A stretch of 64,000 bases of DNA from Phreatobacter stygius (GTDB lineage Bacteria; Pseudomonadota; Alphaproteobacteria; Rhizobiales; Phreatobacteraceae). Below are positions 1 through 64,000 of this stretch, in pieces (positions within the stretch are counted from its first letter, which is position 1; every line of letters starts with the position of its first letter). A program made the position numbers and the translations under genes. The stretch lies in assembly GCF_005144885.1 (NCBI RefSeq), contig NZ_CP039690.1:5407001-5471000 (forward strand), written 5' to 3'. The notes below the pieces were generated by a model. It did no database searches. It was given only the letters and a program-made list of their open reading frames with translations, and was not told the DNA's origin.

Positions 1-115
1 CAGCCGCCTGCTGGGCAGCGCGGCGTCGAGCCCGCTGGTGCGGCTGCGCGGCTCGACCGACCAGGTGACCTTCGGTTTCGGCGCGTCCTATTCCTTCGAC
101 GTCAGGGTGCGCTAG
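1..115 (+). CDS. C-terminal end of a possible outer-membrane beta-barrel protein (partial)
   Basis: Only the last 37 codons are in the window; the gene begins upstream. The frame starting at base 2 reads to a TAG at 113-115. The tail has alternating polar and hydrophobic residues (VTFGFGASYSFDVRVR), the pattern of a final beta-strand of an outer-membrane barrel such as MipA/OmpV or porin-like proteins. It lacks the usual terminal aromatic residue, so the barrel assignment is tentative. A strong hairpin follows 40 bases later, supporting a true gene end here. Confidence 0.45.
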   Translation, partial: SRLLGSAASSPLVRLRGSTDQVTFGFGASYSFDVRVR

Positions 116-155
116 CGGAATTGGGCTGCGTCCCGACGCTTGCCGTCCGCCCGGG

Positions 156-179
156 GGGCGCTGATCGCTCTCAGCGCCC
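156..179. terminator. Bidirectional hairpin between convergent genes
   Basis: The arms GGGCGCTGA (156-164) and TCAGCGCCC (171-179) pair perfectly over 9 bp with a 6-base loop. The hairpin lies between the end of the partial upstream gene and the end of the TetR gene on the other strand. There is no T-tract, so it is a stem of the kind that often separates convergent transcripts rather than a classic intrinsic terminator. Confidence 0.5.
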
Positions 180-185
180 GGCAAC

Positions 186-782
186 CTAATAATACATCAT
201 CTCGGTCAGTTCCCGTTCCAGTTCGCCGCTGGCGAAGGCGGTCGGCCGGGCGAGGGCGGTCGCGGTGATGGTCGCGCCGATGACATTGGGCATCAGGAAG
301 GCGGCGGCCTCGCGGTCGAAGCCGGGGCGCAATTCGTCGCGGTGCCGTTCGAGCGCCTGCCGGGTCACCGTATAGCGGTGCGCATCGGCATTGGCGGCCC
401 CATCCATGGCGCTGAACCGCGGCGCCTCCTGCGCCAGAACCTGATGCAGCGCCAGGTTGCTGCCATGGGCCCTGATCAGCGTCTGCAGGCCGCGCGTCAG
501 AACCACGCGCAGGCCTTGGCCGCATGTCTCGGCCAGGGTTTGCCGGATGTCCGCATGCAGCGCCAGATCGCGCCGGTGCTCCACGGCTCGGACCAGGGCT
601 TCGCGGTTCGGGAAATATTGGTAGAGCGAGCCGATGCTGACCCCGGCGCGCTCGGCGACGCGGGTCGTGGTGGTCCTCGCGAAGCCTTCGGCAACCAGCA
701 GCAACGCGGTGGCATCGAGGATCACATCGACGGTCGACTGCGAGCGCGCCTGGCGCGGCAGTTTGCGAGGGGCGTTCACCAT
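186..782 (-). CDS. TetR/AcrR family transcriptional regulator
   Basis: The protein is about 198 residues, typical for TetR repressors. Near the N terminus is the DNA-binding helix-turn-helix TTTTRVAERAGVSIGSLYQYF, with the SLYQYF recognition-helix pattern and the FPNREAL motif after it. The rest is alpha-helical ligand-binding domain of unrecognised specificity. The ATG at 782 is preferred over an upstream in-frame GTG at 791; neither has a clear ribosome site. The next gene upstream on this strand starts at 2943 and is probably separate, so the regulated target is not evident. Confidence 0.85.
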   Translation of the reverse strand: MVNAPRKLPRQARSQSTVDVILDATALLLVAEGFARTTTTRVAERAGVSIGSLYQYFPNREALVRAVEHRRDLALHADIRQTLAETCGQGLRVVLTRGLQTLIRAHGSNLALHQVLAQEAPRFSAMDGAANADAHRYTVTRQALERHRDELRPGFDREAAAFLMPNVIGATITATALARPTAFASGELERELTEMMYY

Positions 783-876
783 GGAGGGCACCGTCGCGAC
801 ATGTGGTTCTCACCTAAGGGAAATCCATCATGGCGTTGGCAAGGCGGGCAATTTGATGGCGGCCTGCGGGCGGCGT

Positions 877-2943
877 TCAGCTGCAATGGGCTTTCGGCAA
901 GGGCTTGTCCGCAGCCGAGGCGGCCCCGGCGCCGGGACGCTTCGGTTGCCGTCGCAATATCGCCATGGCCTCGGCGGCATCGACCGGCCTGCCGATGAGG
1001 TAGCCCTGCGCTTCGCCGCAGGCATGGGCGCGCAGGAAGCCGAGTTGTTCGGCCGTCTCGACGCCTTCGGCGGTGGTGTCGATGCCGAGATCGGTTGCCA
1101 GCCCGATCACCGATTTGACGATCGCCGCGCTTTGAAGGTCGGTTTTCAGGTCCTGCACGAAGGAGCGGTCGATCTTGATCCGGTGCAGCGGCAGCTTCCG
1201 CAGGTAGCTCAGCGACGAGTAGCCGGTGCCGAAATCGTCGAGGGCAACGCGGATCCCCCCGGCCGACAGCGTCCGGAGGATTTCAAGCGCGGTCTCGTCG
1301 TCCGACAGCAGCACGGTTTCGGTGACCTCGATTTCGAACCGCTCGGGCGCAAGGCCGCTCGCCGCGATCGCCGCCATGATCTGCGCCGCGATCGCCGGTT
1401 CGCGGAACTGCACCGCCGAGACGTTCACCGATATCCGGCTCGGCTGCGGCCAGGCGGCGGCCGTGCGGCAGGCCTCCTCGATCACCCATTCGCCGATCGA
1501 GCGGATCAATCCGGTGGATTCGGCGACCGGAATGAACGCGGTGGGCGGCACGCTGCCGCGGGTCGGATGCTGCCAGCGGAGCAGGGCTTCGAAACCGACG
1601 ATGCGATTGTCGCTGAGTGCGAGGATCGGCTGGTAGACCAGACGAAACTCGCCGCGGTGCAGGGCGTTGCCGAGGTCATGCTGGAGCGCGCGGCGCTCGC
1701 GTGCCAGGGCGTGGTCGCTGACGTCGAAGAAGCGGAACGATCCGCCGCGCGCGCTCTTGGCGTGATAGAGTGCGATATCGGCGCTGCGCAGCAGGTGCGG
1801 CGGCTCGCTGCCGTCGCCGGGCGCGATCGCCACGCCGATGCTGGCGGTGCTGAGCACCTCCTGGCCATCGACATGGAAGGGCTTGGCGAAGGCCTCGACC
1901 ACGCGGCGGGCGACGGCGGCTCCCGCATCCAGGCCTCCAATGCCGGCTGCGATGACGGCGAATTCGTCGCCGCCAAGGCGTGCCAGCGCATCCCGGGGGC
2001 CGGCACAGGCGCGCAGCCGGTCGGCCGCCTGGATCAGGATCTCGTCGCCGACCGTGTGCCCGAGCCGGTCGTTGATCGCCTTGAAGCTGTCGAGGTCGAG
2101 CCAGAGCAGGGTGAACGGCTCGCCGGTGCTGGCCAGCCGCGCGAATGCCGTCTCGACGCTTTCGGTGAAGCCGACGCGATTGGGCAACTGGGTCAGCGGG
2201 TCGCGACGGATCCGTTGCTCGGCATCGAACTGGGCAACCAGGCGGACGGCGTTTTCGATCGCATAGACGAAGACCGTGCGCAGCAGCACGAGGGCATAGA
2301 CGACCAGCAAGGCCGCGACCAGCAGGTAGGTGGCATCGCCGGACCGGCCGATGGCGATCGCCGAGGCGATGAAGATCGGCGCGGTGAAGGCGACGGCGGC
2401 GATCGGGATGCCGCCGAGACCGAAGGCGCCGCCGGCCAGCATGCCGGCGCAGAGGCAGGCAATGACCAGTTGCACGCCGTGGCCGGCGCTGTTGAAGAAC
2501 AAGAGCGGCACCGCCGCCCACAGCCCGCCGAGTGCCAGGGCATAAAGGCTGGCGCGCCGGATGGCCCGTTCGGAAACCGTCCGGGGTTTCGGGCGGCCCT
2601 GGCGGGTGCGTTGCCTGACATGAAGCAGCGCCACCAGGGCGACGACCATTGCGGCCCAGATCAGGGCAAGGCCTTGGTCCGGCGCGCTCCATTGGGCCGC
2701 GAGGAAGATCAGCGCGTTGCAGATATTGGCGATCATGATGCCGCGCGTGTGGCGAAGAACGCCGGCCAGTTGCTCCGCGCGCAACTGCCCCGCGATCGCT
2801 TCGTCGGTCATCGGGCCGCCAAATACCGAGAGATCGCCCGAAACGATCCGTCGAACCTTGCTGAGAAGCACGTCTTGCACGACAGACCCCAGACCGATCT
2901 TCGAATTGCCGGGCCGACGAAGGCGGCGATAGGCATGCGCCAT
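877..2943 (-). CDS. Membrane GGDEF-EAL bifunctional cyclic-di-GMP enzyme
   Basis: The 688-residue protein has about six membrane segments between residues 70 and 227, a GGDEF diguanylate cyclase domain and a C-terminal EAL phosphodiesterase domain. The GGDEF signature is intact (LGGDEF, 324-328). The upstream RxxD product-inhibition site is missing. The EAL domain keeps FEALLRW, NVSAVQ, EVTETVLL, DDFGTGYSSL, KIDRSFV and AEGVET, so both activities look possible; in such hybrids usually one dominates. The membrane part resembles a sensor of MASE type but I cannot name it. A later start at Met45 (2811) is possible because the first 44 residues have no recognisable feature. Confidence 0.9.
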   Translation of the reverse strand: MAHAYRRLRRPGNSKIGLGSVVQDVLLSKVRRIVSGDLSVFGGPMTDEAIAGQLRAEQLAGVLRHTRGIMIANICNALIFLAAQWSAPDQGLALIWAAMVVALVALLHVRQRTRQGRPKPRTVSERAIRRASLYALALGGLWAAVPLLFFNSAGHGVQLVIACLCAGMLAGGAFGLGGIPIAAVAFTAPIFIASAIAIGRSGDATYLLVAALLVVYALVLLRTVFVYAIENAVRLVAQFDAEQRIRRDPLTQLPNRVGFTESVETAFARLASTGEPFTLLWLDLDSFKAINDRLGHTVGDEILIQAADRLRACAGPRDALARLGGDEFAVIAAGIGGLDAGAAVARRVVEAFAKPFHVDGQEVLSTASIGVAIAPGDGSEPPHLLRSADIALYHAKSARGGSFRFFDVSDHALARERRALQHDLGNALHRGEFRLVYQPILALSDNRIVGFEALLRWQHPTRGSVPPTAFIPVAESTGLIRSIGEWVIEEACRTAAAWPQPSRISVNVSAVQFREPAIAAQIMAAIAASGLAPERFEIEVTETVLLSDDETALEILRTLSAGGIRVALDDFGTGYSSLSYLRKLPLHRIKIDRSFVQDLKTDLQSAAIVKSVIGLATDLGIDTTAEGVETAEQLGFLRAHACGEAQGYLIGRPVDAAEAMAILRRQPKRPGAGAASAADKPLPKAHCS

Positions 2944-3118
2944 CGCGCCGAACGTGTTCGCGGCAGGCAGAGGATAAGCAGAGAGACGTCACTGATTTCG
3001 TAACGATGCCGAAAGGTTAGGGCCCACGAGCCAAGCGCCGATGGACTCTGGCCAATGGGCTGATGATACGACATGCACCGTCACGGGTCGCTTGCTCAGA
3101 AGGGTAGTGGCGCGCGCC

Positions 3119-3838
3119 CTACCGCCGGAACCGGAGATCCGACCCTTGCGCGATCCAGCCGGCCTCGATCGCGTCCATGTCGGCATTGCCTGACGGATTG
3201 GCCTTGGTCGGCGACCAGCCCTGCCGGGCCGGCCAGGTGCTGCGCCAGAGCGCGACGAGCCGTTGAAGTTCGCCGAGCGGGTCGGCGTGATCGTCGACGC
3301 GAATGTTCAGATCGGGGAAATCTTCCGTCGTGACGAGCTGCATCGCCGCCGATTGCCGGCCGCGCCGGTCGCCGCCGGCGGCTTCGCCCGCCAGGAGCGC
3401 CACCATCATCCGTTCCGGCAGGGCGAGCGAAACGCCCGCGGCGAAAGTTTCGAAGGTGCGGCCGACGACATTGCCGCCCGCCAGCATATTGCCGGCAACC
3501 GAGACATGGGCGCCGGTTCGTTCGCCCGACCATTCCACGCAGTTGCGTCCGGTCCAGGCGGCGCTGCGACCCCTCGCGTCCACCGCGTGGACCTGGCGCA
3601 AGCCGCGTCCGTCGTCCCGCGCGAGCGCCGCCTCGATCGCCTCGGCCGGCGCCAGGCCGGCAGCCAGGCCGTCGAGCACGGCCGGACCGAGATAGCGGTT
3701 GGTCATCGATTGCGTCGCGACCGCGCCGACACCGGCCCGCACGAACGGGCAGCTTGCCCCGACCGCGAAGGAGCAGGTCGTCACGGCGACGGCAAAGGCG
3801 CCGCTCGCCGGATCATGGGCGACGATCGACCAGGTCAT
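3119..3838 (-). CDS. DUF1028 family protein (Ntn-hydrolase-like fold)
   Basis: The protein opens with MTWSIVAHDPASGAFAVAV and continues with VGAVATQSMTN, the conserved N-terminal pattern of DUF1028. This family is thought to have an N-terminal-nucleophile hydrolase-like fold and is often encoded beside peptide-type ABC transporters. The Met at 3838 is chosen over an in-frame upstream start because it begins exactly at the conserved core and leaves a 17-base gap to the preceding gene. It follows the family-5 binding protein on the same strand and is probably co-transcribed. A second DUF1028 paralogue lies at 18042-18695, also ending an ABC operon. Confidence 0.85.
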   Translation of the reverse strand: MTWSIVAHDPASGAFAVAVTTCSFAVGASCPFVRAGVGAVATQSMTNRYLGPAVLDGLAAGLAPAEAIEAALARDDGRGLRQVHAVDARGRSAAWTGRNCVEWSGERTGAHVSVAGNMLAGGNVVGRTFETFAAGVSLALPERMMVALLAGEAAGGDRRGRQSAAMQLVTTEDFPDLNIRVDDHADPLGELQRLVALWRSTWPARQGWSPTKANPSGNADMDAIEAGWIAQGSDLRFRR

Positions 3839-3855
3839 GTCCAAACCTCGCGGCG

Positions 3856-5478
3856 CTACTTCTTCTCGATGTTCCACAAGGCGAGATTGCCTGCCGGGAA
3901 GACGCCGGTGATGTTGCGGCGGAAGGCCGAGGGCTGGAGATATTGGCCGAGCTGGATATGGGTCGGATAGACGGCCTCGCGCCGCTGCGCCGCCTCGGCC
4001 AGCGCCTTCCGCGCTTCCGGGTCGGTTTCGCGTGCGAAGGCGTCGCGCAGGCGCTCCAGCTCGGCATCGCAGGGCCAGCCGAACGTCGCCCGCTCGCAGC
4101 TTGCATTGAGGAAGGCGGTGGAGACCGGATCGAGCACGTCGATCGAACCCCAGGAGGTCAGGAAAGCGCTCCAGCCGCCAGCGGCCAGCGGCTCCCGCTT
4201 GACCCGGCGCGAGACCAGCGTCTGCCAGTCCATCGCCTGCATGTCGACCCTGAAGCCGGCCCGCTCCATCAGGGCCTTGGCGACGGGCGCGAGATTGGCG
4301 AGCGAGGCGACGTCGGTCGACTGCATCAGGACGACAGGCGTGCCGTCATAGCCGGCCTCCTGCAGCAGCGCCCGGGCCCTGGCGAAATTGCTCTCCAGCT
4401 TGTCCTCGAAACCGGCCGTCGTCTCATAGGGCGAACCGCAGGGGTAGAGCGACAGGCAGGTGCGGAAGAAGCGGGGATCGCCAATGGTCGCCTGCAGGAA
4501 ATCCTGCTGGTTGAACGCATAGGCCACCGCCTGGCGGATGCGCGGGTCGTCGAAGGGCTTGTGCAGCACGTTGAAGCGGAAGGCATATTGCCGGCCCATT
4601 GGGGCGAGCACCGCCATCGCGATGTTGGGGTCCTTCTCGATCAGCGGCAAGAGGTCGTGCGGCGGCGCCTCGACCATGTCGATCTCGCCCTGCAGCAGGG
4701 CGTTCACCTGGGTCTGGGCGTCGGGCAGCCAGATCCACTCGACGCGATCGACGTGCACCACCTTAGCGCCGGCCATGCCTGACGGTGGCTCGGCCCTGGG
4801 CCGGTAGCGCGGGTTGCGGACATAGACCGCCCGCTCGCCCGGCCTCCAGGCGTCGCGCACGAAGATGAACGGGCCGGACCCGGTGCTGTCAGAGATCTGC
4901 GTGTTGGGGTCGGTTTCGGCGACCCGTTTCGGCATGATGAACAGCACGTTGGACGAGGGCTTGCCGAGCGTCGACAGCACCAGGCCATAGGGTTCCTTCA
5001 GGCGCAGGATGAAGGTCCTGGCATCGACCGCGCGAAGCTCTGATGTCACGGCCATGAGCTTCTGCGCCAGACCGTCGCGGGCGCCCCAGCGGCGGATCGA
5101 GGCGACGCAGTCCTCGGCCGTGACCGGCTGGCCGTCATGCCATTCCAACCCGTCGCGCAAGGTGAAGGTGAAGGTCAGCTTGTCGTCGCTGACGGTCCAG
5201 CGCTCGACCATCTGGGGCTGCACGGCAAGCTTTTCGTCGACCGCGAACAGCGTGTCGTAGATCATGAAGCCATGGTGGGTGGTGATCAGCGCGGTGGTCC
5301 AGACCGGATCGATGATCTTCAGGTCGGAATGCAGCGCCACCCGCAATATCGTTTCCGCCGCGGCGCTGCGCGGCGTCGCGCCGGGCAGCGCGCCCGTCAG
5401 GGCGGTGATGAAAGTCGCGGCCGCGACCGCTCGAAAAAGACCGCGGACCGCTCGTGCCCCCCAGCCGACGATGTTCAT
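3856..5478 (-). CDS. ABC transporter substrate-binding protein, family 5 (peptide/nickel type)
   Basis: This 540-residue protein has an N-terminal signal peptide with cleavage near the AAAE at about residue 41, followed by the family-5 solute-binding pattern (LHSDLKIIDPVWTT, DGLEWHDGQPVTAEDCVASIRRW, QAVAYAFNQQDFLQ). Members bind oligopeptides, nickel chelates or glutathione in the periplasm; the ligand here cannot be deduced. No permease or ATPase genes adjoin it: downstream is only the DUF1028 gene, and 160 bp upstream is an insertion sequence. It is therefore an orphan binding protein in this window, perhaps working with permeases elsewhere. Confidence 0.9.
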   Translation of the reverse strand: MNIVGWGARAVRGLFRAVAAATFITALTGALPGATPRSAAAETILRVALHSDLKIIDPVWTTALITTHHGFMIYDTLFAVDEKLAVQPQMVERWTVSDDKLTFTFTLRDGLEWHDGQPVTAEDCVASIRRWGARDGLAQKLMAVTSELRAVDARTFILRLKEPYGLVLSTLGKPSSNVLFIMPKRVAETDPNTQISDSTGSGPFIFVRDAWRPGERAVYVRNPRYRPRAEPPSGMAGAKVVHVDRVEWIWLPDAQTQVNALLQGEIDMVEAPPHDLLPLIEKDPNIAMAVLAPMGRQYAFRFNVLHKPFDDPRIRQAVAYAFNQQDFLQATIGDPRFFRTCLSLYPCGSPYETTAGFEDKLESNFARARALLQEAGYDGTPVVLMQSTDVASLANLAPVAKALMERAGFRVDMQAMDWQTLVSRRVKREPLAAGGWSAFLTSWGSIDVLDPVSTAFLNASCERATFGWPCDAELERLRDAFARETDPEARKALAEAAQRREAVYPTHIQLGQYLQPSAFRRNITGVFPAGNLALWNIEKK

Positions 5479-5630
5479 GTGCGCCTCACCCCGCCCGACC
5501 GGTTCGTCAGCCCGCAGCTTGCGAGAACGAACGCGGCATTCCCCTCAGGAGATCGAGGGAGAACGATAGCAGAGGCGGCGGGTGGTGCAACGCGACGCGA
5601 GCGACGAGGGGGCTCCGAAAAATACCCTCT

Positions 5631-5639
5631 CCCGTCGGG
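5631..5639. repeat. Target-site duplication, left copy
   Basis: CCCGTCGGG directly abuts the left end of the insertion sequence and is repeated at 7061-7069 on the other side. With the flanking CCCTCT (left) and AGAGGG (right) it reconstructs the interrupted host palindrome. Confidence 0.85.
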
Positions 5640-7060
5640 CTACTAGATTCACACATCTTTTGCCTGGGCGAGAGCGTCCCATCCCTGCTTGGCATCGTAG
5701 AAGGATAGCCAGCCCTGTAGCATGACCATCGGGCCAGGCTTGCCGTAATATCCGGTCCAGCCACCGAGCCTTGCGCAAACCCAGGCGGCAAAGGCGAGCG
5801 AGCCCTTGGGGTGTGGATTCTTCTGCCGCTGGGTCTTGCCCTCCAGCTTGGCCGAGAGCGCCTCGAGCAAGGGCTGATCTTCCGGCTGGAAGGCATCGGT
5901 GAGCGGCCTGAGCGGGGTCTGAGGCGATGCGCCGTCACGAGCATGGACGAGTTGCTGGACGCTGACCGCGGCCACCAGCGCTGCCATGACCAGCTTGAGA
6001 CGGGGCACATCCTCGGCGATGCGCAGGCCTTCGATGTCGTAGCCCTGGGTCTTCAGGGTGCGGAACAACTGCTCGATGGCCCAACGACGCCGGTAGAGCT
6101 CGGCCACCGCCAGGGCTTCGGTGATGTCGCGGACCGCGCGCGAGATCAAGAGCCGCCAGTGAACCGCCGGCTCGCCCGCCGGTGGATCGACTTCGCGGAT
6201 ATCGACCAGCGTCATGCCGACGCTCGCCGGCAGGGCCTCAAGTCCTGGTGTGCCGGCCTTGGGACGTGCCAATTGCGCCGCCATGAAGCGGACCGCCAGT
6301 CGCGCCTGGCGCGCCTTGCGGCCGGGCTTGGCCGGCAGGTCCAGCAGGGTCCGGCCGGCCTCAGGCAAGGCATCCACGGTGGCAAACAGCAGACCGCCAT
6401 CGCCGAGGCTGCGATCTTGGGCCGCCCTGACCAGAAGCTCGATGTCCTTCGGGCGTCGTGCAAAGGCCTCGAAGATATCGCCCTCGCGATCGGCGATCAC
6501 CGTCACGCTACGAGCCAGCGCCCCGATCCTGGCCGCGTCTTCGCCCCCTTCCAGCCAGCGCCGGCTCTCTTTCGCCGCCAATGGGCGGGATTTCCGCTCC
6601 CCACGCAAGCCTTTGTCGCGGCTCATGAATTGAGCATGCGCCAACCCCAGGATGGCGCCGTCCTCGGCATCCACCGCGATCATCGCATGCAACATAAGCC
6701 CACCGCCGCCGCTCGACTTGATGCTGGTGGTGTCCTGGATCGCCAGCACCGGCCGGCCGATACACCGTTCCGCCGTGCGCTCTTGCGCCGTCGCCGCCAT
6801 CTCTTCGACCGTCACCGCCGGATTGCGCAGCAAACGGGTCAGGCGCATCTCGCCTCGCCGGTTGCCGCCCAGCGGCCGAATCCGAATCCCACGACCACCC
6901 CACTCGACCAGCCGGCGGTGCAAAAAGACCCCCCTTTTTCCAGCCGGCGGTCGCCAAACCGCCCCAGCCCATGCTCCTGCATCTGCTTCCTCCCGCTATC
7001 TGCGGATCAAGGAATCAGAGCCGCATCCTCCTCGCAACCCACGATGTGTGAATGTCGTAG
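5640..7060 (-). mobile_element. IS4-family (IS50/Tn5-like group) insertion sequence, 1421 bp
   Basis: The ends are imperfect inverted repeats, 16 of 18 matching: CTACTAGATTCACACATC at 5640-5657 and, read inward from 7060, CTACGACATTCACACATC. The 9-base sequence CCCGTCGGG directly flanks both ends (5631-5639 and 7061-7069), the target-duplication length known for IS4/IS50-type elements. Joining the flanks and removing one copy restores CCCTCTCCCGTCGGGAGAGGG, an almost perfect palindrome, so the element jumped into an intergenic palindromic repeat. It carries one transposase gene, whose stop codon lies inside the left inverted repeat. Confidence 0.88.
5649..6982 (-). CDS. IS4-family DDE transposase, reading frame split by a -1 shift
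   Basis: The main frame encodes the transposase catalytic core: AIQDTTS (first Asp), VIADREGDIFE (second Asp) and YRRRWAIEQLFRTLK (Glu), the DDE and YREK-like signature of the Tn5/IS50 group. That frame lacks a convincing ATG. An ATG at 6982, preceded by GGGAGGA at good spacing, starts MQEHGLGRFGDRRLEKGG, which looks like the family N terminus, but its frame runs into a stop after about 45 codons. Joining the two needs a -1 shift at A5G6 (6939-6929 on this strand). This could be programmed slippage, an inactivating mutation or a homopolymer sequencing error. Confidence 0.8.
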
Positions 7061-7069
7061 CCCGTCGGG
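7061..7069. repeat. Target-site duplication, right copy
   Basis: CCCGTCGGG, the direct copy of 5631-5639, begins immediately outside the right inverted repeat of the insertion sequence and is followed by AGAGGG, the other arm of the host palindrome. Confidence 0.85.
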
Positions 7070-7098
7070 AGAGGGCTGGTGCCTTGGTGCGGCCCGCC

Positions 7099-8433
7099 TC
7101 AGCCGGGGCCGGCACCTTGGGTGTTCACATAGACCGCATAGATCGACTGGCTCGCGGCCATGAACAGCCGGTTCCGTTTCGGCCCGCCGAAACAGACATT
7201 GCCGCAGATCTCCGGCAGGCGGATGCGGCCGATCAGCTTGCCCTCGGGGTTCCACACGGTGACACCACTATAGCCGACCGACCGGCCGGCATTGCTGGAG
7301 GCCCAGAGATTGCCGTCGACGTCGCAGCGCAGCCCGTCCGGCCCGCATTTCACCCGGTCCACCATGCAGTCGGTGAACTGCTTGCCGTTCGACAGCTTGT
7401 TGTCGGCGCCGACATCAAAGACATGGATGTCGCCCTTGCCGCCGGGGCCCTGGTCGCCGGGACCCTTGCCGGTCGAGGCGACATAGAGCTTCTTGAAGTC
7501 GGGCGAGAAGCAAAGCCCGTTCGGGTCGGGCACTTGGCTTTCGGTGACGACCAGGTCGATCCGGCCGCTCGGATCGATGCGGTAACAATTGGTCGGCAAT
7601 TCGCGCCGCCATTCGCCGATGCCGGCCGGCTGGCCGAGCTTCGGGTTGAGCCGGCGATTGGCATTGCTCGGACCGCCCGGAGCATCCGGCGCGCCCTCGT
7701 AGAGCTGGCCGCCATAAGGCGGATCGGTGAACCAATAGCTGCCGTCGGGATGGGCGACGACGTCGTTGGGCGAATTCAGCCGCTTGCCGTCGAAGGCTGC
7801 GGCCAGCACGGTGACCGAGCCGTCGAGCTCGTAGCGCACGACGCGGCGCATCAGATGTTCGCAGGACAGCTGGCGGCCCTGGAAATCGAAGGAATTGCCG
7901 TTCGAATTGTTCGAAGGCTGGCGCATCACGCTGACATGGCCGTCGTCTTCGAGCCAGCGCAGTTGCCGGTTGTTCGGAATGTCGCTCCAGACCAGATAGC
8001 GGCCTTGCGCATTCCAGGCCGGACCCTCGGCCCAGAGCGCGCCGGTCCACAGCCGCTGGATGGCGCTGTTCGGCTGGGCGTAGCCGTCGAATACCGGGTC
8101 GACCGAGAGAATGTCCGGATCGGTGAAATAGGTGGTCGGCGCGCCGCCGGGGCTGAAATCGCGCGGTGGCGTGGTGATGGTGCTGGGCGGCGCCACCGGG
8201 GCCGGAGCCTGGGCAAAGGCCGGTCCGGCGCCAAGGGCGACCGCGCCGAGACCGGCGACCGCGCCGAGACCGGCGACCGCGCCGAGACCGGCGACCGCGC
8301 CGAGACCGGCGACCGCGCCGAGACCGGCGACCGCGCGGAGCAGGGCGCGCCGCGAGGCGGCCGGGGCATCCGGTTCCTGGGCCGAACCGGGCAGGCGCGG
8401 CGTTTCCTGGAGGCTGGTTCGTTCTGCAATCAT
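7099..8433 (-). CDS. SMP-30/gluconolactonase/LRE-like family protein with Tat signal
   Basis: The protein is about 444 residues and belongs to the six-bladed beta-propeller lactonases of the gluconolactonase/SMP-30 type: WAEGPAWNAQGRYLVWSD, NSPNDVVAHPDGSYWFTDP and VPDPNGLCFSPDFKKLYV are family hallmarks with the metal-binding Glu, Asn and Asp. A twin-arginine motif SRRALLR at about residues 27-33 precedes an unusually repetitive hydrophobic stretch (AVAGLG repeated five times) and an AFA cleavage site, indicating Tat export to the periplasm. The Met at 8433 (MIAERTSLQE) is chosen because the longer frame upstream has no family features. The substrate is unknown; it probably hydrolyses a sugar-acid or other lactone. 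Confidence 0.85.
   Translation of the reverse strand: MIAERTSLQETPRLPGSAQEPDAPAASRRALLRAVAGLGAVAGLGAVAGLGAVAGLGAVAGLGAVALGAGPAFAQAPAPVAPPSTITTPPRDFSPGGAPTTYFTDPDILSVDPVFDGYAQPNSAIQRLWTGALWAEGPAWNAQGRYLVWSDIPNNRQLRWLEDDGHVSVMRQPSNNSNGNSFDFQGRQLSCEHLMRRVVRYELDGSVTVLAAAFDGKRLNSPNDVVAHPDGSYWFTDPPYGGQLYEGAPDAPGGPSNANRRLNPKLGQPAGIGEWRRELPTNCYRIDPSGRIDLVVTESQVPDPNGLCFSPDFKKLYVASTGKGPGDQGPGGKGDIHVFDVGADNKLSNGKQFTDCMVDRVKCGPDGLRCDVDGNLWASSNAGRSVGYSGVTVWNPEGKLIGRIRLPEICGNVCFGGPKRNRLFMAASQSIYAVYVNTQGAGPG
8237..8337. repeat. 18-bp tandem repeat, five full copies, within the Tat signal
   Basis: The unit GCGACCGCGCCGAGACCG is repeated perfectly five times from 8237 to 8326, followed by a partial sixth copy. 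On the coding strand it encodes AVAGLG per unit, extending the hydrophobic core of the gluconolactonase-like protein's signal peptide in steps of six residues without changing the frame. Perfect identity between copies suggests recent expansion by slippage. Confidence 0.95.
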
Positions 8434-8688
8434 GGTCAGCACCCTTCTGATGGAGCCCTTGGATCGGGCCAGTGGTGGAGAGCCGGTGAATGACGTCGAA
8501 CAGAGCTTGCTGGGTCGTCCCGCCATCGCGGCATCCTCATCAGGGATGGCGGGTGCCGCCGGAGGGCGACGGGGGACCCTACGCCCGAGCGCGCGAGCTG
8601 GCAGCCCCGGATTCGCATCGCAGGGACGCGACGGCGCGCTCGGCCCCCTGCACGTCCGGTCGCTGGCGTCGACCGCGACGCCGCCGGA

Positions 8689-9024
8689 TCATCTCGGCAA
8701 ACGCCGGATCCAATTGACCAGCCACACGCCCAGCATCATCGCGAGCAGGACGGGCGGCAGCCACATGAGGAAGATGTCGCGGGGCTGTCCCAGCTTCGGG
8801 TCGGCACCGAAGTTGACCGCCAGGTGCGTGGGCCAGAGGAGCACGAGGCCAAGGACCGGCAGGGCCCGCCAGCGGGAAGGCACCAGCCACGCCACCAGTG
8901 CTCCGACAAAGCTTGTCGGAGCCAGGACGAAGACGAAAACGATAGCCCACGAGAAAAGCAGATTGACGAGATATGACACGGTTGGTTCTGCGCCATGTGC
9001 AAGTCGCTGCATTGGAACTACCAT
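8689..9024 (-). CDS. Small multi-pass membrane protein, unknown function
   Basis: The 111-residue protein has three strongly hydrophobic segments (LVNLLFSWAIVFVFVLAPTS, VLGLVLLWPTHLAVNF, MWLPPVLLAMMLGVWLVNW) and ends in a positively charged tail, WIRRLPR. That hydropathy is unlikely by chance and supports a real membrane protein. I do not recognise a family. The start may be Met1 or Met5; neither has a strong ribosome site. It stands alone between the gluconolactonase-like gene and the AztD-like gene, all on the same strand. Confidence 0.5.
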   Translation of the reverse strand: MVVPMQRLAHGAEPTVSYLVNLLFSWAIVFVFVLAPTSFVGALVAWLVPSRWRALPVLGLVLLWPTHLAVNFGADPKLGQPRDIFLMWLPPVLLAMMLGVWLVNWIRRLPR

Positions 9025-9108
9025 GGCGATGGTAACAAGCGATGAAACCGGAAGCTGAAACGGCCACCGTTTCGCCGTGGCGACATCGCCTCGTCGTCGC
9101 TCTCCGCC

Positions 9109-10359
9109 TCAGTGCCGCTGGCCGCTGCCGCCGACCGCCAGAATGTCGATCGGTTCGCCGTCGAAAGCGATCCGCCGTTTCTCCGCCAGTGTCTCGGCGT
9201 CGAGCACGACAACCATCCGCGCGGCCGGATCGGAGATCGCGAGATAAGGCCCGGAGGCCGTCAGGCGTGGCCGGGGCGATGATCCATCAAGGGCGACGCG
9301 CCCGAGCACGGCACGTTCGTGCGTGGTCGCGCCGGTCAGCGGATTGATGGTGAGCACACGGCCGTCCTCGATGAGCACGAACAGCCGGTCGCCGGTTGCC
9401 GGATGCAGTGCGAAATGCACACGCCGGCCGGGCAGCTGGATGAAGCGCATGTCGCCATCGGCCTTGGTCGGGTCGATGACGACAAGGCCATCGGCGCCGA
9501 AATCGCCGGCGAAGAAGGCAAAACCGGCGGCACCCGAGAGGCTGCGCACCATGCGGCCGGCCGGCAGCGCGGACCCATAGGCGATGTGGCGGGCGGCGGG
9601 CGTGCCGCGGCCCACTTCGTAAAGCGCGATGCCGTCGGCGCAGCCAAAGCCGGTGAAGCGCACGGTGGTGGCCTCGCCATGCAGGCGCGGGCAGGCGATG
9701 CGCTGCGAAGCCCGGCCTTGCCTGTCGCGCAGCTCCACCGCCACCGGCAAGGTCTCGCCGGCCGAGGCGACCGAGACCGCGATGAACCGGCCGACCGGCT
9801 TGGCGACGCCGTGATGGGCAAGGCCGGTTTCGATGCGCCGGAGGCTGGCCATGCGGCCGCTGACGAGATCGGCCTCGGCGATCACCTGGGCGCTGCCACT
9901 GCCGTCGAAGAAGGCGGCGACCTGCGTGCTGTCGGCATTGAAGTGCGCGGGCTTCGGGCCGTCGAGACGGGCGGCAAGCAGCCGCGGCGGCGTGATGGCG
10001 ATATCGGCGTGGTCGCCGTGATCGTCGAGCGTGATGCCGCTGTCGATGACCGCAATGCGTGCGGCTTCGGCCTGCAGCGCATGGACATAACGGCCGGAAG
10101 CGCCGCGTGCGAGCCGCGCCGGGCTGGCCAGGCGGAAGGTCGAAAGCAGCCGGCCGGTATCGAGATCGGTGACCCACAACCGGCCCTGGCCACCGTCCGA
10201 GGCCAGCAGGCGATGGGCGGTGACACGGCTGCCTTGCCCTGCCGCGCCGGTGCTTTCGGCCTGGGCCGTGGCCATCGCGCACGCGAGCGCCAGAACCGCG
10301 CCCACAGCCTGCCGGCGCGCCGAAATCCTCCCGCCATCCCGGTTCTGAAATCTCTGCAT
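9109..10359 (-). CDS. AztD-like periplasmic zinc metallochaperone (beta-propeller)
   Basis: The 416-residue protein has a signal peptide (about residues 11-34, cleaved near AQA) followed by propeller-like repeats such as GRLWVTDLDTGRLLSTF and GASGRYVHALQ. The cluster DDHGDHADI (residues 112-120) and IETGLAHHGVAKP resemble my memory of AztD, a periplasmic zinc chaperone that hands zinc to an ABC binding protein. The Met at 10359 is chosen because the longer frame runs into the divergent gene. It faces a TonB receptor gene across a Zur-like palindrome, which supports a zinc role. No aztABC transporter genes are in the window. The alternative is another YVTN/WD40-like propeller protein. Confidence 0.7.
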   Translation of the reverse strand: MQRFQNRDGGRISARRQAVGAVLALACAMATAQAESTGAAGQGSRVTAHRLLASDGGQGRLWVTDLDTGRLLSTFRLASPARLARGASGRYVHALQAEAARIAVIDSGITLDDHGDHADIAITPPRLLAARLDGPKPAHFNADSTQVAAFFDGSGSAQVIAEADLVSGRMASLRRIETGLAHHGVAKPVGRFIAVSVASAGETLPVAVELRDRQGRASQRIACPRLHGEATTVRFTGFGCADGIALYEVGRGTPAARHIAYGSALPAGRMVRSLSGAAGFAFFAGDFGADGLVVIDPTKADGDMRFIQLPGRRVHFALHPATGDRLFVLIEDGRVLTINPLTGATTHERAVLGRVALDGSSPRPRLTASGPYLAISDPAARMVVVLDAETLAEKRRIAFDGEPIDILAVGGSGQRH

Positions 10360-10398
10360 GGCCTCGATTGACTCCCTGAAATCGGCTCGATATGCAAC

Positions 10399-10411
10399 GT
10401 TATAGTATAAC
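10399..10411. promoter_or_regulatory. Zur-like zinc-uptake operator
   Basis: GTTATA-G-TATAAC is a perfect 13-bp palindrome in the 73-bp gap between the divergent AztD-like and TonB-receptor genes. It matches the core of the known proteobacterial Zur consensus (TGTTATA-N-TATAACA). Its position, 22 bases before the receptor start and 40 before the AztD-like start, fits repression of both promoters when zinc is sufficient. Confidence 0.75.
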
Positions 10412-10432
10412 ATAAATTGAAGAGAAAGACCG

Positions 10433-12628
10433 ATGCCGGATGTCTCGTCCACCTCGCCGCTGCCGCGGCTTGCCGGCGGCTTCTGCCTGGCCGCCGGGCT
10501 GTTCATGACGGCGCCCGCGGCGGGGCAGGGTGCGGAAACACAACTCGACACCATCGTGGTCGAATCCGAGCGGACCGGCCGCCCGTCGCGCGACAGCGTT
10601 CGCTCGCCGACCGATCTGACCGCGCCCAACACGACGGGCTCGCGGCTGCCGGGCACCGCCCGCGACATTCCGGCCAGCGTCGAGGCGGTGAACCAGGCGA
10701 CCATGCAGGAGCGCGGCAACCGCAACTGGGTGGAGGCGCTGCAGGGCCTGACCGGCTTCACCGCCGCGATCCGGCCGGGCGCTGCCGGCATCATGTCGGC
10801 GCGCGGCTTCACCGAAAATGGGTTCGCCCTGCTCTATGACGGCATCCGGGTGTCGTCGACCACGATCAGCGCGCGCAATTACGACAGCTTCGTCTTCGAC
10901 CGTATCGAGGTGCTGCGCGGACCGGCTTCCGTGCTCTACGGCGAGGGGGCTGTGGGCGGCGCGATCAACCTGGTGCGCAAGCAGCCCTCGGCCGTCGACC
11001 AGCCGTTCGAGGCGATCACCTCGGTCAGCACGCCCGGCGGGGTCCGCCTCGGCCTCGGCAAGGGCGGCGTCATCGGCGAGAGCTTTGCCTACCGCGTCGA
11101 CGGAGTCGTCACCCGTGACCTCGGCCAGGTCGACGACAACAGGATCCGCCAGGGCCAGATCAATGGCGCGCTGCGCTGGCAGGTCAACGAGCGTTTCGCC
11201 GCGACCATCGATTTCGATTACCTGCGCTCGAGCATCGACAATGCCTATTGGGGCACGCCGCTGGTGCGCGGCGCGATCGCCCCGGCGCTGCGGCGGGTCA
11301 ATTACAACACGATCGCCAACAACCGTTACGACGATAGCGTGCTGTGGCTGCGCGCCCGGTTCGACTACGAGACCGACGATGGCTGGCGCCTGAGCCATCA
11401 GGTCTGGAACCACCAGGCCAATCGCGACTGGATCAACGCCTATCGTTTCGCCGCCATCCCGGCCGGCGGCACCTGCCGGTTTCGCGGCCAGTCGCTGGTC
11501 AATGGGACCGGCACCGACCAGGTCTGCCGCATGACCTGGGAGAATCTCGGTTACGACCACCGCTTCACCGGCAACCGGGCCGAGGCCGCCTATCGCGGCC
11601 GCATCTCCGGCCTGGAGGTTGCCGCGACCTTCGGCGTCGAGCTCGCCCAGACGCGCTGGACCAGCCCGCGCAGCGAGGTGACCTCGCTGCAACTGGTCGA
11701 CCCCTTCAATCCGCCGGCGACCGATTTCTTTTCGCGCGGCACTGCGCGCAACCAGACGGTACGGGCAAACCTGACCCAGGGCGCGGTGTTCGGCGAGGGG
11801 CGGGTGGAGGTGCTGCCCGGTGTCAAGCTGGTCGCCGGTTTCCGCAGCGACTGGCTGGCCGTCGATTATGACCGCCAGCCGGCCAACCAGACCTATTCGC
11901 GCAACTACCAGCCCTTCACCTATCGCGTCGGCGCGGTCTGGGATGTCTGGTCGCAAGCTTCGCTCTACGCGTCCTTCGCGACGGCGGTGGAACCGCGCTT
12001 CGCTTTGTTCACGCTCGGCGCGACCGACACGCCGTTCAGCCTGACCGAGGCGCGGCAAATCGAGATCGGCTTCAAGCAGGGCTTTTGGAATGGCCGGGGC
12101 GAGGTGACCGCCGCGCTCTACCGGATCGAGAAGACCAATGTGCCCTCCACCGATCCGCTGACTGGCAATACCGTGCAGGTCGGCCGGCAATCGTCGCAAG
12201 GGTTCGAGATCGGCGGCAGCTATCGTCCGGTCGACGAGATCAGGCTGACGGCCAATCTCGCCATGGTCGAGGCGCGCTATGACGAGTTCCGCTCCGGCAG
12301 CGCCGATTTCGCCGGCAACCGTCCGCCCAACGTGCCGCGCTGGGTGGCCAATCTCGGCGCGGTCTGGAGCCCGGATCCGAAATGGTCGCTCGGCGGCAGC
12401 CTGAGCTACCGCTCCTCGATCGCCGCCGACGACGCCAATACGGTGAAGCTGCCGGCTGCGCTGATCGCCGATGTCTTCGCAACCTACCGCGTGTCAGCCT
12501 CGGCCGACGTGACGCTGCGCGTCCACAATCTCACCGACGCGGTTTATGCCGCCTGGGCGACCGATGCGAATTACGTGATCCTGGGGCGGCCAAGGACCTT
12601 CGAGCTGGGCGTGCGGGCAAGGTTTTGA
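10433..12628 (+). CDS. TonB-dependent outer-membrane receptor, probably zinc-related
   Basis: The 731-residue protein has a signal peptide, a TonB-box-like DTIVVE after cleavage, a plug domain (RDIPASVEAVNQATMQER, FDRIEVLRGPASVLYGEG, GGAINLVRK) and a long beta-barrel ending in FELGVRARF with the terminal Phe expected for outer-membrane insertion. The architecture is that of siderophore-type TonB receptors. The Zur-like site directly upstream and the divergent AztD-like gene suggest it imports zinc or a zinc complex rather than ferric siderophore; this is inference. AGAGAAAG precedes the ATG as a ribosome site. Confidence 0.92.
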   Translation: MPDVSSTSPLPRLAGGFCLAAGLFMTAPAAGQGAETQLDTIVVESERTGRPSRDSVRSPTDLTAPNTTGSRLPGTARDIPASVEAVNQATMQERGNRNWVEALQGLTGFTAAIRPGAAGIMSARGFTENGFALLYDGIRVSSTTISARNYDSFVFDRIEVLRGPASVLYGEGAVGGAINLVRKQPSAVDQPFEAITSVSTPGGVRLGLGKGGVIGESFAYRVDGVVTRDLGQVDDNRIRQGQINGALRWQVNERFAATIDFDYLRSSIDNAYWGTPLVRGAIAPALRRVNYNTIANNRYDDSVLWLRARFDYETDDGWRLSHQVWNHQANRDWINAYRFAAIPAGGTCRFRGQSLVNGTGTDQVCRMTWENLGYDHRFTGNRAEAAYRGRISGLEVAATFGVELAQTRWTSPRSEVTSLQLVDPFNPPATDFFSRGTARNQTVRANLTQGAVFGEGRVEVLPGVKLVAGFRSDWLAVDYDRQPANQTYSRNYQPFTYRVGAVWDVWSQASLYASFATAVEPRFALFTLGATDTPFSLTEARQIEIGFKQGFWNGRGEVTAALYRIEKTNVPSTDPLTGNTVQVGRQSSQGFEIGGSYRPVDEIRLTANLAMVEARYDEFRSGSADFAGNRPPNVPRWVANLGAVWSPDPKWSLGGSLSYRSSIAADDANTVKLPAALIADVFATYRVSASADVTLRVHNLTDAVYAAWATDANYVILGRPRTFELGVRARF

Positions 12629-12717
12629 GGAGAGCGAGGCCGACGCCCGCGGCCCTTCTGCCCGCCGCCGTTCCGCCCGGATGCTGGCCTGGTCAGAACC
12701 AGCGGACGCTGGATCGG

Positions 12718-13479
12718 TCAGCGAGGAACCGGCTCCTGCACGATGTCGAAGACATGCACATCCGCGCCCAGCCGCACCTGGATCTGGTAGGTCTTGGTCG
12801 CGGTTGACCCATCGGAAACCGGCGGCTCGATGCCGAACCTGCCGCCATACCACTCGCCCGGCATCACCGTGTGGTCCTTGATATAGGTCCCCTCGAGCGA
12901 CGCCATATTGGCTTGGCCCTGGGCGACAACACCTTCGATCATGGCCTGGTTCTGCACGGCGGCATTGGCCGAGGCAGCGGCGGCAAGACCGGGGCTGTAG
13001 CCGACCGTTGTGCCCGAATAGACGCCACGCGGCGTATAGATCGTCGTGTTGGAACGCCAGTTCCCGGCATTGGCGGCTGCGGCCGCATTTGCTCCCGCCG
13101 CAACACCGACAAGGATTGCGGTCGCGATCTGCCGATTCCGCTCCTCCTGAAGCATCTGTTCGAAGGGGATCACGGCGATGCGGTGCTGCGGACGACCGGG
13201 CATGGTCTGAACCGCTTCCACCCCTTGGATGGAAAAGTCGACGGCGCCACCGGAGCGATTATGGACGGCCAGGACATATCCGACCCGGCCGCCTTGCGGG
13301 ATTTCTCGTCCCATGCGGCTCAAGATAGCAATGGTGTTTCGTTGCACGGATGAGACGGCCGGCCGTCCGTCCCGCTGCATGGCGGTCTGTCCCTGGCCGG
13401 CATTGAACCGCACACGGTCGGTCGAGACACAACCAGCCAGCATCGTCGCGACGAGCGCGATCATCAAACCGCAACGCAT
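12718..13479 (-). CDS. Putative lipoprotein, unknown function
   Basis: The 253-residue product starts MRCGLMIALVATMLAGC, a lipoprotein signal with lipobox LAGC, so it is probably anchored in a membrane. A short hydrophobic, alanine-rich stretch (TAILVGVAAGANAAAAANAG) occurs mid-protein, next to a Tyr/Gly/Thr region. The rest shows beta-rich segments (GGRVGYVLAVHNRSGGAVDF, TYQIQVRLGADVHVFDI). I do not recognise the family. The Met at 13479 is chosen because it begins the signal peptide; an upstream in-frame start at 13524 would put 15 extra residues ahead of it. Confidence 0.65.
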   Translation of the reverse strand: MRCGLMIALVATMLAGCVSTDRVRFNAGQGQTAMQRDGRPAVSSVQRNTIAILSRMGREIPQGGRVGYVLAVHNRSGGAVDFSIQGVEAVQTMPGRPQHRIAVIPFEQMLQEERNRQIATAILVGVAAGANAAAAANAGNWRSNTTIYTPRGVYSGTTVGYSPGLAAAASANAAVQNQAMIEGVVAQGQANMASLEGTYIKDHTVMPGEWYGGRFGIEPPVSDGSTATKTYQIQVRLGADVHVFDIVQEPVPR

Positions 13480-13759
13480 AACGGCATCCCCCACACGCGT
13501 GCATCTTTCGTGCATCGCCACCATGACGTTAGCAGGACTGCCGGTGATGAGAAAAGCCGTTTGAGCCGAAATGGGTCGGCGAATTCACATGCGGTTAACG
13601 CATGGCGCTCGGGGCCGGTCGTGACCGTTGGTGGCAGCGCAATCGCCTCTCGCCGCCGATCGGTGCCCGCGTCTGGACGGCCCATGGGCCCTTGACCGCG
13701 ACACCAAACGGACCAAGCTGTGGCGAGGGCCTTCTTCTGCATCGGAAGGAAATGGCATC

Positions 13760-14113
13760 ATGCGTCGATCAATCGTCTTCGCACTATCGGTTCCGGCTCT
13801 GTTGGCCGCCGGCGGCGCGCTCGCCCATCATGGCTGGGGCAGCTACGATGCGGCGAAGAAATTCACCATCACCGCCAGTGTCGAGCGCCTCGAATGGGCG
13901 AACCCGCATGTTCACATCGATCTCAAGCACGACAACGCCACCTGGGAGATCGTGCTGGCGCCGCCCTTCCGCATGCAGACGCGTGGGCTGACGCCCGCCA
14001 TGATCGGCAAGGGCGTGAGGGTCAGTGTCGAAGGTTATCCCTCGACCAGGAGCGCCACCGAGATGCGCGCGGAACGGATTACCGTCGACGGCAAGACCGT
14101 CGAATTGCGTTGA
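13760..14113 (+). CDS. DUF6152 family secreted protein
   Basis: The 117-residue protein has a signal peptide (MRRSIVFALSVPALLAAGGA) cleaved just before AHHGWGSYD, and continues with FTITASVERLEWANPHVHID, which I recognise as the DUF6152 pattern of small periplasmic proteins. AAGGAAA lies ahead of the ATG. The next gene, a DUF6644 membrane protein, begins 20 bases downstream, a pairing I recall from other alphaproteobacteria. Function is unknown; the conserved histidines hint at metal binding but nothing more can be said. Confidence 0.75.
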   Translation: MRRSIVFALSVPALLAAGGALAHHGWGSYDAAKKFTITASVERLEWANPHVHIDLKHDNATWEIVLAPPFRMQTRGLTPAMIGKGVRVSVEGYPSTRSATEMRAERITVDGKTVELR

Positions 14114-14132
14114 CCGAACCACAGGTCCAGCC

Positions 14133-14600
14133 ATGTATCTCGAACTGCTGACCAGCCTCGAGGCTTCGGCGCTGGGTCATGCCGCACGCCATTCCGCCTG
14201 GCTGTTCACCCTTGCCAATCTGCTGCATGTCCTGGGCGCCGCCTTGCTCGTCGGCGCGATCGCCGTGCTCGACATCAAGCTGATCGCGGCACGCGATGCC
14301 GCCATTGCGTCGACCGCACGCGTCGCCATTCCCCTGGCGGTGATCGGCGTCCTGCTGCAGGTGCCGACCGGGCTGATCCTGCTCGCCGTCGAGGCGCGCG
14401 CGCTCGGCCAGAACCCGGCCTTCTACGCCAAGATGGCGTTCATCGCGGTCGCGATCGTCAACCTCGCGGCCTTCCACCTGCGCTTCGGCCGGGACCTGTG
14501 GTCCGGGCATGCCCTGGCGGGCACCCGCCCGCACGGCCTGATCTCGCTCGGCGCCTGGGTCTCCACGCTGCTGGCTGGGCGGATGATCGCCTATCTCTAG
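14133..14600 (+). CDS. DUF6644 family membrane protein
   Basis: The 155-residue protein has about four membrane segments (SAWLFTLANLLHVLGAALLV, VAIPLAVIGVLLQVPTGLIL, FYAKMAFIAVAIVNLAAFHL, and a C-terminal one ending AGRMIAYL). The ATG at 14133 starts 20 bases after the DUF6152 stop, so the two are probably one operon. The family has no established function. A short degraded copy of its C-terminal region lies at 15122-15187. Confidence 0.72.
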   Translation: MYLELLTSLEASALGHAARHSAWLFTLANLLHVLGAALLVGAIAVLDIKLIAARDAAIASTARVAIPLAVIGVLLQVPTGLILLAVEARALGQNPAFYAKMAFIAVAIVNLAAFHLRFGRDLWSGHALAGTRPHGLISLGAWVSTLLAGRMIAYL

Positions 14601-14664
14601 CCCGTCAGGGCACGCGAGCGGCCAGGATCTCGGCGATCCCGTGGCGCCGCTCGACCTCGCGCCG

Positions 14665-14997
14665 CTATCCTTTGTCTCCGGGCGGCCGATATTGAATCGA
14701 CGAGGCCTTTTGCATGGCTGCGAGCGTCTCCTCGACGGTCAGCAAGACGGTTGTCTGGAACGAGCTCAGCGCTCCGCCTGCGCTGATCGCGATCGCCGTG
14801 GCTGCCATCGAGACGTTATCTGGCGCCTCCCACAAGTTGTATGCGTCGTGATCGCCGAAGGCATACCAGAAACCGTGCACCTTTCCACCGACTGCTTCGA
14901 TATACGTCTTGGCTGCCGCTCGGCGGTCCTCGGGGTTCTTGATGAGCTTCGCCCATGTTGCTGGCGTGTAACTGAACCGGGTCAAGTAGAAGGGCAT
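14665..14997 (-). CDS. GYD domain-containing protein
   Basis: The 110-residue protein begins MPFYLTRFSYTPATWAKLI and contains GGKVHGFWYAFGDHDAYNL, the signature of the GYD family of small ferredoxin-like-fold proteins of unknown function. AAGGAGGA sits just upstream of the ATG at 14997, which fixes the start. It converges with the DUF6644 gene and is followed upstream by a non-coding stretch holding a fragment of that gene. Confidence 0.82.
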   Translation of the reverse strand: MPFYLTRFSYTPATWAKLIKNPEDRRAAAKTYIEAVGGKVHGFWYAFGDHDAYNLWEAPDNVSMAATAIAISAGGALSSFQTTVLLTVEETLAAMQKASSIQYRPPGDKG

Positions 14998-15121
14998 GGG
15001 TCGTCCTCCTTTGCTTTCATCCCGCCGGCGGTCAGAACGTGCCGGATCAGACGTCCCAGCGTGCGCTTCGCGCATCGGCACCGCAAGACCGCGCGTGGAT
15101 GCAGACGTCCCGATCCGCCGG

Positions 15122-15187
15122 GCCGCCTTCCACCTGCGGTTCGGCCGGGACTTCGCGCTCCCGGTCGGACGGATGATTGGCTATCTA
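15122..15187 (+). pseudogene. Fragment of a DUF6644 gene
   Basis: This stretch encodes AAFHLRFGRDFALPVGRMIGYL, which matches AAFHLRFGRDLWSG and GRMIAYL of the intact DUF6644 gene 550 bp upstream, with the region between them deleted and the stop codon lost. The DNA match is high across GCCTTCCACCTGCG and TTCGGCCGGGAC. It has no start and no membrane domain, so it is a leftover of a duplication. Confidence 0.65.
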
Positions 15188-15228
15188 TGGAGCGTTTGCG
15201 TCGGCCTCGATCTCGGCTTCGACGAGCC

Positions 15229-15984
15229 TCACCCCCGCCTGACATAGTCGAGCGCCCGTTCCAGTGGCGCCGGCGAGACGTGGATCGTCCCGGTGAAGGG
15301 CGTATCCATTTCGATCATCAGATAGATGGAGCCGGCGATCCAGACCGAGCACAGGAGCAGCGTCGCAACGACCACCTGATTGCGTGGCGCGTTGTAGCCC
15401 AGGCTGGCGAAGATCAGGGTCAGCCAGGCCACCAGCATGATCAGCAGCGACGACGAGACCGTCCCGCCGGCTTCGCCGATCAGGGTCCAGCGCAGCGCCA
15501 CGATGCGCTGCAGCCGTTGCAGCGCGTCGTTCCACAATTCGACATGGCGGGTGTCGGCCGGGTTGATCGCGCGCAGGCGCTGCTCCAGCTCGTCCAGGAC
15601 ACGTTCGGCATCCTTGTCTTCGATCAGCGGCTCGCCCTGCGCGGGCCAGGTGCCGCGCAGCGCCCGCTCGACATAGCTGCCGAGCAACTGGCGTGCTCCC
15701 GCCGCCTCCGGACCGTAAAACCGCAGCGCCCGATCGAACAGGATCATCTCGGTGGCGAAGCTGTGCACGTTGGTGTCGATCGAGTCGAAATTGCGCTTCA
15801 CCGAGGTGATCAGGAGCCCGAGCACCAGGGACGTCATCACCACGAAGATGTTGATCGCCAGCTTGACGACATCGTGGGTGCGCTCGTCGCGCTGTTCGGA
15901 GGGCAGCCGCTCGTGGAAGGCAAGGCAGAGCAGCGAGGCGCCGGTGAGGGCCACGAACACGCCGGCGGCGATCAGATAGTTCAT
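15229..15984 (-). CDS. DUF4239 (bestrophin-like) membrane protein
   Basis: The product is about 251 residues. Two hydrophobic segments lie at the N terminus (MNYLIAAGVFVALTGASLLC, FVVMTSLVLGLLITSVKRNF) and two at the C terminus (SLLIMLVAWLTLIFASLGYN, VVATLLLCSVWIAGSIYLMI), with a soluble helical region between them. This layout and motifs such as LVLGLLITSVK..F fit DUF4239. The Met at 15984 is preferred because the preceding 25 residues of the open frame carry no family feature. It appears to be a single-gene unit; function unknown. Confidence 0.75.
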   Translation of the reverse strand: MNYLIAAGVFVALTGASLLCLAFHERLPSEQRDERTHDVVKLAINIFVVMTSLVLGLLITSVKRNFDSIDTNVHSFATEMILFDRALRFYGPEAAGARQLLGSYVERALRGTWPAQGEPLIEDKDAERVLDELEQRLRAINPADTRHVELWNDALQRLQRIVALRWTLIGEAGGTVSSSLLIMLVAWLTLIFASLGYNAPRNQVVVATLLLCSVWIAGSIYLMIEMDTPFTGTIHVSPAPLERALDYVRRG

Positions 15985-16307
15985 ATGTCGGATCTCCGGT
16001 GCCGGCGCGTCGACAGCCTCGAGCGCCGCCGTGGCGTCGCTCCCAATGCCGTGAATCATCAGACCGTCGAGTTAGCGCCGTCGCCGGGCCCAAGTGTAGC
16101 AATTTCTGGAGGGGCCTCGTGCCCGACAATGCGGCATTGGTTCGGCTTGGGTCGCGATGGCGCGGCCGTCCGCCGAGGCCGGGCTGTGCGCCGCCGCACA
16201 TCCGCTTGGGCCCCGGTTGACGTAAGCCCTGACGGCAATCCGCCCGCGACCTCTTTCGGCCGATCCCCCGGCCAGAGGGCCACCCGCGCGCTGCCAAGGA
16301 GCCGTCC

Positions 16308-17081
16308 ATGTCCTTGCTGTTCCAGGGCGACCGCTTTCCCTCGGTCACCACGTCGCAGATCCTGTTGCGGCGGCACAATCCGCAGTCGGTGATCAAGGCC
16401 GACGGCATTTTCGGCCCGCGCACCGCCGGCGCGGTCAGGGAGTTTCAGAAGTTTCACCGGCTGACCCAGGACGGCAAGATCGGCAAGAACACCTGGGGTG
16501 CCTTCACCGCGGTGAGCCGTTTCGAGACGATCGATGTGGTCGACGGAACCGATCCGTCGCTGATTGCCTTCGAGGCGGCGGACCTGCGTGCCGCGGGTTT
16601 CGACCCGATCATCGTTTTCGGCATGTCGAACGGCGTCGACGTGGTGATGAACGCGATCGCCAACAAGGCGAGCGCCGGCAATGTCATGCTGCTGCGCTTC
16701 CATGGCCACGGCAACAAGGGCCTGCAGAACGTCACCGGCGGCGAGATCGACGGCGCGCCGCACCTGGCCGGCATTTCGGTTGATAATTTCGACCAGGTGA
16801 AGGCCAGCCTCGCCAAGATCACCGACAGGTTCGTCCAGTTCGGATCGGTGCAGATGCTCGGCTGCGAGGTCGGCGGCGGCAAGGGCCCCATCCTGATGCG
16901 GCGCCTGGCCGATACCTGGGGCGTGCCGGTCACCGCCGGCCGCCATACCCAGTTCGCCGGCGGTTCGGCAACCTTCCGTTTCGAAGGCACGACCGTCACC
17001 GGCTTTCCGGGTGGCGCCTCCCTGGCCGGATGGGCCCAGGCCATGGAGACCGCGCACGGCAATGTCAGCATGTCGACCTGA
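16308..17081 (+). CDS. Peptidoglycan-binding protein with C-terminal His/Cys (DUF4347-like) domain
   Basis: Residues 1-70 form a PG_binding_1 type domain (LLRRHNPQSVIKADGIFGPRTAGAV, VREFQKFHRLTQDGKIGKNTW). The remaining 185 residues hold LLRFHGHGN (His132/His134) and, about 50 residues on, QMLGCEVGGGKG (Cys186), then LMRRLADTWGVPVTAG. The order HG...GC followed by a helix and a strand resembles DUF4347 and caspase-like clan CD domains, in which such a His and Cys form the catalytic pair. No signal peptide is visible. It could be a cell-wall-directed protease-like protein or a non-catalytic relative; this is inference. Confidence 0.65.
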   Translation: MSLLFQGDRFPSVTTSQILLRRHNPQSVIKADGIFGPRTAGAVREFQKFHRLTQDGKIGKNTWGAFTAVSRFETIDVVDGTDPSLIAFEAADLRAAGFDPIIVFGMSNGVDVVMNAIANKASAGNVMLLRFHGHGNKGLQNVTGGEIDGAPHLAGISVDNFDQVKASLAKITDRFVQFGSVQMLGCEVGGGKGPILMRRLADTWGVPVTAGRHTQFAGGSATFRFEGTTVTGFPGGASLAGWAQAMETAHGNVSMST

Positions 17082-17110
17082 GGCGCAGCCGGCGCGCCAT
17101 TGCCGGCACG

Positions 17111-17935
17111 CTAGCGGCTGGCAAACCACCGGAGCACGCCTGAGATCGCCTGCCAGACGCCCTGTTTCACCGCGACGGCCGGCGGGTTGGCGAGTTCGCG
17201 AGGGGCCTCCGCGACCCTTGCGGCATCGACGCTGAGGATGCCGATGGTCACCTCGCCATCGGTGAAGTAGCGGTCGCCGCCGCCATTGACGCCAGCCAAT
17301 GTCGGGCCGATGCCGGAGACCTGATAGGTCGCGGCCAGCATCTCGGCCGCCGTCAGGTCGGCGATGACAAGGTCGCGCTCGGCATCGACATCGGGCGCGA
17401 TGTGATGGGTGACCTGGGCGGTGAAGCGGCTGAAGCCGACGCCCCGGTCGAAGCTGGCTGCCCCCAGCCAGACCGGCCGGCCTTCGGTGCCGCGCTGCAG
17501 TGCCTGCCAGAAGCGGACATGGTGGCGGCGGTCGGCGCTGCCGCCCACGGGCTTTTCGAAGGCGAGGTCCTGCGGCCGGCCTTCGAACATCAAGGTGCTC
17601 ACCGGCGCCTGCGGATAGGGCCTGGCGAACAGCACGCTGAAGCCGATCCCGAGGCTCGAACGCAAGGTGATGGCATCGGCCGGCTTCCAGCCGGCGGCCG
17701 TCAGCGCCTGCGCCACTTCGCCGCGCGAACCGACCAGGCCGACATTGATCGGGTCGCCCGGAATGCCCGTCGTCGTGGTGGTCACCATGGGTCGGCCGGC
17801 AAGGCCGGGCTGATGCTCGTAATGCGACCAGACCGCCGGCAGCGCCAGATAGGCAAGCGCGCCGTAGAGGCTGGCGACCAGGACAAGCGCCCAGACCAAG
17901 AGCCTGATCCTGAACCGCCGCCGCGCCGTCGCCAT
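17111..17935 (-). CDS. LssY C-terminal domain protein, membrane-anchored
   Basis: The 274-residue protein has one N-terminal membrane anchor (LLVWALVLVASLYGALAYLA) followed by a soluble domain. The segments DPINVGLVGSRGEVAQALTAAGW, LMFEGRPQDLAFEKPVG and RHHVRFW are typical of the LssY_C domain, known from the Legionella secretion-system gene lssY and from PAP2-linked proteins. Here the domain stands alone without a phosphatase partner. It is adjacent to and on the same strand as the DUF1028-ABC operon but separated from it by about 100 bp, so co-transcription is possible but not shown. Confidence 0.75.
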   Translation of the reverse strand: MATARRRFRIRLLVWALVLVASLYGALAYLALPAVWSHYEHQPGLAGRPMVTTTTTGIPGDPINVGLVGSRGEVAQALTAAGWKPADAITLRSSLGIGFSVLFARPYPQAPVSTLMFEGRPQDLAFEKPVGGSADRRHHVRFWQALQRGTEGRPVWLGAASFDRGVGFSRFTAQVTHHIAPDVDAERDLVIADLTAAEMLAATYQVSGIGPTLAGVNGGGDRYFTDGEVTIGILSVDAARVAEAPRELANPPAVAVKQGVWQAISGVLRWFASR

Positions 17936-18041
17936 GGGCCCGCCATTCCGCCTGCCAGCGCGGGCTTGCGTGACTCATCCCGTCGCAACGCCTGCGCCGC
18001 GCGAGACTGCGCCATGCGCGCCGGCATTTCCACTCATGCGG

Positions 18042-18695
18042 TCAGAAGCTCGGCGCCTGGCTCGGTTTCAGCGCGCGCCATTCATAGGCCGCCTGTTGCG
18101 GGGCATAGAGCGTCCAGACCCGGCGCAGTTCGGTGATCGGCAGGTCGTGCCAGTCGACCCGGAGATCGACCACCGGCCAGTCGAAGGCGCGGGCGACATG
18201 CAGCCCCGCGCCATGCTCGTCATCGGTCTCGCCGCCGGCGGCGACGCCGGCCTCCAGCGCGCGCAGCAGCCGCTCGGCCAGCGGCAGGGCCGGTTCGGCC
18301 GCGAAGGTCTCGACCATGATGCGCGGCACGTCAGGGTTGGCCAGCAGGTTGCCGAGCGCGAAGCAACCGTCGCCCCGGGCGATGGCGGCAACGGGCAGGG
18401 CCTGTTCGCCCGAGTGCAGCGCCACCTGGCCGTAGCGGTCGATCACGCCGACCTGGCGCCAGGCCGGCTCCGGCGTGCCGCTCACCAGGGCGTCGCGAAC
18501 GGCGCCGGCGCCGAGCCCCTGGCGCAGCAGGCCAAGGCCGGCCGGGCCGAGGGCGGGATCGGAGACGTTCTGGGTGACCACCAGGCCGAGCGGCCCGACC
18601 CAGGCGCAGCGGCTCGCGACCGCGATGCTGGATGAGGTGATGGCGATGCCGAATGCGTTGTCGCGTGGGCATCGGGCTGCGATGGAATAGGTCAA
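18042..18695 (-). CDS. DUF1028 family protein, last gene of a polyamine-type ABC operon
   Basis: The 217-residue protein starts MTYSIAARCPRDNAFGIAIT and continues GLVVTQNVSDPALGPAGL, the DUF1028 pattern, here shorter than the paralogue at 3119-3838. Its ATG overlaps the stop of the ABC ATPase by 4 bases, so the two are translationally coupled. A role on the imported substrate, perhaps as a hydrolase with an N-terminal-nucleophile-like fold, is suggested by this placement but unproven. The conserved residue after the initiator Met is Thr, as in the paralogue. Confidence 0.85.
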   Translation of the reverse strand: MTYSIAARCPRDNAFGIAITSSSIAVASRCAWVGPLGLVVTQNVSDPALGPAGLGLLRQGLGAGAVRDALVSGTPEPAWRQVGVIDRYGQVALHSGEQALPVAAIARGDGCFALGNLLANPDVPRIMVETFAAEPALPLAERLLRALEAGVAAGGETDDEHGAGLHVARAFDWPVVDLRVDWHDLPITELRRVWTLYAPQQAAYEWRALKPSQAPSF

Positions 18696-19858
18696 GCCGG
18701 CGGACCTTCTTCTGCTGGGAATGCGATCAGATCGGCCGCCGGCGGCAGGACGCCGACCGCGGTGCCGACGGGAAAGCGCGCCATGGCCTCATGGCCGGCC
18801 AGGCGCGCCACCAGCCGTCCGCCCCTGGCCTCGGCGACGGTGACGTAAACGTCGACATGGCCGCCCTGGTAGACCAGGGCGGCCACCGTGCCAGCGATCG
18901 ATCCGGGCGCGGCGTGTTCGGTCAGGCGGATGTCCTCCGGCCGCGCGAAGACGTCGATCGCCGAGCCGAGGACGCAGGCATCGAGCGCGTCAGCCGAGAC
19001 GGCCCAGGACGCGTCGCCGACGGCGACCGTCGCGCCCTTGCCCAGCCGCCGCTCGAGCGAACCGGCCAGGATGTTCACATCGCCGACGAAACAGGCGACG
19101 AAGCGGTCGCAGGGCCGCCGGTAGACCTCGTCTGGGGTGCCGATCTGGTGCATGCGGCCTTGCGACATCACCACCACCCGGTCGGACATGCTGAGCGCCT
19201 CGCCCTGGTCGTGGGTGACGAAGATGGTGGTGACGCCGAGCCGGCGCTGGATCTCCTTCAGCTCGACCTGCATGGCGACACGCAGGTTCTTGTCGAGCGC
19301 CGAGAACGGCTCGTCGAGCAGGAGCACCTTGGGACGGATCACCAGGGCGCGCGCCAGCGCCACCCGCTGCTGCTGGCCGCCCGAGAGCTGGCGCGGCTTG
19401 CGGCTGCCAAAACCCGCGAGTTTGACCAGCTCCAGCGCCTCGGCGACGCGGGTGGCGATCTCCGCCTTCGGCACGCCGCGCATCTTCAATCCGTAGCCGA
19501 TGTTCTGCTCGACGCTCATATGCGGAAACAGCGCATAGTTCTGGAACACCACGCCGATCTCGCGCTGCCAGGTCGGGGTCTCCGTGACCAGATCGCCGCC
19601 GATGAAAATCTCGCCTGCGTCGGTCTCCAGGAAACCGGCGACGAGGTTCAACAGCGTGGTCTTGCCGCAGCCGGACGGACCGAGCAGCGTCACGAACTCG
19701 CCCGGCGCGACCTTCAGCCAGGTCTCGCGCAGCGCCGAGGCCTCGCCGAAGCTCTTGGCGACGCCGTCCAGCTGGACGGCTGGAACCAGGCGGGCACTGT
19801 CCGGCAGCGGCGGCGGCGCGCTCGAAGCCTCCGGGCGTTTAGCGGGCATGCTCAACAT
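18692..19858 (-). CDS. ABC transporter ATP-binding protein (PotA-type)
   Basis: The protein contains Walker A GPSGCGKTT, Q-loop FQNYALFPHMSV, signature LSGGQQQRVALARAL, Walker B VLLLDEPFSALD and H-loop VTHDQ, followed by a C-terminal TOBE-like domain (FARPEDIRLTE). This is the PotA/FbpC layout that energises spermidine/putrescine or iron-type importers. The ATG at 19858 has GGAAAGG six bases upstream, and the gene overlaps the preceding permease by 20 bases. Confidence 0.93.
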   Translation of the reverse strand: MLSMPAKRPEASSAPPPLPDSARLVPAVQLDGVAKSFGEASALRETWLKVAPGEFVTLLGPSGCGKTTLLNLVAGFLETDAGEIFIGGDLVTETPTWQREIGVVFQNYALFPHMSVEQNIGYGLKMRGVPKAEIATRVAEALELVKLAGFGSRKPRQLSGGQQQRVALARALVIRPKVLLLDEPFSALDKNLRVAMQVELKEIQRRLGVTTIFVTHDQGEALSMSDRVVVMSQGRMHQIGTPDEVYRRPCDRFVACFVGDVNILAGSLERRLGKGATVAVGDASWAVSADALDACVLGSAIDVFARPEDIRLTEHAAPGSIAGTVAALVYQGGHVDVYVTVAEARGGRLVARLAGHEAMARFPVGTAVGVLPPAADLIAFPAEEGPPA

Positions 19859-20657
19859 TGAGAACCTTTCCGAGGCCAAGGAAGGCGTTGGCGATGGTCA
19901 AGAGCAGGGCGGTGATCACGATGTAGATGACCGAGACCGCGGCAAGGGTGGGGTCGGCATATTCGCGCACGTAATTGTACATCGCGACCGGCAGCGTCTG
20001 GGTCGCCTGGCTGGTGACGAACAGCGAGGCGGTGAACTCGTTGAACGAGAGAATGGCCGCGAACAGCCAGCCGCTGACCAGGCCCGGCAGCAGCAACGGC
20101 AAGGTGATCGAGGTGAGCACGCGCCCGGGTGGCGCGCCGAGGCTCGCGGCCGCCAGTTCCAGGCGTTCGTCGACATTCTGCAGCGAGATGTAGACGCTGC
20201 GCATGACGAAGGGCAGCACCAGGATGACGTGGGTGAAGACGACCAGCGCCACACTGCGCGCCGCGCCGATTTGGGCGGCCAGGATCAAGAGGCCGAGCCC
20301 GATGGTGAAATGCGGCACGATCAGCGGCGACAGCAGGACGCTCTCGACCATTGCCTTGAAGCGGAAGGCGTAGCGTTTGAGCGCGAATGCGAAACCGGCA
20401 CCAACCACCAGGGCGATGGTCGATGCCCAGGCGGTGACCACCAGGCCGTTGCGCAGGCCGGCCCTGAAGTCGCCATAGCTCAGTGCCCGCTCGAACCAGC
20501 GCAGCGAATAGCCTGATGGCGGGAAACTCAGGATCGCCTTGTCGTTGAAGGCGGCAATCGTCACCACGAAGGAGGGCAGGATGACGAAGGCGAGGATCAG
20601 GGCGACGACGATGCGCCCGAGGATCGAAAGCCCGCGATGGAGCGGCGAGATCCGCAT
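19839..20657 (-). CDS. ABC transporter permease (PotC-type)
   Basis: The 272-residue inner-membrane protein has about six membrane helices and the EAA-loop region ERLELAAASLGAPPGRVLTSITLPLLLPGL that contacts the ATPase. The ATG at 20657 overlaps the previous permease stop in a TGATG junction, which decides the start over a TTG three bases earlier. It forms the translocation pore with the following gene's ATPase and the upstream permease. Confidence 0.92.
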   Translation of the reverse strand: MRISPLHRGLSILGRIVVALILAFVILPSFVVTIAAFNDKAILSFPPSGYSLRWFERALSYGDFRAGLRNGLVVTAWASTIALVVGAGFAFALKRYAFRFKAMVESVLLSPLIVPHFTIGLGLLILAAQIGAARSVALVVFTHVILVLPFVMRSVYISLQNVDERLELAAASLGAPPGRVLTSITLPLLLPGLVSGWLFAAILSFNEFTASLFVTSQATQTLPVAMYNYVREYADPTLAAVSVIYIVITALLLTIANAFLGLGKVLNVEHAR

Positions 20658-21508
20658 CAATGGCCTCCCATGGTCTCGAGCCGACGGGTCGCGCGGGTCA
20701 GCAGCGCCAGCGTCGCCAGAGCCAGCATCAGCCCGACCAGGCTGAGGCTTGCGGCGAACGGGAAGTTGAACGAGGCGAAGCCGACCTGGTAGACCAGCGT
20801 CGACACGGTGTTGACCTTGCCGCCGCCGATGATCTGGGGTGTTGCAAAGGCGCTGAAGGTCCAGGCGAAGGCGGTGGTGAAGCTCGCCACGATGCCGGGG
20901 ATCGAGAGCGGCAGGGTCACGGTCAGGAAGGCCCGGATCGGGGTCGCCCCGAGGCTGCCGGCGGCCTTCTCGTAGTCACGGTCGATATGGGCAAGCGCCG
21001 CCGCCAGCATGATCACCACCACCGGCAGCGTGACGTGGGCCAGCGCGACGATCACCCCGAACTGGGTGAACATGAACTGGATCGGCCGCTCGATCAGGCC
21101 GGTCTTCAGCAACAGCGAGTTGAGGAAGCCGCTATTGCCCAGCACCACGATCCACGAATAGGTCCGCACGATCTCGCCGAGGAAAAGTGGCGTCACCGCG
21201 ACCACCAGGATCAAGGATTTCAGCGCGACGCTGCGGGCGCGGACCAGCGCATAGGCCAAGGGATAGCCGAGGATCAGCGCGACCAGCGCGGTCTCCAGGC
21301 AGATCACCACGGTATCGATCATGGCCTGCCAATAGACCGGCTTCAAAAGCCCGGCGAAATTGGCCAGGGTGAAGGCGCCGACATCGAGCGAGCCGGGCAC
21401 GAAGGTGCGCAGGCTGTATTGCAGGATCGCCGCCATCGCGGCCGCGATGCCAAAGGCGATCAGGAAGGCCGGCGAGATCAGCGGCAGGAGGAAGGGACGT
21501 CGGTTCAT
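20657..21508 (-). CDS. ABC transporter permease (PotB-type)
   Basis: The 283-residue membrane protein has six predicted helices and the binding-protein-dependent transport signature DYEKAAGSLGATPIRAFLTVTLPLSIPGI. It is the first of the two permeases after the binding protein in this operon, with a 72-base gap to the binding-protein stop. Confidence 0.92.
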   Translation of the reverse strand: MNRRPFLLPLISPAFLIAFGIAAAMAAILQYSLRTFVPGSLDVGAFTLANFAGLLKPVYWQAMIDTVVICLETALVALILGYPLAYALVRARSVALKSLILVVAVTPLFLGEIVRTYSWIVVLGNSGFLNSLLLKTGLIERPIQFMFTQFGVIVALAHVTLPVVVIMLAAALAHIDRDYEKAAGSLGATPIRAFLTVTLPLSIPGIVASFTTAFAWTFSAFATPQIIGGGKVNTVSTLVYQVGFASFNFPFAASLSLVGLMLALATLALLTRATRRLETMGGH

Positions 21509-21580
21509 GGCTTGGCGGCATCCGGTGCGATGAGCGGGCGGCGTCGGCCGCCGCCCGTCCGAGATGTCAGGTGGGGCGGG

Positions 21581-22618
21581 TCATTTGGCCATGATGTTCT
21601 CGGCGAACCACTTGCGCCATTCCGCGGTTTTTTCGGCGCGCAGCTTGTGGTCGATCACGATGGCCTGGCTTTTCCATTGATCGGCCGTGGTGAAGACGCC
21701 GGGCAGCGCCGCGGTCGCGGCGCTGACCGCCGCATTGGTGACCACCGGGCTGCCCTTCTTGATCTCGGCGATCTTGGCCTGGACCTCGGGGTCGAGCGCG
21801 ATGTTGAGGAATTTATAGGCAAGTTCGGCCTTCCGGCTGCCCTTGGTGATCGCCACCGTGTCGATGCCGAGCACGGCGCCCTCGCGCGGGATGACCACCT
21901 TGATCGGCACGCCCTGTCCGATCATGTGGTAGGCGTTCATCGACAGCAGCACCTGGACCGGCGTCTCGCCGGTGGCGATGAGCTGCTGGCTGTTGGCATC
22001 GTTGGTGTAGAACGCCTTGAAATTGGGCTTGAGCGCGAGCAGCTTCTGCTCGCCCTTCTGCCAGGTTGCGGCATCGCCGCCCGAGAGCAGCGCCGCCACG
22101 TTGATGATGTGGCTCGGATCGAAGTCGGGCGAGGCGAGTGTCGACTTCAGTTCGGGCTTCCAGAGATCGTTCCAGCTCGAGAAGTCGATGCCCCGGGGTG
22201 TCAGGTCCGGCCGATAGCCGATGGTATAGACATAACCCCAGGCGCCGAAATGGAACGGGCTGATCCTGGCCTGCTCGACCAGGTTCCTGGCGTTGGCGAT
22301 CCTGGCGAAGTCGACGGTCTCGAACAGGCCGTCATTGGCGTAGAGCCAGCCGACATGCGAGGTGGTGAAGGTGATGTCGCTCTCCGGACTGTCCTTGGCG
22401 AGTTTGGCCTTGTTGAGCCGGTCGATCGTGCCACCGGTGATGTAGTCGACCTCGGCGCCGGTCTCCGCCTTGAACTTCTTGGCGATCGCCTCCTCGATCA
22501 GATCGCGGAAGCTGCCGCCCCACGTGCTGACGATGAGTTTTTCAGCCGCCCTGGCTGGGGTGGCGATGGCCGCCGCCGTCAGCAGCCCTGTCTTGAGCAC
22601 GGTTCTACGGTTTATCAT
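21581..22618 (-). CDS. ABC transporter extracellular substrate-binding protein (PotD/polyamine type), Tat-exported
   Basis: The 345-residue protein starts MINRRTVLKTGLLTAAAIAT, a twin-arginine signal cleaved near ARA, then LIVSTWGGSFRDLIEEAIAKKF, the typical start of family-1/PotD-like binding proteins. The Met at 22618 has AAGGGGATCG upstream, whereas the longer frame adds unconvincing residues. It heads the operon binding protein, permease, permease, ATPase, DUF1028. The ligand is unknown: polyamines are the family default, but the neighbouring oxygenase and RidA genes suggest a nitrogen compound that may be degraded. Confidence 0.9.
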   Translation of the reverse strand: MINRRTVLKTGLLTAAAIATPARAAEKLIVSTWGGSFRDLIEEAIAKKFKAETGAEVDYITGGTIDRLNKAKLAKDSPESDITFTTSHVGWLYANDGLFETVDFARIANARNLVEQARISPFHFGAWGYVYTIGYRPDLTPRGIDFSSWNDLWKPELKSTLASPDFDPSHIINVAALLSGGDAATWQKGEQKLLALKPNFKAFYTNDANSQQLIATGETPVQVLLSMNAYHMIGQGVPIKVVIPREGAVLGIDTVAITKGSRKAELAYKFLNIALDPEVQAKIAEIKKGSPVVTNAAVSAATAALPGVFTTADQWKSQAIVIDHKLRAEKTAEWRKWFAENIMAK

Positions 22619-22792
22619 GACGATCCCCTTCTGTGTTCTTCGATGCGGTCGCGGTCTTTGAAGCAAAGACCGTGCCATGCTCTGTTATTTTTGAAGCACT
22701 TGCAGAATTAAGGAGGCTGATAGCTTGTAACGACAAGATATCGTGACGGAATGGTGTTGTCCGTCATCGAAAGAGTGATGTCTATAAGGTGC
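22619..22792. other. Promoter region of the ABC operon with several inverted repeats
   Basis: This 174-bp gap between the binding-protein start and the RidA stop contains CTTGT-AACG-ACAAG (22724-22737), TGACGG...CCGTCA (22744-22766) and CGGTCTTT-GAAGC-AAAGACCG (22652-22672). The last could end the RidA transcript or form a 5' hairpin on the transporter mRNA. No gene fits here. Confidence 0.4.
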
Positions 22793-23206
22793 TCAGTCTT
22801 GCGGTATCTCGGCGATGATATCGATCTCCATCAGATATTCAGGCTTGGCGAGGCCCTGCACGATCAGCCCGGTTGAGACCGGGTAGACACCTTTCAGCCA
22901 GCGGCCGACGACCCGGTAGACCGGTTCGCGGTAAGCGCGGTCGGTGATGTAGATGACGATCTTGGTGATGTGCGCGAGGCGCGATCCTGCCTCTTCAAGC
23001 AGCACCTTGGCGCAAGCCATGGCGTTTTCCGCTTGCGCCGCGGCGTCGCCGATGCCGACGATCTTGCCGTCGAGATCCATCGCGGTCTGGCCGCGCAGAT
23101 AGACCGTGTTGCCGGCGCGCACCGCCATGCACACGTCGTTGTCGAGCGACTGTTCAGGGTAGGCTTCTTTGGTGTTGAATTTGCGAAAGCGCTGATGGGT
23201 CGTCAT
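22793..23206 (-). CDS. RidA (YjgF/YER057c/UK114) family protein
   Basis: The 137-residue protein has the RidA pattern: VYLRGQTAMDLDGKIVGIGDAAAQAENAM, LAHITKIVIYITDRAYREPVY and GLAKPEYLMEIDIIAEIP. RidA proteins hydrolyse reactive enamine/imine intermediates, and relatives such as RutC act in catabolic pathways with a monooxygenase and flavin reductase. Those two partners are encoded just upstream on the same strand, so it is probably the third gene of that operon. The ATG at 23206 is at the conserved N terminus, 12 bases after the flavin reductase stop. Confidence 0.9.
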   Translation of the reverse strand: MTTHQRFRKFNTKEAYPEQSLDNDVCMAVRAGNTVYLRGQTAMDLDGKIVGIGDAAAQAENAMACAKVLLEEAGSRLAHITKIVIYITDRAYREPVYRVVGRWLKGVYPVSTGLIVQGLAKPEYLMEIDIIAEIPQD

Positions 23207-23217
23207 CGGGTCCTTTC

Positions 23218-23712
23218 TCACGCCGCCTGCAGGCGGCGATAGGCACGGTCGGAATAAACCAGCGGCGCGGCCGGCGTGACGTTCAGGCCCAGCACCTCTC
23301 CGACGACGATGCGGTGCGAACCGAAGGCGAAGACCGAGGCGACCCGGCAGTCGAAACTGCACAGGGCGCCGTCGAGGACCGGCGCGCCGGTGCCGAGCAC
23401 CGACCAGGCGCCGGCGGCGAAACGATCATCCCTGAGCGCCGCGACGAGGCCGGCAAAGGTGTCGGCGACATGCTCCTGTCCGTCGGCGAGCGCATTGGCC
23501 GCGAAGACGCCGTTGTCGATCAGGGTCTGCAGGCTCCGGTTGGCCGCGTGGATGCAGACGACGACCGAAGGCGGCTCCATCGACAGGGAACAGAGCGTCG
23601 AGACGGTCATGCCGCCCCGGCCGTGCGGTCCGTCGGTGGTCACCACCGCCACGCCGGACACCGTCAGCCGCATGGCCTCGCGAAACCGGGCGCCGTCAAC
23701 GGGTGCGATCAT
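23218..23712 (-). CDS. Flavin reductase (HpaC/RutF-like)
   Basis: The 164-residue protein has the flavin-reductase-like FMN-binding pattern: FREAMRLTVSGVAVVTTDG, GMTVSTLCSLSMEPPSVVVC and a C-terminal SHRIVVGEVLGLNV. Such enzymes supply reduced flavin to two-component monooxygenases. Its start overlaps the stop of the HpaB-type oxygenase gene by 4 bases, and RidA follows it, so the three form one unit. Confidence 0.9.
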   Translation of the reverse strand: MIAPVDGARFREAMRLTVSGVAVVTTDGPHGRGGMTVSTLCSLSMEPPSVVVCIHAANRSLQTLIDNGVFAANALADGQEHVADTFAGLVAALRDDRFAAGAWSVLGTGAPVLDGALCSFDCRVASVFAFGSHRIVVGEVLGLNVTPAAPLVYSDRAYRRLQAA

Positions 23713-25172
23713 TGCAGCGCCTCCGGCTGGCCGGCGACGCGATCCGACAGCTGCGCCGACTTGCGCACGAAGTCGAGCGGGCCGGAGAAATCGAAGCTGT
23801 TATAGACCGCCGCCAGATGGTTGAAGTGCGGTGCCTGGGCGAACTGCACGAAGGTCAGCCGATGCCCGGCATAGTCGGAGTTCAACAGGTCGCGGGCAAA
23901 GGCCAGCAGCTTGCGCCGGTCCTCGGCCTGCCAGTTGTCATTCAGGCTGTAGAACTTGTTGAGCCAGGCATCCGGGCCGCTGGTCGCGAAGGCCTCGGCA
24001 TTGGGCGTGATGCAGATCTGGCCGCCGCACAGTTCGCGGGCGATATGCATCATGGTCGGCAGGTTGGAGCAGGCGAAGACGCGGCCGGCATAAAGCATCG
24101 ACTGGTGCGGCATGAGCAGCCCGCCGGGGCTGCGCTGGGCCGCCGCGATCGACGCGGTGAGGTGCGCGTTGATGCCCTCGCGGTAGCAGACCAGGTCGGC
24201 GAGCTTCTCGCGCACCGATTGCAGCTTGTCGAGACCGGTCTGCTTGGCGTTCCACATGGCCGCGCCGATCATCATGTCGGCGGTGTAGAGCAGCCGGAGC
24301 ACATAGGGAAAGGCCGAATAGCGGTGCAGCGTCGCCCGGACATGCTGGGCCGCGCGGGTGTGACGGTAGAAGAACACGTCCTCCCAGGGGATCAGCACGT
24401 CGTCGAAGACCACCAGCGCCTCGACCTCGTCGAACCGGTTGGCCAGCGGATAGTCGGCAGGGTCGGTGCGCCCGGCGAAACCGGCGCGGCAAATGTGCTT
24501 CACCCCCGGCGCGCCCATCTTGACGATGCATCCGACCGCATAGTCGGACAGCTTCTCATTCGACCAGGCACCGACCGTCGGCTTGAGGAAGGCCTGGTCG
24601 GCATAGGCCGAGGCCGTCTCGTATTTGGCGCCCCGCACGATGATGCCGGCGTCGGTCTCCCTGGTGACGCGGACCATCATGTCCGGGTCCTGGTCCTGCG
24701 GCGGCCGCGAACGGTCGCCCTTCGGATCGGTATTGGCGGAGACGTGGAAAATGTCGTTCTCGACCACTGCGCGGATATGACGGTCGATATTGTCGGCGAA
24801 GCGCGGATCGATCTCGGCCAGCACGTCGCGGCCGTCATAGAGCGACCACATCTCGCCGACCGTCTCGTCGCCGACCCGCGTGACGACGCCGCCGATCTCG
24901 TTGAGCACCAGGTCGACGGCGGTGGTCTTGTCGGTCCAGTCCTTGGTCTCGCGTGGCGGGCGGTAGAGGCTCGAGCTGCGCTGGTTGGTGTCGATATAGG
25001 TCAGTCCGTCCTGGAACTTCGCCTCGTGCTGCATGTCGTAGATGCGCGCCCTGATATCGATGATCGGCTTGAGCGCCCGGTGGACGGTGATGTCCTTCAC
25101 CCGTTCGCCGTCGATCCAGACCTCGCGACCATCGCGAAGGCCGGCGCGGTATTCCTCGCCCGTACGGATCAT
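23709..25172 (-). CDS. HpaB/PvcC-family flavin-dependent monooxygenase, large component
   Basis: The 487-residue protein matches the 4-hydroxyphenylacetate 3-hydroxylase / 4-hydroxybutyryl-CoA dehydratase superfamily: GLRDGREVWIDGERV, TDAGIIVRGAKYETASAYADQ, FDDVLIPWEDVFFYR and ELCGGQICITPN. It would use reduced FAD from the adjacent reductase to hydroxylate or open an aromatic or heterocyclic substrate. It heads an operon with flavin reductase and RidA and diverges from a LysR regulator, so the pathway is probably inducible. The substrate cannot be read; phenolics are the family norm. Confidence 0.92.
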   Translation of the reverse strand: MIRTGEEYRAGLRDGREVWIDGERVKDITVHRALKPIIDIRARIYDMQHEAKFQDGLTYIDTNQRSSSLYRPPRETKDWTDKTTAVDLVLNEIGGVVTRVGDETVGEMWSLYDGRDVLAEIDPRFADNIDRHIRAVVENDIFHVSANTDPKGDRSRPPQDQDPDMMVRVTRETDAGIIVRGAKYETASAYADQAFLKPTVGAWSNEKLSDYAVGCIVKMGAPGVKHICRAGFAGRTDPADYPLANRFDEVEALVVFDDVLIPWEDVFFYRHTRAAQHVRATLHRYSAFPYVLRLLYTADMMIGAAMWNAKQTGLDKLQSVREKLADLVCYREGINAHLTASIAAAQRSPGGLLMPHQSMLYAGRVFACSNLPTMMHIARELCGGQICITPNAEAFATSGPDAWLNKFYSLNDNWQAEDRRKLLAFARDLLNSDYAGHRLTFVQFAQAPHFNHLAAVYNSFDFSGPLDFVRKSAQLSDRVAGQPEALQ

Positions 25173-25249
25173 CTGCCTGCTCCAATCTTGGTCATGCCTC
25201 AGATTGCGGCAAAGCCCGAGATCGGTAAAATATGTTTATCGGTGGAACA

Positions 25250-25263
25250 GGATAGGATTATCC
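25250..25263. promoter_or_regulatory. Palindrome in the oxygenase/LysR divergent promoter
   Basis: GGATA-GGAT-TATCC is a perfect inverted repeat directly in front of the LysR start, within the 92-bp gap between the divergent genes. Binding here could allow autoregulation by the LysR protein. It does not show the usual T-N11-A spacing, so the assignment is tentative. Confidence 0.4.
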
Positions 25264-25264
25264 G

Positions 25265-26227
25265 ATGCGGATTTCGCTGCGCGTGCTGCGCTACGTCGTG
25301 ACCACGGCCGAGGCGGGCAACGTCACCGAGGCCGCCCGCCGCCTCCACGTCTCCCAGCCGTCGGTCTCCGCCGCCATCGCGCAGATCGAGGAGCAGTTCG
25401 GCGTCCAGGTCTTCGTGCGCCACCATGCGCGCGGCATGACGCTGACCAGCGCCGGCCAGCGCCTGGTGCATGACGCCCGGCTCTTGCTGAGCCATGCCCG
25501 CGACTTCGAGGAGAACACCCGCTCGCTGGGTTCCGCGCTGCAGGGCGAGATCACGGTCGGCAGTTTCATCACGCTGACCGCGCGCTTCATGCCGGGCCTG
25601 CTGACCGGCTTCGCGCTGCTCCATCCGCGCATTCAGGTGAAGATGGAGGAGGGCGACCAGCAGGAGATCCTCGATGGCCTGCTGTCGGGCCGCGTCGAGA
25701 TCGCCCTGTCCTATGACTACGCGCTGCCGGATGAAGTGCTGGGCGAGACGCTGGCGATCCTGCCGCCGCATCTCATCGTCAGCCACACCCATCCGCTGGC
25801 CGGCCGGGAGACGGTGTCGCTGCGCGAGGTCATCGACGAGCCGTTCATCCTGCTCGACCTGCCCCATTCGCGCGACTATTTCGCCCGGCTGTTCGCATCC
25901 TGCGGCCTGCAGCCGCGCATTGCCTTCCGGTCGCGTTCGTTCGAGTTCATCCGCGGCCTGGTCGGGCGCGGTCACGGCTACACGATCCTCAATGTCGTGC
26001 CGCGCTCGACATCGTCTTATGACGGCAGCCGGGTGGCCGCCGTGCCGATCGAGGACGACGTGACCGCCGTCGGCATCATGCGCCTGAGATTGCGCCGGCA
26101 TGCGATGCGCCCGGCGGTGGAGGCGTTCTGGTCCTATCTCGACCGGGCGCTGGCGGCCGAGGGGCTGCCGGCCGCCGCCTCAATAGCCGCGCGTGAGGTC
26201 GACGCGGTGCCGGACCGGCTCGCCTGA
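25265..26227 (+). CDS. LysR family transcriptional regulator
   Basis: The 320-residue protein has the LysR helix-turn-helix at the N terminus (VVTTAEAGNVTEAARRLHVSQPSVSAAI) and a periplasmic-binding-like effector domain (LLSGRVEIALSYDYALPDE, VGRGHGYTILNVVP). It is divergent from the HpaB-type oxygenase operon, the usual arrangement for its target. Its 3' end overlaps the convergent dehydrogenase gene by 48 bp. Confidence 0.92.
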   Translation: MRISLRVLRYVVTTAEAGNVTEAARRLHVSQPSVSAAIAQIEEQFGVQVFVRHHARGMTLTSAGQRLVHDARLLLSHARDFEENTRSLGSALQGEITVGSFITLTARFMPGLLTGFALLHPRIQVKMEEGDQQEILDGLLSGRVEIALSYDYALPDEVLGETLAILPPHLIVSHTHPLAGRETVSLREVIDEPFILLDLPHSRDYFARLFASCGLQPRIAFRSRSFEFIRGLVGRGHGYTILNVVPRSTSSYDGSRVAAVPIEDDVTAVGIMRLRLRRHAMRPAVEAFWSYLDRALAAEGLPAAASIAAREVDAVPDRLA

Positions 26228-27115
26228 ACGCAGGCGGCGGATGTTCGCCGCGATCTGCGCGGCGGCCGAGGCCGGCAAGGCGACCGAGGCCAGGTGCGGC
26301 GTGATCAGCACATTCGGCAACGTCCAGAGCGGATGGTCTGTCGGCAGCGGCTCGCGCTCGAACACGTCGAGCGTCGCGCCGCCGAGCTGGCCCGAGACCA
26401 GCGCCTGGATCATCGCGGGCTCGTCGACCACCGCGCCGCGCGACGCGTTGATGAGCTTGGCGCCCGCGGGCAGGAGCGCCAGCCGCCGGGCATCGAGCAG
26501 GTGATGGGTTTGCCCGGTCAGCGGCAGCATGACGACCAATATGTCGGTTTCGGCCAGGAAGGCATCCAGCGCGTCGATGCCGGAGGTTGTCCTGACACCG
26601 GGCAGGGTCTTCGGCGAGCGCGACCAGCCACTGATATCGAAGCCGAGCCGCGCCAGTTCGGTCGCAGCCACGCCGCCGAGCTCGCCGAGCCCCAGCACGC
26701 CGACCCGGGTCAACCGCGCCTCGCGCGGATGGACATAGTGCCATCGCCTGTCGCGCTGGGCCGCCTCGAAGACGTCGATGTCGCGTGCATAGCGCAGGAC
26801 GGCGAAGAGTATGTAGCTCGCCATCATCTGCGCCATGGCCGGATCCGACAGCCGGGCGATCGGTACGTCCGGCAGGTCGGTGCGGCCGGCCAGGGCGTCC
26901 GCACCGACGCCCAGGATGGTGATCAGCCTCAGCTTGGGATAGGCGGCAAAAAAGCCCTCGGGCGGTTTCCAGACCAGCGCATAACGAACGTCGTCGTCGG
27001 CGCTGAGCTCGGGCGGCGCGCGCAAGGCGACATCCGGCAGTGCCGCCTCGAGCCCTTCGCGCCAGGGTGCGATCGGATCGACCGCGCTGGAGAAGACGAT
27101 CGTCTCGCGCGCCAT
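26180..27115 (-). CDS. D-2-hydroxyacid dehydrogenase, GhrA-like (glyoxylate/hydroxypyruvate reductase)
   Basis: The 311-residue protein has the NAD(P) fold GVLGLGELGGVAATELARLGF and the catalytic Arg, Glu and His of this family in INASRGAVVDE, LDVFEREPLP and PHLASV. It is of the GhrA type that reduces glyoxylate or hydroxypyruvate and related 2-oxo acids. The ATG at 27115 overlaps the previous stop in a TAATG junction, so it is coupled to the dehydroquinase-like gene. The two probably work on the same compound. Confidence 0.88.
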   Translation of the reverse strand: MARETIVFSSAVDPIAPWREGLEAALPDVALRAPPELSADDDVRYALVWKPPEGFFAAYPKLRLITILGVGADALAGRTDLPDVPIARLSDPAMAQMMASYILFAVLRYARDIDVFEAAQRDRRWHYVHPREARLTRVGVLGLGELGGVAATELARLGFDISGWSRSPKTLPGVRTTSGIDALDAFLAETDILVVMLPLTGQTHHLLDARRLALLPAGAKLINASRGAVVDEPAMIQALVSGQLGGATLDVFEREPLPTDHPLWTLPNVLITPHLASVALPASAAAQIAANIRRLRSGEPVRHRVDLTRGY

Positions 27116-27567
27116 TACCGGATGTCCGCGCGCACGAGCGTGGCCGCGGCGGTGATGGCGAGTTCGTAACCGAGCCCGCCGAGCCCGGCGATCACGCCGG
27201 TCGCCGCCTTCGAGACATAGGAATGGTGGCGAAAAGCTTCGCGCTTCCAGATATTGCTCATATGGACCTCGACGACCGGCTTGCCGAAGGCGAGCAGCGC
27301 ATCGAGGATCGGCACCGACGTATAGGTCAGACCGGCGGCATTGATCACCAGGCCGGCGGCGCCGCCGCGGGCTTCCTGGATCCAGTCGACCAGCACGCCC
27401 TCGTGGTTGGATTGGCGGAAGTCGAGCGTGAGGCCGAGACCGCGGGCATGCGCCTCGCAGCGCGCCTGCAGCACCGGAAAACTGTCGCTGCCATAGGTGC
27501 CGCCGGGATCGAGCCCGTAGAGGTTGGCATTCGGCCCATTGATGAAGAAGATCGTCTCGCCGCTCAC
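27115..27567 (-). CDS. Type II 3-dehydroquinate dehydratase homologue with altered lid loop
   Basis: The 150-residue protein has the type II dehydroquinase fold: FFINGPNANLYG, TYG with the catalytic Tyr25, FRQSNHEG, LVINAAGLTYTSV and PVVEVHMSNIW with His102. The usual lid motif with the catalytic Arg (typically R-E-P before the Tyr) is replaced by LDPGG, so the essential loop Arg is missing. It is coupled to a 2-hydroxyacid dehydrogenase and is not near other shikimate genes. It is likely a catabolic enzyme or a relative with a changed reaction rather than the biosynthetic AroQ. Confidence 0.82.
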   Translation of the reverse strand: MSGETIFFINGPNANLYGLDPGGTYGSDSFPVLQARCEAHARGLGLTLDFRQSNHEGVLVDWIQEARGGAAGLVINAAGLTYTSVPILDALLAFGKPVVEVHMSNIWKREAFRHHSYVSKAATGVIAGLGGLGYELAITAAATLVRADIR

Positions 27568-27824
27568 GCCCGCTCCTCAGTCTGGTCGTCGCCATGGTGC
27601 CTTCGCGGGTCGCCCTCGACGGCGAGCCAGTCGAGATCAGTGCGGGTGCAAAGGCAAATCGGAAAAACCTGTCGCCTGCATCGGAATGCCTGATGGCGCG
27701 GATTGCTGCCGACCCCTTTGCCGAGCCAGCGGCCCCGTGCGGCAACGTCCCGCGTTGGGCGCGGCCGGCGAACCTGCTACTGCGGCGACGAGACATACAT
27801 CGTCTGCCCATGGGGATATCAGGC

Positions 27825-28307
27825 ATGATGGTCCAAGCCGTCGAGCCAGACGTCGAGATCGGCCAGGTCCTGGCCGGCGCACAATTCGCCGATGCCTATA
27901 GCGTGGTGGTCGACGAGGTGGGGATGGACGCGCGCACCGCCGCCGAACGGGCGTTCGGGCGCTCGCCGCGCTGGGTCAACACCCTCCTTGGTTTGCGCAA
28001 CGCCGTCGTCGCGCCGTTCGGCCTCAAGGCCGGGCAGCCATCGGCCGCCAAGGCGTCGGATAGGATCGGGATCTTTCCGGTGATCAGTGAGACGCCACAT
28101 CGCCTCATCGCCGGCCTCGATGACAAGCACCTGGATTTTCGCATGATCGTTGACGTCTCGGAGGCCGGCGGCCGCCGGCGCGTCACGGCGACGACCCTGG
28201 TCAAGACCCACAATCTGCTCGGCCGGACCTATCTTGCCGCCATATTGCCGTTCCACCGCGTGATCGTCAGGACCATGGTCGCGCAGGTCGTCGCGCCCGC
28301 CAGGTGA
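27825..28307 (+). CDS. DUF2867 family protein
   Basis: The 160-residue product reads MMVQAVEPDVEIGQVLAGAQF, then RAFGRSPRWVNTLLGLRN, IGIFPVISETPHRLIAGLDDKHLDFR and ATTLVKTHNLLGRTYLAAILPFHRVIV, the DUF2867 pattern. The fold is thought to be related to polyketide-cyclase/SRPBCC-like proteins; function is unknown. Start choice is uncertain (27810 or 27825). It diverges from the dehydroquinase-like gene across 257 bp in which I see no other gene. Confidence 0.72.
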   Translation: MMVQAVEPDVEIGQVLAGAQFADAYSVVVDEVGMDARTAAERAFGRSPRWVNTLLGLRNAVVAPFGLKAGQPSAAKASDRIGIFPVISETPHRLIAGLDDKHLDFRMIVDVSEAGGRRRVTATTLVKTHNLLGRTYLAAILPFHRVIVRTMVAQVVAPAR

Positions 28308-28398
28308 TGGGGCGGCTGCGGGACCCACAGCCAAGATCTGCTGCGCCAAGCAGGGCCCGCTAGAGAGCGGCAATCTACTGCCGAGCGGGACCCGCCAA

Positions 28399-28457
28399 TT
28401 AAGCAGACTTAACTAGCGGTCCTCGCTAATAAAGAAAGTGGCGCATTGCTTAATTAG
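28399..28457. promoter_or_regulatory. AT-rich promoter region of the Fic gene with palindromes
   Basis: TTAAG-CAGA-CTTAA (28399-28412) and TAGCG-GTCCT-CGCTA (28414-28428) lie next to each other, and CTTAAYTAG recurs directly at 28408-28416 and 28449-28457. The stretch is far more AT-rich than its surroundings. It may hold operators for the winged-helix domain of the Fic protein or for another regulator. Confidence 0.35.
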
Positions 28458-28480
28458 TGTGTGCCGTTCATGGTCGTCGC

Positions 28481-29662
28481 ATGAGCCTGGTCGAGAACGG
28501 CAATACGCGGCTTGGCCGCTTCGTCGAAACCCCGGTTGCCGGCGAGATCGTGCGTGCCTTCGTGCCGCCGCCGCTGCCGCCTCATCCACCGATCGATGTG
28601 CTCCGCCTTCTGGACCGCCTGAGCCTGGCCGAGCGTGCGCTTGGCCGTCTCGACGGGATCACCGTCCTGCTGCCGCGACACGACCTGTTCCTCTACATGT
28701 ATGTCCGCAAGGAAGCCGTGCTTTCCTCGCAGATCGAAGGAACCCAGTCGAGCCTTTCCGACCTGCTGCGCTTCGAGACGGAAGCCCAATCGGGCGAGCC
28801 TGTCGGCGACATCCGGGAGGTGTCGAACTATGTCGATGCGATGATGTACGGCCTGGAGCGGCTGAAGACATTCCCGCTTTCGCTTCGTTTGATCTGCGAA
28901 ATGCATGGGCGGCTCCTCCAGGATGGCCGCGGCGGGAACAAAGACCCTGGCGCATTCCGCCGTTCGCAAAATTGGATCGGTGGCACGCGTCCTGGCAATG
29001 CGCTGTTCGTGCCGCCGCCGGTGACGGAGCTCGACACATGCCTCGATGGTTTCGAGCGCTTCATGCACGAGGACGCCTCGCGCCTGCCTGCTCTCCTCAA
29101 GGCGGGGCTTCTGCACGTTCAGTTCGAAACCATCCACCCGTTCCTTGATGGCAACGGGCGCATCGGCCGTCTGCTTGTTACACTCTATCTCTGCGTACAC
29201 GACGTGTTGCGCGAGCCGCTGCTCTATCTCAGCCTCTATCTGAAGACGCACCGTGCACAGTATTACCGGCTGCTCCAGGAGGTGCGCGAGCGTGGGGCCT
29301 GGGAAGCCTGGCTCGAATTTTTCCTCGATGGTGTCGCCCAGACGGCGAACCAGGCTTTCGACGCCGCCACCCGCATTGTCGCTCTGTTCAAGCAGGACCG
29401 TGAGCGCATCGTCGCCGCAGCCGAGCGGGCGAACTCGGCCTTGCGCGTCCACGACCTCCTTCAGCAAAATCCCTTTGCCACCGCCAACAGGCTGGCGAGC
29501 CAAACCGGATTGACCGCACCTACCATCAACGCGGCGCTCGCCGATCTCAAGCGCCTTGGCATCATCGAGGAGGTCACAGGTCGTCGTCGCGGGCGTGTGT
29601 TCGGTTATCGGGCCTATCTCGACATTCTCAATGACGGTACGGCGCCACTTCAGGCCGAGTGA
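28481..29662 (+). CDS. Fic family protein (putative AMP transferase) with N-terminal inhibitory helix and winged-helix domain
   Basis: The 393-residue protein carries a complete Fic active site HPFLDGNGRIGR (219-230 from the chosen ATG) and the inhibitory motif SSQIEG (82-87), which places it with class II Fic proteins held inactive by their own N-terminal helix. Fic enzymes usually transfer AMP to hydroxyl groups of target proteins. A C-terminal winged-helix-like region (VHDLLQQNPFATANRLASQTGLTAPTINAAL) suggests DNA binding. An in-frame GTG at 28457 would add eight residues. No antitoxin gene adjoins it, consistent with built-in inhibition. Confidence 0.92.
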   Translation: MSLVENGNTRLGRFVETPVAGEIVRAFVPPPLPPHPPIDVLRLLDRLSLAERALGRLDGITVLLPRHDLFLYMYVRKEAVLSSQIEGTQSSLSDLLRFETEAQSGEPVGDIREVSNYVDAMMYGLERLKTFPLSLRLICEMHGRLLQDGRGGNKDPGAFRRSQNWIGGTRPGNALFVPPPVTELDTCLDGFERFMHEDASRLPALLKAGLLHVQFETIHPFLDGNGRIGRLLVTLYLCVHDVLREPLLYLSLYLKTHRAQYYRLLQEVRERGAWEAWLEFFLDGVAQTANQAFDAATRIVALFKQDRERIVAAAERANSALRVHDLLQQNPFATANRLASQTGLTAPTINAALADLKRLGIIEEVTGRRRGRVFGYRAYLDILNDGTAPLQAE

Positions 29663-29690
29663 GGGAGGGCGGCCTCTCGGAAGCGCTGTT

Positions 29691-30365
29691 TCACGTCGGC
29701 AATTCGCCGAGCCCGAGTTTGCGGGCGAGCGCGCGGACATAATCGGCATGGAGCTTGAGCGGCGTCGCCCGCACCTGTTCGCCGAGCAGCCGAACCGCAC
29801 CGGCCGCGTCGCCGCGTGTCGCGAGCAGCACTGCCACGTCGACCCGCGCCCGGCTCGACAGCAGGCGCTCGTCCGCGTTGAACGCCACCCAGTCGCGGAT
29901 GATGTCGTCGCGGCACCGGAAGCGATCGAGGAACGGCAGGCCTATGGCGACCAGGCGCCGGCCGATATCGAAGGCGAGGGGAGATGAAGGCTGGTCCAGC
30001 GGCCACCAGGCATCGGGCATCCGGCAGAGCTCGCCGAGCCGTGCGCGGATCTGGCAATGATGGTCCTGGAGATTGTGCCCAGCCGGCCGCGGGTTGTTGC
30101 AGTCCCAGATCTCCCCGAGGTGGACGCCCAGATTGACCGTGAAGCGGCCCGACAGGTCGCGGCCGAGATGAGCAAGCTCCGCTGGCAAAAGCGCCAAGGT
30201 GCCGATCGCCGGCTGGCCCATCTGCAGGCTGACCACCTGGATGAGGCGGTCTTCGGTCTGGCGATTGAAGGTCCGCCCGTGGCGCGCGAAGCCATGGAGC
30301 CTGAACAACGGGGCGAGTTCGGCCTGCACCGCGTCCAGCCGTTTGGCAAATGGGGATTTCGGCAT
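29691..30365 (-). CDS. DUF4304 domain-containing protein
   Basis: The 224-residue product contains LAPLFRLHGFARHGRTFNRQTEDRLIQVVSLQMGQ and FTVNLGVHLGEIWD, the DUF4304 pattern, with a helical C-terminal region rich in leucine and arginine. The family is widespread and uncharacterised. It overlaps nothing and is convergent with the Fic gene. An alternative frame over the same DNA shows no family features. Confidence 0.78.
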   Translation of the reverse strand: MPKSPFAKRLDAVQAELAPLFRLHGFARHGRTFNRQTEDRLIQVVSLQMGQPAIGTLALLPAELAHLGRDLSGRFTVNLGVHLGEIWDCNNPRPAGHNLQDHHCQIRARLGELCRMPDAWWPLDQPSSPLAFDIGRRLVAIGLPFLDRFRCRDDIIRDWVAFNADERLLSSRARVDVAVLLATRGDAAGAVRLLGEQVRATPLKLHADYVRALARKLGLGELPT

Positions 30366-30499
30366 GGGATCGGACCCGCGCAGATTGGTCGGGAGTCCTT
30401 ATCGCGGCGCGGCGGCTGCGCATAGCCTGCCAGTCGAACCTGCCATTGCCGCCGGCCGGAGCGTGGTATTCTGCCGCGCCCTGCCGCCAAGGACATGTG

Positions 30500-30877
30500 A
30501 TGAGCACCGCTACGAATGAACCGGACGCCGAGACCGTCGTCGCACGACAGCTCGACGCCTATAATGCCCGCGACATCGAGGCTTTCATGGCGCTCTGGCA
30601 TGACGACGCCCAGGTTTTCGCCCATCCCGCGACCTTGCTCGCCGACGGCGCGGCGGCGATCCGCGCCCGCCATGTCGCCCGCTTCCAGGAGCCGGACCTG
30701 TTCGGCCGGTTGATCGCGCGTGTCTCGGTCGGCACCATGGTGGTCGACCGCGAGGTCGTCAGCCGCAATTTCCCCGAGGGGCGGGGCGAGGTCGACGTCA
30801 TCGCCATCTACGAGGTCGATGGCGGTCGCATCGCCAAGGCCTGGTTCAAGATGGGCGCGCCACGTATGGGGGATTGA
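30500..30877 (+). CDS. SnoaL-like / nuclear-transport-factor-2-fold protein
   Basis: The 125-residue protein reads ARQLDAYNARDIEAFMALWHDDAQVF and ends VDVIAIYEVDGGRIAKAWFKMG, the cone-shaped fold of SnoaL/ketosteroid-isomerase-like proteins. AAGGACA precedes the ATG at 30500. Members bind small hydrophobic molecules or act as isomerases or hydrolases; no specific reaction can be assigned. Confidence 0.85.
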   Translation: MSTATNEPDAETVVARQLDAYNARDIEAFMALWHDDAQVFAHPATLLADGAAAIRARHVARFQEPDLFGRLIARVSVGTMVVDREVVSRNFPEGRGEVDVIAIYEVDGGRIAKAWFKMGAPRMGD

Positions 30878-30913
30878 ACGCGCCCGGCCGGTGTGATCGA
30901 GGCTTGCCCCGCC

Positions 30914-31237
30914 TCATCCCGCCAGCACATCCGTCGCGCGATGGTCTTCGGATACGCCTTCGACAAAGAAGGTGTCACTTTCGGAATTGTCGATGCGGAG
31001 CGCCAATATGTCCTGGTAGGCCGGCGAGGCATACCAGGCGCGCGCCTTGTCGCCATCGGGAAAGCCGATGATGATCAGGTCGCCGTCCCAATTGCCCTCC
31101 AGCACCTCGATCTTGCCGCCATGGACCACGAAGCGGCCGCCGAACGGCTGAAGCGTGGCGTCGATCCGCTGCAGATAACAGACGATCTGAGGGCCCATGG
31201 CGACGTTGCGCAGGCGGGCGATGGCAAAGGCGGGCAT
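30914..31237 (-). CDS. DUF1330 family protein
   Basis: The 107-residue protein contains YLQRIDATLQPFGGRFVVHGGKIEVLEG and KARAWYASPAYQDILALRIDNSESD, the DUF1330 dimeric alpha-beta barrel pattern. Function is not established. It converges with the SnoaL-like gene and is divergent from the SdpR-like gene across 208 bp that hold a palindrome. Confidence 0.88.
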   Translation of the reverse strand: MPAFAIARLRNVAMGPQIVCYLQRIDATLQPFGGRFVVHGGKIEVLEGNWDGDLIIIGFPDGDKARAWYASPAYQDILALRIDNSESDTFFVEGVSEDHRATDVLAG

Positions 31238-31387
31238 GGTGGTCTCCTAAAAGCTTGGCCGGGCCGCTCTGGCCGGCGTGCAGGGTCACCATCGCGTCTT
31301 GGGGTAGGTGGGTCGATGACCTCTGACGTCATGGATCGGGATTGGCCCGGGTCGGTTTGCGGTCGGCTCTTAAATTTCGTCGTGACT

Positions 31388-31403
31388 CTAATTAGATGAT
31401 TAG
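31388..31403. promoter_or_regulatory. Palindromic operator before the SdpR-like gene
   Basis: CTAAT-TAGATG-ATTAG is an inverted repeat in an AT-rich stretch 43 bases upstream of the ArsR-type repressor start. Autorepressors of the SdpR kind usually bind such sites at their own promoter. Confidence 0.5.
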
Positions 31404-31445
31404 CTAAATAAGAGATGTCGCCAATAGCGGTCGGTCGAGGGGCCC

Positions 31446-31715
31446 ATGGGCATCAATGCGGTTTTCGAAGCCCTGTCGCACCCGGTCAGGCGCAAGGTGC
31501 TGGCGCTGCTGAAGGCCAGCCCGATGAGCGCCGGCGATCTGGCAGGCCATTTCGACCTCAGCAAGCCGACGCTGTCGGTCCATTTCAGCAAGCTGAAGCA
31601 GGCCGAGCTCGTCGCCGTGGAGCGGCAGGGGACGAGCCTGATCTATCACCTCAACACATCCATTCTCGAAGAGGCCCTCGCCGGGCTTCTCAGTCTCAAG
31701 GATCAGGCTCGATGA
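31446..31715 (+). CDS. ArsR family autorepressor, SdpR-like
   Basis: The 89-residue protein is a minimal winged-helix repressor: INAVFEALSHPVRRKVLALLK, MSAGDLAGHFDLSKPTLSVHF and LVAVERQGTSLIYHLN. It lacks metal-binding cysteines, as in SdpR-type members. Its stop overlaps the ATG of the SdpI-like gene by 4 bases, the same pairing as the Bacillus sdpR-sdpI operon, in which SdpI both confers immunity and relieves SdpR. Confidence 0.9.
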   Translation: MGINAVFEALSHPVRRKVLALLKASPMSAGDLAGHFDLSKPTLSVHFSKLKQAELVAVERQGTSLIYHLNTSILEEALAGLLSLKDQAR

Positions 31716-32371
31716 GCCAAACCCTGTTCTCGCGCTTCAACCTTGCCCTCTGGGCGGCCCTGGCGATGGTCACGCTGGCAGGCTTTGTCCTAGTGCCCGC
31801 CAATGCGCTGCTACCGGTGCATTGGGGGCCGAGCGGCGAGGCCGATTCCTTCTGGCCGCGCAATGCCGCCCTCGCCATAGCGCCCGTCATGGTGGCCGCC
31901 AACGCGGCCATCTTCGCCCTCGTCGGTCGCTTCGCGCCGGCCGAGCAACTGGCCGCGGGCAAGCATGTCTGGGCGATCGTCGTGCCGGCCATCTCGGCGC
32001 TCGCCCTGGCGGTCCAAGGCGGCATCGTGCTGATCGGCACCGGCTATCCCGACCGCATGGTCCGCATCATCAGCCTGGGTTTCGCCGTCATGCTGATCCT
32101 CCTCGGCAATGTGCTGCCGAAGACGCAGCCGAACCGGCTTGCCGGCCTGCGCCTGCCCTGGATGACCGCCGAGCCGGCTCATTGGCGCGCCACGCAGCGC
32201 CTGACCGGCATCTTGTTCATGCTCGGCGGCATGGGCCTTCTATTGTGCGGCCTGTTGGTCGATGAGGCGCAGTGGCTGGCGGTCGCGCTTGTCGCGGCGG
32301 TCCTCGTGCCGACCGTCGTCGGCGGTTTCTATGGCTGCCTCTACGGCCACCGTCCGGCGCAGGGACGCTAG
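31712..32371 (+). CDS. SdpI-family membrane protein
   Basis: The 219-residue protein has six or so membrane helices and the SdpI hallmarks LLPVHWGPSGEADSFWPRN near the N terminus and LGNVLPKTQPNRLAGLRLPW in the middle, followed by WRATQRLTGILFMLGG. In Bacillus subtilis SdpI protects against the SdpC toxin and sequesters SdpR at the membrane. No toxin gene of the SdpC kind is visible here, so the ligand is open. Confidence 0.88.
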   Translation: MSQTLFSRFNLALWAALAMVTLAGFVLVPANALLPVHWGPSGEADSFWPRNAALAIAPVMVAANAAIFALVGRFAPAEQLAAGKHVWAIVVPAISALALAVQGGIVLIGTGYPDRMVRIISLGFAVMLILLGNVLPKTQPNRLAGLRLPWMTAEPAHWRATQRLTGILFMLGGMGLLLCGLLVDEAQWLAVALVAAVLVPTVVGGFYGCLYGHRPAQGR

Positions 32372-32702
32372 GTCTCGCTCCAGCGTGCCGCGCACCATGG
32401 CTTCACCCCCGCATCGTTGAAGAAACCACCGGTCGGGCCGTCGGCGTCGAGCGTCGCGAGCCGGATGGCGATCGCCGCAGCCTCGGCGACCCTGCGTGGA
32501 CCGCTATGACCGTTCAGATCGGTCGCCACATAACCGGGATTGGCGGCATTGATCTTGATCGACGTGCCCAGGAATTCCTTGGCGAAGGCCAGGGTGATCG
32601 CATTCAGCGCCGTCTTGGATGAACCATAGGCGAGCAGATTGGTCGAAAAGGACGGGTCGGACAGCTTGGCGGGCGCCCCGGCGCCCCGGCGCCACTGCTC
32701 AT
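32368..32702 (-). pseudogene. Short-chain dehydrogenase, C-terminal half with frameshift
   Basis: The frame ending at 32368 encodes AKLSDPSFSTNLLAYGSSKTALNAI, then INAANPGYVATDLNG and GPTGGFFNDAGVKPW: the YxxxK active site and C-terminal half of a classical SDR oxidoreductase. The N-terminal NAD-binding half is absent. Immediately before it the unit GCGCCCCG is repeated (32673-32693); removing one copy would restore MMSSGAGAPAKLSDP in one frame. Upstream of that the sequence changes to a flotillin-like coiled coil, so this is a broken gene. Confidence 0.8.
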
Positions 32703-32705
32703 CAT

Positions 32706-32933
32706 CACGCTTTCCTGCGAGACGATCTGCAGGTCGCGCTTGGCTTCGGTGTCCTTCTGCCGGACGTCGCGGGCGGCTTCGATGTTGGCGGTTTCGCGGG
32801 CGCGGCGGGCAGCCGCTTCGCGCTCGGCGATCGCCTGTTCGGACTCGATGTGTGCCTCTTCCTCGGCGCGCTTTGCCGCCTGTTCCTTCTGCGCGGTCTC
32901 AGCCCGGGTCGCCGCAGTCTTGTTGGCGATGTC
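32706..32933 (-). pseudogene. Flotillin-like coiled-coil fragment
   Basis: About 75 codons encode a charged Ala/Glu/Arg-rich helix (KRAEEEAHIESEQAIAEREA, ARRARETANIEAARDVRQKD, TEAKRDLQIVSQ), the heptad pattern of the flotillin/SPFH C-terminal coiled coil. Neither the SPFH domain nor a plausible start or stop is present, and the frame continues directly into the SDR remnant. It is most likely a rearranged fragment; another coiled-coil protein is possible. Confidence 0.5.
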
Positions 32934-33048
32934 GCAAGGGCATGACGTCGCGGCCGGCTGGGTCGGGCGAAGGTGGTGAACGCGGGCTTGCGGAAATGCG
33001 GCGAGTCTGACGGCTCGAGACAGACCTTCGCAAATGCGCATCGCCCGC

Positions 33049-33070
33049 CTTGACAACAAATATTGTCAAG
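33049..33070. promoter_or_regulatory. ArsR-type operator overlapping a -35-like TTGACA
   Basis: CTTGACAA-CAAATA-TTGTCAAG is a perfect 8-bp inverted repeat ending 13 bases before the ATG of the winged-helix regulator at 33084. It includes TTGACA, so binding would block the promoter; autoregulation of the regulator plus SRPBCC operon is likely. Confidence 0.65.
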
Positions 33071-33083
33071 CTATCTTCCGGCC

Positions 33084-33692
33084 ATGCTGGATGTTGAAGT
33101 CATTGCCGATCCCATGGCCGCGACAGTGGCGCTCGAACCGGTTCGCAGCCGTCTCCTGGCCGAGCTTTCCGAGCCGGCCTCGGCGGCCGCGCTCGCCCAG
33201 CGCATCGGCATGGCGCGCCAGAAGGTGAACTATCACCTGCGCGCGCTGGAGGCCCACAGGCTGGTGCGCGTCGCCGAGGAGCGGCAGTGGGGCGGCCTCA
33301 CCGAGCGCCTGCTGGTGGCGACCGCCAGATCTTATGTCGTCTCGCCGGACGCGCTTGGCGCCGTCGGCTCCGATCCTGCCCGCGGCGGCGACCGGCTGTC
33401 GGCGAGCTATCTCATCGCGCTCGGCGCCCGCATCGTCCGCGAGGTCGGCGATCTCTGGCGCCGCGCCATCGCCGCCGACAAGCGCCTGGCGACATTGGCG
33501 ATCGACACCGAGATCCGCTTCCGTTCGGCGGCGGAACGGGCCGCCTTCACCCACGAACTCACCGGCGCCATCACCGCGCTGGTCGCACGCTACCACGATG
33601 GCGACGCGCCGGGCGGGCGCCGCCATCGCCTTGTGCTGGTGGCCCATCCGCTGCCGCCCGACGCAGGACGGGAGACGATGCCGTGCCAGTGA
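33084..33692 (+). CDS. ArsR/winged-helix transcriptional regulator
   Basis: The 202-residue protein has a winged-helix domain LLAELSEPASAAALAQRIGMARQKVNYHLRALEAHRLVRV followed by a longer helical region (LIALGARIVREVGDLWRRAIAADKRL). It leads a three-gene operon with two SRPBCC proteins: the next gene's GTG start overlaps its stop by 10 bases. The ATG at 33084 lies just downstream of a perfect palindrome; a start at 33063 would place that palindrome inside the gene. Confidence 0.88.
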   Translation: MLDVEVIADPMAATVALEPVRSRLLAELSEPASAAALAQRIGMARQKVNYHLRALEAHRLVRVAEERQWGGLTERLLVATARSYVVSPDALGAVGSDPARGGDRLSASYLIALGARIVREVGDLWRRAIAADKRLATLAIDTEIRFRSAAERAAFTHELTGAITALVARYHDGDAPGGRRHRLVLVAHPLPPDAGRETMPCQ

Positions 33693-34498
33693 AGAAGGAT
33701 GCGTCCGGGCGTCGCTCGGTCGAGGCCGAAGTCGAGGTTCCCGGCACGCCGGACCAGGTCTGGGCGGCGATCGCCACGGGGCCGGGCATCTCGTCCTGGT
33801 TCGTGCCGAGCGAAGTCGAGGAGCGCACCGGCGGCACCGCCGTTTCGCATTTCGGCCCTGGCAACAGCATGGATTCGGTCGGCAGCATCACCGAATGGGC
33901 GCCGCCCCGGCGTTTCGTCGTCGAGACCACCGAAGGGCCGAGCCCGGTCGCCACCGAATGGACCGTGGAGGCGCGTGGCGGTGGCACCTGCGTGGTGCGC
34001 GTCGTCCATAGCTGGTTCGCCAGCAACGACGATTGGGATAGCCAGTTCGAGGGTCACACCTATGGCTGGCTGTCGTTCTTTCGGGTGCTCAAGCTCTATC
34101 TTGCCCATTTTGCCGGCCGGCATGGCACGTCGTTCCAGGTCATGGGCATTGCGCCCGAGCCGAAAAGCGAAGCCTGGATGGCATTGACCGGCCCGCTTGG
34201 CCTGGCCGGCGCAACAGCCGGCGACCAGGTGGCTACGCCGGCCGACGGCCCGCCGCTTGCCGGCGCGGTCGCATGGGCCGGCCAGCCGGAGGCGCCGGAG
34301 GAACTGCTTGTCCAGCTCGACCGGCCAGCGCCGGGCCTTGCCCATCTCGTGCCCCATGCCATGGGCGGCAAGGTCTATCTCACCATCCGTTTCTATCTCT
34401 ATGGCGAGGGCGCGGGCGATGCCGCCCGGCAGGCGGAGACCGCCTGGACCGCTTGGATCGGCGCGCGTTTCGCCAGCCCAACCGAGGAGGTCTCGTGA
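33683..34498 (+). CDS. SRPBCC (START/AHSA1-like) protein, first of a tandem pair
   Basis: The 271-residue protein has an N-terminal START-like ligand-binding domain: VEVPGTPDQVWAAIATGPGISSWFVPSEVEER, then GGGTCVVRVVHSWFASNDDWD. The C-terminal 120 residues are a second alpha-beta region shared with the following gene. The start is taken as the GTG at 33683, overlapping the regulator's stop; a GTG at 33689 is equally possible. The family binds hydrophobic ligands; the ligand is unknown, but regulation by an ArsR protein in the same operon is a common arrangement for AHSA1-type proteins. Confidence 0.85.
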   Translation: MPVKKDASGRRSVEAEVEVPGTPDQVWAAIATGPGISSWFVPSEVEERTGGTAVSHFGPGNSMDSVGSITEWAPPRRFVVETTEGPSPVATEWTVEARGGGTCVVRVVHSWFASNDDWDSQFEGHTYGWLSFFRVLKLYLAHFAGRHGTSFQVMGIAPEPKSEAWMALTGPLGLAGATAGDQVATPADGPPLAGAVAWAGQPEAPEELLVQLDRPAPGLAHLVPHAMGGKVYLTIRFYLYGEGAGDAARQAETAWTAWIGARFASPTEEVS

Positions 34499-35325
34499 TG
34501 CCGATCAAGACGGATGGTCAGGAGCGCCGCTCCATTGCGCTGGAATTCGAATTGCCGGGCACGCCCGATCAGGTCTGGCGGGCGATTGCCACAGGTCCCG
34601 GCATCTCCTCCTGGTTCGTGCCTTCCGAAGTCGAGGAGCGGCAAGGCGGAGCGGTTGCCTTTCATCTGGGACCCGGCCTGGAATCGACAGGTGAGGTGAC
34701 GGCCTTCGAGCCGCCCCGGTGCTTTGCTTATGTCGAGCCGGGCTGGAGCGAGACGGCGCCGCCGCTCGGCACCGAATTCGTCATCGAGGCGCGCGCCGGC
34801 GGCACCTGCGTGGTGCGTCTCGTCCACAGCCTGTTCACCACACAATCCGACTGGGATGATGAACTCGGCAGCATGGAGACCGGCTGGCCGCCCTTCTTCG
34901 AGGTGCTCAAGCTCTATCTCACGCATTTCGCCGGCCAACCCGGCACGTCGATTCGCCCGACCGGCCAGCATGCCGGCAGCGATGCCGAGGCCTGGGCCCT
35001 GCTGACCGGCAAGCTCAATCTCGCCGACGCGGCGCTCGGTCAGCGCCGCGCGGCGCCGGCCGAGACGGCACCGCCATTGGCCGGCACGGTCGAACGGATC
35101 AGCGAAGGCGGCAATCACCGGGAACTGACATTGCGGCTCGACCAGCCGGCGCCGGGCCTTGCCATGGTCGGCGCCTATAGCTGGGGCGGCATCACACGTG
35201 CCGCGGTCAGCCTCTACTTCTACGGTGACGACGCCCTGGCGGTCGCGGCGCGCCAAGAGCCGGTCTGGGACGACTGGATGGCGGAGCATTTCAAGACACC
35301 GCCGGCGGCGGGCAAAACGGGTTGA
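34498..35325 (+). CDS. SRPBCC (START/AHSA1-like) protein, second of a tandem pair
   Basis: The 275-residue protein is a paralogue of the preceding gene with nearly identical motifs: LPGTPDQVWRAIATGPGISSWF and the following SWFVPSEVEERQGG, then GGTCVVRLVHSLFTTQSDWDDE. Its ATG overlaps the previous stop as TGATG, so the two are coupled. The copies have diverged most in their C-terminal halves, suggesting a split in ligand or partner. Confidence 0.85.
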   Translation: MPIKTDGQERRSIALEFELPGTPDQVWRAIATGPGISSWFVPSEVEERQGGAVAFHLGPGLESTGEVTAFEPPRCFAYVEPGWSETAPPLGTEFVIEARAGGTCVVRLVHSLFTTQSDWDDELGSMETGWPPFFEVLKLYLTHFAGQPGTSIRPTGQHAGSDAEAWALLTGKLNLADAALGQRRAAPAETAPPLAGTVERISEGGNHRELTLRLDQPAPGLAMVGAYSWGGITRAAVSLYFYGDDALAVAARQEPVWDDWMAEHFKTPPAAGKTG

Positions 35326-35411
35326 GTGCGGAGATTTCCTCGCGCTGTCATTGTCTCCCGGCATCAGCGTGCTAGCTTCACGGCGGGGCAACGTGAAACT
35401 GGAGAACCCGT

Positions 35412-35831
35412 ATGAGTATTTTCAGCTCGATCCTGAACAAGATTCTGCCCGGCCGCGCTGAAGCGGCCGAGGCCCCGGCAGCGCCTGCCGCCGGTGGCGC
35501 GGCAAGTCCGGCGCCCGCCGCAGCGGGTGGAGCTGCTCCCGCGACGCCGGGGGCTCCGGCAGCACCCGGCGCGACCGTCGATGTCGCCGCGGTGCTCACC
35601 GATCTCGCCTCGAAAGCCTCCCAGCCGTTGAACTGGAAGACCTCGATCGTCGATCTGATGAAGCTGCTCAACCTCGACAGCAGCCTGTCGGCGCGCAAGG
35701 AGCTCGCCAAGGAGCTCAACTACACCGGCGACACCAATGATTCCGCCACGATGAATGTCTGGCTGCACAAGCAGGTCATGGTGAAGCTCGCCGCCAATGG
35801 CGGCAAGGTGCCGGACGATCTGAAGAACTGA
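35412..35831 (+). CDS. DUF3597 family protein
   Basis: The 139-residue protein starts MSIFSSILNKILPG, has a low-complexity Ala/Pro/Gly linker (about residues 15-54), and a C-terminal domain VDVAAVLTDLASKASQPLNWKTSIVDLMKLL and ARKELAKELNYTGD, the DUF3597 pattern (LysM-like context in some relatives). Function is unknown. A strong hairpin follows 13 bases after the stop. Confidence 0.9.
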   Translation: MSIFSSILNKILPGRAEAAEAPAAPAAGGAASPAPAAAGGAAPATPGAPAAPGATVDVAAVLTDLASKASQPLNWKTSIVDLMKLLNLDSSLSARKELAKELNYTGDTNDSATMNVWLHKQVMVKLAANGGKVPDDLKN

Positions 35832-35844
35832 ATCTGAGCCTGGA

Positions 35845-35885
35845 GAGGGCGTTCCTTCGTTGCATCGACGCGAAGGAACGCCCTC
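35845..35885. terminator. Strong hairpin after the DUF3597 gene
   Basis: GAGGGCGTTCCTTCG (35845-35859) pairs perfectly over 15 bp with CGAAGGAACGCCCTC (35871-35885) across an 11-base loop. There is no T-tract; the stem is long enough to act as a transcript end or mRNA stabiliser. A second, weaker GC-rich inverted repeat with CCCTC and GAGAGGG arms follows to about 35911. Confidence 0.65.
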
Positions 35886-36037
35886 ACCCCCGCGGCCTGC
35901 GGGCGAGAGGGCCGGCGAACGGCGCCCGCCGTCACTGGCCTTGCCGTCGCAGCGACAGGCCGGATTGTGCATCGGCGATGGCGACTCCGCCCTCTGACCC
36001 AACGAAGAGCAGATCCTTGGTCATGTGAGCAGCCGCG

Positions 36038-36649
36038 TCATGGGTGCTGGGCGGCAGCCGCAAGGCCCGCTTCGGTCGCGCTTTGCCCGCTGGCGATGGC
36101 CATGAGGCGCGCCTGCTGGCCGGTGCTCATCAGCCGGGCGGGAATCGCGAGCGGCGCGCCGGCATGGGGCCAGAGCAGGACCAGCCCGCCTTCGCGCGTC
36201 GCCGATCGGAACGCCGATGCGGCGTAGAAGCCCTGCGCATCGGGCCGCTGCAGGCTGATGCCGCGCGCGTCGACGGCCAGCGTAGTCCCGGCCCATTCCG
36301 CCCGGAAGTCCGCGCGCTCCGCCGCCCGCAAGCGCGCTGCCTGGCGCCGTGCGATGAGACCCGGGCTCGAGGCGCCGATCCAGAACGCGACGAAAGCGAG
36401 CGCCGCGATGATGGCGCCCTGGCCGCGCCGGCCGACGCCGAGCCACATTGCCAGGATCGCGGTGGCGAAGGCTACGATGCAACCCATGATGATGATGGCC
36501 CAGGGGTCCCACGGGTCACGCTTCAGCAGCGCCTGTTGCCGGCGCGCCATGACCGCCTCGACGGCGGCGAGTTCGTCGTCGGCATAATCGAGGTCGATCC
36601 GGAAGCGCGGCGTCGGTTCCGCCGGCGCGCCGTCAGGCTCTGTGCTCAA
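36038..36649 (-). CDS. Membrane protein of unknown function, YcxB-like layout
   Basis: The 203-residue protein has two adjacent membrane segments (PWAIIIMGCIVAFATAILAM and AIIAALAFVAFWIGASSPGL) followed by a soluble C-terminal domain (ISLQRPDAQGFYAASAFRSA, LLWPHAGAPLAIPARL) reminiscent of the YcxB-like C-terminal domain. The acidic N terminus contains IDLDYADDELAAVEAV. I would not assign a role. It stands alone on the minus strand. Confidence 0.65.
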   Translation of the reverse strand: MSTEPDGAPAEPTPRFRIDLDYADDELAAVEAVMARRQQALLKRDPWDPWAIIIMGCIVAFATAILAMWLGVGRRGQGAIIAALAFVAFWIGASSPGLIARRQAARLRAAERADFRAEWAGTTLAVDARGISLQRPDAQGFYAASAFRSATREGGLVLLWPHAGAPLAIPARLMSTGQQARLMAIASGQSATEAGLAAAAQHP

Positions 36650-36857
36650 GGCGCGTCTCTCGAAAATGGCATGGCGCGTGCGTCACCCTGGCGGACCGGT
36701 CCGGCGAGCGCGCATTCACCTCCAGCATCATGGTTTCATCGCGGCGGCCGTGCGGCCTGCCGCTTCGAAGTGTCACGAAGAGCGATGCGAACGCCCCAGA
36801 CCGACACACGCGGGTGCTTGAAGCACGGCTTGTCCCAGCCGCGCCCGCGATCCGCTG
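36650..36857. other. Non-coding stretch before the MFS remnant
   Basis: No convincing gene or regulatory palindrome is visible. The DNA probably includes decayed sequence of the transporter gene whose C-terminal half follows. Confidence 0.3.
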
Positions 36858-37376
36858 ATGCCGCTTCGGCTGTTTGGCAGTCGCAGCCTCGCCGCCGGCA
36901 TGACCATCACCTTCATCTCTATGGGCACCTTCGGCGCGCTGCCCTATTTCCTCACCGTGCTGTTCCGCAAGGTCCACGGCTTCTCGGCCTACCAGACCGG
37001 GCTCGCCTTCCTGGTGCCGTCGCTGGCGATCACCGCCGGCACCCAGATCGGCGAGCGGCTGGCGACCCGGGCCTCGGTGCGCGCCACCTTGCTCGCCGGC
37101 ATGACGGTTGGTGCTTTCGGCACGGCTGCCATGGTCGCCGGCGCCGGCCTCGACAGCGGCTACGCGGTCGTCGTGCCCGGCCTCATCGTCTCCGGCATCG
37201 GCCAGGGCATCACCTGGACGGCGATGTGGATCGCCGCGGCCTCGGGTGTTGCCCATGACGAGCAGGGCGTCGCCTCCGGCATGGCCTCGACAACCTTGAA
37301 TGTCGGCAATGCCATTGGCCTCGCCATTCTGGTGGCGCTGACCTTGCCGAGGGGCAGGGCCGGGCAGGACAGCTGA
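36858..37376 (+). pseudogene. Fragment of a DHA2-type MFS transporter (C-terminal half)
   Basis: The 172-residue frame encodes about four to five membrane helices: LRLFGSRSLAAGMTITFISM, PYFLTVLFRKVHGFSAYQTG, LVPSLAITAGTQIGERLATR and GVASGMASTTLNVGNAIGLA. These match the second half of a 14-helix drug/proton antiporter of roughly 470 residues. The whole first half is absent and the C terminus ends early after LVALTLPRG. It is best read as a remnant, though an expressed half-protein cannot be excluded. Confidence 0.75.
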
Positions 37377-37391
37377 CGTCCAGGCGTGTGG

Positions 37392-38009
37392 CTAAACCGG
37401 CAGCCGCGCCGCCTTGCTGATCGGGATCGGCCGGGCGAGGCGGTCGGCCGGCTCGGCGCGGGTCGCATGGATGCGGCGGACGACATCCATGCCCTCGACC
37501 ACCTTGCCGAAAGCCGCAAAGCCTTGTCCGTCCGGATGCCGGCCGCCGCCGAAATCGAGCGAAGGCTGGTCGCCGACGCAGATGAAGAAGGCGGCGCTCG
37601 CCGTGCCGGTGGCGAGCCGTGCCATGGACAGCGTGCCGTCCAGGTGCTTCAGCCCGATGACATCGGTGGTCTCGTGCGCGATGCGTGGCAAAGGTGGCTC
37701 CTGGCCTTCGGCGCCGCGCCAGCCGAACTGGATCACCTCGATCTTGTGCTGCGTGCTGGCCGGCTGATTGGCCATGGTCACGATGCGATAGACCGACTGG
37801 CCGTCGAGCAGGCCCTTGTCGACATAGGCGAGGAAATTGTTGGCCGAGGTCGGCGCGCGATCGGGATAGACCTCGACGACGAAGTCGCCGAGCTCGGTCG
37901 TGACCTTCACCCGCGGCGGCCGGGCCTGCGCGCCCACCGGCCCTCCGAAGGAGACCGCGCCGACGGCCAGCGCCGCCGGCAGGATGGCGTTCAGCAGGCG
38001 GCGGCGCAT
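37392..38009 (-). CDS. Cyclophilin-type peptidyl-prolyl cis-trans isomerase, periplasmic
   Basis: The 205-residue protein has a signal peptide (MRRRLLNAILPAALAVGAVS) and then a cyclophilin domain: VKVTTELGDFVVEVYPDRAPTSANNF, GQSVYRIVTM, TGTASAAFFICVGDQPSLD and GFAAFGKVVEGMDVV. Some active-site positions differ from the standard FHRV and QFFI patterns (here YRIV and AFFI), so activity may be weak. The Met at 38009 starts the signal peptide; in-frame Mets up to 38075 are less likely. Confidence 0.85.
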   Translation of the reverse strand: MRRRLLNAILPAALAVGAVSFGGPVGAQARPPRVKVTTELGDFVVEVYPDRAPTSANNFLAYVDKGLLDGQSVYRIVTMANQPASTQHKIEVIQFGWRGAEGQEPPLPRIAHETTDVIGLKHLDGTLSMARLATGTASAAFFICVGDQPSLDFGGGRHPDGQGFAAFGKVVEGMDVVRRIHATRAEPADRLARPIPISKAARLPV

Positions 38010-38069
38010 GATCGAAATGCCTCGTCGTGGGTGCCGGTCGGTCATCAACCCTGATCCTTGCCCGTGCAT

Positions 38070-38093
38070 GGCCATGGTCGGCTGACCATGGCC
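38070..38093. terminator. Hairpin after the Bug/TctC gene
   Basis: GGCCATGGTC-GGCT-GACCATGGCC is a perfect 10-bp stem with a 4-base loop, 84 bases past the stop of the binding-protein gene on the minus strand and before the cyclophilin start. It lacks a T-tract. Likely a transcript end. Confidence 0.5.
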
Positions 38094-38177
38094 GGCGCGA
38101 TCATCGGGGAATGGCGGGCGGCCGGCAATGTCGAAACGATCCTGTCTGGTCCGGCGCCACCGGGCCTTGCCTGCCGT

Positions 38178-39155
38178 TCACTCGACCCGGATGCCGGCCG
38201 AGCGGATCAGGTCGGTCAGCCGGTCGACCTCCGCCGCGATCAGCCTGCGCAGCGGCTCGGGTCCGCGATCCTCCGCGCCGGGCGCTTCGGCCGCCAGTTC
38301 CGCGAAAGTCTTCTGCACCTCGGGGCTGGCAAGTGCTGCCTCCAGCGCTTGCGCCAGCCTGGCGACCACGGCCGGCGGCGTGTCCTTCGGTGCGGCGATG
38401 GCGTTCCACACCGTCAGGTCGAAGGCCGGCAGGCCGGCTTCCGCGAAGGTCGGCACGTCCGGGATCTGCGGCAGCCGGGCCTTGCTCGACACCGCCAGCG
38501 CCCGGGCATTGCCGCCCTGATGGGCCGGGATCATGGTGACGGTCTGGTCGACGACGCCGTCGACGAAGCCGGCGATCAGGTCGGCGATGGCCGGTCCGGC
38601 GCCGCGATAGGGCACCATGGTGGCGCGCGTCTCGGTCAGTTGCAGGAGCCTTGCTGCCGCCAGATGGCCGGTCGAGCCCGGGCCGGCCTGGCCGATCGAC
38701 AGCGGATTGTCCTGGTTCTTCAGCCGTTCGATGAAGCCCTTGAGGTCGCGAATGCCGCTCTTGTTGCTGGCCGACAGCACCATGGGCACCCGGGCGACCA
38801 CGCCGATCGGCGCCAGGTCCTTGCGTGGATCGAAGGCGAGATTGGGATAGAGCGGCACGTTCGCCGCGAGCGAGCCCATATTGCCGAAGGACAGCACATA
38901 GCCGTCGGCGGTCGCCCGGACGACGCGCAACGTGCCCGTGGTGGCACCCGCGCCGCCGGCATTTTCCACGATGACGCTCTGGCCGAGCGTCGTGGTCATG
39001 GCTTTCGCGATGATGCGCGCCAGCACGTCGGTGGTGCCGCCGGCGGCATAAGGCACGATGAAGGTCACCGGCCGGCTGGGGAAAGTCTGCGCGGCCGCGG
39101 AGGTGGCCAGTCCCGCGACGCAAGCCGCAGCCAGAACGAGCTGTCTGATCATCAT
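38178..39155 (-). CDS. Bug/TctC family tripartite tricarboxylate transporter substrate-binding protein
   Basis: The 325-residue protein has a signal peptide (MMIRQLVLAAACVAGLATSA) followed by FPSRPVTFIVPYAAGGTTDVLARI, the unmistakable start of Bug proteins, and LPQIPDVPTFAEAGLPAFDLTVWNA. These periplasmic proteins bind carboxylates. AGGGGAAACC precedes the ATG. No TctA/TctB membrane genes adjoin, which is common for Bug proteins. It diverges from the ABC-transporter operon, and the gap holds a GntR-like site. Confidence 0.92.
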   Translation of the reverse strand: MMIRQLVLAAACVAGLATSAAAQTFPSRPVTFIVPYAAGGTTDVLARIIAKAMTTTLGQSVIVENAGGAGATTGTLRVVRATADGYVLSFGNMGSLAANVPLYPNLAFDPRKDLAPIGVVARVPMVLSASNKSGIRDLKGFIERLKNQDNPLSIGQAGPGSTGHLAAARLLQLTETRATMVPYRGAGPAIADLIAGFVDGVVDQTVTMIPAHQGGNARALAVSSKARLPQIPDVPTFAEAGLPAFDLTVWNAIAAPKDTPPAVVARLAQALEAALASPEVQKTFAELAAEAPGAEDRGPEPLRRLIAAEVDRLTDLIRSAGIRVE

Positions 39156-39267
39156 GGTTTCCCCTGGGACTTTCCCGGTGTCGCGCCGCGCCTTGCGCGG
39201 TTTTGTTGGTCGGCCGGGCCTTGATGCCGGCGATCGGCGGCCCGTTCGCGGTGGATATTTGTTCCTA

Positions 39268-39285
39268 TCAGACAATCTGTCAATC
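39268..39285. promoter_or_regulatory. GntR-type operator, copy A
   Basis: TCAGACAATCTGTCAATC lies in the 256-bp gap between the divergent Bug gene and the ABC-transporter operon. It contains the inverted pair GACA..TGTC and is identical over 17 bases to the copy at 47698-47714 and close to the one at 48489-48505, in front of the GntR gene itself. Confidence 0.7.
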
Positions 39286-39411
39286 TGCTTGACACCGTGG
39301 CGGAGGCCGCCTTACTCCTGGGCCGGCAACAGGCCCGCCGGACGAACCGGCGTGTCGCATTCGCAAAACCGCGGCGTTTCGATCGCGGGCTCATCTGAAC
39401 GGGAGGATTGA

Positions 39412-40638
39412 ATGACCGATCGCAAGACGTTCGCCGGCGCCGTCAGCCGGCGCTCCGCGCTGAAGCTTGGCCTCGCGTCCGGCCTCGCCATGCCCTTGGT
39501 GCAGCACCGCGCCGAGGCTCAAGGCCGCACCGTCAATGTCGGTGTCGTGCTGCCGCTGTCGGGTGCCAACGCCCAGTTCGGCATCAATTCGCGCAACGGC
39601 ATTCAGCTGGTCGCCGATGAGATCAACGCGGCCGGCGGCATCAAGGGCCTCGGCGGCGCCAGGCTCAACCTGGTCATCGCCGATTCCACCTCGACCCCGA
39701 CCACCGCCGCCAATGTCGCGCAGCGGCTGGTCACCCAGAACGACGTGGTCGCCATTCTCGGCGCCTTCGCCTCGTCGCTGACGATCGCCATTTCGGAAGT
39801 GACCGAGCGGCGCGGCGTGCCGCTGCTGACCATGTCGTTTTCCGACCAGATCACCGGCAGGGGCTTCGAGAACATCTTCCAGGTGGTCGCCAAGGCTTCC
39901 GTCATCGGCAAGGCCCAGTTCGACGGCACGCTGGCGGTCGCCCAAGCCGCCGGCCAGAAGCTCGAGCGCGTCGCCATCATGTATGAGGACACGGCCTATG
40001 GCACCTCGCAGGCGACCGGCCTGCGCGACGGCGCCAAGGCGGCCGGCGTCCAGATCGTCATGGACGATGCCTATCCGTTGGGGATCACCGACGTCACCCC
40101 GCTGATCAACAAGCTGCGGGCCTCGGGCGCCCAGGCGGTGTTCCCGGTCTCCTATCTCAATGACAGCCTGCAGATCATCCGCTCGATGCGCCAGCAGCGC
40201 ATCGACATCCCCGCCATCGGCGGCGCCGCCGGCTATGTCATCCCGGATTTCGAGAAGGGCCTCGGCGAACATGCCGAAGGTGTCTTGTCGATCTCGCCGG
40301 CCAATTACGATCTCGCGCCCGACCTGACCGAGCGGTTCCGCAAGCGCTTCGGATATTTCATGGTGCACGAGGCGCTGGAACATGCGGTTTGCCTCGACGT
40401 GCTGGTCCAGGCGATCGAGCAGGCGAAATCCACCCAGGCCGATGCCCTGCGCAAGGCGCTGCACGACACCCGTTTCGAGGGCGGCTGGGCCAAGGCGATG
40501 ACCGGCGGCGCGGTCAAGTTCGACAAGTCCGGCCTCAACACGCTTTCCGTGCCGGTCATGGTGCAGTGGCGCAACAAGGAGCTGGTCACCGTCTGGCCCT
40601 CCGACGTCGCCCGGACCAAGGCGGTCTGGAAGGTCTGA
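39412..40638 (+). CDS. Branched-chain-type ABC transporter substrate-binding protein, Tat-exported
   Basis: The 408-residue protein has a twin-arginine signal SRRSALKLGLASGLAMPL and then VNVGVVLPLSGANAQFGINSRNGIQLVADEINAAGGI, the Peripla_BP_6 (LivK-like) signature. It heads an operon encoding two permeases and two ATPases. The family binds amino acids but also aromatic acids, amides and urea; the downstream catabolic genes argue for a carboxylic or aromatic acid. GGGAGGA precedes the ATG. Confidence 0.92.
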   Translation: MTDRKTFAGAVSRRSALKLGLASGLAMPLVQHRAEAQGRTVNVGVVLPLSGANAQFGINSRNGIQLVADEINAAGGIKGLGGARLNLVIADSTSTPTTAANVAQRLVTQNDVVAILGAFASSLTIAISEVTERRGVPLLTMSFSDQITGRGFENIFQVVAKASVIGKAQFDGTLAVAQAAGQKLERVAIMYEDTAYGTSQATGLRDGAKAAGVQIVMDDAYPLGITDVTPLINKLRASGAQAVFPVSYLNDSLQIIRSMRQQRIDIPAIGGAAGYVIPDFEKGLGEHAEGVLSISPANYDLAPDLTERFRKRFGYFMVHEALEHAVCLDVLVQAIEQAKSTQADALRKALHDTRFEGGWAKAMTGGAVKFDKSGLNTLSVPVMVQWRNKELVTVWPSDVARTKAVWKV

Positions 40639-40646
40639 GCCCGATC

Positions 40647-40804
40647 ATGCACGACTATGGACGGAGACCGGCATGGCGCTGATCCAGGCCATCCTCGACG
40701 GGCTGATGATCGCAAGCCTTAAGACGCCGCCGATACTTATGCACGACTATGGACGGAGACCGGCATGGCGCTGATCCAGGCCATCCTCGACGGGCTGATG
40801 ATCG
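40647..40804. repeat. 66-bp direct repeat at the LivH start
   Basis: Bases 40647-40712 and 40739-40804 are identical over 66 bp (from ATGCACGACTATGGACGG to GGGCTGATGATCG), separated by 26 bp of unrelated sequence. The first copy contains the same ribosome site and start as the permease gene and opens a 33-codon frame that stops exactly at the second start. This is a small duplication of the gene's 5' end with a filler insertion. Confidence 0.95.
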
Positions 40805-41625
40805 GCGGTGTTTATGCCGTCATCTCCATTGGCCTCACCCTGGTGTTCGGCGTCATGGGCATCGTCAACTTCGCCCAGGCCGAATTCCTCATGCTCGGCA
40901 TGTTCGTGGCCTATTACGCCTGGGCGTGGCTGGGGCTCGATCCGCTGCTGGCCGCGCCGCTCGCCTTCGTGGTGGTGTTCATTCTTGGCGCCGCCATGCA
41001 GCGCCTGTTGATCCGGCGGGTGCTGAAGGCGCCCGACGTGGCGCAGATCTTCCTGACCGTCGGCCTGTTGATCGTGCTGGAAAACGCCGCGCTTTTGATG
41101 TTCGGCTCGGGCTTCCGCTCGGTCTCGACGCCTTACCAGACCGCGTCGCTCAAGATCGGCCAGCTGTTCATCAGCGTGCCCTATCTCCTGGCCTTCGTGA
41201 TGTCGGTCGCCTCGGGCCTCGCGCTCTGGCTGTTCATGCGGGCGAGCTGGTTCGGCAAGGCCATGCGCGCCACCGCCCAGGATCCGATGGCCGCGCGCCT
41301 CATGGGCATCGATGCCGACCGCATGCATATGCTCGCCTTCGGCCTCGGTGTCGGGCTCACCGCCTTCGGTGGCGCCGTGATCCTGCCTTATCTGACCGCT
41401 TCGCCGACGGTTGGCGGCCAGTTCGTCGTGCTGATGTTCACCGTGGTGGTGCTGGGCGGCCTCGGCTCGGTCGCCGGTGCCGTCGCCGGTGGCCTCGCGG
41501 TCGGCATCATCCAGTCGGTCTCGGCGCTCGCCTTCCCGATCCAGCTGCAGAACCTCGTGCTCTTCGTGGTGTTCATCGGCGTGTTGGCGTTCCGGCCCGA
41601 AGGCCTGCTCGGAGGCTCCAAATGA
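40765..41625 (+). CDS. Branched-chain-type ABC transporter permease (LivH-like)
   Basis: The 286-residue protein has eight or so membrane helices and LivH motifs: LDGLMIGGVYAVISIGLTLVFGVMGIVNFAQAEFLMLG, RATAQDPMAARLMGIDADR and VLGGLGSVAGAVAGG. The start is the second of two duplicated ATGs, because only this frame is open through the gene. It overlaps the LivM-like gene by 4 bases. Confidence 0.93.
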   Translation: MALIQAILDGLMIGGVYAVISIGLTLVFGVMGIVNFAQAEFLMLGMFVAYYAWAWLGLDPLLAAPLAFVVVFILGAAMQRLLIRRVLKAPDVAQIFLTVGLLIVLENAALLMFGSGFRSVSTPYQTASLKIGQLFISVPYLLAFVMSVASGLALWLFMRASWFGKAMRATAQDPMAARLMGIDADRMHMLAFGLGVGLTAFGGAVILPYLTASPTVGGQFVVLMFTVVVLGGLGSVAGAVAGGLAVGIIQSVSALAFPIQLQNLVLFVVFIGVLAFRPEGLLGGSK

Positions 41626-42623
41626 TCCGGAGCGTCTCTTCGAGCGTCTCCTGGCCGCGGCTGGCGCTGATCGCCGCCGTGCTGGCCTTCGCCATCGTCC
41701 TGCCGCTGGGGCTCGACCCGCGCGGTTATGCCATCCGCATTCTTTGCCTGGCGCTCTTGTTCGGCGCCATGGCCCAGGCCTGGAACATTGTCGGCGGCCT
41801 CGCCAACCAGATGTCGCTCGGCCACGCCGCCTTTTTCGGTATCGGCGCCTATACCTCGACGCTCCTGCTGGTCCATGTCGGCCTGTCGCCCTGGCTCGGC
41901 CTGATCGCCGGCAGCTTGCTCGGCGGCGTCGCGGCTTTCGCCATCAGCCTGCCGACCATGCGCCTGAAGGGCCATTATTTCGCGCTGGCGACGCTCGCCT
42001 TCGGCGAGGTCATGCGGGTCATCGGCAATAGCTGGGGCGGGCTGACCGGCGGTCCCGTGGGCATTTCCGTGCCGTTCTCCCAGCCGAGCCTCGCCATGTT
42101 CCAGTTCAAGGAAACGCGGCCCTATTACTGGATCATGCTGGCGGCGCTGGTGCTGGTGACGCTGGTCTTCGTCGCCATCCAGCGGAGCCGGCTCGGCTAC
42201 CGGCTGCGCGCCATCAAGGAAAATGTCGACGCGGCCGAGGTCATCGGCGTCGACACGACACGCACCAAGATCATCGCCGCGGTCATCTCGGGCGCGCTGA
42301 CGGCCGCGCTCGGCACCTTCTATGCCCAGTTCCAGTATTTCTTCGACCCGGACACGGTGTTCGGCGTCGCCTCGGTCTCGGTGCGCATCGCCATGATCGC
42401 CATTGTCGGCGGCATCGGCACCTGGATCGGGCCGATCCTCGGCGCGCTCTTCATCATCCCGATGGAAGAACTGGCCAACCAGGTGTTCTCAGCCGAAGCC
42501 GCCGGCCTGTCGCAACTGGTCTTCGGCGCATTGCTGGTGGTGGTCATTCTGGTCGAGCCGCGCGGCTTCGTTGCCATGGGCAGCCGTCTCAAGCGCCGCT
42601 TCGCGGGGAGGGCGTCGTCATGA
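41622..42623 (+). CDS. Branched-chain-type ABC transporter permease (LivM-like)
   Basis: The 333-residue protein reads AQAWNIVGGLANQMSLGHAAFFGIGAYTS, LPTMRLKGHYFALATLAFGEVMRVI and LGYRLRAIKENVDAAEVIGVDTTRTK, all LivM hallmarks. It pairs with the LivH-like protein to form the membrane channel. ATGA overlaps join it to both neighbours. Confidence 0.93.
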   Translation: MIRSVSSSVSWPRLALIAAVLAFAIVLPLGLDPRGYAIRILCLALLFGAMAQAWNIVGGLANQMSLGHAAFFGIGAYTSTLLLVHVGLSPWLGLIAGSLLGGVAAFAISLPTMRLKGHYFALATLAFGEVMRVIGNSWGGLTGGPVGISVPFSQPSLAMFQFKETRPYYWIMLAALVLVTLVFVAIQRSRLGYRLRAIKENVDAAEVIGVDTTRTKIIAAVISGALTAALGTFYAQFQYFFDPDTVFGVASVSVRIAMIAIVGGIGTWIGPILGALFIIPMEELANQVFSAEAAGLSQLVFGALLVVVILVEPRGFVAMGSRLKRRFAGRASS

Positions 42624-43354
42624 CCGCACCGCTCCTCGAAATCTCCGGCGTCACCAAGCGCTTCGGTGGGCTCACCGCGCTGTCCGACGTGTCCTTCTCC
42701 ATCCGCCAGGGCGAGATCGTCGGGCTGATCGGTCCGAACGGCGCCGGCAAGACCACGCTGTTCTCCAACCTGGTCGGTCTGCATCGCCCGACCGCCGGTT
42801 CGATCCGGCTCGACGGCACGGAAATGGTCGGCCTGAAGCCGCACCGGATCGCTGCCGCCGGCATGGTCAAGACCTTCCAGAACATTGCGCTGTTCCTGGA
42901 TTCCTCCGTGCTCGACAATGTGCTGACCGGCGGCCTGATGCGTCATTCGGTCGAGGAGGCCCGGGCGCTCGCCCGCCGCTGCCTCGACCAGGTCGGCATT
43001 GGCGCCATCGCGGCCAAGCTCGCCCGCGACCTGTCCTTTCCGGAACGCGCCCGCGTCGAGGTTGCCCGCGCGCTCTGCACCGAGCCGCGCATCCTGCTGC
43101 TCGACGAGGCCATGGCGGCGTTGAACCATGTCGAGATGGACGAGTTCCTGGCGCTGTTGCGCCGGCTCAGCGCCGACGGCCTGACGCTGGTTGTCGTCGA
43201 GCATCACATGCGGGCGATCATGTCGCTGTGCCAGCGCATCGTGGTGCTGAATTTTGGCCAGTTGATCGCCACCGGCACGCCGGCCGAGGTCTCGCGCGAC
43301 CCCGAGGTGGTCAAGGCCTATCTCGGCCGCTCCGCCGGCGAGGAGGTGAAATGA
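42620..43354 (+). CDS. Branched-chain-type ABC transporter ATPase (LivG-like)
   Basis: The 244-residue protein has Walker A GPNGAGKTT, Q-loop TFQNIALF, Walker B ILLLDEAMAALN and H-loop VEHHM. The ABC signature is degenerate: DLSFPERARVEVARAL in place of LSxGxxR. The missing SGGQ core may weaken one of the two composite ATP sites, a recognised asymmetry in ABC transporters, but needs checking. The operon position is standard. Confidence 0.9.
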   Translation: MTAPLLEISGVTKRFGGLTALSDVSFSIRQGEIVGLIGPNGAGKTTLFSNLVGLHRPTAGSIRLDGTEMVGLKPHRIAAAGMVKTFQNIALFLDSSVLDNVLTGGLMRHSVEEARALARRCLDQVGIGAIAAKLARDLSFPERARVEVARALCTEPRILLLDEAMAALNHVEMDEFLALLRRLSADGLTLVVVEHHMRAIMSLCQRIVVLNFGQLIATGTPAEVSRDPEVVKAYLGRSAGEEVK

Positions 43355-44070
43355 CCAGCGCCGATCCGCTTCTCGCCATCGAGGGCCTGAGCGCCGGCTA
43401 CGATGCCGGCGACGTGCTGCACGATATCTCGCTCTCCGTCGCCCCAGGCGAATTCGTCTGTGTCATCGGCGCCAATACCGCGGGCAAGAGCACCTTGCTG
43501 CGCACGGTCTCCGGCCTGGTGGCGGCGTGCGGCAGCCTGCGCTTCGACGGCACCGAGCTTGTCGGCCTCGCCGCCCATCGCATTCCCGGCCTCGGCATCG
43601 CCCATGTGCCGGAGGGCCGCCACGTCTTCCCCGACATGACGGTCGACGAGAATGTCATGCTCGGCGCCTATGCGGTGCGCAAGTCGGCCAGGCTCGCCGA
43701 GCGCCGCGACTATGTGCTCGACATGTTTCCGAGGCTGCGCGAGCGCCTGACCCAGCGCGCCGGCACGCTGTCGGGCGGCGAACAGCAGATGGTGGTGATC
43801 GGCCGGGCGCTGATGCTCGAGCCGCGGCTGCTCCTGCTGGACGAGCCGAGCCATGGGCTGGCGCCCAAGGTGGTCGACGATCTGCACGACACGTTTCTCG
43901 CGGTCAGCCGCACCGGCACGGCAATCCTGCTGGTCGAACAGAACACCGCTTTGGCGCTGTCGGTCGCCAGCCGCGGTTATGTCCTCGAATCCGGCCGCAT
44001 CGTGCTGTCCGGCTCGGCCGAGGCGCTGGCCGGCGACGATGCGGTCAGGACCGCTTATCTCGGCCTCTAG
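43351..44070 (+). CDS. Branched-chain-type ABC transporter ATPase (LivF-like)
   Basis: The 239-residue protein has Walker A GANTAGKST, a full signature LSGGEQQMVVIGRAL, Walker B LLLLDEPSHGLAP and H-loop VEQN, and the PEGRHVFPDMTVDEN segment typical of LivF. It overlaps the LivG-like gene by 4 bases. Together the two ATPases would form a heterodimer with one normal and one degenerate signature. Confidence 0.93.
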   Translation: MTSADPLLAIEGLSAGYDAGDVLHDISLSVAPGEFVCVIGANTAGKSTLLRTVSGLVAACGSLRFDGTELVGLAAHRIPGLGIAHVPEGRHVFPDMTVDENVMLGAYAVRKSARLAERRDYVLDMFPRLRERLTQRAGTLSGGEQQMVVIGRALMLEPRLLLLDEPSHGLAPKVVDDLHDTFLAVSRTGTAILLVEQNTALALSVASRGYVLESGRIVLSGSAEALAGDDAVRTAYLGL

Positions 44071-44115
44071 GGTCCGGATCATTCTTCTTCTTCAGCACCA
44101 GAGCGGAGCAAAGTG

Positions 44116-44508
44116 ATGGCTGAGAGCGAACAGTTCGAAAAGGGTCTTCAGGTCCGGCGCAAGGTGCTGGGCACCGACTATGTCGACGGCAGCATCGCCA
44201 AGGCCGACGATTTCATGATGGCCTTCCAGCGCATCACCACCGAGTGGTGCTGGGGTTACGCCTGGACCCGCGAGGGCCTGGAGCACAAGACCCGCAGCAT
44301 GCTGAATCTTGCCATGTTGACGGCGTTGAACCGCCCCGCCGAGATCAAGCTGCATGTGAAGGGCGCGCTCGCCAATGGCGTGACGGTTGAGGAGATCAAG
44401 GAAATCCTGCTCCATGCCACGGTCTATTGCGGCATTCCGGCCGGCCTCGACGCCTTCAAGGCGGCGCACGAGGTGCTGAAGGCCGAAGGCGCGCTGCCGG
44501 CGAAGTGA
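44116..44508 (+). CDS. Carboxymuconolactone decarboxylase family protein (PcaC-like)
   Basis: The 130-residue protein contains GLQVRRKVLGTDYVDGS, EWCWGYAWTREGLEHKTRSMLNLAML and EIKEILLHATVYCGIPAGLDAF, the pattern of 4-carboxymuconolactone decarboxylase of the beta-ketoadipate pathway. It follows the transporter by 45 bases and is probably in the same operon. No other protocatechuate genes are in the window, so it may act on a different lactone. Confidence 0.88.
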   Translation: MAESEQFEKGLQVRRKVLGTDYVDGSIAKADDFMMAFQRITTEWCWGYAWTREGLEHKTRSMLNLAMLTALNRPAEIKLHVKGALANGVTVEEIKEILLHATVYCGIPAGLDAFKAAHEVLKAEGALPAK

Positions 44509-44593
44509 GCTTTGCGCCAGGGCGGTCAGATCGACGAGCGGGGCATATGAAGCGCCTCGCTCGTTTCCAATGAACAAGGAAGGACAGATCGCC

Positions 44594-45382
44594 ATGCGGC
44601 CTTGGGACGTCTTCGCGCTGCGTTACGCCTTTCACGACCGGCCGGCCCGGCTGAACTTCATCCAGGCGCCCGACCCGCATGACGCCGCCATGCCGATGGA
44701 TTATTTCGTCTGGGTCCTGCGCGCGGGCGGGCAGAGCATCGTGGTCGATACCGGCTTTGGCGAAGCCGCGGCCAAGGCGCGCGGCCGCACCATCCTGCGC
44801 CCGGTCGGCACGGCGCTCGCCGAACTCGGCGTCGATCCCGGAGCGGTCGAGGATGTGGTGGTCACCCATTTGCACTACGACCATGCCGGCAATCTCGACC
44901 TTTTCCCCAAGGCCAGGTTCCACCTGCAGGACCGCGAAATGGCCTTCGCCACCGGCCGGCACATGTGCCAGGCCTGCATTCGCCATCCCTTCGAGGTCGA
45001 GGACGTCGTGGCCATGGTGCGCGCCGTCTATGCCGAGCGCGTCACGTTCCATTCCGGCGATGCCGAAATCGCCGAGGGCGTCAGCCTGCACCATGTCGGC
45101 GGCCACTCGGACGGCCTGCAGATGGTGCGGGTGGAAACCCGCCGCGGGCCGGTGGTGCTGGCGAGCGACGCCAGCCACTATTACGCCAATATGGCCACCG
45201 GCAATCCGTTTCCGATCGTCTACGACCTCGGCGCCATGACGCTCGGCTGGGCGCGGGCGAAACGGCTCGCCGGCGGCGATGCCAGGGTCATTCCCGGCCA
45301 CGACCCCAAGGTGCGCACGCGCTATCCGGCGCTGCCGGGCTCGAACGGCGAGACGGTGTGCCTGCATCTCGATCCGGTGTGA
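44594..45382 (+). CDS. Metallo-beta-lactamase-fold hydrolase (N-acyl-homoserine-lactonase-like)
   Basis: The 262-residue protein has the zinc-binding motif THLHYDHAGN, later His and Asp ligands in VGGHSDGL and LASDASHYY, and IPGHDP. The pattern is closest to AHL-lactonase-like members, which open lactone rings. The Met at 44594 is preferred because AGGAAGGA precedes it; an ATG at 44570 would add eight residues. Beside a carboxymuconolactone decarboxylase and an alpha/beta hydrolase, a role in lactone or ester cleavage during catabolism is plausible. Confidence 0.87.
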   Translation: MRPWDVFALRYAFHDRPARLNFIQAPDPHDAAMPMDYFVWVLRAGGQSIVVDTGFGEAAAKARGRTILRPVGTALAELGVDPGAVEDVVVTHLHYDHAGNLDLFPKARFHLQDREMAFATGRHMCQACIRHPFEVEDVVAMVRAVYAERVTFHSGDAEIAEGVSLHHVGGHSDGLQMVRVETRRGPVVLASDASHYYANMATGNPFPIVYDLGAMTLGWARAKRLAGGDARVIPGHDPKVRTRYPALPGSNGETVCLHLDPV

Positions 45383-45464
45383 GGGGGATGACGTTAGGAG
45401 CCCGGGAGACCCAATAGCTTAGGCGATATTTTCGCATCCGGACCAGGCCGCCCCGAGACCCGCC

Positions 45465-46688
45465 TCAACCGCCCCGCACATGCGCCAGCGCCGCGGCGAA
45501 ATGCGGCTGGAACAGATCCGGATGCTCACACATCGGGAAATGGCCGAGTCCGCCCATGATGGTGAGTTTCGCGCCTGGTATTAGCAGCGCGAGCTTGGCG
45601 CCGTCTTCCGGGGTCGCCGAATAGTCATAGGTGCCGCAGAGCAGCGCGACCGGGGTGCGGGCGGCGCAGATCATTGGCGCTGTGACCGAACCGTCGAACT
45701 CTTCGCTGTAAAAGGCGAGGTCACCGGCATAGATGCCGGGCGCACCCTGCGAATAGATCCAGGCAGCGCGCCGGCGGTCGGCGAGCGGGCTCGTCGGGCT
45801 CATCAGGCCGCGCACGAAGCTCGCATTGTGCAGGCCGCCGTGGACGGCGACATGGTGCTGATAGGGATTGAGCCGGCCCTTGGAGCGGAACGGCGGCTCG
45901 ATTGCCACGATGCCTCGAACGAGGTCAGGCCGTTCGGCGGCCAGCACCAGAGCCATCGCCGCGCCCATCGAGCCGCCGGCGATGATGGCAGGTTCACCGA
46001 TCGCCTGTTCGATGAAGGCCGCGCAGAAGCCGAGATAGGCCTTCTTGGTCAGCCGATAGGGGCCGCCGGACCAGTCGCGCGGCGGCATGGAGCGGCCGTG
46101 AAACGGCAGGTCCGGCGCGATGAAGTGATGGCTGCCGGCAAGATCGACATCGGCGAGCTGGCCCTGGAACTGGCGCGCATCGGCGCCGGCCGTGTGCAGG
46201 CAGAGAACCGGAGCGCCTGACCCGGCGCTCTCCACGAAGACCTGGTAGCGTTTGCCATTGGCGCGGATCTCGCGATAGACGCCGGTGATCTGGCCGAGGT
46301 CCCGTGCCACCGGCTCGGCGGCGGCGGGCGGGCTCGCGACGAGGCATTCGATCAACCGCTCCAGCACCGGCCGTCCTTGAGCGACCACCAGAGGGTCGCC
46401 CGTGATGGTGAAGGCCGGATTGGCGAGCGCCAAGGCAGTGAAGGCGTGGAAGGTCGGCTCGGGCGGAACGGCAAGCACCTTGGCCCAGGCGGCCGGCGGG
46501 GCGGCGATCTCGATCGCAGCCTCCAAGTGGGCCGGCGCGAACCGCGCCATTCCGTTGGTGATCGTTATCGTGACGGCGGCGTCACCGACGCGAAACCTGA
46601 CGACGGTGTCGAGGCCCTTGCCGAGCCGCGGCAATTCGCCGTCGGCGAACGTTGCGGCCAGCCTCGCCGTGAGCGCCGCGATGGTCAT
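45465..46688 (-). CDS. Alpha/beta-fold hydrolase with N-terminal SCP2-like extension
   Basis: The 407-residue protein has an N-terminal domain (VVRFRVGDAAVTITITNGMARF) that looks like a sterol-carrier/SCP2-like fold, followed by an alpha/beta hydrolase: VLCLHTAGADARQF, nucleophile elbow GGSMGAAMAL, TYDYSATPED and catalytic His in GGLGHFPMCEHPDLF. Its ATG overlaps the stop of the dehydrogenase gene by 4 bases. It probably hydrolyses an ester or a C-C bond in the pathway fed by the transporter. Confidence 0.87.
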   Translation of the reverse strand: MTIAALTARLAATFADGELPRLGKGLDTVVRFRVGDAAVTITITNGMARFAPAHLEAAIEIAAPPAAWAKVLAVPPEPTFHAFTALALANPAFTITGDPLVVAQGRPVLERLIECLVASPPAAAEPVARDLGQITGVYREIRANGKRYQVFVESAGSGAPVLCLHTAGADARQFQGQLADVDLAGSHHFIAPDLPFHGRSMPPRDWSGGPYRLTKKAYLGFCAAFIEQAIGEPAIIAGGSMGAAMALVLAAERPDLVRGIVAIEPPFRSKGRLNPYQHHVAVHGGLHNASFVRGLMSPTSPLADRRRAAWIYSQGAPGIYAGDLAFYSEEFDGSVTAPMICAARTPVALLCGTYDYSATPEDGAKLALLIPGAKLTIMGGLGHFPMCEHPDLFQPHFAAALAHVRGG

Positions 46689-47602
46689 CCGGCGCCGCCT
46701 GCGTCCTTTGCCAGGAAGCGATAGATCGCGGTGTGGTCGGCGCCGCCTTCGAGCGCCGCCTTGGCCTCGTCCCAGATGTCGGCGACCGCGCCGATCTGCG
46801 GGATGTCGAGCTTCAGGTGGCCGGCGAGATCGGCGGCGATGCGCAGGTCCTTGGCCATCAGGGCGAGCGAGAAGCCCGAGGCATAACTCTCCGAGATGAC
46901 GAACTGCTTCATCTTCACCTCGGTCGAATTGTTGCGGCCGGTCGAGGCATTCAACACGTCGATGATGGTGTCGGGTTCGAGACCGAAGGTGCGGCCGACC
47001 AGCAGCGCCTCCGAGGCCGCGATCAGGCCGGCGGCGGAGACGTAATTGTTCAGCGCCTTCATGGCATGGCCGGAGCCGAGCGGGCCGGTCGGGAACACCG
47101 ACTTGCCCATGGCCTCGAGGATGGCGCGCCCGCGCTCGACTTGGCGCCCCGGGCCGCCGGCCATGATGGCGAGCGAGCCGTCGATGGCGCGCTTGACGCC
47201 GCCCGACACCGGCGCGTCGATCAGCGGCAGACCGAGCGGCTCCAGTTCGGCGCCGAGGCTGATCGTCTCGGTCGGCGCCGACGAGCTCATGTCGATGATC
47301 AGCGTGCCGCGTGGCAGCCGGCGGGCAAAGCCCGCCGCGCCGAGCAGGGCGTCGCGCACGATCTTGCCGTTCGGCAGCATGGTGATGATGGCTGCGGCGC
47401 CGTCGACCGCGGCGGCGGGATCGGCGAAGGCCTTGCCGCCTTTCGCCTCCAAGGCCGCACATGCGGCCGGCGTCGGGTCCAGGCCGTGAACGGTGAAACC
47501 GGCGCCGATCAGCCGGTTCGCCATGGGCAGGCCCATCTGGCCGAGGCCGACGACCACGACGATGGCCGGCGGTTCAATGACCGCAGTGCTCGCTTCCGAC
47601 AT
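46685..47602 (-). CDS. 3-hydroxyisobutyrate dehydrogenase family NAD(P)-dependent oxidoreductase
   Basis: The 305-residue protein has the cofactor motif VVVGLGQMGLPMANRLIGAG, the substrate motif DAPVSGGVKRAIDGSLAIMAGG and the catalytic Lys region GSGHAMKALNNYVSAAGLIAASEAL. The family oxidises 3-hydroxy acids or reduces tartronate semialdehyde. It is the first gene of a two-gene operon with the hydrolase, and a GntR-type site lies about 100 bases upstream. Confidence 0.92.
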   Translation of the reverse strand: MSEASTAVIEPPAIVVVVGLGQMGLPMANRLIGAGFTVHGLDPTPAACAALEAKGGKAFADPAAAVDGAAAIITMLPNGKIVRDALLGAAGFARRLPRGTLIIDMSSSAPTETISLGAELEPLGLPLIDAPVSGGVKRAIDGSLAIMAGGPGRQVERGRAILEAMGKSVFPTGPLGSGHAMKALNNYVSAAGLIAASEALLVGRTFGLEPDTIIDVLNASTGRNNSTEVKMKQFVISESYASGFSLALMAKDLRIAADLAGHLKLDIPQIGAVADIWDEAKAALEGGADHTAIYRFLAKDAGGAG

Positions 47603-47697
47603 GACGCTTCTCCCGCTGCGCCGTGCGACGGCCCGCGACGGCCTTCAGGGCCCGCGGCGCGACGGCATCTCGTCGATGTCAGTCTGTCGCAGACAAG

Positions 47698-47714
47698 CAG
47701 ACAATCTGTCAATC
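47698..47714. promoter_or_regulatory. GntR-type operator, copy B
   Basis: CAGACAATCTGTCAATC is identical to copy A at 39269-39285 and lies upstream of the dehydrogenase-hydrolase operon. A further TGTC-GCA-GACA palindrome sits just in front (about 47685-47695), so two repressor dimers could bind side by side. Confidence 0.7.
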
Positions 47715-47751
47715 GCCCATGCGCAGGGCAGGGGCCCAGCCCGAACCGCCT

Positions 47752-48468
47752 CTACCGCGCGGCGGCTGGCTCCGTCGGGCGCTTGTCGCCGCCCTCCGGG
47801 CCCTTGGCCAGCACGGCGAGCGCGATCTTGGCGGCCCGCTCGATATGGATCTGGCAGGCTTCGGCGGCGGCCGGCCCGTTGCGGGTGCGAATGGCCTCGT
47901 AGATGTCGCGGATCTCGGCGACGCTGTCGGCGAGCCGGCCGGCCTGGGTCATCGAGGTCACCCGCAACACGGTGATCCGGTTGTGCAGCAAGGTCAGCAT
48001 CTGTTTGATGAACATGTTGCCGGCGCCGTCCATCAGCACCGCGTAGAAATGGGTCTTGGCGGCGATCAGTTCGCCCCGTTCCGTGCCGGCGGCGGCCGCC
48101 GCGAAACGCTCGACCGCCGCGCCGAGCGCCGCGATCTCGGCCTCGCTGCCCTGTTCGGCGAAATTGCGCCCGGCAAAACCCTCCAGCAGCCCGCGCACCT
48201 GGTAGAGCTGGCGCGCCTCGTCATAGGTGATCGAGCTGACCTCCGGCCCGCGATGCGGCACGGTATTGACCAGGCCCTCGGCCTCCAGCTGGCGCAGCGC
48301 TTCGCGGATCGAGGTCCGGCCGACGCCGATCTGCTCGCACAATTCGCGCTCGATCAGCCTTTGGCCCGGCTTGAAATGGCCGGAGGCAATGGCCGAACGG
48401 ATGCGTTCCTCGACGAGCAGGCGGAGCGTCGCGGCATGGCGCGGAATCTGAAGGTTCATGTTTTCCAT
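47752..48468 (-). CDS. GntR family (FadR/FCD) transcriptional regulator
   Basis: The 238-residue protein has the winged helix EERIRSAIASGHFKPGQRLIERELCEQIGVGRTSIREALRQLEAEGLV, then an all-helical FCD effector domain (YQVRGLLEGFAGRNFAEQG, FYAVLMDGAGNMF, HNRITVLRV, HIERAAKIA). FCD members respond to carboxylic acids. Shared sites at its own promoter, the neighbouring operon and the transporter promoter mark it as regulator of this locus. The ATG at 48468 is chosen; 48459 is also possible. Confidence 0.92.
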   Translation of the reverse strand: MENMNLQIPRHAATLRLLVEERIRSAIASGHFKPGQRLIERELCEQIGVGRTSIREALRQLEAEGLVNTVPHRGPEVSSITYDEARQLYQVRGLLEGFAGRNFAEQGSEAEIAALGAAVERFAAAAAGTERGELIAAKTHFYAVLMDGAGNMFIKQMLTLLHNRITVLRVTSMTQAGRLADSVAEIRDIYEAIRTRNGPAAAEACQIHIERAAKIALAVLAKGPEGGDKRPTEPAAAR

Positions 48469-48488
48469 GGCGGAATTGTCGGTCCGAG

Positions 48489-48505
48489 CTGACAATCAGT
48501 CAATC
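48489..48505. promoter_or_regulatory. GntR-type operator, copy C (autoregulatory)
   Basis: CTGACAATCAGTCAATC lies 21 bases upstream of the GntR start and matches copies A and B in 15 of 17 positions. It contains the inverted pair CTGAC..GTCA-like arms. Its position fits autorepression. Confidence 0.65.
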
Positions 48506-48662
48506 GCCGGCGAGCCGCCGGAGGACGCTGCCATAGCGCCTCCCGATGAAGGCGTCATGTCCAGACTGGTGCGGCAACCATCACGTCCGGACTGGCGACG
48601 AAGTCGCCAGTCCGGGCCGAGGCGAGGCCTCGTGTCTGGATCGAGGCCCGGTGGCTCCGGCC

Positions 48663-49127
48663 TCAGGCCATGGCCTCGAGCCGGACATAGCTTGCCTCCA
48701 TGCCGTGCTCCATGCCGGTCGCCAGCATGGCCGTGCGCGTCTCGGCATCCGGCAAGGTCATGCGCATGGTCATCAGGGTGCCTGACCCGTCCTTGTCGAA
48801 ACGGGTTTCGACATGGTTGTCCGGGGTGGTGTCGGGCAGGTGCATGCGCTCGACATGGACGATCCGGCTGAACGGGGTGAGCGCGACATATTCGCCGGTC
48901 AGGCTGAAGCCGGCGCCTTTGCCGTCGCTCCATTCGTAGCGGATCTTGCCGCCCGGCTGCGGCTCGTTGATGCAGACCGGCATGGTCCAGCCGTCGGGGC
49001 CGAGAAGCCATTTCTGGATCAGTTTCGGCTCGGTATGGGCGCGATAGACCGCCTCGGGCGAGGCCGCGAAACGCCTGGTGACGACAACGTGCCGGTCGCC
49101 TTCGGTCTTGAGCACCAGCTTGGTCAT
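48663..49127 (-). CDS. SRPBCC/AHSA1-family protein
   Basis: The 154-residue protein contains VVVTRRFAASPEAVYRAHTEPKLIQKWLLGPDGWTM, GGKIRYEWSDGKG and FDKDGSGTLMTMRMTLPDAETR, the AHSA1 (activator of Hsp90 homologue-like) pattern. GAAAGGAAGG precedes the ATG at 49127. It follows an ArsR regulator by 61 bases; this ArsR-AHSA1 pair is a common two-gene unit of unknown purpose. Confidence 0.9.
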   Translation of the reverse strand: MTKLVLKTEGDRHVVVTRRFAASPEAVYRAHTEPKLIQKWLLGPDGWTMPVCINEPQPGGKIRYEWSDGKGAGFSLTGEYVALTPFSRIVHVERMHLPDTTPDNHVETRFDKDGSGTLMTMRMTLPDAETRTAMLATGMEHGMEASYVRLEAMA

Positions 49128-49188
49128 AAGCCTTCCTTTCAAGGAGTTGGATTGCCCAGGTTTCGGGATGGTTCAGGTTTCGGGATGG

Positions 49189-49512
49189 TCAGTCTTGGGG
49201 ATCCATGGCGGCGAGCACCTGGTCCAGCCGGTCGTAATTGGTGGCGAGCGCCTGCCGGAGCATCGCAAGCCATTGGTCGATTTCGGTGATGCCGGCCGCT
49301 GCCAACCGGCAGGGGCGCTTCGTACCGTCGATCCGCCGCTCGATCAGCCCCGCGCCTTCCAGCACTTTCAGGTGCCGGGAGATCGCCGGCTGCGTCATGT
49401 CGAAAGGCTGCGCCAGCTCCATGACGGTCGCCTCGCCCAAGGCCAGCCGGGCGAGGAGGGCCCGTCTGGTCGGGTCGGCAAGGGCGGAGAAGGTTGCATC
49501 CAGGCGGGTCAT
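49189..49512 (-). CDS. ArsR family transcriptional regulator
   Basis: The 107-residue protein is a compact winged-helix repressor: FSALADPTRRALLARLALGEATVMELAQPFDMTQPAISRHLKVLEGAGLIE. It has no obvious metal-ligand cysteines. It heads the operon with the AHSA1-like gene, and palindromes lie at its promoter. Confidence 0.92.
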   Translation of the reverse strand: MTRLDATFSALADPTRRALLARLALGEATVMELAQPFDMTQPAISRHLKVLEGAGLIERRIDGTKRPCRLAAAGITEIDQWLAMLRQALATNYDRLDQVLAAMDPQD

Positions 49513-49523
49513 TTGCGTCTCTC

Positions 49524-49550
49524 ATTATATAATTAGTACGTTATATAACG
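49524..49550. promoter_or_regulatory. Tandem palindromes at the ArsR promoter
   Basis: ATTATATAAT (49524-49533) and CGTTATATAACG (49539-49550) are perfect palindromes sharing TTATATAA, just upstream of the ArsR start in otherwise GC-rich DNA. They probably serve as operators over the -10 region. Confidence 0.6.
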
Positions 49551-49722
49551 AGACGATTATCGTCAAGCCAGCGCCGTCGTTTTTCGTGGGGCGGATCACG
49601 ACAAGGCGGCCATGCGCCTCGCGCTGCCATCCAGCGATCGTGGCCAAGCCCTTGCCTGGACATGAAAAAATGACGTCGCCACCCGCCGGTTCCAGGACTG
49701 CCGTACCAGGGCCGGACATGTC

Positions 49723-50538
49723 ATGCTGGCGCCGATGACGTCGGGAGCCCCTGCCATTCACCGCCTGGACAACCGCCCGGAAACTCACCGCCTGGGGATC
49801 TGGAGCTATTGGCGCGACGGCGGCCCGGCCGCGATCGAGCTGGCGTGCTGGGCTGGCGATCGCGCGCCGGACCTGAAGCCCCATTTCCACGACGTGACGC
49901 AGCTCACTCTGGTGTTGTCGGGCGCCCGGGCCTTCGAGGCCGGCGGCGTCAGGCTCGATGTCACGGCCGGGCAATGCGCCGTCATTCCCGCCGGCCTGCC
50001 GCATCGCGGCCTGCCGCTGGTTCATGCCGGCACACGCTGCCTCAATCTCTATGCGCCGATCCCGGGCATCGGCCCGGCGGCTGGCGTGCTCGACCTGCCT
50101 GACCTGCCGGACCTGCCTGACCTAGCGGAACTCGCGGAGAGGTTTGCCCCGGCGGAATTGATCGCATGCGTTCGGGAGCGGATCGGCGCGGCCGGAACCA
50201 CGGCCGGTCCGGCGGCCGGCCGCGACACGTTTGCCGTCGGACGCGCCAGCATCGGCCGGATCGCCGCGCGGGCCGGCACGACCCGCGAAACCTTCAGCCG
50301 GCGCTTCGTCCGCGCCGTTGGCCTGCCGCCGCATGCCTGGCGCATCATTGCCAGGTTGAACGAGGCGCGCACCCGGCTGCGGGCAGGTGCCGCGGTCGCC
50401 GCGACGGCAGCCGAACTCGGCTTCGCCGACCAGAGCCATTTCGGCCGGCAGTTCCGGCGGGTCTTCGGCGTGACCCCGGCGGCCTACCGGGCGGGGATCG
50501 CGCCGTCACAAATGTTCCAGACGCCGCCGCCGCCGTGA
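49723..50538 (+). CDS. AraC family transcriptional regulator
   Basis: The 271-residue protein has an N-terminal cupin-like domain (PHFHDVTQLTLVLSGARAFEAGG, CAVIPAGLPHRGLP) and a C-terminal double helix-turn-helix ending FADQSHFGRQFRRVFGVTPAAYR. A short run of DLP repeats links the two. It precedes a TauE-type exporter by 34 bases on the same strand and may control it. Met1 and Met5 (49735) are both possible starts. Confidence 0.88.
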   Translation: MLAPMTSGAPAIHRLDNRPETHRLGIWSYWRDGGPAAIELACWAGDRAPDLKPHFHDVTQLTLVLSGARAFEAGGVRLDVTAGQCAVIPAGLPHRGLPLVHAGTRCLNLYAPIPGIGPAAGVLDLPDLPDLPDLAELAERFAPAELIACVRERIGAAGTTAGPAAGRDTFAVGRASIGRIAARAGTTRETFSRRFVRAVGLPPHAWRIIARLNEARTRLRAGAAVAATAAELGFADQSHFGRQFRRVFGVTPAAYRAGIAPSQMFQTPPPP

Positions 50539-50572
50539 TCTAGCCCTTGCCCGATCCGAAAAAGGGCCTGGC

Positions 50573-51334
50573 ATGGACATCACGATCGCAATTCTCTTGG
50601 TTCTGGCGGGCTTTGCCGGCGGCATTATCAATGCGGTCGCCGGTGGCGCGACGCTCGTCACCTTTCCGGTGATGCTGGCGGCGGGCCTGCCGCCGGTCAT
50701 CGCCAATGCCTCCAACGCGGTGGCGATCTCGCCCGGCCACCTGATCGCCGCCTTCGCCGACCGGGCCAAGCTGCCGCCCCTGGATCGGCGGCTTGCCGCC
50801 GCGCTCGGCGTCGCGTTGGCCGGCGGGGTCATGGGCGCCTTGCTGCTGAAGGTGCTGCCGGACCGGCTCTTCGTCCTGCCGGTGCCGGCGCTGATCGGCT
50901 TCGCCACGCTGCTCTTTGCCTTCGCGCCGACGATCCAGGCCTGGACCGAAAGGCGGCGCGGCGGGGCTGCGCCATCGCAGCCGGCCGGCCTCGCCGTGCT
51001 CGGCGGCGCTTCGGTTTATGGCGGCTTCTTTGGCGCCGGCCTTGGCGTCATCCTGACCGCGGTGCTGTCGATCGCCGAGCCGAACGACATCCGCAAGGTC
51101 AAGGTTGTGAAGAACCTGCTGGCCACCGCCGTCAGCCTCGCGGCCATCGGGATCTTTATCGCCCAGGGCATGGTGCGCTGGCCGGAAACCCTGGTCATGC
51201 TGTCGGGTGCGCTTGGCGGCGGTTATGCCGGCGGCGCGCTGGTGCGCGTCCTGCCGGGGCGGCTCGTCCAGGGCTTGGTCATCGTGGCAGGCGCCGTGAT
51301 GACGATCGTCTATGCCTGGCGCTACTGGTTCTGA
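50573..51334 (+). CDS. TauE/SafE family membrane exporter
   Basis: The 253-residue protein has about eight membrane helices and the two TauE/SafE repeats GGIINAVAGGATLVTFPVMLAAGLPPVIANASN and GGASVYGGFFGAGLGVILTAVLSI. Members export sulfite, sulfoacetate or other small organic anions. Likely co-transcribed with the AraC regulator. Confidence 0.9.
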   Translation: MDITIAILLVLAGFAGGIINAVAGGATLVTFPVMLAAGLPPVIANASNAVAISPGHLIAAFADRAKLPPLDRRLAAALGVALAGGVMGALLLKVLPDRLFVLPVPALIGFATLLFAFAPTIQAWTERRRGGAAPSQPAGLAVLGGASVYGGFFGAGLGVILTAVLSIAEPNDIRKVKVVKNLLATAVSLAAIGIFIAQGMVRWPETLVMLSGALGGGYAGGALVRVLPGRLVQGLVIVAGAVMTIVYAWRYWF

Positions 51335-51500
51335 GCTTGCCTTTGGCACGCCCGTCGGGCATTTTCGCTTGGCCTTTTGCCCGGACTTTCACCATGTTCA
51401 CCCGCCGCCTCACCGCACGAATGCGCAGGCCCTGCCAGCAGGAGATTGGCCGGAGGGGTTGAGCGCGTGCTTTTGCCCGCGCGTGTGAGCGTCGGACCCA

Positions 51501-51530
51501 AGCCCTCCCGGTTCTGCGGAGGGCTTTTTT
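51501..51530 (+). terminator. Intrinsic terminator with T-tract
   Basis: AGCCCTCC (51501-51508) pairs with GGAGGGCT (51518-51525) across a 9-base loop and is followed by a run of T. It is the only classic rho-independent terminator I see in the window. It could end the TauE transcript 165 bases upstream or sit in the leader of the methionyl-tRNA synthetase gene that starts 54 bases later; I see no clear leader peptide. Confidence 0.75.
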
Positions 51531-51583
51531 GTGTCGACCAGGTACCGGCGCCTCACCCGTGACATGGCCCCGAGGAGGGCATC

Positions 51584-53275
51584 ATGGCAAAGGCTCTTAT
51601 CACCAGCGCACTTCCCTATATCAACGGCGTCAAGCACCTCGGCAATCTCGCGGGCTCGCTGTTGCCGGCCGACATTCAGGCGCGCCACCGCCGTCAGATC
51701 GGCGATCGGACGCTGTTCATCTGCGCGACCGACGAACATGGTACGCCGGCTGAACTGGCGGCCGCCGAGGCCGGCGTCGCGGTCGCCGACTATTGCCGGC
51801 GACAGCATGCCGCTCAGGCCGACATCTATCGCCGGCTGAACCTTTCCTTCGATCATTTCGGCCGGTCGTCGTCGCCGCGCAACCACGCGCTCACCCAGCA
51901 TTTCTTCCATTGCCTGGACGCGCAGGGTTTCATCGAGGAGCGCGTGCTGCAGCAGGTCTACTCGCCGGCCGATGGTCGCTTCCTGCCCGATCGCTACATC
52001 ATCGGCACCTGTCCACATTGCGGCTTCAGCCAGGCCCGGGGCGATCAATGCGAAAGCTGTACCCGGCCGCTCGATCCGGTCGACCTGCTCGCGCCGCGTT
52101 CGGCCCTGTCCGGCAGCACGGCGCTGGAAGTGCGCCCGACCCGTCACCTGTTCCTGCGCCAGTCGGCCTTGGTGGATGAGCTGGAAAGCTGGATCGGGAG
52201 CCGCGACGGCTGGCCGCCGCTGGTCACCTCGATCGCCCGGAAATGGCTGGACGAGGGGATCCAGGACCGCTGCATCACCCGCGACCTCGGCTGGGGCGTG
52301 CCTGTGCCGAAGCCTGGTTTCGAGGGCAAGGTCTTCTATGTCTGGTTCGACGCGCCGATCGCCTATATCGCCGCGACCCAGGACTGGTCGGACGCCGATC
52401 CCGACCATCGTGATTGGCGCGCCTGGTGGTGGCAGGCGGACGATGTCGAATATGCCCAGTTCCTGGGCAAGGACAACGTGCCGTTCCACGCGGTCAGTTT
52501 TCCCTGCACCCTGATCGGTTCGGGCGAGCCGTGGAAGACCGTCGACGTCATCAAAGGCGTGAACTGGCTGACCTATGAGGGCGGCAAATTCTCGACCAGC
52601 CAGCGCCGCGGGTTGTTCCTGGATCAGGCGCTCGACCTGCTGCCGGCCGATTACTGGCGCTGGTGGCTGGCGGCCAATGCGCCCGAGAGCCGGGACACCG
52701 ATTTCAGCTTCGAGCGCTTCGCGACCGATGTGAACAACGATCTCGCCGACACTTTCGGCAATCTGGTCAACCGCGTCCTGACGTTCACCGTCAACCGTCA
52801 CGGCGGGATCGTGCCCGGCGGCGGGGTTTCCGCTGAACCCGAGGCGCGTCTTGCCGCCGCACTTCAGCGGCAGCTGGATGACCTGCGCGGCCATCACAAG
52901 GGCTGCGCACTCCGCAAGGCCGCCGGAACGGTTCGGGCGATCTGGCGCCTTGCCAACGGCTATCTCGCCGATGAAGCACCCTGGAGGAGTTTTGCCAATG
53001 CCCCCGAGCGGGCGGCCGTGGTGGTCAGAACCGGGGTCAACCTGGTGGCCGCCGCGGCGACGGTGGCCTGGCCCTTCATTCCCGAGGCCGCGGACAAGGT
53101 CCTGAGGGCCTTGGGGCGTTCTGCCGGCGTGCCGCCCTTGCCGCAATCCGCCGCCAGCGCCTTGCGCGAGGTCCCTTCCGGCCAGGAGGTGAGCCTGCCA
53201 CCGGTGCTGTTCGCCAAGCTGACGCCGGAATGGGTGGCGGCAAGCCGGGCGCGGTTTGCTGGCGGCGGCAGCTGA
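51584..53275 (+). CDS. metG: Methionyl-tRNA synthetase, divergent subtype
   Basis: The 563-residue class I synthetase has the HIGH-type motif HLGN in PYINGVKHLGN (residues 11-21), a zinc knob with CPHC (143-146) and CESC (156-159), and the KMSKS loop as KFSTS (335-339). The body matches MetRS (ATDEHGTPAE, FYVWFDAPIAYI, GKDNVPFH, FGNLVNRV). The KFSTS form differs from the canonical loop and marks a separate MetRS subtype, which in many bacteria is a second copy; whether this genome has another cannot be seen. No C-terminal tRNA-binding (Trbp111) domain is present. GAGGAGGG lies ahead of the ATG. Confidence 0.9.
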   Translation: MAKALITSALPYINGVKHLGNLAGSLLPADIQARHRRQIGDRTLFICATDEHGTPAELAAAEAGVAVADYCRRQHAAQADIYRRLNLSFDHFGRSSSPRNHALTQHFFHCLDAQGFIEERVLQQVYSPADGRFLPDRYIIGTCPHCGFSQARGDQCESCTRPLDPVDLLAPRSALSGSTALEVRPTRHLFLRQSALVDELESWIGSRDGWPPLVTSIARKWLDEGIQDRCITRDLGWGVPVPKPGFEGKVFYVWFDAPIAYIAATQDWSDADPDHRDWRAWWWQADDVEYAQFLGKDNVPFHAVSFPCTLIGSGEPWKTVDVIKGVNWLTYEGGKFSTSQRRGLFLDQALDLLPADYWRWWLAANAPESRDTDFSFERFATDVNNDLADTFGNLVNRVLTFTVNRHGGIVPGGGVSAEPEARLAAALQRQLDDLRGHHKGCALRKAAGTVRAIWRLANGYLADEAPWRSFANAPERAAVVVRTGVNLVAAAATVAWPFIPEAADKVLRALGRSAGVPPLPQSAASALREVPSGQEVSLPPVLFAKLTPEWVAASRARFAGGGS

Positions 53276-53312
53276 CCGGGACAGTCAGCCCGGCACCGGA
53301 ACGGGCCGAGGC

Positions 53313-53335
53313 CGCCTCTCCCGGCGGGAGAGGCG
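53313..53335. terminator. Palindrome between convergent metG and ybaK-type genes
   Basis: CGCCTCTCCC-GGC-GGGAGAGGCG is a perfect 10-bp stem with a 3-base loop in the 87-bp gap between two convergent genes. It shares CCTCTCCCG/CGGGAGAGG with the palindrome split by the insertion sequence at 5625-7075, so it belongs to a dispersed intergenic repeat and probably ends transcription from both sides. Confidence 0.6.
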
Positions 53336-53362
53336 TGCCTCATCAGCCATGGCCTTCGCTGG

Positions 53363-53833
53363 TCACGCCGGGTGGCTGAAGCGTGCCCGTTGCGCGTCCC
53401 GGGTGAGGATCCGGAAATCGTCGCCGCTGACATGTATCAGCGACTTGTGATCGCCGCCCTCGAAATAGAGATCGGTCGCGCCGCCAAGGCTGTCGTCGAG
53501 GATGACCGGCACGCCATAGGCCGCCCCGACAGCCGGCACGGCCCCGACGTCACAGTCGTCGAAAAGCCGGCTGATTTCGCCTTCCGAGGCCAGTCCGAGA
53601 CGTTTGTCCAGGACGGCCTGCAAGGTCGAAAGCTCGACCCGATGGGTGCTCGGCACGACGGCCAGCACATAGCCGAGTTCATGGTGGATCACCACGGACT
53701 TGGCGACGCGGCCGCCGGGAACATGGGCTGCCTCGGCGGTGCGGCTGCTCGACGCGGTGCGTGGATGCGCGACGATCTCGTAGCGGACGCCTTCGCTGTC
53801 CAGATAGGTTTGGAGTCGGTTTGCCATCGTCAT
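53363..53833 (-). CDS. YbaK/EbsC family aminoacyl-tRNA deacylase-like protein
   Basis: The 156-residue protein has the YbaK/ProX fold pattern: YEIVAHPRTASSSRTAEAAHVPGGRVAKSVVIH with the conserved Lys, VEL, and AVPAVGAAYGVPVILDDSL. Members remove wrongly attached amino acids from tRNA. AAAAGGA precedes Met1; a second Met two codons on is possible. It converges with the divergent MetRS gene, which may be coincidence. Confidence 0.9.
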   Translation of the reverse strand: MTMANRLQTYLDSEGVRYEIVAHPRTASSSRTAEAAHVPGGRVAKSVVIHHELGYVLAVVPSTHRVELSTLQAVLDKRLGLASEGEISRLFDDCDVGAVPAVGAAYGVPVILDDSLGGATDLYFEGGDHKSLIHVSGDDFRILTRDAQRARFSHPA

Positions 53834-54222
53834 CGTCGCCGTCCTTTTCTGGTCGACGCATCAAGTAAACGATCGCGGTATTCTGGTCCGGTGGGCGCCA
53901 TTGTCAATCGAGCCCCGGCATCCGGGCCGCGCTGGCGCCAGCGCGGCGCGTGGCCTTTGGCTCTGGTCGTGAACAAGAGTAAGATGGCTCGAGGCTAGTG
54001 AGAGGTGGCCAGCGAATGGCCAAACCGCCCAGGGCCCGGCGTGCCGAAGCAATGGCCGCCGATCCTGTCACGCGGAGCGAGAGGCTGTCGACAACTAGCC
54101 CCCTTGGATCGCGCATGCCACCGCATCTTGATCGGCCTCCTGAGCCCTGCTGAACCGCAGGGTTCGAGGTGGCGGAGGTCGGCGAAATGAGACGGACCAC
54201 GATCAGAGCCCCGGAGGACAGA
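53834..54222. other. Stretch without a recognisable gene
   Basis: No open frame here has family features. The DNA includes CCCTG-CTGAACC-GCAGGG-like short inverted repeats near 54150, and a ribosome site at the right edge for the small gene at 54223. It contains the promoter of the YbaK-type gene. Confidence 0.4.
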
Positions 54223-54384
54223 ATGTCGCCAAAAAAACGCGGCCGGACGCAGCCTTACCCGTCGCCCGAGGAAATACCCCAAGCCGACCCCTGGCTGAGG
54301 GAAGGCCCAATATCGCCTTGGCTCGCATGGCCGATCATGGCGGTCCTGCTGACGCTTCTGCTGATGGCGGTCTGGCGGGGTTGA
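54223..54384 (+). CDS. Small single-pass membrane protein (53 residues)
   Basis: The frame begins MSPKKRGRTQPYPSPEEIPQ and ends with one hydrophobic helix WLAWPIMAVLLTLLLMAVWRG. GGAGGACAG is placed correctly before the ATG, and the basic N terminus followed by a Pro-rich linker and C-terminal helix looks like a real small protein. I do not recognise a family. Confidence 0.5.
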   Translation: MSPKKRGRTQPYPSPEEIPQADPWLREGPISPWLAWPIMAVLLTLLLMAVWRG

Positions 54385-54913
54385 TGCCGCGCACCGGTTC
54401 GGCATCAGGTCGCAAAAGCCGCCTTCAGGCGCCGAACGCTGCGATCCCCGGACTGGTTCTCGGGGCACGCGTGTCCGTCGGCGACCTGGCGCGGCGGCCC
54501 CTGAAGGCCGCCCATCCGGCCAAGGCTGGCAGCGTGCGAAAGCAGGCTGCCCGAGCGGCCGCGTCGGACGCGTCGATGCCCATCCTCGCGGTTGACTTGG
54601 CAGCCAGCCTCGTGAGATGAAGCGGCCATCATGACCCTGTGCCTTGGCGCCAACCTTCGACTTGTCTGCCCGACCTCCTGAGGGAGGCGGGGGAACGTCG
54701 TTTGGGGTTGTCGTCCGCACGGGTGCCGTCATGCCGATGGAAATACCATCGAAATCTGTCCTGATCGATCATGTTGTTTCGCACCGCGCCGGTCTCGCCC
54801 GCGCGGCCTCGCGACTTATCGGCAGCCGTCGGGACTGACGGCCGCCCGACGGCTGGAGCTCGGCCGTATTCGCATCATCCCCGAATACCAAAAAGCTCAA
54901 GCGAGACAACACC
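54385..54913. other. Leader/intergenic region before leuA with a strong hairpin
   Basis: In 529 bp I see no convincing gene. AGCCGTCGGG (54824-54833) pairs perfectly over 10 bp with CCCGACGGCT (54845-54854), about 60 bases before the LeuA start. An open frame ending at 54838 inside this hairpin has no leucine run, so a classical leucine attenuator is not supported. The hairpin could still be part of leader control. Confidence 0.4.
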
Positions 54914-56584
54914 ATGTTGATCAATCCGGAATCCAAATATCGACCGTTCATGGCGCCCGTAGCGCTGGCCGACCGGCGATGGCCGTCACGCCATATCGAG
55001 GCCGCGCCGCGCTGGGTCTCGACCGACCTGCGCGACGGCAACCAGTCGCTGGCCGATCCGATGGGTGTCGAAAAGAAGCTGCGCTTCTACGACATGCTCC
55101 TGAAGATCGGCTTCAAGGAAATCGAGATCGGCTTTCCCTCGGCGTCGGAAACCGAGTTCGATTTCGTCCGCAGCCTGATCGACGGCGGCAAGATCCCCGA
55201 CGACGTCACCGTGCAGGTGCTGACCCAGGCGCGCGAGGATCTGATCGCCCGCACCTTCGAATCCCTGAAGGGCGTGCGCCAGGCCATTGTCCACATGTAT
55301 GTCGCGACCGCCCCGCTGTTCCGCCGCGTGGTGTTCGGCATGGACAAGGCCGAGATCATCGCGCTGTCGGTCGCCGGCGCCCGCACAATGCTGGCCGAGA
55401 GCCGCAAGCAGCCGGAGACGCGCTGGACCTTCGAATATTCGCCGGAGACGTTTTCGTTCACCGAAGCGGAATTTGCCCTCGAGGTCTGCGAGCGGGTGCT
55501 CGACGTGTTCCAGCCGACACCCGACAACCCGGTCATCCTCAACCTGCCGGCCACCGTCGAGGTGGCCATGCCCAATGTCTATGCCGACCAGATCGAGTGG
55601 TTCTGCCGCAATATCTCCAGGCGGGACTCGGTCGTCATCAGCCTGCATCCGCATAATGATCGCGGCACCGGCGTCGCCGCCACCGAGCTGGGGCTGCTGG
55701 CGGGTGCCGACCGGGTCGAGGGCTGCCTGTTCGGTAATGGCGAGCGCACCGGCAATGTCGACCTGGTGACGCTGGCCTTGAACCTCTACACCCAAGGCAT
55801 CGACCCCAAGCTCGACTTCTCCGGCATGCGCGAGGTGGTCGGCACGGTGGAACATTGCAACGGATTGCCGGTGCATCCGCGCCACCCCTATGCCGGCGAA
55901 CTGGTGTTCACCGCCTTTTCCGGTTCCCACCAGGATGCCATCAAGAAAGGGTTCGCTGCCCACGAAACCCGCAATGACGGCATCTGGGAGATGCCCTACC
56001 TGCCGATCGACCCGGCCGATCTCGGCGAGACCTACGAGGCGGTGATCCGGGTCAACAGCCAATCCGGCAAGGGCGGCATCGCTTGGGTGCTGGAACAGGA
56101 CCGGGGGCTGAAACTGCCGCGCCGTTTCCAGGTCGATTTCAGCCGCACCGTGCAGGAGATCGCCGACCGGACGGGCAAGGAAATGACCTCCGAGAGCATC
56201 TGGCAGGCCTTCGAGGCGGCCTATCATCTCGACGGGAACAAACGTTTCGCGCTGGTCGATTACGAAGCGGCGGGCCTGCGCCGTCCCGGCGACAAGCGTC
56301 GTTTCGCCGGCCATATCCGCATCGACGGCGAAGTGCGGGCGATCGCAGGCATCGGCAATGGCCTGATCTCCGGGGTGGTGGCGGCGCTGAACGACGGCTG
56401 CGGCATCGACATGGAGGTGGTCGACTATCACGAGCACGCGCTGCGCCGCGGTTCGGATGCCCAGGCCGCGGCCTATGTCGAAGCGCGCCTGGCCGACGGC
56501 CGCACGGTGTTCGGCGTCGGCATCGACGGCGATGTCGCGACCGCCTCGGTGAAGGCCGTGCTCGGCGCCGCCAACGCCGCGTGA
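54914..56584 (+). CDS. leuA: 2-isopropylmalate synthase (LeuA, long form)
   Basis: The 556-residue enzyme condenses acetyl-CoA and 2-oxoisovalerate in the first step of leucine synthesis. It has [15 protein letters not shown] (catalytic Arg/Asp near 40-45), the metal motif HPHND (245-249) and GNGERTGN (274-281), followed by a C-terminal LeuA dimer/regulatory domain ([20 protein letters not shown]). The start [12 protein letters not shown] is typical of the LeuA group of about 550 residues that includes actinobacterial enzymes. Confidence 0.95.
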
Positions 56585-56644
56585 TGCCAAGGAATGGCGG
56601 CGGGCACCAAGGCCCGCCGCCTCTCGCGCATGGCCGGAGAAGGT

Positions 56645-57820
56645 TCAGACCGAGGCCGGTTCGGGCCGTCGCCGCGTCATCAGCCAGAGGATCAGGCCGA
56701 GCACCAGGATGACCGGCGGTACCCCGAGCAGGGCAACGGCGGTCCAGCCATAGAGGTTGTAGAAGGCGCCGGCGATGAAGGTCGACAGCGACACGCAGGT
56801 GAACATGATGAACTCGTTGGCTGCCTGGACCTTGGCCCGCTCTTCCGGCGCGTGGTTCTCGGTCAGGAGAATGGTCGCGCCGACATACATGAAGTTCCAG
56901 CCGATGCCGCTCATGAGAAGCCCGACCCAGAAATGGCCGAGCGTCGTTCCGGAGACGCCGATCGCCGCGCTTGCCAGCAGCAGCACGGCGCCGGTCAGGA
57001 TCACCGTCGAGGTGCCGATCCGGGCGGTCAGCTTGCCGGTCAGGAACGACGGCGCGAACATGCCGAGCAGATGCCATTGGATGACGGTGGCGGCTTCGCC
57101 GATGCTGTAGCCGCAGCCGATCACCGCCAGCGGCGTGGCGGTCATGACGAAGCCCATGACGCTGTAGCCGACCGAGCCGGCGGCGACCGCCACGATGAAC
57201 GGCGGGGTCTTCATGATGTCCGCCAGTGGCCGGCCGCCTTCCGACCTGACGGCCTTGGCGACCGGCGGGACCTTCAGAAAGGCGGTCAGCACGAAGGTCA
57301 GCAAGGCCAGCACGGTGATGGCGGCGAACGACCCGGCAAAGGCCACCGGCGCCAGCAGGTCGCGGCTGAACGCGGCGAGCTGCGGTCCGCCGACGGCGGC
57401 CAGCACGCCGCCGGCAAGCACGAGCGAGATCGCCGAGGCACGGTTGTCGGGCTCGGTGACCTCGCCCGCGGCGAAACGGTAATATTGGGCGAAGGCCTTG
57501 AACATCCCCATCAGGAAATTGCCGGCGCAGAACAGCCAGAAGCTGCCGCCAATGATGGCGAAGGTGGCCAGCGCGCCGCCGGCGACGCCGATCATCGCGC
57601 CGACCATGAAGCCCGGACGCCGCCCGATGCGTGCCATCAGCATGGAGGCGCCGATGGTGGTGACGGCGGAGGCCACGATGGTCAGCGAGAAGGGCAGGGT
57701 GGCGAGGTTCTTGTCGATCGCCAGGCTCTGGCCGACCAGGCTGATCAGCGTGAAGCCGATCGACAGGTAGCAAACGTAGAGCGCTTCCGCGAGGCAGAGC
57801 AGAATGACATTGCGATTCAT
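56645..57820 (-). CDS. MFS transporter
   Basis: The 391-residue protein has about twelve membrane helices and MFS loop motifs such as MLMARIGRRPGFMVG between helices 2 and 3 and LTARIGTSTVILTG in the second half. GAGGGGACCC precedes the ATG at 57820; an upstream Met at 57862 would add 14 residues. It is 75 bases downstream of the DJ-1/PfpI gene on the same strand and may be its partner. Substrate unknown. Confidence 0.88.
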   Translation of the reverse strand: MNRNVILLCLAEALYVCYLSIGFTLISLVGQSLAIDKNLATLPFSLTIVASAVTTIGASMLMARIGRRPGFMVGAMIGVAGGALATFAIIGGSFWLFCAGNFLMGMFKAFAQYYRFAAGEVTEPDNRASAISLVLAGGVLAAVGGPQLAAFSRDLLAPVAFAGSFAAITVLALLTFVLTAFLKVPPVAKAVRSEGGRPLADIMKTPPFIVAVAAGSVGYSVMGFVMTATPLAVIGCGYSIGEAATVIQWHLLGMFAPSFLTGKLTARIGTSTVILTGAVLLLASAAIGVSGTTLGHFWVGLLMSGIGWNFMYVGATILLTENHAPEERAKVQAANEFIMFTCVSLSTFIAGAFYNLYGWTAVALLGVPPVILVLGLILWLMTRRRPEPASV

Positions 57821-57895
57821 GTGGGTCCCCTCTGGTGGGGCCGCCCATGCCTTGTTGTTCATGGCTTTGGGATCGGCGCCGGGTTGGTCTGGACG

Positions 57896-58618
57896 TCAGG
57901 CAATGGCCTTTTCCGTTCGAGGCCGCTCGGACGCCCTGAGCTTGGCGAGCGCCCGCTGGCCCGCGGCCGCGCGCTCGCGGACCATCGGCACGGCCGCGGC
58001 GCGGATCTCGGCCAGCAGTTCCGGCGGGGCATTCTGGACGGTGATGTCGAAGGGCGGCTCGGGTTGGTATTCGAGGAAGAGCTGCAGCCGCCTGGCGACA
58101 TCCTCGCCGCACAGCAGGGCCGCCACCTTGAAACCGAAATCGATGCCGGCGGTGACGCCGCCGCCGGAAATGCGGTTGCGGTCGACCACCACGCGCTGAT
58201 CGACCGGGATAGCCCCGAAGGCCTTGAGCTGGTCGATCAGTAGCCAATGGCAGGCCGATCTGTAGCCGTCGAGCAGGCCGGCGCCACCGAGCATCAGACA
58301 GCCCGCGCAGACCGAGGTGAGGTAGCGGGCGGAACCGCCCTTGTCGCGCAGGAAGGCCTGCAGGTCGTCATCGTCCATGACGGTGACCTGGCCCGGGCCG
58401 CCGCCGACGCAGAGCACGTCGAGATCCGGGCAGTCGGCGAAAGTGGTGGTCGGCATCAGCGGCAGGCCGACATCGCTGACCACCGGTTCGATCCGCTTCC
58501 AGAGGAGGTGGATGCGCGCATTCGGCAGGCGGGCGAAGACTTCGAACGGCCCGGTGACATCGAGCTGGGTCATTCCGGGAAAGAACAGCAGTCCGATCTG
58601 GATCGGCTTGTCCGACAT
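57896..58618 (-). CDS. DJ-1/PfpI family protein (isonitrile-hydratase-like)
   Basis: The 240-residue protein reads IGLLFFPGMTQLDVTGPFEVFARLPNARIH, LDVLCVGGGPG and the nucleophile elbow SVCAGCLMLGGAGLLDGYRSACHWL, with ISGGGVTAGIDFG. This matches the DJ-1/PfpI subgroup that includes isonitrile hydratase. The Cys at the elbow is present. It diverges from a GlxA-like regulator whose N-terminal domain is related, so the two probably share evolutionary origin and a promoter region. Confidence 0.88.
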   Translation of the reverse strand: MSDKPIQIGLLFFPGMTQLDVTGPFEVFARLPNARIHLLWKRIEPVVSDVGLPLMPTTTFADCPDLDVLCVGGGPGQVTVMDDDDLQAFLRDKGGSARYLTSVCAGCLMLGGAGLLDGYRSACHWLLIDQLKAFGAIPVDQRVVVDRNRISGGGVTAGIDFGFKVAALLCGEDVARRLQLFLEYQPEPPFDITVQNAPPELLAEIRAAAVPMVRERAAAGQRALAKLRASERPRTEKAIA

Positions 58619-58720
58619 GGGGCGTACCTCGCGGTTGGAATGACGCCACGTTGACGGAGAGCCGGATTTACCGAAATGTCATAGTGGACGCATTTCCTGC
58701 CAGTCCTTGCCAGGACCGCC

Positions 58721-59755
58721 ATGGCTTCAGATCCCCGCCGCCTCGTCTTCGTGCTGTTCGAGGGTTGCCTGCTGCTCGATTTCGCCGGCCCGCTGCAGGT
58801 GTTCGAGCTGGCCTGCGAAACCGCACCGGCGCATCAGCCGCCCTATCGTTGGCAGATCGCGTCGCTCGCCGGCGGACTGGTGCGGACATCGTCCGGCCTT
58901 GAGGTCATGACGACGGCGCTTGGCGATTGCGACCTGGTGGGGGTCGATACATTGGTTGTCGGCGGCGGGCCGGGAGTGCATCAGGCGGCGGCCGATGCCG
59001 AACTGGTCGACTGGTTCCGCCGTAACGCGCCGGCGGTCGGGCGCGTCTGCTCGGTCTGCACCGGCGCCTTTGTGCTGGCCGCGGCCGGCCTGCTGCAAGG
59101 CCGCCGGGCCGTGACCCATTGGGGCTCCTGCGGGCTGTTGAGCGAGCGTTATCCCGACATCGCCGTGTCGACCGACCCGGTGTTCATTCGCGACGGCGGC
59201 ATCTGGACCTCGGCGGGGGTCACCGCCGGCATCGATCTGGCGCTCGCCTTGCTGGAAAACGATCTCGGCCATCGCGAGGCCATGCGGGTGGCACGCCGGC
59301 TGGTGGTCTTCCTGAAACGTCCCGGCGGCCAGGCCCAGTTCAGCGTGCCGCTGACCCTGCAATCCGAGGCGGAGCAGGGTTTCGAAAACCTGTCGGCCTG
59401 GATCCAGGACAACCTCCAGCGGGATCTGCGGGTGGAAGTGCTTGCCGACAAGGCCGGCATGAGCCCACGCACCTTCGCCCGCCTGTTCCGGCAGAAGACC
59501 GGCCGGACCCCCGGCAAGGTGGTCGAGGAGTTCCGCGTCGAGGCGGCACGGCGGGCGCTCGAGGAAAGCGCGCTCAGCATGAAGGAGATCGCGGCGCGCG
59601 CCGGCTTCCAGGACGAGGAGCATATGCGCCGCGCCTTCCGTCGACGATTGAACGTGCTGCCGCAGGATTATCGGATCCGGTTTCGCCGGGGCGAGGCCGG
59701 CACGGGCTCTGGAACCAAGCCTCTCCCTCCGGTGCGCCTTGGCTCGGCCCCTTAG
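58721..59755 (+). CDS. GlxA-like AraC regulator with DJ-1/PfpI domain
   Basis: The 344-residue protein has an N-terminal DJ-1/PfpI domain (LVFVLFEGCLLLDFAGPLQVFELA, VCSVCTGAFVLAAAGLLQGRRAVTHW) and a C-terminal AraC DNA-binding domain (LADKAGMSPRTFARLFRQKTGRTP, FQDEEHMRRAFRRRLNVLPQDY). It is divergently arranged with the single-domain relative and presumably regulates it and the MFS gene. Confidence 0.92.
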   Translation: MASDPRRLVFVLFEGCLLLDFAGPLQVFELACETAPAHQPPYRWQIASLAGGLVRTSSGLEVMTTALGDCDLVGVDTLVVGGGPGVHQAAADAELVDWFRRNAPAVGRVCSVCTGAFVLAAAGLLQGRRAVTHWGSCGLLSERYPDIAVSTDPVFIRDGGIWTSAGVTAGIDLALALLENDLGHREAMRVARRLVVFLKRPGGQAQFSVPLTLQSEAEQGFENLSAWIQDNLQRDLRVEVLADKAGMSPRTFARLFRQKTGRTPGKVVEEFRVEAARRALEESALSMKEIAARAGFQDEEHMRRAFRRRLNVLPQDYRIRFRRGEAGTGSGTKPLPPVRLGSAP

Positions 59756-60189
59756 GCCCCCGCCTTCTCGAGGTTCGCCACCACCGTCGCCAGCGCCTTC
59801 AGGAAAGCCGTGCGCTCCGCCTCGTCCAATCCCGTCAGGGCGGCGCCGTTCACCGCCACGATCGCTTCGCGCACCGCCCGCATCTTCTCGATGGCATCCG
59901 GCGTCAGCGAGATCAGCGTGCTGCGCCCGTCCTGCGGGTCGGGCCTGCGCAGGATCAGCCCGTCGCGCTCCATCCGGGTGAGCGTCGCCGCCATGGTCGG
60001 TTGCTCGATGGCGGCTGCCTCGGTCAGTGCCTTCTGGGACAGCGCGGCGCCGTCGCCGAGGGCGAAGAACACCGGCAGATGACCGGAGGAGACGCCGATC
60101 TCCTTCAATCGGCGATCAATGGCGCGGGCGAACAGGCGCGCCGCCCAATTGGTCATGTAGCCGGCGGACCGGGTGCGTCGGAAGGTCAT
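59752..60189 (-). CDS. MarR family transcriptional regulator
   Basis: The 145-residue protein has the MarR winged helix: ALSQKALTEAAAIEQPTMAATLTRMERDGLILRRPDPQDGRSTLISLT. It diverges from the DUF1772 gene across 181 bp containing two similar palindromes. Its end overlaps the convergent GlxA-like gene by 4 bases. Confidence 0.92.
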   Translation of the reverse strand: MTFRRTRSAGYMTNWAARLFARAIDRRLKEIGVSSGHLPVFFALGDGAALSQKALTEAAAIEQPTMAATLTRMERDGLILRRPDPQDGRSTLISLTPDAIEKMRAVREAIVAVNGAALTGLDEAERTAFLKALATVVANLEKAGA

Positions 60190-60193
60190 TTGT

Positions 60194-60228
60194 ATAGCTT
60201 GCTATTGAAATATATTGCATGCTATATA
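60194..60228. promoter_or_regulatory. Two MarR-type palindromes
   Basis: ATAGC-TT-GCTAT (60194-60205) is perfect, and TATATTGCATGCTATATA (60211-60228) is a palindrome with one mismatched pair. Both carry GC-N2-GC flanked by AT and lie 5-40 bases upstream of the MarR start, as expected for autorepression. Confidence 0.6.
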
Positions 60229-60370
60229 ACCGCTTGATTGGAGCCACCGCAAGCAGGTCCCGCCAAGCCGCCAGCGGAGGGCAGGCGGGTCCCGGCGACC
60301 ATCTCTTCGGGGCAGCGGCATCGATCGCTTCAGGCATGACCTCCACCCCTCGAAACGGGAGCAATCCGTC

Positions 60371-60823
60371 ATGACCATACGCCTGGTCTTCCACATCCTC
60401 GCCATTTGCGGCGCCGCGACCTTCGCCGGCGCCATGCTCAATATTGGCCTCTCCTTCGGCGCCTATTGGAAGAGGCTGCCACCGGCCGAGTTCCTCGACT
60501 GGTTCGGCGCCAATGGCTGGCTCATCGGGCGGACCATCCCGCTCTTTGTCGTCCCGACCTTCATCGGGCTTGCCGGCGCGCTCTGGCTCGACTGGAACGC
60601 GCCGGTCGCAAGGGGGCTCTGGCTCGCATCCCTGGCCGCGATGATCGGCATCGGGGTCATCACCTTCGCCTGGCACATCCCGACCAACAACGCCTTCGCG
60701 GCCAAGTCCATCGCGCTGGCCGACATCAGGGCGACACTGGATCTCTGGCTCCAGCTGCATGCCGTCCGCATCCTGCTGGGCCTGGCCTCAGCCGTTCTCG
60801 GGGTGGTGGCGATCAGCCGGTGA
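60371..60823 (+). CDS. DUF1772 (anthrone oxygenase-like) membrane protein
   Basis: The 150-residue protein has four membrane segments (FHILAICGAATFAGAMLNIG, TIPLFVVPTFIGLAGALWLD, LWLASLAAMIGIGVITFAW, AVRILLGLASAVLGVVAIS) and the family motif HIPTNNAFA. DUF1772 includes anthrone-oxygenase-like proteins. Divergent from the MarR gene and probably under its control. Confidence 0.85.
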   Translation: MTIRLVFHILAICGAATFAGAMLNIGLSFGAYWKRLPPAEFLDWFGANGWLIGRTIPLFVVPTFIGLAGALWLDWNAPVARGLWLASLAAMIGIGVITFAWHIPTNNAFAAKSIALADIRATLDLWLQLHAVRILLGLASAVLGVVAISR

Positions 60824-60851
60824 GATCGATGATCGCCTATGGCCGTCCGCG

Positions 60852-61070
60852 TCAGCGGCCGCTTCGCCGCGCCAGCGGAATGACCAGGTGAACCATGCCG
60901 AGCACCATGGGCGGGACAGCCAGCGCGGTGACCGCCCAGGTCGGCCAGCCGGTGGTGAGCGGGGCGAGTGCGAACAGCAACGCATTGATCAGGGCATAGG
61001 CGCCGAACATCAAAATGGCCAGGAAACGGCAGTGGGCAAGCGTTGCGGTGGCGGCGCGAACACGGGGCAT
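60852..61070 (-). CDS. Small membrane protein, two transmembrane helices
   Basis: The 72-residue product has helices FLAILMFGAYALINALLFAL and WAVTALAVPPMVLGMVHLVI with a short loop and a basic tail. The hydropathy supports a real protein; the family is unknown. It diverges from a TetR gene, so it is a candidate target. Confidence 0.55.
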   Translation of the reverse strand: MPRVRAATATLAHCRFLAILMFGAYALINALLFALAPLTTGWPTWAVTALAVPPMVLGMVHLVIPLARRSGR

Positions 61071-61126
61071 GGCAAGCTTTCGAATGTCGAAACGAAACGG
61101 GTCGTTCTTATGTGGGTCTTGATATA

Positions 61127-61142
61127 AACGGACCGTTCCGTT
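61127..61142. promoter_or_regulatory. TetR operator candidate
   Basis: AACGGA-CCGT-TCCGTT is an inverted repeat with 6-bp arms in the gap between the small membrane protein and the TetR gene. It directly abuts an ATG at 61143, which argues for the later start at 61185. A related ACGGGTCGTT lies 25 bases upstream. Confidence 0.55.
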
Positions 61143-61184
61143 ATGGCAAGGTCGCGCATCACGAAAATCGTCTGGGAGTTCCCG

Positions 61185-61898
61185 ATGGCGGCCGCCCGCA
61201 AACCCAAGCCCAAATCCAAACCCCTTGCCCGCCGCGCCTCGGTCGGCGCCAGGCGCAATCCCGACAGCGAGGCTGCCGTGCTGGCCGCCGCGCGCGGCTT
61301 GCTGGCGGAAAAGGGTTATGCCGGTTTCTCGATCGACGAGGTGGCGCGCCGCGCCGGAGCGGGCAAGCCGACGATCTATCGCTGGTGGCCAACCAAGGCG
61401 GATCTGTTCATCGCCGTCTATGCCGAGGACAAGGCGGCGTCGATCGCCGCGCCGGATACCGGTTCATTGGCCCGCGATCTCGCCGAGTTCACACGCGCGC
61501 TCTGGGGCTTCTGGCGCGAGACGCCTTCGGGGCGGGCGTTTCGGGCGCTGGTGGCCGAGGCGCAGGCGAGCCAAGCCGCGCTTGATGCGTTGCGCGTCAA
61601 GTTCCTGCCCGAACGGATCGATCTGCTCAGGCATATCTTTGCCCGCGCCGCGGCGCGGGGCGAGATCGATGCCGCTGATATCGAGACGCTGCTGGCGCTC
61701 TATATCGGCTTCAACTGGTTTCACCTGCTCACCGGTCGCGTCGAGGACGAGGTTGAGGCCATCGAGCGGATGGCGCGCATCATCGTGCGCGGTGGCGGCG
61801 CGGGTCCAACGCGCGCGCCGGAGGCCGCTCCGCAGGCAAAGCCGCGAGCGCGCACCCGGCAACTAGCGCTACAGCTGACGCTGCTGCCCGAGGAGTGA
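61185..61898 (+). CDS. TetR/AcrR family transcriptional regulator
   Basis: The 237-residue protein has a basic N-terminal tail (RKPKPKSKPLARR), then the helix-turn-helix GFSIDEVARRAGAGKPTIYRWWPTKADLFIAVY and a ligand domain with a second TetR_C-like region. The start at 61185 (GGGAG upstream) is preferred over 61143 because of the palindrome directly before the latter. The tail after residue 210 is low-complexity and basic. Confidence 0.88.
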   Translation: MAAARKPKPKSKPLARRASVGARRNPDSEAAVLAAARGLLAEKGYAGFSIDEVARRAGAGKPTIYRWWPTKADLFIAVYAEDKAASIAAPDTGSLARDLAEFTRALWGFWRETPSGRAFRALVAEAQASQAALDALRVKFLPERIDLLRHIFARAAARGEIDAADIETLLALYIGFNWFHLLTGRVEDEVEAIERMARIIVRGGGAGPTRAPEAAPQAKPRARTRQLALQLTLLPEE

Positions 61899-62051
61899 TC
61901 GCTTCGCGGTGCCCGCCGCGGATCACTGCCTCGCGCGCGACGCACGATCCGACGGCCTACCTTGGAATTCATTTAAACTGTTGAGATTGCAGCTTTTTCT
62001 CGGAGCCTATAGAGATCGGGCCTCGTGTGAGGATCATGGCCGGGAGGCGAG

Positions 62052-62816
62052 GTGACCAACGCGCTCGCGCCGCTGCTCGACGGCCAGCTGGCCTTCCTGA
62101 AAGAAAAGCTCGCCTTCGCCGATGACCCGCGCGAGGCAGTCCATGGCGCCGATCTCACCGACCGGACGGTCTTGCGTGACATCCTGGCGCGTTACGGCGA
62201 GGCCTATCCCGGCCAGGACCCGCGCGCCGTCGCCTCGCTCTGGTCGAAATGGCACTTCGCCGTCGTGCTCGAGCCGGCCTTGGCGACCAACATGCTGCTC
62301 GACTGGGCCCTGCCGACCGGTCTCGGCGACATTGGCCTGATCTTCACCGCCGAGGCGCGGGCGCAGGCGCTCAAGGTGTCCCGTGCCGGCCATGCCTTCA
62401 AGCCGGCGACGGCGGAGGCGCGTTTCGCCGCGCTGATCGACGGCCATCTCGAACCGGTCATTGCCGCGCTCGCAGGGGAAACCGGCATCACGCCGCGGGT
62501 GCTCTGGAGCAATGCCGGCAATTATTTCGAGCATGCGCTGCGCACCGTCGAGCGGGCGACCTCGTCAGCCCAGCCCGGCGTCGTTCACGCCAAGGCTTTG
62601 CTGGCGAGCCGGACACGAGCGGATGGCCGGCCGAACCCCTTGTTCGAGCCGGTCTATTACCTCGACCAACAGGCTGAGACCGGCCGGCGCCGGCGGATCT
62701 GCTGTATCCGCTACCTCATTCCCGAACAGAAATATTGCGGTGCCTGTCCGATCGTCCGCAAGGATCGGGCGAGCCGCGATGCGGACGAGCGTCAGGCGGC
62801 GCGCGCGCGAACATGA
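62052..62816 (+). CDS. fhuF: Siderophore-iron reductase FhuF
   Basis: The 254-residue protein ends in the FhuF iron-sulfur signature: CC at 217-218 and CGAC at 229-232 (CC-x10-CxxC). The N-terminal region with LWSKWHFAVVLEP and the LWSNAGNYFEHAL segment also fit the family, which reduces ferric siderophores in the cytoplasm using a [2Fe-2S] centre. The start is a GTG after GGGAGGCGAG. A scrap of a FecCD permease on the opposite strand right after it suggests a former siderophore uptake locus. Confidence 0.9.
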   Translation: MTNALAPLLDGQLAFLKEKLAFADDPREAVHGADLTDRTVLRDILARYGEAYPGQDPRAVASLWSKWHFAVVLEPALATNMLLDWALPTGLGDIGLIFTAEARAQALKVSRAGHAFKPATAEARFAALIDGHLEPVIAALAGETGITPRVLWSNAGNYFEHALRTVERATSSAQPGVVHAKALLASRTRADGRPNPLFEPVYYLDQQAETGRRRRICCIRYLIPEQKYCGACPIVRKDRASRDADERQAARART

Positions 62817-62847
62817 CTTTGGGACGCCGCGCGCGCCGCTCGATCCC

Positions 62848-62919
62848 TTATCCCCGCCGGCTCCGTTGCCAGACCAGATAGGGCATGCCGATGAGCGAGG
62901 CGACGAGGCCGGGGCCCGG
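62848..62919 (-). pseudogene. C-terminal scrap of a FecCD-type siderophore permease
   Basis: The minus-strand frame before the stop at 62848 encodes GLVASLIGMPYLVWQRSRRG, which matches the invariant C-terminal end of FecCD/FhuB-type ABC permeases (usually GxxTALIGxPFFLxLLRR). Upstream the similarity stops abruptly. It is a short remnant next to fhuF, consistent with a deleted siderophore transporter. Confidence 0.6.
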
Positions 62920-63029
62920 CCATGGTTGCGCCGGTCACAGGCGGTTTCAAGCCCGGCGACCGGCGTGACCGTTGCCTCGGATCGATCTCAGAGTGGCCTT
63001 TTGCGCCCCGCGGCGCGCTGCCGGCCGCT

Positions 63030-63452
63030 TCAGCCGTTCCGCGCTTCGCCGGCATGCATCTCGGTGAAGTCTTTGAGCTCGGCTTGCACATCGGCCGGGA
63101 AATCGTCGAATTCCTGCACCTGGCGTATCTCGATGGTCGCGTCGTCAGTGCCCGGACAGCGTGAGGCCCAGGCGACAGCTTCCGCCTTCGACTTCACGTC
63201 GATCATCCAATAGCCGCCGAGCACTTCCTTGGCCTCGGAGAAGGGACCGTCGGTCACCTTGGCCTTGCCGCCGGGAAAGGTCACCCGCGCGCCCATCGAC
63301 GGCGGGTGCAGGCCATCCAGCGTGATCAGCACGCCGGCCGCTTTCAGCTCCTGATTATATTTCATCATGGCGGCCACCGCCTCGGCGTCGGGCAACGTGC
63401 CGGGCGCCGCGGTCTCATAGCCCCTGGGGATCATCAGCATCATGAATCGCAT
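63030..63452 (-). CDS. YCII-related domain protein
   Basis: The 140-residue protein reads MRFMMLMIPRGYETAAPGTL, KYNQELKAAGVLITLDGLHPP, VTDGPFSEAKEVLGGYWMIDVKSKAEAVAWASRCP and IEIRQVQEFDDFP, the YCII (DGPF) family often found with ECF sigma factors. No sigma gene is visible here. The ATG at 63452 begins at the conserved sequence. Confidence 0.92.
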   Translation of the reverse strand: MRFMMLMIPRGYETAAPGTLPDAEAVAAMMKYNQELKAAGVLITLDGLHPPSMGARVTFPGGKAKVTDGPFSEAKEVLGGYWMIDVKSKAEAVAWASRCPGTDDATIEIRQVQEFDDFPADVQAELKDFTEMHAGEARNG

Positions 63453-63674
63453 GGTCGTGTCTCCTGGTTCGCATGTTGTCGGGAGGCGGGCCTTGGGGCT
63501 CGCGCTCCATCCTGACAACGAACGGGATCCCGCGGGATCGACATCGTCCGATGCTTTTTTCGAGGCAGGGCCGTGCGCCGTTTGCGCGCGATCCTGGAGC
63601 GACAGCGCGGCAAGGCGGGGTCCTGCCGGATCGGCCAACTGAATTGCGGAAGCGGCCAGCTTCGACGGAAATGC

Positions 63675-64000
63675 TCATCCTGGACGCCGCTTGATCCACC
63701 GATCGAGCCAGTGGTCGAGCGAAATCCGCCCCGGCCCAGACGCCATGATGGCGAGCGCCATCGCGGCCCAGGTCACATGCAGAGGCCAGCCCTGCGGCAC
63801 GGTCAGTTGCACGACGAGCGTCATGACCAGAAGTCCGAACGCAGCCGGTCGCGTCGCCAGACCGAGAACGAGGAGGATGGGCAAGAGGATTTCCGCGGAA
63901 CCTGCGGCGAAGGCCACCACGGCGGGAGCCGGGAAGGAATAAGGACCGCCCGGCAAGTGCAACTGGAATTCCGAACTGAAGAGCAGCACGGCGACCTCGT
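63675..64000 (-). CDS. DoxX family membrane protein (partial, cut by the window end)
   Basis: The frame is open through the right edge and encodes LLFSSEFQLHLPGG, AGSAEILLPILLVLGLATRPAAFGLLVMTLVVQL and GPGRISLDHWLDRWI, the C-terminal two-thirds of DoxX. The true start is beyond the window; a GTG at 63989 is not likely to be it, because EVAV precedes it in frame as expected for the family. Confidence 0.85.
   Translation of the reverse strand, partial: EVAVLLFSSEFQLHLPGGPYSFPAPAVVAFAAGSAEILLPILLVLGLATRPAAFGLLVMTLVVQLTVPQGWPLHVTWAAMALAIMASGPGRISLDHWLDRWIKRRPG

Follow-up and report, generated by a model that had tools for sequence, protein, structure and literature searches.

An AztD-like gene and a TonB-dependent receptor gene diverge from a Zur-type operator in Phreatobacter stygius: a candidate zinc-scavenging module

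In the window, the whole 64-kb stretch of Phreatobacter stygius DNA analyzed here, an AztD-like gene and a TonB-dependent receptor gene diverge from a single Zur-type operator. The sequence contains AztD-type zinc ligands, the operator, a pairing conserved in another family and, elsewhere in the genome, aztABC-like genes. With moderate confidence, we take the locus to be a Zur-repressed zinc-scavenging module: a chelate of zinc would enter through the receptor, and AztD would keep the metal in readiness for the AztABC encoded elsewhere. The features are:

9109 to 10359, minus strand: AztD-like gene, 416 aa, identified by homology to solved AztD chains
10397 to 10413, no strand: Zur-type operator with a perfect dyad core at 10399 to 10411, common to both divergent genes
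10433 to 12628, plus strand: TonB-dependent receptor gene, 731 aa, matching TIGR01783 and the Pfam Plug and barrel families

Results

The original prediction of an AztD-like propeller, to be checked by HMM or structure comparison, is borne out by the solved structures, since two AztD chains, 6cmk (244 bits) followed by 6ck1 (178 bits), are the top solved relatives of the window protein. Homology extends over the full length, and a beta-propeller fold, eight-bladed in AztD, is predicted on this basis. The residue numbering of 6ck1 is that of published P. denitrificans AztD, and the alignment places site-1 zinc ligands His124, His167 and His218 at H139, H183 and H227 of the window protein, site-2 ligands His99, His102, Asp104 and the C-terminal His at H114, H117, D119 and H416, and disulfide cysteines Cys214 and Cys231 at C223 and C240. 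None of the seven published zinc ligands is missing, nor is either cysteine, and the site-1 ligands are invariant in each of the 30 alignment rows with a letter. The N-terminus resembles a signal peptide by eye. The NCBIfam AztD model NF038015 gives 224.7 bits, under its curated cut-off of 400, and for this reason the protein is named AztD-like.

The palindrome GTTATA-G-TATAAC, predicted between the two genes, lies at 10399–10411 and is a perfect 13-bp dyad. The enclosing site at 10397–10413 (ACGTTATAGTATAACAT) differs at one position from the 17-mer ATGTTATANTATAACAT, which we take to be a Zur consensus and used as the reference pattern. At up to three mismatches this 17-mer has a single occurrence in the window and none in 100 dinucleotide-shuffled sequences, and at up to two mismatches the 13-mer occurs once where 0.02 occurrences are expected. 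The shuffles, together with boxes at orthologues in a genus of another family (g35), rule out a chance origin. The operator stands 37 bp ahead of the AztD-like ATG and 19 bp ahead of the receptor ATG, and −10-like hexamers can be seen by eye within its core in both directions; a promoter scan of 10300–10500 found none. Judged by its sequence, the site is probably a Zur switch common to both genes, and we infer that Zur binds it. The arrangement resembles Caulobacter crescentus znuK/znuGHI, where a Zur-controlled TonB receptor has a Zur site in common with a zinc-uptake operon, the operator overlaps the −10 region, Zur sites resembled by the window operator were demonstrated by EMSA, and Zur-controlled receptors are needed for zinc-starved growth (PMC4176598). 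The neighbor in Caulobacter is an ABC-2 transporter, whereas here it is an AztD-like chaperone.

The proposed genome scan for further Zur boxes gave a divided answer. At up to one mismatch the 13-mer is found at four sites, all associated with zinc genes. One is the window operator, a second lies ahead of the aztABC operon, a third falls at the 3′ end of aztB, ahead of aztC, and the fourth precedes a ZigA-like gene. At up to two mismatches it is not enriched (13 sites versus 58 for a reversed control pattern), and therefore the case for Zur rests on the positions of the best sites and conservation in relatives rather than on counts. Two of the nine sites at exactly two mismatches were examined; that at 1365883 lies ahead of a ZnuD-like receptor and that at 6297622 lies within an ORF. 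Outside the window, the genome has a ZnuD-like receptor with a Zur-type box. A looser palindrome matched 11 sites. Three of these were zinc sites that had been identified before, and among the other eight the one whose surroundings were examined lies within an ORF. The genome's Zur candidate scores 33.7 bits against PF01475 (cut-off 23.1) and 116.3 bits against NF008646, under the cut-off of 167. No box was found in four upstream stretches, two of them at guessed aztA starts, one at aztC and one being the 110 bp searched at this zur candidate; the aztABC box sits further upstream, before a small ORF preceding aztA. The unenriched 13-mer and the boxless zur candidate were counted against a zinc module.

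Where would the zinc go? The original prediction described the unit as being without AztABC, which holds among the flanking genes scanned and fails genome-wide: at 1.82 Mb, 3.6 Mb from the window AztD-like gene, there is an aztABC-like operon preceded by a Zur-type box. NCBIfam scores are 227.5 bits for AztA (cut-off 220), 283.4 for AztB (cut-off 280) and 298.5 for AztC, the last below its cut-off of 350. This operon rules out an organism with no AztABC, and AztD is therefore unlinked from, not without, an AztABC. The unlinked ABC importer predicted as zinc recipient thus has a likely candidate, itself AztABC-like. The present system resembles the known AztABCD importer (6cmk, 6ck1; PMC6689063, PMC7731109) in the family of its propeller, in the two zinc sites and the cysteines of the disulfide, in its Zur context and in having AztC, AztB and AztA relatives encoded in the genome. 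It differs in that aztD is unlinked from aztABC and paired with a TonB receptor, and in that the protein scores below the NCBIfam cut-off. Linkage of aztD to a ZnuA-family gene is reported for nearly half of AztDs (PMC6689063, section 6).

The same AztC is present in all 12 genomes of the genus that were searched, and AztD in the window genome alone. Relatives in the genus without AztD have an AztC loop just as rich in histidine, so no co-adaptation is seen. That 11 of 12 genus genomes manage without AztD, and that the loop is His-rich regardless, were both counted against a zinc module. An alternative is that AztD here stores or buffers zinc in the periplasm without handing any to AztC, a reading favored by its distance from aztABC, by the same AztC occurring without AztD in those 11 genomes and by the published likening of P. 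denitrificans AztD to a reservoir for zinc (PMC7731109). Every site-2 (transfer) ligand is kept in the window protein, C-terminal histidine included, which argues against a mere store, and we consider this alternative unlikely.

The receptor scores 231.8 bits against TIGR01783, the TonB-dependent siderophore-type receptor model (cut-off 223.5), contains Plug and beta-barrel domains (PF07715 and PF00593) and carries a TonB-box-like DTIVVE by eye. At 24 bits against the ZnuD model NF038289, it is ruled out as a ZnuD, the zinc receptor that is likewise a zinc-linked TonB receptor. Its closest solved chain, over the full length, is 9rvq (318 bits), which is CrtA (BfrG), a copper-chelate transporter of Bordetella pertussis in which His358 is invariant and essential, CruR exerts copper control and more than 75% of loci include PepSY (PMC12914433). 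This kinship to a copper-chelate transporter was counted against a zinc module. Of six CrtA site residues (Y130, W265, E337, Q356, H358, R395), W265 alone is kept in an alignment read by hand; the H358 position is replaced, with H376 two residues off, and membership in CrtA is thereby ruled out. C348/C365 and H376 are conserved, and just one receptor histidine is kept across all seven orthologues compared. The regulatory context appears to be of Zur type rather than copper, and no PepSY protein was found by Pfam among six flanking proteins scanned.

Could the receptor instead take up chelated cobalt, copper or nickel, a metal able to spare zinc or substitute for it, hence its place under Zur, with AztD merely co-regulated? 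CrtA as nearest solved relative points this way, as does a Zur-controlled receptor system, PA2911–PA2914, assigned to pyochelin-cobalt (PMC11481552). However, five of the six CrtA site residues, the essential H358 among them, are not kept by hand alignment, and the receptor adjoins a zinc chaperone in two families and two arrangements, such that import of another metal appears improbable.

The predicted pairing of an AztD-like protein with a TonB receptor recurs. Orthologues of both genes are adjacent, in convergent arrangement, in five g35 genomes, and each gene has its own Zur-type box (five of five AztD genes; six of six receptor genes, including that of genome G194). The 18-mer pattern was read off these g35 loci, and its scores there are circular. 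The window protein is 49–54% identical (48% for one piece) to the receptor-paired AztDs of g35 and 31–41% identical to the remaining AztDs compared. An AztC-like protein is present in all eight g35 genomes searched, and a second receptor, 32% identical, occurs near aztC-aztD-zur clusters of g35. In G194 the receptor and its box are present without an adjacent AztD, which was also counted against a zinc module.

Outside g35, a profile built from four receptors found no receptor beside AztD at 29 loci; L063 and L078 carry identical AztDs and L056 and L064 are short, so these counts refer to loci, not species. None was found at six plasmid loci, nor by profile in a scan of named genomes that gave 12 AztD loci (35–39% identity), and the window receptor had no plasmid records at E up to 1e-100. 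A three-receptor profile scored a left-out ZnuD-like receptor at 37.6 bits (E 4.6e-14), and therefore distant receptors can escape the profile; at L056 a partial ZnuD-like match at the contig end (64 bits, tblastn) went unreported by it. One of the genome searches scored only two candidates per genome.

The two genes might also be independent Zur-regulon members, adjacent by chance, that travelled together without a joint pathway. The separate boxes in g35, the G194 receptor and the usual absence of a receptor beside AztD at the loci just described fit this explanation. Survival of the pairing through a change of orientation, in five g35 genomes and the window, and the second receptor near the g35 clusters speak against it, and we judge it not likely.

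Escherichia coli yncE/yncD offers a parallel, with a periplasmic beta-propeller gene near a TonB receptor gene as in the window. This pair is not known to be related to zinc, and a literature search returned no paper devoted to it.

Discussion

The adjacency of the pair under similar switches in g35 suggests that the two proteins work jointly in taking up zinc when it is scarce. In the favored zinc-scavenging module, scarce zinc would take Zur off the common operator and both genes would be transcribed. The receptor would use TonB energy to carry chelated zinc through the outer membrane, and AztD would capture periplasmic zinc for the AztC-like protein of the unlinked, Zur-boxed operon at 1.82 Mb, whose transporter would import the zinc handed over; a Zur-boxed ZigA-like GTPase may handle zinc inside the cell. 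Transfer of zinc from AztD to AztC has been published (PMC7731109). We infer that the same hand-off operates here, that zinc is the receptor's metal and that it enters as a chelate rather than a free ion. The route from receptor through chaperone to an unlinked ABC importer, as originally proposed, gains from the AztD ligands, the operator, the pairing and aztABC, and is amended in that the importer turned out to be AztABC-like.

A more tentative and rather doubtful extension is that receptor-paired AztDs form a distinct branch that docks to the receptor and takes zinc as the chelate enters, giving a relay from receptor to AztD to AztC across the periplasm. The receptors would have split off from a CrtA-like branch and be specific for zinc, and the two genes would move between genera as a unit, supplying a resident AztABC without AztD with both a chaperone and a channel for entry.

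Little is known about the path of zinc between receptors in the outer membrane and the binding proteins of the periplasm. So far AztD has been described as a partner of AztC, and a conserved AztD–receptor pair would put it at the entry point, providing a small two-gene system for testing hand-off from outer membrane to chaperone. The findings also suggest that zinc regulons are served by some receptors close to CrtA, a copper transporter described only recently.

A shared Zur-type operator between the chaperone and receptor genes

The AztD-like gene and the TonB-dependent receptor gene lie divergently on either side of one Zur-type box.

Features of the gene pair (window coordinates)
9109-10359, minus strand: AztD-like gene (P0001, 416 aa), divergent from the receptor gene
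10397-10413, between the divergent genes: Zur-type box, 17-mer ATGTTATANTATAACAT with one mismatch
10433-12628, plus strand: TonB receptor gene (P0002, 731 aa), divergent from the AztD-like gene

When the window was searched at up to three mismatches with ATGTTATANTATAACAT, which we take to be the Zur consensus, this was the single site found, and none of 100 shuffles gave any match. Hexamers resembling a -10 element are visible by eye inside the operator core in both directions; a consensus scan of the intergenic operator region found no full promoter. In Caulobacter, znuK, znuL and znuGHI have Zur operators that overlap the -10 region, and zinc-starved growth depends on the ZnuK and ZnuL receptors (PMC4176598).

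The receptor resembles a copper-chelate transporter, and the chaperone retains the AztD zinc sites

P0002 contains Plug and barrel domains (Pfam) and exceeds the cut-off of the TonB siderophore-receptor model (231.8 versus 223.5 bits). Among solved chains, 9rvq is the closest by a wide margin (318 bits), followed by CntO (112 bits). 9rvq is CrtA, which transports copper chelates in Bordetella pertussis; its site is formed by Y130, W265, E337, Q356, H358 and R395, and its function is lost on change of H358 alone (PMC12914433). Alignment read by hand reveals that only W265 of these six residues is kept in the window receptor, with Y374 in the position of H358. Two residues further on lies H376, which is kept in 7/7 orthologues compared and is perhaps on the same strand face as the H358 position. 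The presence of only four histidines in 731 residues, together with a conserved C348/C365 pair, favors a chelate rather than naked zinc as the receptor substrate. Zur control of a receptor need not mean zinc, as PA2911-PA2914 were assigned to pyochelin-cobalt (PMC11481552).

For P0001, the closest solved chain is 6cmk (244 bits), which bears the name AztD, and the next is 6ck1 (178 bits); a third and last match was not significant. We take 6ck1 to be Paracoccus denitrificans AztD since its residue numbers in the alignment are those published for that protein (PMC6689063). AztD is the sole NCBIfam model matched, at 224.7 bits and thus under the cut-off of 400, and a Pfam search gave no significant match. 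The published P. denitrificans ligands are His124, His167 and His218 at site 1 and His99, His102, Asp104 and the C-terminal His408 at site 2, with cysteines Cys214 and Cys231 (PMC6689063). In the alignment P0001 keeps every one of these ligands and both cysteines. Across 31 rows (29 AztDs plus two pieces of one split gene), these columns are invariant among lettered rows except for Asp104 (29/30); eight rows end before the C-terminal histidine column.

The pairing recurs in a genus of another family

No description of an AztD-TonB receptor pair was found among open-licence PMC texts. In an even draw of the order that included the window genome, 25 of 249 genomes gave an AztD match, five of them short with E >1e-6. 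At E <=1e-150, with scoring limited to two candidates in each genome, receptor orthologues turned up in 3/397 genomes, namely the window genome and two of g35, a genus of another family. AztD is present in 8 of 117 g35 genomes, all eight of which also encode an AztC-like protein, and it adjoins the receptor in five (G267, G344, G304, G301 and G171). In those five pairs, identity to the window proteins is 49-54% for AztD (48% for one piece) and 63-64% for the receptor. The paired g35 genes are convergent, with 3' ends 56-152 bp apart, and each carries its own Zur-type box, found at 5/5 AztD genes and at 6/6 receptor genes when G194, which has receptor and box with no adjacent AztD, is counted. 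For each of these 11 boxes, the score against the 17-mer ATGTTATANTATAACAT was reached in <=0.2% of 500 single-base shuffles. The aztD of G171 is split over two reading frames, and the G301 row is without the expected C-terminal end. In the tree, the receptor-paired AztDs cluster at 89/90 (five rows, two G171 pieces omitted), and the long-branched AztD of G231 joins that group at 100/99.

A profile built from four receptors detected a receptor in the fetched stretch at 9/9 g35 AztD loci and at 0/29 other genome loci, one of which (L056) has a partial ZnuD-like tblastn match at a contig end. Plasmid AztD loci likewise gave 0/6 among those fetched; 132 plasmid records had an AztD match. At the remaining four g35 loci, in G194, G344, G333 and G285 (stretches L099 8384-16999, L100, L101 and L059), aztD is flanked by aztC and zur, and a second receptor gene lies close by; the aztD at the G344 aztC-zur locus looks cut short. 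This second receptor is 32% identical to the window receptor (G344, G285), and a Zur-type box precedes it in 3/3 scanned of the four loci. CrtA is the closest solved chain to the one tested (L099, 228 bits), with E337 and H358 kept in alignment. Zur-boxed receptors of the CrtA-like branch therefore recur beside AztD in g35.

Three plasmid AztDs (L165, L167 and L170, from Skermanella, Neorhizobium and Shinella) have no annotated aztABC within 10 kb in an incomplete gene table, so detachment from aztABC alone looks ordinary. According to PMC6689063, close to half of AztDs have a ZnuA-family gene nearby, and the sole obvious link to zinc in a cluster dominated by Bosea is CobW.

History of the pair within the genus

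An AztC-like protein was found in 12/12 genomes of the window's own genus and AztD in 1/12. The relative with the most similar AztC (G391, 85%) keeps the flanking genes in the same order, and none of the window ORFs called at 9.1-17.1 kb, the pair included, matched its fetched stretch, where the corresponding interval is 1.7 kb. Window 5.6-8.5 kb is likewise absent from this locus. The comparison fits either gain of the pair in the window lineage or loss in others. G+C content is 63-71% in 1-kb steps with no clear compositional break.

Other features of this region were observed. A DDE_Tnp_1 transposase gene (5649-6923, minus) lies near the pair within the stretch absent from the G391 locus. 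A DUF1028 gene (3119-5478, minus) adjoins a family-5 solute-binding protein gene, and both also occur together in G391 and G065. ORF 7099-8526 encodes an SMP-30-like protein and contains a short tandem repeat (~8230-8300, minus) that gives repeated AVAGLG units towards the protein's N-terminus.

Zinc genes elsewhere in the genome and a model for the pair

The host genome (7.35 Mb, one contig) contains one AztD and two ZnuA-family binding proteins. One of these two, at 1.82 Mb (L021), has its best match in 5w56 (268 bits), the AztC of P. denitrificans (PMC6689063); it scores 298.5 bits against the AztC cut-off of 350 and 81.5 against the ZnuA cut-off of 268. Its neighbors score as AztA (227.5, cut-off 220), AztB (283.4, cut-off 280) and a COG0523 GTPase. 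The pattern GTTATANTATAAC occurs four times genome-wide at up to one mismatch, window site included.

Zur-type sites elsewhere in the genome
GTTATANTATAAC site, L021: ahead of the aztABC operon, 30 bp upstream of the small ORF preceding aztA
GTTATANTATAAC site, L021: within the 3' end of aztB, upstream of aztC
GTTATANTATAAC site: 17-mer start 31 bp upstream of a gene scoring as ZigA-like (589 bits, cut-off 600)

By counts GTTATANTATAAC is not enriched genome-wide: at up to two mismatches there are 13 sites, fewer than the 58 of the reversed pattern. Among the nine sites with exactly two mismatches, one lies ahead of a ZnuD-like TonB receptor gene (L027 2933-5035, plus, near 1.366 Mb; 253.9 bits, cut-off 950), with the box starting 54 bp before the probable ATG, making this a second candidate zinc receptor. 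The Zur candidate gene at 2.148 Mb has no box within 110 bp upstream. Between the L021 box and aztA, a 75-aa ORF (14417-14644, minus, near 1.822 Mb) has a His-rich N-terminus, one probable membrane helix and no Pfam match; by its position it would head the aztABC operon.

We hypothesize that zinc-loaded Zur would repress both genes of the pair through the single operator. The AztC loop is required for AztD-to-AztC transfer (PMC7731109). The loop of the host AztC-like protein is His-rich, and equally so in genus relatives without AztD, so no specific AztC-AztD matching is seen. Because ZnuA is not loaded by the AztD of P. denitrificans (PMC6689063), the AztABC-like system would be the better candidate recipient of zinc from AztD.
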